A stretch of DNA of 15,846 bases from Fidelibacterota bacterium (GCA_021734045.1 JAIPJR010000061.1:1-15846); one strand, 5' to 3'. Counted from the stretch's first letter, positions 1 to 15,846 are shown. The notes: generated from the letters alone by a model not told the origin. Numbers and translations are program-made.

Positions 1-84
1 CTCTTTTAGATCCAGTAACAATTCCCGGATCTCCCAGGGCGGAACGATCCCCAGGATTTTCGTGTATAGTTCTTTTTCGTTCAT
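1..84 (-). CDS. ISL3-family transposase, N-terminal 28 codons (partial)
   Basis: An ATG at 84-82 opens a frame that runs off the window and starts MNEKELYTKILGIVPPWEIR. The pattern KILG-(I/L)-x-x-PWE(I/V)R followed by an acidic L-x-L-D-L stretch is what ISL3 (IS204/IS1001/IS1096/IS1165) transposases show at the N-terminus, just before their zinc-binding domain. A weak AGGG lies just upstream. The catalytic DDE region is outside the window, so whether the enzyme is intact cannot be judged. Confidence 0.75.
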   Translation of the reverse strand, partial: MNEKELYTKILGIVPPWEIRELLLDLKE

Positions 85-137
85 GCCCTACACTAAACAA
101 GATTCACACCCTTTTCCACTCAATTTCCCGAAGAGCC
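1..137 (-). mobile_element. ISL3-family insertion sequence, one end only
   Basis: The left edge holds the transposase-start end of an ISL3-like element, read on the minus strand. The probable terminal inverted repeat starts at base 137 and reads GGCTCTTCGGGAAATTGAG inward, the style of ISL3 ends as I remember them. The transposase start lies 53 bases inside this end, leaving a short leader. The rest of the element, including the second inverted repeat, is outside the window. The family call rests on the first 28 residues of the transposase and on the shape of the end, so the exact boundary is an inference. Confidence 0.7.
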
Positions 138-145
138 TTTTAAAA
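138..145. repeat. Candidate 8-bp target site next to the ISL3 end
   Basis: The eight bases directly outside the proposed IS end are TTTTAAAA. ISL3 elements usually duplicate 8 bp and often choose AT-rich targets. Only one flank is visible, so the duplication itself is not shown. Confidence 0.3.
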
Positions 146-429
146 GAAGTGCGCGATTGAGGAAGGTTTGCCTTATCAAACGCTGATTTCAAGTATCCTG
201 CACTAATACATTAACGGCCGCCTGGCCTCAAAATCATGAACACGTTTTAATCACGTGCCAATTCGGTCGGCTCCTAAACCCGGTTCGAGTTTAATTTTCC
301 GAATATTCCAGCCAACGATTGTGAATCTAAGGGTTCTCGATTTTTAATAAAATAGTTGGCAAAATCAAACGATCATTTAGACGTTACACATAGACCAACA
401 AAACCATTCTAAGAGGGGTCAATCAGTGT
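146..429. other. Intergenic region upstream of the SWIM gene
   Basis: I find no convincing gene here. The stretch lies between the IS end and the SWIM gene and must hold that gene's promoter, but I see no -35/-10 pair good enough to call. A fragment near 268-305 resembles part of a tRNA (CTCCTAA followed by GGTTCGAGT) but does not fold. AGAGGGG at 412-418 is the likely ribosome binding site for the gene at 430. Confidence 0.4.
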
Positions 430-2142
430 ATGCACCTTTCACTTAATAATTTTCAAGACACCATTGATCCAACCATCCTGCGCAGGGGTCGTTCTTATTA
501 TCAGCAACACAAGGTGGAACGATTTGAAGAAATCTTCTCCGGGACCTATAAAGCCCATGTTGCTGGATCCGAGGATTACACGGTGCAACTTACATTTAAA
601 AATGATTTGATCATCCGCTATAGTTGTGACTGTCCTTATGACCAGGGTCCGGTGTGCAAACATATCGTCGCTGTAATTTTTTGTGTCGCTTCGGGTAGCA
701 CAAAATCGGAAACAGATACTTCCCGCAAAAGTAAAAAACCGAAACATTCACCACGCAAGAAAAGTCCAACACCAACAGCAAATGATCTGCTTGAAAAACT
801 TTCCCAAGACGAACTCAAAGAATTCGTTCACCAGCAGGTTCTGAAGAATCCTGACTTTCAGGATAAAGTCATTTCAGCATTTGCAAACAAATCAAACAGT
901 GAATCCACAGCGTTTTATAAACGTCAGATAAAATCACTCTTGAAAACTGCAGGTGACCGGCATGGATTTATCGATTGGTATGCAGTCCAGCGTGTTGGTC
1001 GGGCAGTATTCGAACTGGTGGATACAGCCCGGACGCATTTAAAAAATGGGAACTATCAGAGTACATTTTTTATTGCCTGCGCTGTTTTAGAAGAGATGAC
1101 CGCGGCTCTTCAATTTGCCGACGATAGCAATGCCGATATTGGTGACAATATTGATTTTGCGTTGGAACTGCTGTTTGGATTGACTTCAGTGGATTTAGCT
1201 GCGGAACAACGCCAACAGTTATTTGAATATACCCTTCAGTCTTACCGGAAGGGGATTTTTGAAGGTTGGGACTGGCATCTGGGTATGCTGGAGTTAGCCG
1301 CTCGAATTTTCCAGGGTGATGCTGAAGCAGAGGCCATTATGAAGCTTTTGGACCAAGCGGAAACGATAGAATATCGGAGGGAAACAGCACAGGGTATCAA
1401 GCTGACAATTTTACAGAAAACGAAGGGGGCGGCAGCAGCGAAAAAGTATCTGGAGCAACACTTATCCAATCCGAAATTTCGATCAGTAGCCATCCAAAAC
1501 GCCATTTCCAAAAAAGATTTTGAAAAAGCGATCGAGTTAGCTGAGGCGGGAATCAGACAGGATGCAAAAAGATACCCTGGTCTGGCTGATGATTGGGTTG
1601 ACTGGCTATTAAAAATTGCAGACAAGCAAGGCAATAGCGAAAAAGTCCTTGAATATGCTACTCTCCTACTCAGCGTCCCAAACCGGGACTGGAGACTCTA
1701 TTATAATACCCTGGAAAAGCACATTCCACCGGATCAGTGGACAGGGTTCGTTGAAAATTTAATTGGGGATTTGTTAAATCGGGGTGGCTGGACGAACTAT
1801 TACCTGTCGACTCAGATTCTTATCAAAGAGGAATGGTGGAACCAACTCTGGGATGTTGTAAGCCGGGGTTATCAAAACCAGATCTTTGGTTTGAAATCGC
1901 TGAAGTCGTTTGAAAAATATCTTAAAAAGGACCACGCAAATGAGATGGCGGGGTTTTATGAGGAAAAAATACTGCAATTTCTTGAAGAAAATACGGGTAG
2001 AGCTATATACCAGAAAGCGTGTCGGTATATCCGGTGGATAATAAAATTAGGTGCCTGGGAAAAAGCTCAACAACTCGTTGAAAAATTGCGAAAAATGTAT
2101 TCACGTCGTCCAGCCCTGCTGCAAGAACTGGATCGCATATAA
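430..2142 (+). CDS. SWIM zinc-finger protein with long helical C-terminal region
   Basis: This 570-residue protein has a SWIM zinc finger near its N-terminus: C66-x-C68-x7-C76-x-H78, in the context YSCDCPYDQGPVCKH. SWIM domains bind zinc and act in DNA or protein contact, often in proteins linked to ATPases or recombination. A Lys/Ser/Pro-rich linker follows (about 92-116). The rest is alpha-helical with TPR/HEAT-like pairs rich in A, L, E and W, and I recognise no catalytic motif. ATG 430 is supported by AGAGGGG upstream and by the conserved-looking start. The gene stands alone on the plus strand, with no SWI2/SNF2 helicase next to it. Its actual role is unknown; protein or nucleic-acid binding is the safest statement. 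Confidence 0.85.
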   Translation: MHLSLNNFQDTIDPTILRRGRSYYQQHKVERFEEIFSGTYKAHVAGSEDYTVQLTFKNDLIIRYSCDCPYDQGPVCKHIVAVIFCVASGSTKSETDTSRKSKKPKHSPRKKSPTPTANDLLEKLSQDELKEFVHQQVLKNPDFQDKVISAFANKSNSESTAFYKRQIKSLLKTAGDRHGFIDWYAVQRVGRAVFELVDTARTHLKNGNYQSTFFIACAVLEEMTAALQFADDSNADIGDNIDFALELLFGLTSVDLAAEQRQQLFEYTLQSYRKGIFEGWDWHLGMLELAARIFQGDAEAEAIMKLLDQAETIEYRRETAQGIKLTILQKTKGAAAAKKYLEQHLSNPKFRSVAIQNAISKKDFEKAIELAEAGIRQDAKRYPGLADDWVDWLLKIADKQGNSEKVLEYATLLLSVPNRDWRLYYNTLEKHIPPDQWTGFVENLIGDLLNRGGWTNYYLSTQILIKEEWWNQLWDVVSRGYQNQIFGLKSLKSFEKYLKKDHANEMAGFYEEKILQFLEENTGRAIYQKACRYIRWIIKLGAWEKAQQLVEKLRKMYSRRPALLQELDRI

Positions 2143-2164
2143 ATCGCAGTCCTGCGCACCACCA

Positions 2165-2251
2165 AATCAGCCGTTTATGATTTGCCAAATGGTTAAAGTC
2201 AGCCAGATTCATCAAATATTACTTTGCCAGACCAGGCACTTTTTTTACTTC
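2165..2251 (+). pseudogene. Possible degenerate 3' end of a ParE-type toxin gene
   Basis: The plus-strand frame here reads NQPFMICQ...MVKVSQIHQILLCQ. It can be aligned with the C-terminus of the intact toxin downstream (NYRIIYRI...SVLTVRHNRQILSDQ): the initial N, a V and the QIL..Q block coincide, with a six-residue gap. Nucleotide identity is weak (about 13 of 21 over the QIL..Q codons). The stronger argument is spacing: 21 bases separate the CAG codon from the duplicated aconitase stop here, against 22 in the intact arrangement. I regard this as suggestive only. Confidence 0.3.
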
Positions 2252-2326
2252 CTACACTCACTCCCGCGTCAACGCCTCCAGCCCGCCGGCTAAAACCAAT
2301 TCCCGGGCTGCTACGCCACCCTATTG
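2252..2326 (-). pseudogene. Decayed duplicate of the 3' end of the aconitase-family gene
   Basis: Bases 2253-2316 align with 2991-3054, inside the 3' end of the hydratase gene, with about 53 of 64 identical. On the minus strand the fragment encodes GVAARELVLAGGLEALTRE followed by TGA, against GAAAQELVLAGGLEAWTRERV in the intact gene. A penultimate CGG has become TGA, and the old stop position is TAG. Farther in, NPIG matches the SPVG of the intact protein after a 4-base length change that breaks the frame. It is therefore a non-functional tail of about 25 codons, on the same strand as the real gene and 738 bases away from it. Confidence 0.85.
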
Positions 2327-2352
2327 GATTAAAAATATCTGTTCGTTTATCC

Positions 2353-2368
2353 GTACAAGATATTGTAC
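2353..2368. promoter_or_regulatory. Palindromic candidate operator of the toxin-antitoxin operon
   Basis: GTACAA-GATA-TTGTAC is a 6-bp perfect inverted repeat around a 4-base spacer. Its centre is about 45 bases upstream of the antitoxin start, where Phd/YefM-type antitoxins bind to repress their own operon. The half-site contains TGTAC, close to the TGTACA core known for the E. coli YefM-YoeB operator. That the antitoxin binds here is an inference from position and symmetry. Confidence 0.5.
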
Positions 2369-2404
2369 TTTATTAAGAATTTTAATCGAACGGGGAGAGT
2401 CATT

Positions 2405-2680
2405 ATGCAACGCATCAAACTGGACCAGGACATTCATTCCCTGTCTGAATTCCGTGCAAATATCAAAACCCTTATTGACAAAATGAAAGCCAACAAACGA
2501 CCGCTGGTGCTCACACAAAATGGAAAAAGCTCGGCAGTCGTAATGGATGTGGTGGAATACGAAGCGATGCAGGAAAAATTGGAACTCTTATCCGATATCC
2601 AGACGGCCGAAGACCAACTTGCCAAAGGTCAGGGTGTGAACCACAACCAGGCTAAAGAAAAAATCCTCAAAAATCTGTAA
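2405..2680 (+). CDS. Phd/YefM-family antitoxin
   Basis: This 91-residue protein carries the usual layout of the family: an N-terminal DNA-binding part (SLSEFRANIKTLIDKM, then RPLVLTQNGKSSAVVMDVVEYEAM, the beta-hairpin typical of Phd/YefM) and a charged, flexible C-terminus (about 55-91) that would wrap the toxin. The frame is open from an ATG at 2363, but GGGGAG at 2392-2397 sits at the right distance from ATG 2405, and the upstream extension covers the palindrome and has no family similarity, so I chose 2405. It should neutralise the toxin encoded 5 bases downstream and repress the operon. Confidence 0.88.
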   Translation: MQRIKLDQDIHSLSEFRANIKTLIDKMKANKRPLVLTQNGKSSAVVMDVVEYEAMQEKLELLSDIQTAEDQLAKGQGVNHNQAKEKILKNL

Positions 2681-2685
2681 TCATA

Positions 2686-2979
2686 ATGGAGATTATCTGG
2701 ACCCCGTTGGCCGTTGATCGGGTAACTGCCATCAGCCAGTATATCTCTAAAGATAATCCCACAGCGGCGATGGACTGGATCGATTCCGTTTTCTCACGTG
2801 TGGAACAGCTAAAAAGTTTTCCGGAGAGCGGAAGTCTCGTACCTGAGATAAACAGGGTAGATGTCCGTCTGTTGGTCCTGGGAAATTACCGGATTATTTA
2901 TCGTATTGGGACTGATCAGATATCAGTTCTGACAGTTCGTCACAACCGCCAGATTTTATCTGACCAGGAACTGGGATGA
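2686..2979 (+). CDS. ParE/RelE-family toxin
   Basis: This 97-residue protein has the ParE/RelE fold signature: an N-terminal strand (EIIWTPLAVDRV), two helices (ISQYISKDNPTAAMDWIDSV and a second up to SFPESG), the strand RLLVLGNYRIIYRI and a closing strand ISVLTVRHNRQIL. The GNYRIIYR and V-R-H-x-R blocks are typical of ParE-type members, which poison gyrase, whereas RelE-type members cleave mRNA on the ribosome; the target cannot be decided from sequence. It starts 5 bases after the antitoxin stop, so the two are one operon. Its stop lies only 10 bases from the stop of the convergent hydratase gene, with no room for a separate terminator. Confidence 0.88.
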   Translation: MEIIWTPLAVDRVTAISQYISKDNPTAAMDWIDSVFSRVEQLKSFPESGSLVPEINRVDVRLLVLGNYRIIYRIGTDQISVLTVRHNRQILSDQELG

Positions 2980-2989
2980 TTGAACAAAC

Positions 2990-4960
2990 TTACACCCGCT
3001 CCCGCGTCCACGCTTCCAAACCGCCCGCTAAAACCAACTCCTGGGCCGCTGCGCCCACCGGGCTCAAGGCGTAAGTTTTTCCATCCGCAGTTAATTCGGC
3101 ATTGGCAAAATCCAGCCTGGCCTGAATGGCCGTGCGTACCGTGAGTTTCTCTGTTCCAAACCGGGTTTTCAGGTCATTCACCAACGCCGGCGCTTCCAAC
3201 ACCAGAAAACCATTGTTGATAGCGTTGCGTTTGTAAGTCTCGCTGAAAGACCCGGCCAGCACCAGAGCGATGCCCCGGTATTTCAAAGCGGTGGCCGCCT
3301 GCTCGCGGCTTGAACCGGTACCAAAATTGAATCCGCCCACCAGGATGTCACCTTTTTGCACCATTTTACCAAAAGCCGGATCGTAGTTTTCCATCACCAC
3401 GCCCGCCTGCTGCTCCGGTGTGAAATCGTCCATATAGGTATATTTCCCAGGATAAATACCGTCTGTATTCAGGTTATCCTGATGACAAAAAACCAACTCA
3501 CCACTCAGTGATTCAGGGAATCCGTCCAGAATGCGAACGCCGGCCTTTTGACCAGAGGGCTTGGTGTTCACCTTGATGCTGCCTTTTGTTGCCACATCGG
3601 CAAATTCACCCGGCAGCGCAATTTCACCCGCCACGGCCGAGGCTGCCACCACCGCCGGTGAGGCCAGGTAAGCTTCTGCCGACTTGCTGCCCATGCGGCC
3701 TTTGAAATTGCGATTGGTGGCGGAAATTCCCACTTCCCCGTCCCCCAGGAGCCCGGCGCCCAGGCCAATACAGGGACCACACCCCGGCGGTAAGACCTTC
3801 GCGCCCGCATCAACCAGCGTTTGCCAGTTGCCCCGCTCTTCCGAGGCGGCCTGGACTTCATTGGAGGCGGCAGCAATATAAAATTCCACCCCCGCTGCCA
3901 CCTTTTTTCCGCGTATTACGTCTGCCGCCGCAGCCAGGTCATCTACACGGCTATTCACACAGGAGACCAGGTAGGCTTTTTGAATTTTCACATGGCGCTG
4001 CTGCATTTCCCTAACCGATGTCATGGTTTTCACATGGTTGGGACCGGATACATGGGGCACCACGGTACTCAGATCCAGAGTCAACTCTTTGGCGTAGAAT
4101 GCATCCGCATCGGCCGCCAATCCCTCAGCCGCCAGCGCCGCAATCCGTTGGGCATTCATCCGTGGATGCACGTCATTTTCACTGTCGGCATCAGAGGGCA
4201 TCCCCGCCAAGCCGCGTTTGGCGATAAAATCCGCCCGGTTTTTCAACCAGGTCAGGGCGACATCATCAATGGGAAATACACCCGCCAGAGCACCCCATTC
4301 GGTGGTCATATTGGCGATGGTGAGCCGTTCCTCAAGCGACAAGAAGGCCACACCATCACCCACAAATTCCAGCACATGATTTAACACCTCATCCTGATTG
4401 AAATAGCCGCACAAGGTGATGATCACATCTTTGCCGGTGACGCCGGGACGCAATTTTCCGGTGAGAATGACTTTGGCGATGGGCGGCACCTGCCACCAGG
4501 TTTTTCCCGTCGCCCACAATGCCGCCGCGTCTGTCCGTACCACCGGTGTGCCCAGACAACCCAATCCGCCATACATGTTGGAATGGCTGTCGGAGGCGAC
4601 CACCATGGTGCCGGGCCAGGCGTAGCCCTCTTCGCACATGATCTGATGACCGATTCCCCGTCCGGCCGGGTAAAAATCCACACCCATCTCCTGCGCGAAA
4701 TTTTCAATCTTATGGTACTTGGCCAGATTGGCGTCGCTGGTGTCCTGAACATTATGGTCCAGGGTGTAAACCGGTTGGCGCGGGTTGGCGATTTTCTTCG
4801 CGCCGATGGATTGAAACTTGGGCATCACCGCACCGGTATTGTCGTGCGTCATCACATGCGCCGGTTGGATCATGACAAAATCCCCGGCATGCACTTCCTG
4901 CCCGGCATCCAAATCCACTGCGTAGCGCTGAACGATTTTTTCGATTAATGTCTGTGCCAT
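2990..4960 (-). CDS. Aconitase-superfamily hydratase, Lys4-like (homo)aconitase
   Basis: This 656-residue enzyme is a single-chain Fe-S dehydratase of the aconitase superfamily, acting in the cytoplasm. Visible marks are THDN (38-41), FYPAGRGIGHQIM (96-108), ASDSHSNMYGGLGCLGTPVVRTDAAA (122-147), the cluster cysteines C334 (SCVNSR), C394 and C397 (PPGCGPCIG), TNRNFKGRMG (415-424), and the swivel-domain GTGSSREQAATALKYRG (548-564). From memory, blocks such as MTTEWGALAGVFP and the RGIGHQIM region look closer to fungal homoaconitase Lys4 than to AcnA or AcnB, and the length fits Lys4-like proteins. The substrate could be citrate/isocitrate, homocitrate or a related acid. AAGGTGA lies just upstream of ATG 4960. 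It is last in the citrate-lyase-like cluster, which favours citrate or a close analogue. Its 3' end is duplicated at 2252-2326. Confidence 0.9.
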   Translation of the reverse strand: MAQTLIEKIVQRYAVDLDAGQEVHAGDFVMIQPAHVMTHDNTGAVMPKFQSIGAKKIANPRQPVYTLDHNVQDTSDANLAKYHKIENFAQEMGVDFYPAGRGIGHQIMCEEGYAWPGTMVVASDSHSNMYGGLGCLGTPVVRTDAAALWATGKTWWQVPPIAKVILTGKLRPGVTGKDVIITLCGYFNQDEVLNHVLEFVGDGVAFLSLEERLTIANMTTEWGALAGVFPIDDVALTWLKNRADFIAKRGLAGMPSDADSENDVHPRMNAQRIAALAAEGLAADADAFYAKELTLDLSTVVPHVSGPNHVKTMTSVREMQQRHVKIQKAYLVSCVNSRVDDLAAAADVIRGKKVAAGVEFYIAAASNEVQAASEERGNWQTLVDAGAKVLPPGCGPCIGLGAGLLGDGEVGISATNRNFKGRMGSKSAEAYLASPAVVAASAVAGEIALPGEFADVATKGSIKVNTKPSGQKAGVRILDGFPESLSGELVFCHQDNLNTDGIYPGKYTYMDDFTPEQQAGVVMENYDPAFGKMVQKGDILVGGFNFGTGSSREQAATALKYRGIALVLAGSFSETYKRNAINNGFLVLEAPALVNDLKTRFGTEKLTVRTAIQARLDFANAELTADGKTYALSPVGAAAQELVLAGGLEAWTRERV

Positions 4961-4980
4961 TTAAGTCACCTTTTTTATGA

Positions 4981-5003
4981 AACCACAGATTTCACGGATT
5001 TTT
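4981..5003 (+). repeat. AACCAC-headed periodic repeat, 3' flank of the first GxxExxY gene
   Basis: The copy reads AACCACAGATTTCACGGATT and then TTT. The units CACAGATT and CACGGATT follow each other at about 9 bases. It lies 7 bases from the GxxExxY stop, between that gene and the hydratase start, and points in the plus direction, opposite to the gene. Confidence 0.75.
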
Positions 5004-5010
5004 AAAGCGG

Positions 5011-5379
5011 TTATAAAACCATTCTCTCATGGTTGAGTGAGGCTTCACCAAAATTAATCAGCAAGCCGACTTTTTTTCCGGAAGCTTTCAGATAGCTGAG
5101 AAGCTGCGCCCGTTCTACATCACCCAACTGCTTTATCGCTTTCATCTCAACCACAATTTTATTTTCCACAACCAGATCAAGCTGAAATTCCTTGATTGGC
5201 TTATTCTTGTAGATCACGTGAACCGGATACTGATTCTGAAATTTAAGCCCCTGAGTCATTAATTCTTCCCGTAATGCTGCTTCATAGACAGACTCGATAA
5301 ACCCCGGGCCCAGTTCCCGGTGAACCTCCATGGCACACCCGATAATTTTATAGCTCAAGTCTTTGTATAAAAACGCCAC
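5011..5379 (-). CDS. GxxExxY-family protein (PD-(D/E)XK-like), first copy
   Basis: This 122-residue protein carries the name-giving motif in LGPGFIESVYE and the conserved tail GKKVGLLINFG. The family belongs to PDDEXK_3, a presumed nuclease fold; the candidate active site is D in FQLDLVVENK and the E-x-K of VVEMKA. No biological role has been proven for the family as far as I know. The start is a GTG at 5379-5377, with AAAAGG just upstream. It is about half identical to the second copy at 8116-8493. Both are wedged between metabolic genes of one operon and flanked by AACC-headed repeats, so the gene looks like a mobile or repeat-associated cassette and not part of the pathway. Confidence 0.88.
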   Translation of the reverse strand: MAFLYKDLSYKIIGCAMEVHRELGPGFIESVYEAALREELMTQGLKFQNQYPVHVIYKNKPIKEFQLDLVVENKIVVEMKAIKQLGDVERAQLLSYLKASGKKVGLLINFGEASLNHERMVL

Positions 5380-5392
5380 TGGAAAACCTTTT

Positions 5393-5421
5393 AACCACAG
5401 ATTACACTGATTTCACGGATT
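5393..5421 (+). repeat. AACCAC-headed periodic repeat, 5' flank of the first GxxExxY gene
   Basis: It starts AACCACAGATTACACTGATT and ends TTCACGGATT, that is three units of the CACAGATT type about 9-10 bases apart. It lies directly beyond the ribosome binding site of the GxxExxY gene and has the same orientation as the copy at 4981, so the two form direct repeats around the gene. Confidence 0.8.
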
Positions 5422-5487
5422 AGAAAAAAACAGAAAAATCCAAATACATCACTGCCACGCGTTGATTAAGCACTTTCACAATTTTGA

Positions 5488-5517
5488 CAATCTGTGTCAT
5501 CTGTGCAATCTGTGGTT
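5488..5517 (-). repeat. AACCAC-headed periodic repeat, inverted
   Basis: Read on the minus strand it starts AACCACAGATTGCACAGATG and continues ACACAGATTG. It is inverted relative to the copy at 5393-5421, with 66 bases between them, so the two could form a long imperfect stem. Confidence 0.8.
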
Positions 5518-5632
5518 CCAATCTTCTTTGTGGTTCCTTCTTCATTCGGTCGTTTCGTAAGACATCGTGGGAAGTCCATTTCGATCCGAATCCATTGCCG
5601 TCACACATCAGTAAACCACTTCGCCCACTATT

Positions 5633-5663
5633 TTAATCTGTGTTATCCGTGTAATCTGTGGTT
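5633..5663 (-). repeat. AACCAC-headed periodic repeat, inverted
   Basis: On the minus strand it reads AACCACAGATTACACGGATA and then ACACAGATTAA. It contains three CACRGAT units at 10-base spacing and is the clearest example of the periodicity. Confidence 0.8.
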
Positions 5664-5670
5664 CCATTTC

Positions 5671-5700
5671 TTCTTCGTGTCTTTCGTGTAATTCGTGGTT
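5671..5700 (-). repeat. AACCAC-headed periodic repeat, CACGAA variant
   Basis: On the minus strand it reads AACCACGAATTACACGAAAG and then ACACGAAGAA. Same head and spacing as its neighbour, but the unit is CACGAA instead of CACAGATT. It lies 13 bases downstream of the HD-gene stop. Confidence 0.75.
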
Positions 5701-5713
5701 CCTGCTCTTTTTC

Positions 5714-6259
5714 TTACTTCTTGAACGGTTCAAAACTCACGAAATCCGCATGATGCACAATGATGCTCTCCACCGTTCGGTGTCCCAGGTCGCCCTCTTT
5801 GCTGTGGGTGGCGATGATGTGCTGGACCTCGGCCGGGAGATCAAAACGATCGGCGATTGCCACGCCGCTGAACGGGTGCCGAACGATTTTTCCTGCATCA
5901 CTGGTGGTGAGTTTGCCGTCAGTATCCAACTGGTATTCCAGGAGTTTACCTACATCAATCAAAATCGCACCGGCAATCAGAATATCCCGATTAATGGGCA
6001 TAGCTTCGCGACCAAAATTTGTCTCCATCCGCTCAGCCATATCCACCGCCAACTGGACACAGGTGCGCTTATGGTTCATGAAAGAGACATTCACATCCTT
6101 AATGAGTAATGAAAAAGGAATCGTCTCCAAATCCGCTGCACTAAGAACGCTGTTATCCACGGCGTACACCCAGGCATCGGTGACCTGTTCACGTAATTTA
6201 TCGTCTTTTATCCACGCGATTTCAGGCCAGATTCTCAAAACTTCATTTTTAGTGGACAT
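5714..6259 (-). CDS. HD-domain protein with altered HD dyad
   Basis: This 181-residue soluble protein has the layout of an HD-superfamily phosphohydrolase: H63 (NHKRT), the dyad region AGAILIDVGKLLEY (96-109), H128 (RHPFSG), H152 (ATHSKEG) and VHHAD (168-172). In the dyad the usual histidine is isoleucine (I101-D102), so one metal ligand is missing; other metal-site residues are kept. The substrate is unknown. The frame is open to an ATG at 6343, but AGAAGGG upstream and the start of family-like sequence favour ATG 6259. It lies between citF and the hydratase gene, 87 bases after the citF stop, so it is probably co-transcribed and may serve the pathway, for example by hydrolysing a thioester or nucleotide by-product; that is a guess. 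Confidence 0.8.
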   Translation of the reverse strand: MSTKNEVLRIWPEIAWIKDDKLREQVTDAWVYAVDNSVLSAADLETIPFSLLIKDVNVSFMNHKRTCVQLAVDMAERMETNFGREAMPINRDILIAGAILIDVGKLLEYQLDTDGKLTTSDAGKIVRHPFSGVAIADRFDLPAEVQHIIATHSKEGDLGHRTVESIIVHHADFVSFEPFKK

Positions 6260-6346
6260 AAGGTTATTCCCTTCTGAGAGTGGTTGAGTAAACTTTTTTT
6301 TGCGGTGTCTTCCCGAGCCCGATGGAAATAGAGTTGGCAACATTAA

Positions 6347-7921
6347 TTAAGATACTTTTGGCTTCACCTTGAAAATCGTGTCAATGACCGTTCCATCCAC
6401 CCATTTCACGATGCCGATGGGTTCGTCGGTGAATTCTGGTTTCTCCGGTGCTCCCCCAACCAAATCATCAATCTCAGCTTTGATTTCCTCAATCGGCCGG
6501 ATGGGCAGGCCACTACCTTTGGTCGCACCCAGTAAATCCTGCCGCAGGGGATTGATGGCGATGCCGCGCTCTGTGACAATCACATCAATGAGTTCACCCG
6601 GTCCCACCAGTGTGGTCACCTCGTCTACAATAACCGGAATCCGGTCACGAAAAGCGGGAATCGGTAGAATGGTGCATTTGCTGAACAAACAATTCTGCCA
6701 GCCGCCAATGCCGTGGAGCATTTGCCCGTCTGAGTGGGTTACCACATTGGCGTTAAAATTCACATCCACCTCAGTAGCACCTAACACCACCACATCCACC
6801 ATAGAGGCAAAATTACCCTTACCGTGCCAGTTGTAACTGGTGAAGGGTGAGGTATTCACATGTCCCGGATTTTCCCGCATGGAGCGCACGCCATCCAAAT
6901 CAAATGTCTGGCCATCCAGAATGTAATCGGTAAGTCCCTCTTCCAGCATTTCCACCAGGTATTTGGTGGAACCACCCCGGACGAAGCGTGCTTTCACACC
7001 AGCTGCTTTCATCATCTCCTTCAGGTAAATGGCGAATGCCAGCGACGTTCCGCCAGCCCCTCCCTGAAAGCTGAACCCATCCTGCATAATGCCCGCCGCC
7101 CGGACGAATTTTGCGGTAAGTTCAGCGATGTAGAGTCGGTCTGGTGATTTTGTAATCGCGGTCGTTCCGGAGACGATTTTTTCCGGTTCCCCCACCTTGT
7201 CCAGCACCACCACCGAATCCACATTCTGTCCCTGGATCTGCCAGGGAATGCAGGGAAAGGGCACCAGATTATCGGTTACCACAATGACGTTGTCCGCGTA
7301 GAGCGAATCCACTAACCCAAATCCCAAAAGTCCGCAGGCGGAGGGTCCCCGGTCACCGGTGGCATTCCCGAATGAATCCGCCGTTGGTGCCGCGATAATG
7401 GCAATGTCAATGTGGACTTCACCGTCCTGAACAGCTTGCCAACGGCCACCATGGGAGCGTAATACCGCCAACCCGCGCATTTTGCCTTCCGAGGTGTATT
7501 TTCCCAGGGGGCCATTCAATGAGCCTTCGATGTGGTGAATCACGCCATTATCCAGATGTTTGATAATTGGTGCATGACAGGGAAATGCGGCGCTGGGAAA
7601 CCACATCAATTCCTTCACACCCAATTCCGCAGCCGCATCAAAAACCTGGTTCATAATGAGATCGCCATTCCGGAAATGGTGGTGACTGGAGATGACCATG
7701 CCATCCCGGATACCGGCTTTCACCAGCGCATCTTTGATGGAAGGAACAATTTTGTTACCGTCCAGGGGATAGTCATTGCAACTCCGGATAGGCGGCGCAA
7801 CTCTATTCCCGGTGGGTTTGTATTTCGCAACACCCTGAAATGGTGTTTGAGCTTTGCCGTTAACAATTTTCGGTACCCGACGACCGACAGCATTTTCAAC
7901 GAATTCATATTTGTCTGACAT
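6347..7921 (-). CDS. citF: Citrate lyase alpha subunit (citrate CoA-transferase)
   Basis: This 524-residue protein matches CitF in length and motifs: SHHHFRNGD (79-87), GFSFQGGAGGTSLAFAIYLK in the middle, VRSMRENPGH, VVVLGATEVDVNFNANV, and VTERGIAINPLRQDL near the end. In citrate lyase the alpha subunit swaps the acetyl group on the acyl carrier for citrate, giving citryl-ACP, which the beta subunit cleaves to oxaloacetate and acetyl-ACP. The usual GASGGH-type segment after the SDG motif reads GIGGWQNC here, so the acid handled may differ; citramalate or a similar acid is possible. ATG 7921 follows AGAAGGAT. The partner subunits lie upstream as one fused gene, separated from citF by a GxxExxY cassette. 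Confidence 0.9.
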   Translation of the reverse strand: MSDKYEFVENAVGRRVPKIVNGKAQTPFQGVAKYKPTGNRVAPPIRSCNDYPLDGNKIVPSIKDALVKAGIRDGMVISSHHHFRNGDLIMNQVFDAAAELGVKELMWFPSAAFPCHAPIIKHLDNGVIHHIEGSLNGPLGKYTSEGKMRGLAVLRSHGGRWQAVQDGEVHIDIAIIAAPTADSFGNATGDRGPSACGLLGFGLVDSLYADNVIVVTDNLVPFPCIPWQIQGQNVDSVVVLDKVGEPEKIVSGTTAITKSPDRLYIAELTAKFVRAAGIMQDGFSFQGGAGGTSLAFAIYLKEMMKAAGVKARFVRGGSTKYLVEMLEEGLTDYILDGQTFDLDGVRSMRENPGHVNTSPFTSYNWHGKGNFASMVDVVVLGATEVDVNFNANVVTHSDGQMLHGIGGWQNCLFSKCTILPIPAFRDRIPVIVDEVTTLVGPGELIDVIVTERGIAINPLRQDLLGATKGSGLPIRPIEEIKAEIDDLVGGAPEKPEFTDEPIGIVKWVDGTVIDTIFKVKPKVS

Positions 7922-7944
7922 TATGCATAATCCTTCTAAGACTT

Positions 7945-7983
7945 AACCGCAAAGGCAGCAAAGGGGTCGCAAAGTTCACAAAG
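7945..7983 (+). repeat. AACCGC-headed periodic repeat, CGCAAAG type
   Basis: This 39-base copy starts AACCGCAAAGGCAGCAAAGG and carries GCAAAG units at 8-12 base spacing. It lies just upstream of citF and is inverted relative to the copy at 8067-8105, which has the same length. Confidence 0.8.
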
Positions 7984-8066
7984 AAAATCCAGTTAAACAC
8001 AAAATAAGGCTTTGCATATTCTCTTGTTCACTACCCAGAGAAATAAGAACTGATGACAAGTAACAC

Positions 8067-8105
8067 CTTTGTGTCCTTCGCGTTCATCTTCGTGGCTTGG
8101 CGGTT
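8067..8105 (-). repeat. AACCGC-headed periodic repeat, mixed type, 3' flank of the second GxxExxY gene
   Basis: On the minus strand this 39-base copy starts AACCGCCAAGCCACGAAGAT and ends CACAAAG, mixing CGCCAAG, CACGAAG and CACAAAG units. About 27 of 39 positions match the inverted copy at 7945-7983. It lies 10 bases from the GxxExxY stop. Confidence 0.8.
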
Positions 8106-8115
8106 ATCGATTTTT

Positions 8116-8493
8116 TTACAAGCCATTTACGACTCGCTGAATACCATTTCTGAGAAAGGAAACATTAAAATTGATCAACAATCCCAGCTTTTTGCCACTT
8201 AGTTTCAAATATGTTAGGAGCTGAGCCATATGCACGTCGTTCAAAGCTTCAACTGCCTTAAGTTCAAGAATCAATTTGTTTTCAACTAGGACATCTGACC
8301 GATAACCGGGGTCTAATGTCATACCTTTATATTCAACCGGTAGCAAAACCTGTCGCTCAAATGTAATTCCTTCAAGCTCTAACTGGCGGCAGAGTGCCAT
8401 CTCATAAGCCGATTCTAGCAACCCGGGTCCAAGTGTCTTATGTACCTCCAGGGCAGCCCCGATCACTTGATTAGAAATCTCCTTTTCAGTCAT
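8116..8493 (-). CDS. GxxExxY-family protein (PD-(D/E)XK-like), second copy
   Basis: This 125-residue protein has the motif in LGPGLLESAYE, the candidate nuclease residues D (YRSDVLVENK) and E-x-K (ILELKA), and the tail LSGKKLGLLINFN. It starts at ATG 8493 after AAAGGG. It is a paralogue of the copy at 5011-5379 (about half the residues identical), which suggests separate arrival or old duplication and not a recent copy event. It separates the fused citrate-lyase gene from citF. AACC-headed repeats lie 10 and 29 bases from its ends, both pointing in the gene's direction. Confidence 0.88.
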   Translation of the reverse strand: MTEKEISNQVIGAALEVHKTLGPGLLESAYEMALCRQLELEGITFERQVLLPVEYKGMTLDPGYRSDVLVENKLILELKAVEALNDVHMAQLLTYLKLSGKKLGLLINFNVSFLRNGIQRVVNGL

Positions 8494-8522
8494 TAAAAAC
8501 CCTTTATGTTCTCTGCGACCTA

Positions 8523-8561
8523 CTTTGCGCCCTTTGCGCTCCCCTTTGCGCCTTTGCGGTT
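8523..8561 (-). repeat. AACCGC-headed periodic repeat, CGCAAAG type, 5' flank of the second GxxExxY gene
   Basis: On the minus strand this 39-base copy starts AACCGCAAAGGCGCAAAGGG and contains four CGCAAAG units with starts 8, 12 and 9 bases apart. Its first two bases are part of the stop codon of the citrate-lyase fusion gene. Confidence 0.85.
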
Positions 8562-9780
8562 AATGATTCCCCTCTTGTCGCCAATTAGCTGGTATTATTC
8601 CGGTATCGATGGCCAGTTTAATCGTCCGCATGGCGCGCTTGACCACCGGCGGGTCAATCATTTTGCTTCCCAGTGCCACGACACCCAATCCCTGCTGCTC
8701 CGCTTCGTCAGCCGCTACGACAATTTTTTTCGCCTTTTCGATTTCCTCAGTCGTTGGTGCGAAGGCTTCATGAATGGGCTGGATCTGGCGCGGATGGATA
8801 CAACCCTTGCCGTCAAATCCCATCGCTTTTGCTTCCTGCACCGATTGACGCAATCCGGTATCGTCATTCACATCACTAAATACTGTATCAATGGCCTGAA
8901 TCCCCGCTGCCCGGGCGGCATTCACCAACATTGAGCGGGCAAAAAAGGACTCCCGTCCCTCCACCGTGCGCTGGGTACCAATGTCCGCTGTGTAATCTTC
9001 CAAACCAATGGCCAGTGCTACATTATGGGGTGATGCTTCAGCTACTTCCAATGCCTTCAATATGCCGCGTCCACTTTCCAGAATGGGCATGAAATAAACT
9101 GGTTCGGTCCGGTCAGTTGCTTTCATGATTGCGGCCACCTGCTCATCCACCGCTTTTACCTGGGCGGCGCTTTCCACCTTGGGAATCAGAATCAAATGGA
9201 CATTGTGCGGCACCAGAAACGCCAGATCGTCCAGTCCCCGCTGTCCTTGGTTAATACGCACCATCCGCTCGGCACCAAAAAAATCCAGCGTCCGCAGGGC
9301 ATTCCGCACCAGATAGCGGGCCGCATCCTTCTCTCCCGGCGGAACCGCATCTTCTAAATCCAGAATCACGCCGTCCGGCTTATGAATCCCGGCATTCAGC
9401 ATCAATTTGGGTTGATTGCCCGGCAGGTACAACCGGCTGCGACGAAAGTGCTCGCGGGTCGTGCCATACAGACAATGTTTTTTCATTTCAGGTAAAATTT
9501 CAGTCGCAACATCCGGTTTGGCGCGTTTGATGACGGTTTCAATCCGCGCCTGAATGACCCAGGGTAAAGCGCCAAAATCATCCAGAACAAAATCCCCACT
9601 GGTAATCCCCAATTGGTTGAGACAATCGGTCACCAATATTTTCAGCGAGTTCCCAAACAGAACATCAACCTTACTGTTTACCTGGATGTTCAACGGTTTT
9701 GAACCCGATTGATAACTCACCCGGCAATCGGACCGAATTTTCTCGCCGGTTGGTCCCGCGGTAAAAATGGATTTACTCAT
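8560..9780 (-). CDS. citE: Citrate lyase gamma-beta fusion (acyl carrier CitD + CitE aldolase)
   Basis: This 406-residue protein joins two citrate lyase subunits. Residues 1-90 resemble the acyl carrier CitD: LNIQVNSKVDVLFGNSL, then LDDFGALPWVIQARIETVIKR, matching the CitD core and the DD-x-GAL-x-x-(I/L)-x-AR ending. Residues about 112-405 are a CitE-type lyase of the HpcH/HpaI fold: RSRLYLPGNQPKL, DGVILDLEDAVPPGEKD, MVRINQ, LIPKVESA, AIGLEDYTADIG and GKGCIHPRQI. In classic enzymes these are separate chains. The serine that would carry the CoA-derived prosthetic group is most likely S17 (IRSDCR), although alignment around it is loose. ATG 9780 was chosen over an upstream TTG at 9795. It is the first gene of the cluster. 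CitC, CitG and CitX are not nearby. Confidence 0.88.
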   Translation of the reverse strand: MSKSIFTAGPTGEKIRSDCRVSYQSGSKPLNIQVNSKVDVLFGNSLKILVTDCLNQLGITSGDFVLDDFGALPWVIQARIETVIKRAKPDVATEILPEMKKHCLYGTTREHFRRSRLYLPGNQPKLMLNAGIHKPDGVILDLEDAVPPGEKDAARYLVRNALRTLDFFGAERMVRINQGQRGLDDLAFLVPHNVHLILIPKVESAAQVKAVDEQVAAIMKATDRTEPVYFMPILESGRGILKALEVAEASPHNVALAIGLEDYTADIGTQRTVEGRESFFARSMLVNAARAAGIQAIDTVFSDVNDDTGLRQSVQEAKAMGFDGKGCIHPRQIQPIHEAFAPTTEEIEKAKKIVVAADEAEQQGLGVVALGSKMIDPPVVKRAMRTIKLAIDTGIIPANWRQEGNH

Positions 9781-10201
9781 GACGACATTATCCAATGGTT
9801 TGTATGACTTGATTTTCTTTGAAACGCTCCCATGACCCGTCAGTCCCCTTTTCTAAATTCACGCACCAGAAAAACCGGCGTGGAATCCTTTATGAGTCCG
9901 GAAATATATCACAGGCAACTTACGCACCAAAGGGAATGCGGCTGGTGGATGAAGTCGAGCATTCGATTCATCTGAATCCATGGGCAGGTGGTTGAAACAG
10001 ACCGGCAGACATTACACGGGATTCTAGTGGAAAATTTGGCAGCCGGCAGCAACAAAACCACGCAGGTAAACCTGTGGTCCCCTCACATTACCCGCCTTGC
10101 ATGAAGAAAAACTCAGGCTCGTTCCATTCGATGCGGCCCGCAATGCGCAAGGTGGTTGAAAAGTCCGTGCAATCAATGCGTTAGCGACCTAATTTTGACC
10201 C
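9781..10201. other. Divergent intergenic region (citrate-lyase operon / GIY-YIG gene)
   Basis: No recognised gene fills these 421 bases, which should hold the promoters of two divergent transcription units. A frame open from 9813 to a TGA at 9993-9995 includes ATYAPKGMRLVDEVEHSIHL, which looks protein-like but has no start codon at its head and no family I can name. A small hairpin at about 10053-10073 (CCAC-GC-AGGT-AA-ACCT-GTGG) is also visible. Confidence 0.45.
9855..9928. promoter_or_regulatory. Pair of direct repeats ending ACGCACC upstream of the citrate-lyase operon
   Basis: AATTCACGCACC (9856-9867) and AACTTACGCACC (9917-9928) agree at 10 of 12 positions and are 61 bases apart, close to six helical turns. 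Such a phased pair could be a regulator site for the operon starting at 9780. No regulator gene is nearby and a chance match is possible. Confidence 0.25.
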
Positions 10202-11101
10202 ATGCCCAGACTGCACTTTCCCGGTCAAATGGGACTTTTTCAGTACGAAAATCCGCTGAAGGATCGCGTGGGGACGGAATGGTTCAAAACGCTTCCCAAT
10301 CAGCCCGGGGTCTATCTCATGTGGGACCAGGACGACCGCCTGCTTTATGTGGGGAAAGCCAAGGACTTGAAATCCCGGCTCATGTCCTATCAGCGCGCCA
10401 GGCCAAATGACGCGCCACGCAAAGTTATCCGGCTGATTCATCGCGTTCGGAAAATCACCTATGAATTATGCGAGTCTGAGGAAGCAGCCTTGTTGCGGGA
10501 GAATGCGCTGCTGCGGGAGAATCAACCGCCTTTCAATGTGCAGAATACCCGCCCGGAGTGGTACGCTTACGTTGGCTTGGAAGCTGACCTACACCATATC
10601 ACATTGGCCGTGGAAGAGACAGTGGATGAACATCCGGAATTCGAATATTTCGGGGCTTTCAAAGGTCGCGCTTTTCTGCTGCGTCGTCTCCAGGCAATTA
10701 TGCGCTGGTTATGGTTCATTCAGCATCCCGATGCCACGTTTGTTGATTTCCCGGCCGAGTTTACCCGGGAGAACGGCATGCAGACATTTACCATCGAACT
10801 GATTGACACGCCCATATATCCGCGCTCACGGCGCTGGGATTTTTTACTTACTCAGTATTTCCGCGGTACCGCCCAGAGTTTTCAAGTCCGCTGCATGGAC
10901 CACCTGGCCAATGCCAAAGACGCCTTTATCCGTGGCATTCTTTCTCATGATCTGGAACGATTGATAGAGTTTTACCAGTTTGGACCCTACCGAATTCACC
11001 GCCTGAAACGGCATTTCAATCTGGACGATAACACCATACCGCGGGAGAAACTGGACGATTACATTGTCTCCTTCCGGCAGCAATTCCAGACCATTGCGTA
11101 A
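10202..11101 (+). CDS. GIY-YIG nuclease, UvrC/Cho-like
   Basis: This 299-residue protein begins with a UvrC-type GIY-YIG nuclease domain: LPNQPGVYLMW (31-41, GVY at 36-38), LLYVGKAKDLKSRL (47-60, YVG at 49-51, R59), and the ending SEEAALLRENALLRENQPPFN (92-112), which supplies the catalytic glutamate and conserved asparagine. The overall size and layout resemble E. coli Cho, the UvrC homologue that cuts 3' to some DNA lesions. The UvrB-binding, RNase H-like and helix-hairpin-helix parts of full UvrC are missing. The remaining 180 residues match nothing I can name. ATG 10202 is the first possible start, since a stop lies two codons upstream; no clear ribosome binding site is seen. Confidence 0.8.
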   Translation: MPRLHFPGQMGLFQYENPLKDRVGTEWFKTLPNQPGVYLMWDQDDRLLYVGKAKDLKSRLMSYQRARPNDAPRKVIRLIHRVRKITYELCESEEAALLRENALLRENQPPFNVQNTRPEWYAYVGLEADLHHITLAVEETVDEHPEFEYFGAFKGRAFLLRRLQAIMRWLWFIQHPDATFVDFPAEFTRENGMQTFTIELIDTPIYPRSRRWDFLLTQYFRGTAQSFQVRCMDHLANAKDAFIRGILSHDLERLIEFYQFGPYRIHRLKRHFNLDDNTIPREKLDDYIVSFRQQFQTIA

Positions 11102-11241
11102 AGGGCTGACCAATATTTTTTTCCATACTTCAGTGTACTACTAATGACTGGCATGCCCCATGCACGCGCCTGCCAACGATGGCGTACCACACGCATGAAT
11201 AGGCACCAGGCAGATTGAAATTGAAAGCTAAAGGATAACCC

Positions 11242-12414
11242 ATGCAGAAACGGCTGCTCTCTCTGGATGTTTTTCGCGGTTTGACCGTGGCACTAATGAT
11301 TCTGGTCAATAATCCCGGTAGCTGGCGTCATATCTACGCGCCTTTGCGTCACGCCAGTTGGCATGGCTGGACACCCACGGATCTGGTCTTCCCCTTTTTC
11401 CTGTTCATTGTGGGTGTGGCCATCAGCCTCAGTTTCTCCAAGCATCGTGAAAAGGGGGAAGGACGCCGGGACTTGACTCGGAAAGTTATCCGGCGCACCA
11501 TTCTCATCTTCGCGTTCGGATTGTTGCTCAACGGCTGGCCCTTCGGGATTCCTTTTAATGCGCAGATGGCCAAAGAGTGGGACATCTGGTTTTTCTTTCG
11601 GCGCTGGACGGATATTCGCGTTTTCGGGGTTTTGCAGCGCATTGCGCTGGCCTATTTCGCGGCGGGTTTGATAACGCTGTACCTGCCGAGGGTGCGGGAC
11701 CGGGTGTTTGCCGCACTGGGATTTTTCGCGCTGTATGAAATCCTCATGCGAGCGCCGCTGGTTGCCGGCTGGGGCGCTGGTGATTTTTCACTGCAACACA
11801 ATTTTGTTCGCTGGTTTGACCTGCTGATTCTGGGCGAAAACCATGTCTGGGGCGGGACGGGCATTCCCTTTGACCCGGAGGGCATTATCTCCACACTACC
11901 GGCCGTTGTCACCACCTTACTGGGTGTGTTTGTCGGCGACATTATACGTAAAAACCAAAGTCATCAGGAGAAGCTGTCCTCCATTTTCACCATGGGTGTG
12001 TTGCTCTATTTCGTTGGAAATCTGCTGAGTCCGTGGGAACCCATTAACAAAGCATTGTGGACCTGCACTTATGTGCTGGTTACCGGGGGACTGGCCATGA
12101 TCATGGTGGTATTTACCTCCTGGATCGTGGATGTGAAGGGCTGGGTGAAATGGGCAAAACCGGCCATTGTCTTCGGTAGTAACCCACTGGTGGTTTTCGT
12201 GGGCTCCGGTATTCTGGCCCGGAGCATGAATCTGATACGCTGGACCACGGCAGACGGGTCGGTCTTGAGTGTGAAAGGGTTTATTTACGGTAACTGGATT
12301 GCGCCCTATTTCACGCCCATCAATGCATCCCTGACCTATGCGATACTGAATATCGTGTTTTGGACCGCGATTCTGTGGTATCTCTATGTGAAACGGATTT
12401 TTATCAAGATTTAG
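11242..12414 (+). CDS. Membrane acyltransferase, HGSNAT-like (DUF5009/COG4299)
   Basis: This 390-residue integral membrane protein starts RLLSLDVFRGLTVALMILVN and continues HASWHGWTPTDLVFPFFLFIVGVAI, the signature of bacterial relatives of heparan-alpha-glucosaminide N-acetyltransferase. I count about ten hydrophobic segments; charged loops such as SKHREKGEGRRDLTRK separate the second and third. The family is thought to move acetyl groups across the membrane onto sugars, but the bacterial substrate is generally unknown. The start is backed by AAGGAT seven bases upstream. It follows the nuclease gene by 140 bases and may be transcribed separately. Its end converges on pyrG. Confidence 0.88.
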   Translation: MQKRLLSLDVFRGLTVALMILVNNPGSWRHIYAPLRHASWHGWTPTDLVFPFFLFIVGVAISLSFSKHREKGEGRRDLTRKVIRRTILIFAFGLLLNGWPFGIPFNAQMAKEWDIWFFFRRWTDIRVFGVLQRIALAYFAAGLITLYLPRVRDRVFAALGFFALYEILMRAPLVAGWGAGDFSLQHNFVRWFDLLILGENHVWGGTGIPFDPEGIISTLPAVVTTLLGVFVGDIIRKNQSHQEKLSSIFTMGVLLYFVGNLLSPWEPINKALWTCTYVLVTGGLAMIMVVFTSWIVDVKGWVKWAKPAIVFGSNPLVVFVGSGILARSMNLIRWTTADGSVLSVKGFIYGNWIAPYFTPINASLTYAILNIVFWTAILWYLYVKRIFIKI

Positions 12415-12441
12415 CCGGATGTGAAATGCCGGCTCAGCCGG
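12413..12441. terminator. Hairpin between convergent genes
   Basis: AGCCGG (12413-12418) pairs with CCGGCT (12429-12434) around a 10-base loop. The alternative CCGGC-TCA-GCCGG overlaps it at 12429-12441. It sits between the stop codons of the acyltransferase gene and pyrG and could end transcription from either side. There is no clear T-run, so it may act only as a weak terminator or mRNA-stabilising stem. Confidence 0.45.
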
Positions 12442-12459
12442 GAGCAGGTCATCACCTGT

Positions 12460-14091
12460 TTACCTGCTGTGGTGGAATTTTACTGCCGCGTGGACAAACT
12501 CTCTAAACAATGGATGGGTGCGTCCGATACGGGATTTCAGTTCCGGGTGTGCCTGGGTAGCGACAAACCACGGGTGGTCTTTTAATTCCACCATTTCCAC
12601 CAGTGTATCGTCCGGTGAGGCGCCCGAGATAATCATGCCGGCTTTCTCCAGATCATTGCGATAGTCATTATTCACCTCAAACCGGTGCCGGTGACGCTCG
12701 GTGATATGGGTTTCACCGTAGGCCAGAAATGATTTGGTGCCTTTGCGGAGCTTGCATTCATAAGCACCCAGGCGCATGGTGGCGCCCTTGGCGGTGACTT
12801 TCTCCTGAGAGGGCATGAGATGAATCACCGGGTGGGGCGTGTTCGCATCAAATTCGGTGGAATTGGCATTTTCAAAACCCGCCACGTGTCGGGCGTGTTC
12901 AATCACGGCCACCTGCAGTCCCAGGCAGATTCCCAGAAACGGAACGCCATGCTCACGGGCATAGCGGGCGGCAAGGATTTTTCCCTCAATGCCACGATAC
13001 CCAAAACCACCTGGAATCAGAATCCCGTCCAGCCCTTCCAATTCCGCCTCAATATTTTCGGCTGCCTCGTTTTGCTCCGCGTCAATCCAACGGATTTCCA
13101 CCTTGCAGTCATTATCCACACCGGCGTGAGCGAAAGCTTCGATGATGGATTTATAGGCATCTACCAACTGAACATATTTCCCGGCCACACCAATTGTCAC
13201 CGTTGTCGCGGGATTGGCGATGTGGTTCACGAAGCGTCGTAAATAGGTTAATTCCGCCGGTCGGTCGTCCATTCCCAGTCGCTCCAGCACAATTTCCGAT
13301 AAGTGTTCGCGATTGAAAAACAGTGGGACCTCGTAAATGGTCTTGGCGTCCAGCCCCTGAATGACCCGTTCCGATTTTACATTACAAAACAGCGCCAATT
13401 TTTCACGAATGTCCCGTGTGAGTGTGTATTCGGTGCGGCAGACCAGAATATCCGGCTGTAATCCGATTTCCCGCATACGCATCACCGAATGCTGGGTGGG
13501 TTTGGTCTTCATCTCAGCGCTGGCCTGCACATAGGGAATCAGGGTCACATGCACAATAATCACATTTTCCGACCCACGCTCCTGTTGAAATTGGCGTACC
13601 GCTTCCAGGAAGGGCAGACTCTCGATATCACCAACAGTACCACCGATTTCGGTGATGATGATTTCCAGATCATCATGTTCCTTCTCCAGGGCGGTGATTC
13701 GCTGTTTAATCTGATCGGTGACATGGGGAATGATTTGAACAGTGGAGCCCAGATAATCACCACGCCGCTCCTTTTCAATTACATCATAATAGACCTGACC
13801 AGCGGTGGTGTTATTTGCGCGTCCCATATCGATGTCAATAAACCGCTCGTAGTGCCCCAGATCCAGGTCGGTTTCCGAACCATCATCCAGTACAAAGACC
13901 TCCCCGTGCTGGAAAGGACTCATGGTTCCCGGATCCACATTCAGGTAAGGGTCCAGTTTTTGAATCGTGACCTTGTAGCCTTTGGCTTTTAGCAGCAATC
14001 CCAGTGATGCAGCCACGATGCCCTTCCCCAGACCAGAGATGACACCACCAGTGACAATGACATATTTTTTACTACGGGTTTGTTCTGGCAC
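12460..14091 (-). CDS. pyrG: CTP synthase
   Basis: This 543-residue enzyme makes CTP from UTP, ATP and glutamine in the cytoplasm. The N-terminal synthetase domain has the P-loop-like VTGGVISGLGKG (13-24), QKLDPYLNVDPGTMSPFQHGEVFV (44-67) and ITEIGGTVGDIES (146-158). The C-terminal glutamine amidotransferase domain has IPGGFGYRG (359-367), the nucleophile C389 in LGICLGLQ, and H515/E517 in AHPELKS. The length equals that of other bacterial PyrG proteins and nothing is missing. The start is a GTG at 14091-14089, preceded by AGAAGGAA. gatC lies 193 bases upstream on the same strand; the gap holds hairpins that may regulate pyrG. Confidence 0.98.
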   Translation of the reverse strand: MPEQTRSKKYVIVTGGVISGLGKGIVAASLGLLLKAKGYKVTIQKLDPYLNVDPGTMSPFQHGEVFVLDDGSETDLDLGHYERFIDIDMGRANNTTAGQVYYDVIEKERRGDYLGSTVQIIPHVTDQIKQRITALEKEHDDLEIIITEIGGTVGDIESLPFLEAVRQFQQERGSENVIIVHVTLIPYVQASAEMKTKPTQHSVMRMREIGLQPDILVCRTEYTLTRDIREKLALFCNVKSERVIQGLDAKTIYEVPLFFNREHLSEIVLERLGMDDRPAELTYLRRFVNHIANPATTVTIGVAGKYVQLVDAYKSIIEAFAHAGVDNDCKVEIRWIDAEQNEAAENIEAELEGLDGILIPGGFGYRGIEGKILAARYAREHGVPFLGICLGLQVAVIEHARHVAGFENANSTEFDANTPHPVIHLMPSQEKVTAKGATMRLGAYECKLRKGTKSFLAYGETHITERHRHRFEVNNDYRNDLEKAGMIISGASPDDTLVEMVELKDHPWFVATQAHPELKSRIGRTHPLFREFVHAAVKFHHSR

Positions 14092-14192
14092 GGATGAATT
14101 CCTTCTGTAACGATGATCCCAAAATTTGATGATAAAAAGATTTCTCCATTAACCTGTCCATCTGCTCCGGAGCATTAAGCTGTTCCGGCGAT

Positions 14193-14276
14193 AATCAGTG
14201 AAAAATGAGTCGTTTTTCGATTAGAGGGAAAGGTGGGTCGGTGATGCAGGAGACAGTGCGATAATGGTGCTCCTGC
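14193..14276 (-). promoter_or_regulatory. Two hairpins in the gatC-pyrG leader
   Basis: Read toward pyrG, the first stem pairs GCAGGAG with CTCCTGC (14246-14252 and 14270-14276, 17-base loop). The second is AT-rich: GAAAAA/TTTTTC extended by AATC/GATT past a three-base bulge (14193-14222). They lie between the gatC stop and the pyrG start. They might be a leaky terminator or an attenuator-like leader of pyrG; neither is followed by a clean T-run. Confidence 0.35.
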
Positions 14277-14281
14277 AACAT

Positions 14282-14301
14282 GGGTTATTCCTTGATAACC
14301 C
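14282..14301. promoter_or_regulatory. Hairpin overlapping the gatC stop codon
   Basis: GGGTTAT (14282-14288) and ATAACCC (14295-14301) form a perfect 7-bp stem with a 6-base loop that covers the last codons and the stop of gatC. It has no T-run; it may protect the 3' end of the gatC message. Confidence 0.4.
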
Positions 14302-14575
14302 GTGGGACTTTGAAAAAAGTCCCGTCTGTTTCCGGCGCGTTTTTCAGCGCATCCTCCCTGGATATGGAGGGTTCTGCTTTGTCCTCCCGCAGCCTGTTCA
14401 CCATGTCGTGTACATGGGAAAGCGGCTCCACATCCGTTGTATCAACCTCATTCAATTTATCCATGTAAGTGAGAATGTCGCCCATCTGGTGGGCGAATGT
14501 TTCTACCTCTTCGTCCGTCAATTCCAGTCGGGCTAATTTGGCAATGTGGAGGACTTCTTTTTCAGAAATTTTCAT
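14285..14575 (-). CDS. gatC: Asp-tRNA(Asn)/Glu-tRNA(Gln) amidotransferase subunit C
   Basis: This 96-residue protein matches GatC throughout: it starts MKISEKEVLHIAKLARLEL, continues EEVETFAHQMGDILTYMDKL, DTTDVEPLSHVHDMVNRLRED, and ends in GTFFKVPRVIKE. GatC wraps around GatA and GatB to build the amidotransferase that turns misacylated Glu-tRNA(Gln) or Asp-tRNA(Asn) into the correct form. gatA and gatB are not in the window. The start at ATG 14575 has no ribosome binding site, in line with the promoter lying almost on top of it. pyrG follows on the same strand. Confidence 0.96.
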   Translation of the reverse strand: MKISEKEVLHIAKLARLELTDEEVETFAHQMGDILTYMDKLNEVDTTDVEPLSHVHDMVNRLREDKAEPSISREDALKNAPETDGTFFKVPRVIKE

Positions 14576-14584
14576 GATGGAATT

Positions 14585-14613
14585 AATATAGACGGAGTTG
14601 AATGGGTTGTCAA
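14585..14613 (-). promoter_or_regulatory. Sigma-70 type promoter of gatC
   Basis: On the minus strand TTGACA (14613-14608) and TATATT (14590-14585) are separated by exactly 17 bases. The -35 is perfect and the -10 has five of six consensus bases. Transcription should begin near 14578, only about three bases before the gatC ATG, so the message would be nearly leaderless. Confidence 0.75.
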
Positions 14614-14646
14614 TATGAGAGGTGCTAATCTACAAAATAGTGAAAC

Positions 14647-15708
14647 TTATTTTTTTGAAAATTCGGTTAATAACTCATGGTAATACTTTCGGATCCATGG
14701 CGCATAATGACCTATGCTTAATTTTGATTCATTAAAAATATCAAAGTAATATTTTGCTTTGGAATATTCATTCTCGAAAAGGTAGTAACGACCTAATCTT
14801 ATGAAATTTTCAATCGCTTCAGGATTTGTTCTGTAAGGTGAAATATCGTCACTAGCTCTAGTTAGATGATGTGAAAAAGTCATCTTAAGGTATGAGTGCA
14901 GGGTTCGATCGTTCGTCGTTCTCAAAGACCTCATACACTCTTCTACAATATCAAGGTCTGCTTCGAGTGCCCAAAGGGGATTCCCGTGATTTAACTGTAT
15001 ATCTCTGATGTTATCTAAATGATTGATAATGTCCTCAAAATGATTCTTTTGGGTCGATAAATGGGTATTATAGCTTCGTATTTTCCTCAACATTGCAAGT
15101 TGCTTTTCCCAATAACAGCGCTCATTAACACAATAATTTGGTAAATTGATTATGTACTGTTGAATCTCTTGATTCATTGATTCCAACTCTGATAAGGTAT
15201 GCTTATAAAGATTTTGAAACCGGTTTAGTGAGTCTGTTCTTGATAGTTCATCGAGTATGTGGAATATCTCTTTAATTAATTCGTAACGATCAGGGAAATT
15301 CACACTCAAGAAGCTCGGATACAGATTATTAATTATATCTAATTGTTTTTCCCAAGCCATATTTTCTTGCCATCGAATTCTAAGCTCGCTTACTTGATAG
15401 TTATACTGCTCGAATTTTGATACTAATGGGATAATGTTCGTTTTACACGTTTCGATCGTGTGCTCAAACAGTTTTACGTCTTTAATTTGTCTGTAATATT
15501 TCAATAAATAATTATGATAAATTAATAAGTCGTCAGGGTTCTGTGAATCTATGTTATGCTTATACTTTGACAAATATTGATTTGCTCTTATAATATTCCC
15601 TTGAAGTAGAAAGACATCAATTAAATTAGGATATACAATATGAATGGTAGTTTTATCACCAAATTCTTCAAGTAGAGATTCTGCTTTAAGGTAAAAATGG
15701 ATGACATT
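14647..15708 (-). pseudogene. TPR-like protein gene, 5' part cut off by an IS21-type element
   Basis: The C-terminal 353 codons of a larger gene remain. The frame is open without interruption from the IS boundary (15708) to the stop at 14647. It begins VIHFYLKAESLLEEFGDKTT and later has helix pairs such as EAIENFIRLGRYYLFENEYS and KAKYYFDIF, with the A-x-x-Y spacing of TPR repeats. Upstream, the frame continues 14 codons into the IS before a TAG at 15765-15763, so only an internal start such as the TTG at 15573 could yield a product. It is clearly richer in A and T than gatC or pyrG, which suggests foreign origin. The missing N-terminus may have held an effector domain (kinase, cyclase or regulator); that part cannot be seen. 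Confidence 0.75.
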
Positions 15709-15846
15709 TGTCAGGGGGCAGTCAAAATAGGCCAGTAAGGGGCAGTTGAAAACAGGCCACCTCTAGAGAGAAAAACCTTTAGGTTCTCCGAATAAAAAAA
15801 GGGAGCCAAAGAGATGGGAAATACTCTAAAGATGGACAAACAAGAC
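15709..15846 (+). mobile_element. IS21-family insertion sequence, left end only
   Basis: The end begins TGTCAGGGGGCAGTC at 15709. Two near-identical internal repeats follow: one at 15715-15734 and one at 15739-15759, both with GGGGCAGT...AAA...AGGCCA. A TG terminus and such multiple GGGGCAGT repeats are typical of IS21-family ends, where the transposase binds. The element continues past the window, so its other end and any target duplication cannot be checked. It is inserted into the TPR-like gene. Confidence 0.82.
15814..15846 (+). CDS. istA: IS21-family transposase IstA, first 11 codons (partial)
   Basis: ATG 15814 follows GGGAG at 15801-15805 with good spacing and opens MGNTLKMDKQD, which continues past the edge. 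IstA proteins often start with a short (M)xxxLKM-(D/E)K segment ahead of a helix-turn-helix. Only the start is present, but it sits at the expected distance (about 105 bases) from the IS end. Confidence 0.7.
   Translation, partial: MGNTLKMDKQD

Follow-up and report, generated by a model that had tools for sequence, protein, structure and literature searches.

Many genomes have proteins annotated as GxxExxY with no function assigned, and passing mentions are all that was found on them in open-licence papers. The stretch of DNA analysed here (the window; 15,846 nucleotides, one whole contig of a Fidelibacterota bacterium) carries two GxxExxY genes, each lodged between genes of a metabolic operon and each bracketed by short periodic repeats. 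This arrangement raises the question of whether gene and repeats form one mobile or DNA-processing unit, as a preliminary description proposed by analogy with RAYT/REP pairs.

A profile search places both window proteins in the GxxExxY family: TIGR04256 and PF13366 were the only profiles matched, far above their curated cut-offs of 35 and 22 bits, respectively (Table 1). The window's genome holds four GxxExxY genes, one of them truncated by a contig end. The neighbours of the two cassettes are homoaconitase-like, HDIG-domain and citF-like genes and a CitD-CitE-like fusion, so that "citrate-lyase/hydratase cluster", the name first given to the operon whose consecutive genes enclose them, is a fair one.

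Table 1. Cassettes, repeats and host operon genes in the window.
Feature	Position	Strand	Repeat head	Sequence or evidence
Homoaconitase-like gene, host operon	2990..4960	-		TIGR00139 870.7 bits
Outer repeat, cassette 1	4981..5002	+	4981	AACCACAGATTTCACGGATTTT; T-type, period 9
GxxExxY nuclease gene 1	5011..5379	-		122 aa, GTG start; TIGR04256 150.9 bits, PF13366 142.1 bits; AlphaFold mean pLDDT 95.9
Inner repeat, cassette 1	5393..5425	+	5393	AACCACAGATTACACTGATTTCACGGATTA; pairs with 5482-5517
Outer inverted repeat, cassette 1	5482..5517	-	5517	AACCACAGATTGCACAGATGACACAGATT
Further inverted repeat beyond cassette 1	5631..5663	-	5663	AACCACAGATTACACGGATAACACAGATT
Further inverted repeat, different word, beyond cassette 1	5677..5704	-	5704	ACCACGAATTACACGAAAGACACGAAG
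HDIG-domain gene, host operon	5714..6268	-		Profile search
citF-like gene, host operon	6347..7921	-		TIGR01584 496.6 bits, just below cut-off 501.45
Outer repeat, cassette 2	7943..7985	+	7945	TTAACCGCAAAGGCAGCAAAGGGGTCGCAAAG; G-type
Inner inverted repeat, cassette 2	8067..8105	-	8105	AACCGCCAAGCCACGAAGATGAACGCGAAGGACACAAAGG
GxxExxY nuclease gene 2	8116..8493	-		125 aa; TIGR04256 148.8 bits, PF13366 146.8 bits
Outer inverted repeat, cassette 2	8523..8563	-	8563	TTAACCGCAAAGGCGCAAAGGGGAGCGCAAAGGGCGCAAAG; includes the TAA (8560-8562) with which the citE-like gene stops
citE-like gene with citD-like N-terminus (CitD-CitE-like fusion), host operon	8560..9780	-		TIGR01588 and TIGR01608

The repeats that bracket the two genes are headed AACCAC or AACCGC and lie about 9-30 bp from the ORFs, in agreement with the preliminary description, which had them within some 30 bases. 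Its count of two direct copies and one inverted copy per gene agrees as well; in addition, the outermost repeats of both cassettes form an inverted pair with heads facing outward. The arms at 7943-7983 and 8523-8563 (cassette 2) are 78% complementary, as are those at 5393-5428 and 5482-5517 (cassette 1). Two extra inverted copies between cassette 1 and the HD-domain gene had been overlooked. Both repeat types that are distinguished below occur in the window: gene 1 is accompanied by T-type and gene 2 by G-type repeats.

The enzyme was presumed to be a PD-(D/E)XK nuclease, and the predicted structure upholds this assignment. For the AlphaFold model of the gene 1 product, the best Foldseek matches in the PDB are SSO0001 (E 2.6e-4), which we take to be a Cas4, lambda exonuclease and LHK-Exo; in VIA-align, SSO0001 reaches a Z score of 10.0, and the other matches listed stay below 8. 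The D and E-x-K residues are located on the core fold. D68, E78, K80, Q92 and Y96 (D, E-x-K, QxxxY) are invariant in 32 sequences, which fits an active nuclease. No close relative turned up in a profile search of PDB sequences.

Over many loci, the repeats consist of a head, NNCCRC, followed by units of CRCRRA(G or T) with a period of 8, 9 or 10 bp, and their words can differ between loci of one genome (e.g., CAGATTACAC, GCAAAGGCGC, GCAGAGTCGC, CAGACGAACAC). A three-unit pattern occurs in 392 copies in 96 of the 245 genomes of the phylum, and the same pattern read backwards has one match; the repeats of the window exceed chance expectation. An earlier pattern, AACCRCN{1,2}RAAM, was dropped as too loose, its matches being outnumbered by those of the reversed control. 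Strict copies number 14 in the window's genome and at most 52 per genome in the order, counts that a looser definition would raise. The repeats also occur as gene-less short elements with inverted ends (75-224 bp), and some dispersed copies lie within other mobile elements (genome G240). The repeat word was not found in open-licence papers; subscription papers could describe the system.

Are these repeats tied to the gene? At 36 loci of the phylum, the density of a looser pattern falls from 4-5 copies per kb in the 150 bp next to the gene to 0.1-0.35 per kb at distances over 600 bp; at 80 loci on genome contigs of many phyla, the density is 2.3-2.5 per kb beside the gene and 0.2-0.3 farther away. 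A repeat is present within 200 bp of 27 of the 36 GxxExxY genes of the phylum (1 of 36 for the reversed pattern), and the other nine have divergent versions, as judged by eye; hence none of the 36 genes inspected closely occurs without repeats. The expected clustering is borne out in 14 genomes of the order: of their 116 strict repeats, 19 are no more than 300 bp from a GxxExxY gene or its remnant, and 0.12 would be expected. The other 97 are dispersed away from the gene, and 17 genomes have repeats with no detected gene; on these points the preliminary proposal is not supported. The association of GxxExxY genes with the repeats is nonetheless real and general across many phyla.

The inverted arrangement can be recognised regardless of sequence words. 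At loci of many phyla, the 180 bp before each gene were aligned to the reverse-complemented 180 bp that follow it; arms of the same locus had a median score of 29 (192 comparisons), versus 17 between loci (572 comparisons) and 16 for sequences 600 bp away (166 comparisons; p about 1e-37). Direct, non-inverted alignment of the flanks gave a median of 19. The higher same-locus scores indicate that the arms match each other, inverted, whatever their words.

The word-blind test also changed the standing of a second family, the TIGR02436 (S23p) genes, which encode the four-helix bundle of 23S intervening sequences. None of 30 such genes has AACCRC words, and they had served as a clean negative control; this use was dropped when the test revealed inverted repeats of their own (median 30, with 68% scoring at least 28) in different words (e.g., GTGACGAGTGACGAGT, GTTTGGAGGTTTGGAAG). 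TIGR02436 also bears on co-occurrence at the genome level. Gene and repeat occur together in 79 genomes, the gene only in 28, the repeat only in 17 and neither in 121 (odds ratio 20; most of these genomes are incomplete assemblies), and the relationship persists in size classes of at least 1.8 Mb. However, among GxxExxY-free genomes, the same repeats are found in 14 of 24 with TIGR02436 versus 3 of 114 without it. Genome-level co-occurrence is therefore confounded by lineage and was discounted as specific support, TIGR02436 being at least equally predictive.

The TIGR02436 cassettes share the architecture of the GxxExxY cassettes yet encode no nuclease domain. This makes a mechanism specific to the nuclease less secure, as an external machinery common to the two families could be what moves them. 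This is the main rival explanation: other host or IS machinery would move inverted-repeat cassettes, and GxxExxY and S23p-type ORFs would be interchangeable cargo, kept for another reason. The genome-level distribution of the repeats, which follows TIGR02436 as well as GxxExxY, is in its favour, as is a recent amplification in genome G240 that looks to have been driven by another transposase: a ~185 bp element is present there about ten times, with its own conventional ends and 4 bp YTAR-like duplications surrounding the repeats. Against it, each gene family has a separate vocabulary, the only clear ORF cargo between inverted partners in 70 sampled repeats is GxxExxY, and repeat type follows the nuclease clade inside single genomes, as described next. 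We consider such a passenger role doubtful, though it must be reckoned with. The high-copy repeats of G240 and G226 were considered as a sign of amplification by the nuclease, but they are enclosed by MITE-like or IS-like ends and were set aside for that reason.

Each locus was assigned a type from the base that follows CRCNRA (unit position 7), which is G or T; 37 of 202 loci were left untyped. Mapped on a FastTree protein tree, 161 loci require 5 changes of type, as compared with 31-40 in 200 shuffles, and within the phylum alone the count is 4 versus 24-35 when shuffled. When shuffling was restricted to within genomes, in the 18 genomes that have both types, 3 changes were observed versus 9-23, with none of 500 shuffles as low. 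The unit period follows the protein tree more loosely (31 changes versus 54-68). Flank words were also compared with protein distance in a 5-mer Mantel test; the signal was weak (r 0.07, p 0.016), and the typed test was used instead. Linkage within a moving cassette would yield the same covariation as recognition; the covariation is therefore a mark of a co-inherited unit, not of binding, and it may stem from physical linkage.

Movement of the unit is visible where near-identical proteins occur in unrelated surroundings. Two loci from different genera (L193 and L194) encode proteins that are 98% identical, while their far flanks are unrelated; the similarity starts around AGTTCACCACTG, stops around CAGTGGTGAACT and extends on the right to CTATTAC. 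In another genome (L190), two 98% identical copies lie ~2 kb apart, the similarity stops close to the outer heads, and the gene has the same repeat-pair units on either flank. No target-site duplication was evident at the re-read cassette boundaries of these loci. A tblastn search with window gene 2 gave no relative in phage records and eight plasmid records.

A comparison of relatives at the citE|citF junction gives several states of one site. Among 17 orthologous places, six hold a full cassette (the window's genome G000, G244, G243, G226, G228, G227), two a decayed gene (G238, G240), three repeats without the gene (G001, of the window's genus, G235a and, with one arm, G241), and six are empty (G239, G231, G229, G234, G225, G235b). 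The copies at this junction are 55-60% identical to window gene 2 and may be orthologous in part of the order; the states may partly reflect one old insertion followed by losses. Orthology of the copies would suit the reading that this is an ordinary operon gene, passed on vertically, whose hairpins are regulatory or terminators. That reading is very improbable: near-identical cassettes at unrelated sites already contradict it, the same junction is empty in relatives, and G225 carries its T-type cassette elsewhere in this operon (at citF|HD, not HD|homoaconitase). Since near-identical cassettes occur at unrelated sites with similarity ending at or near the repeat heads, and since the junction is found in these various states, the repeats and the GxxExxY gene are one mobile, operon-embedded unit. 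The preliminary proposal is partly supported: boundaries, empty sites and unrelated-site copies fit one mobile unit, but the G240 amplification does not speak for it.

The cassettes are strongly oriented within operons. Both neighbours are co-directional with the GxxExxY gene at 139 of the 157 loci that have genes on both sides, and both are opposite at 3; elsewhere in the 80 genome-contig loci, 63 of 126 ORF triples are co-directional. Of 317 distinct repeats, 88 begin 3-21 bp past the first base of the stop codon of an ORF on their own strand and none begins between -2 and +6; in 15 the head triplet itself is the stop codon, as with citE in the window. Such sense orientation could be expected of an RNA-level element like the 23S intervening sequences, with arms that pair as a stem in the operon transcript, are removed by RNase III and are kept for this pairing; the layout of the Coxiella intervening sequence (PMC4990558) is also a match. 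This explanation is improbable, however. Arm mismatches that are G-U-compatible on the sense strand show no excess (212 versus 223, p 0.63), which bears on RNase III excision indirectly; arms without a gene, and arms standing alone, are retained at a distance from the gene; and reaching new sites requires a DNA step.

On balance, we lean towards the explanation that the GxxExxY gene and its AACCRC-headed repeats are one small mobile element whose nuclease acts on its own repeat class, a mechanism suggested by analogy with RAYT/REPIN (PMC2817692, PMC3116915). Each gene with its bracketing periodic repeats would be an element of roughly 430-600 bp, bounded by outward-facing repeat heads, that inserts shortly after a stop codon between co-directional operon genes and probably shares the transcript of the host operon. 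Most likely, its nuclease recognises and cleaves repeats of its own class, and this cutting would allow copying or insertion at other places, both of the cassette and of its inverted-repeat pairs that lack the gene; with time, the gene would decay and the repeats remain. More tentatively, and at less than even odds, a new class of minimal mobile element may be represented here, in which a ~120 aa Cas4-like PD-(D/E)XK nuclease propagates itself and dispersed periodic repeats via a co-evolving repeat code (unit base and period) in many bacterial phyla and, among archaea, in at least two records (L120, L156). If so, GxxExxY and S23p cassettes would together form a wider class of operon-embedded inverted-repeat ORF elements. 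The link to its own repeats would account for the scattered, operon-embedded distribution of GxxExxY and offers a direct substrate candidate, and the natural variation of words within a conserved syntax could reveal DNA specificity. It would also join RAYT/REPIN as a second, independent example of co-evolution between enzyme and repeat.

The GxxExxY unit shares features with several known systems. Like MITEs and small IS elements, it has short inverted-end elements without a gene of their own; unlike them, it has no transposase, and target-site duplication was not found at cassette ends. The fold and the D, E-x-K and QxxxY residues resemble those of Cas4, lambda exonuclease and RecB-type nucleases, whereas the GxxExxY protein has 122 aa, is tied to its own repeats and has neither a CRISPR nor a recombination partner gene within the window. 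The Coxiella intervening sequence (428 nt) has an S23p ORF, terminal inverted repeats, heptamer repeats beside the ORF and excision by RNase III (PMC4990558). The GxxExxY element likewise has ~430 bp, one ORF of ~120 aa, terminal inverted repeats and short tandem words by the ORF. In contrast, its protein is unrelated to S23p, its words differ, it lies between operon genes and not in rRNA, and its arms have no wobble signature of an RNA stem. In REP-RAYT systems, the enzyme gene lies between two inverted repeats, the repeats are dispersed singly and as inverted pairs, and repeats and enzyme covary (PMC2817692, PMC3116915); REP repeats are of high copy number, usually more than 100 per genome (PMC2817692). 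The GxxExxY gene, too, is enclosed by an inverted pair of repeats that also occur dispersed and that covary with the enzyme on the tree. Its strict repeats number from few to about 50 per genome, below that copy number, and are runs of 8-10 bp units, whereas REPs are palindromes of 20-40 bp. The likeness that was first drawn to RAYT/REP pairs thus holds for the inverted flanking repeats and the covariation but not for a single-copy enzyme, the GxxExxY gene being multi-copy. RAYT is a tyrosine transposase related to IS200/IS605; the GxxExxY unit is anatomically like REP-RAYT, with an unrelated, Cas4-like PD-(D/E)XK nuclease as its enzyme.

At three GxxExxY nuclease genes (loci L022, L026, and L033), the reading frame continues into the repeat downstream of it, which yields C-terminal tails such as TPRSQRPPR. 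The empty citE-citF junctions of genomes G239 (L302) and G231 (L303) hold an unrelated hairpin, aaacctgttttcgc..aaacaggtttt, which is conserved.

Other genes of the window
Feature	Position	Remark
SWIM zinc-finger protein	430-2142	570 aa
Phd/YefM antitoxin and RelE/ParE toxin pair	2402-2979	adjoins the operon
citE-like protein	8560-9780	citD-like acyl-carrier domain as N-terminal fusion

Genome G240 (L312-L322) contains about ten elements of ~185 bp, near-identical to one another, which have the ends CCTGAATAATTC...GAATAATGCAGG, are accompanied by 4 bp YTAR-like duplications, and enclose an inverted pair of CCACGAAG repeats. In genome G226 (L323-L329), repeated T-type words (T at unit position 7) adjoin a conserved hairpin, AGAGGCTGTCTCAGAACATGAGGCGGCCTCTTTT, that may be the end of an IS.

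Inverted periodic repeats also flank TIGR02436 four-helix-bundle (S23p/IVS) genes (L075-L104), which lie in sense orientation within operons in 21 of 26 cases; the repeat vocabulary at these genes is entirely unlike that of the GxxExxY cassettes.
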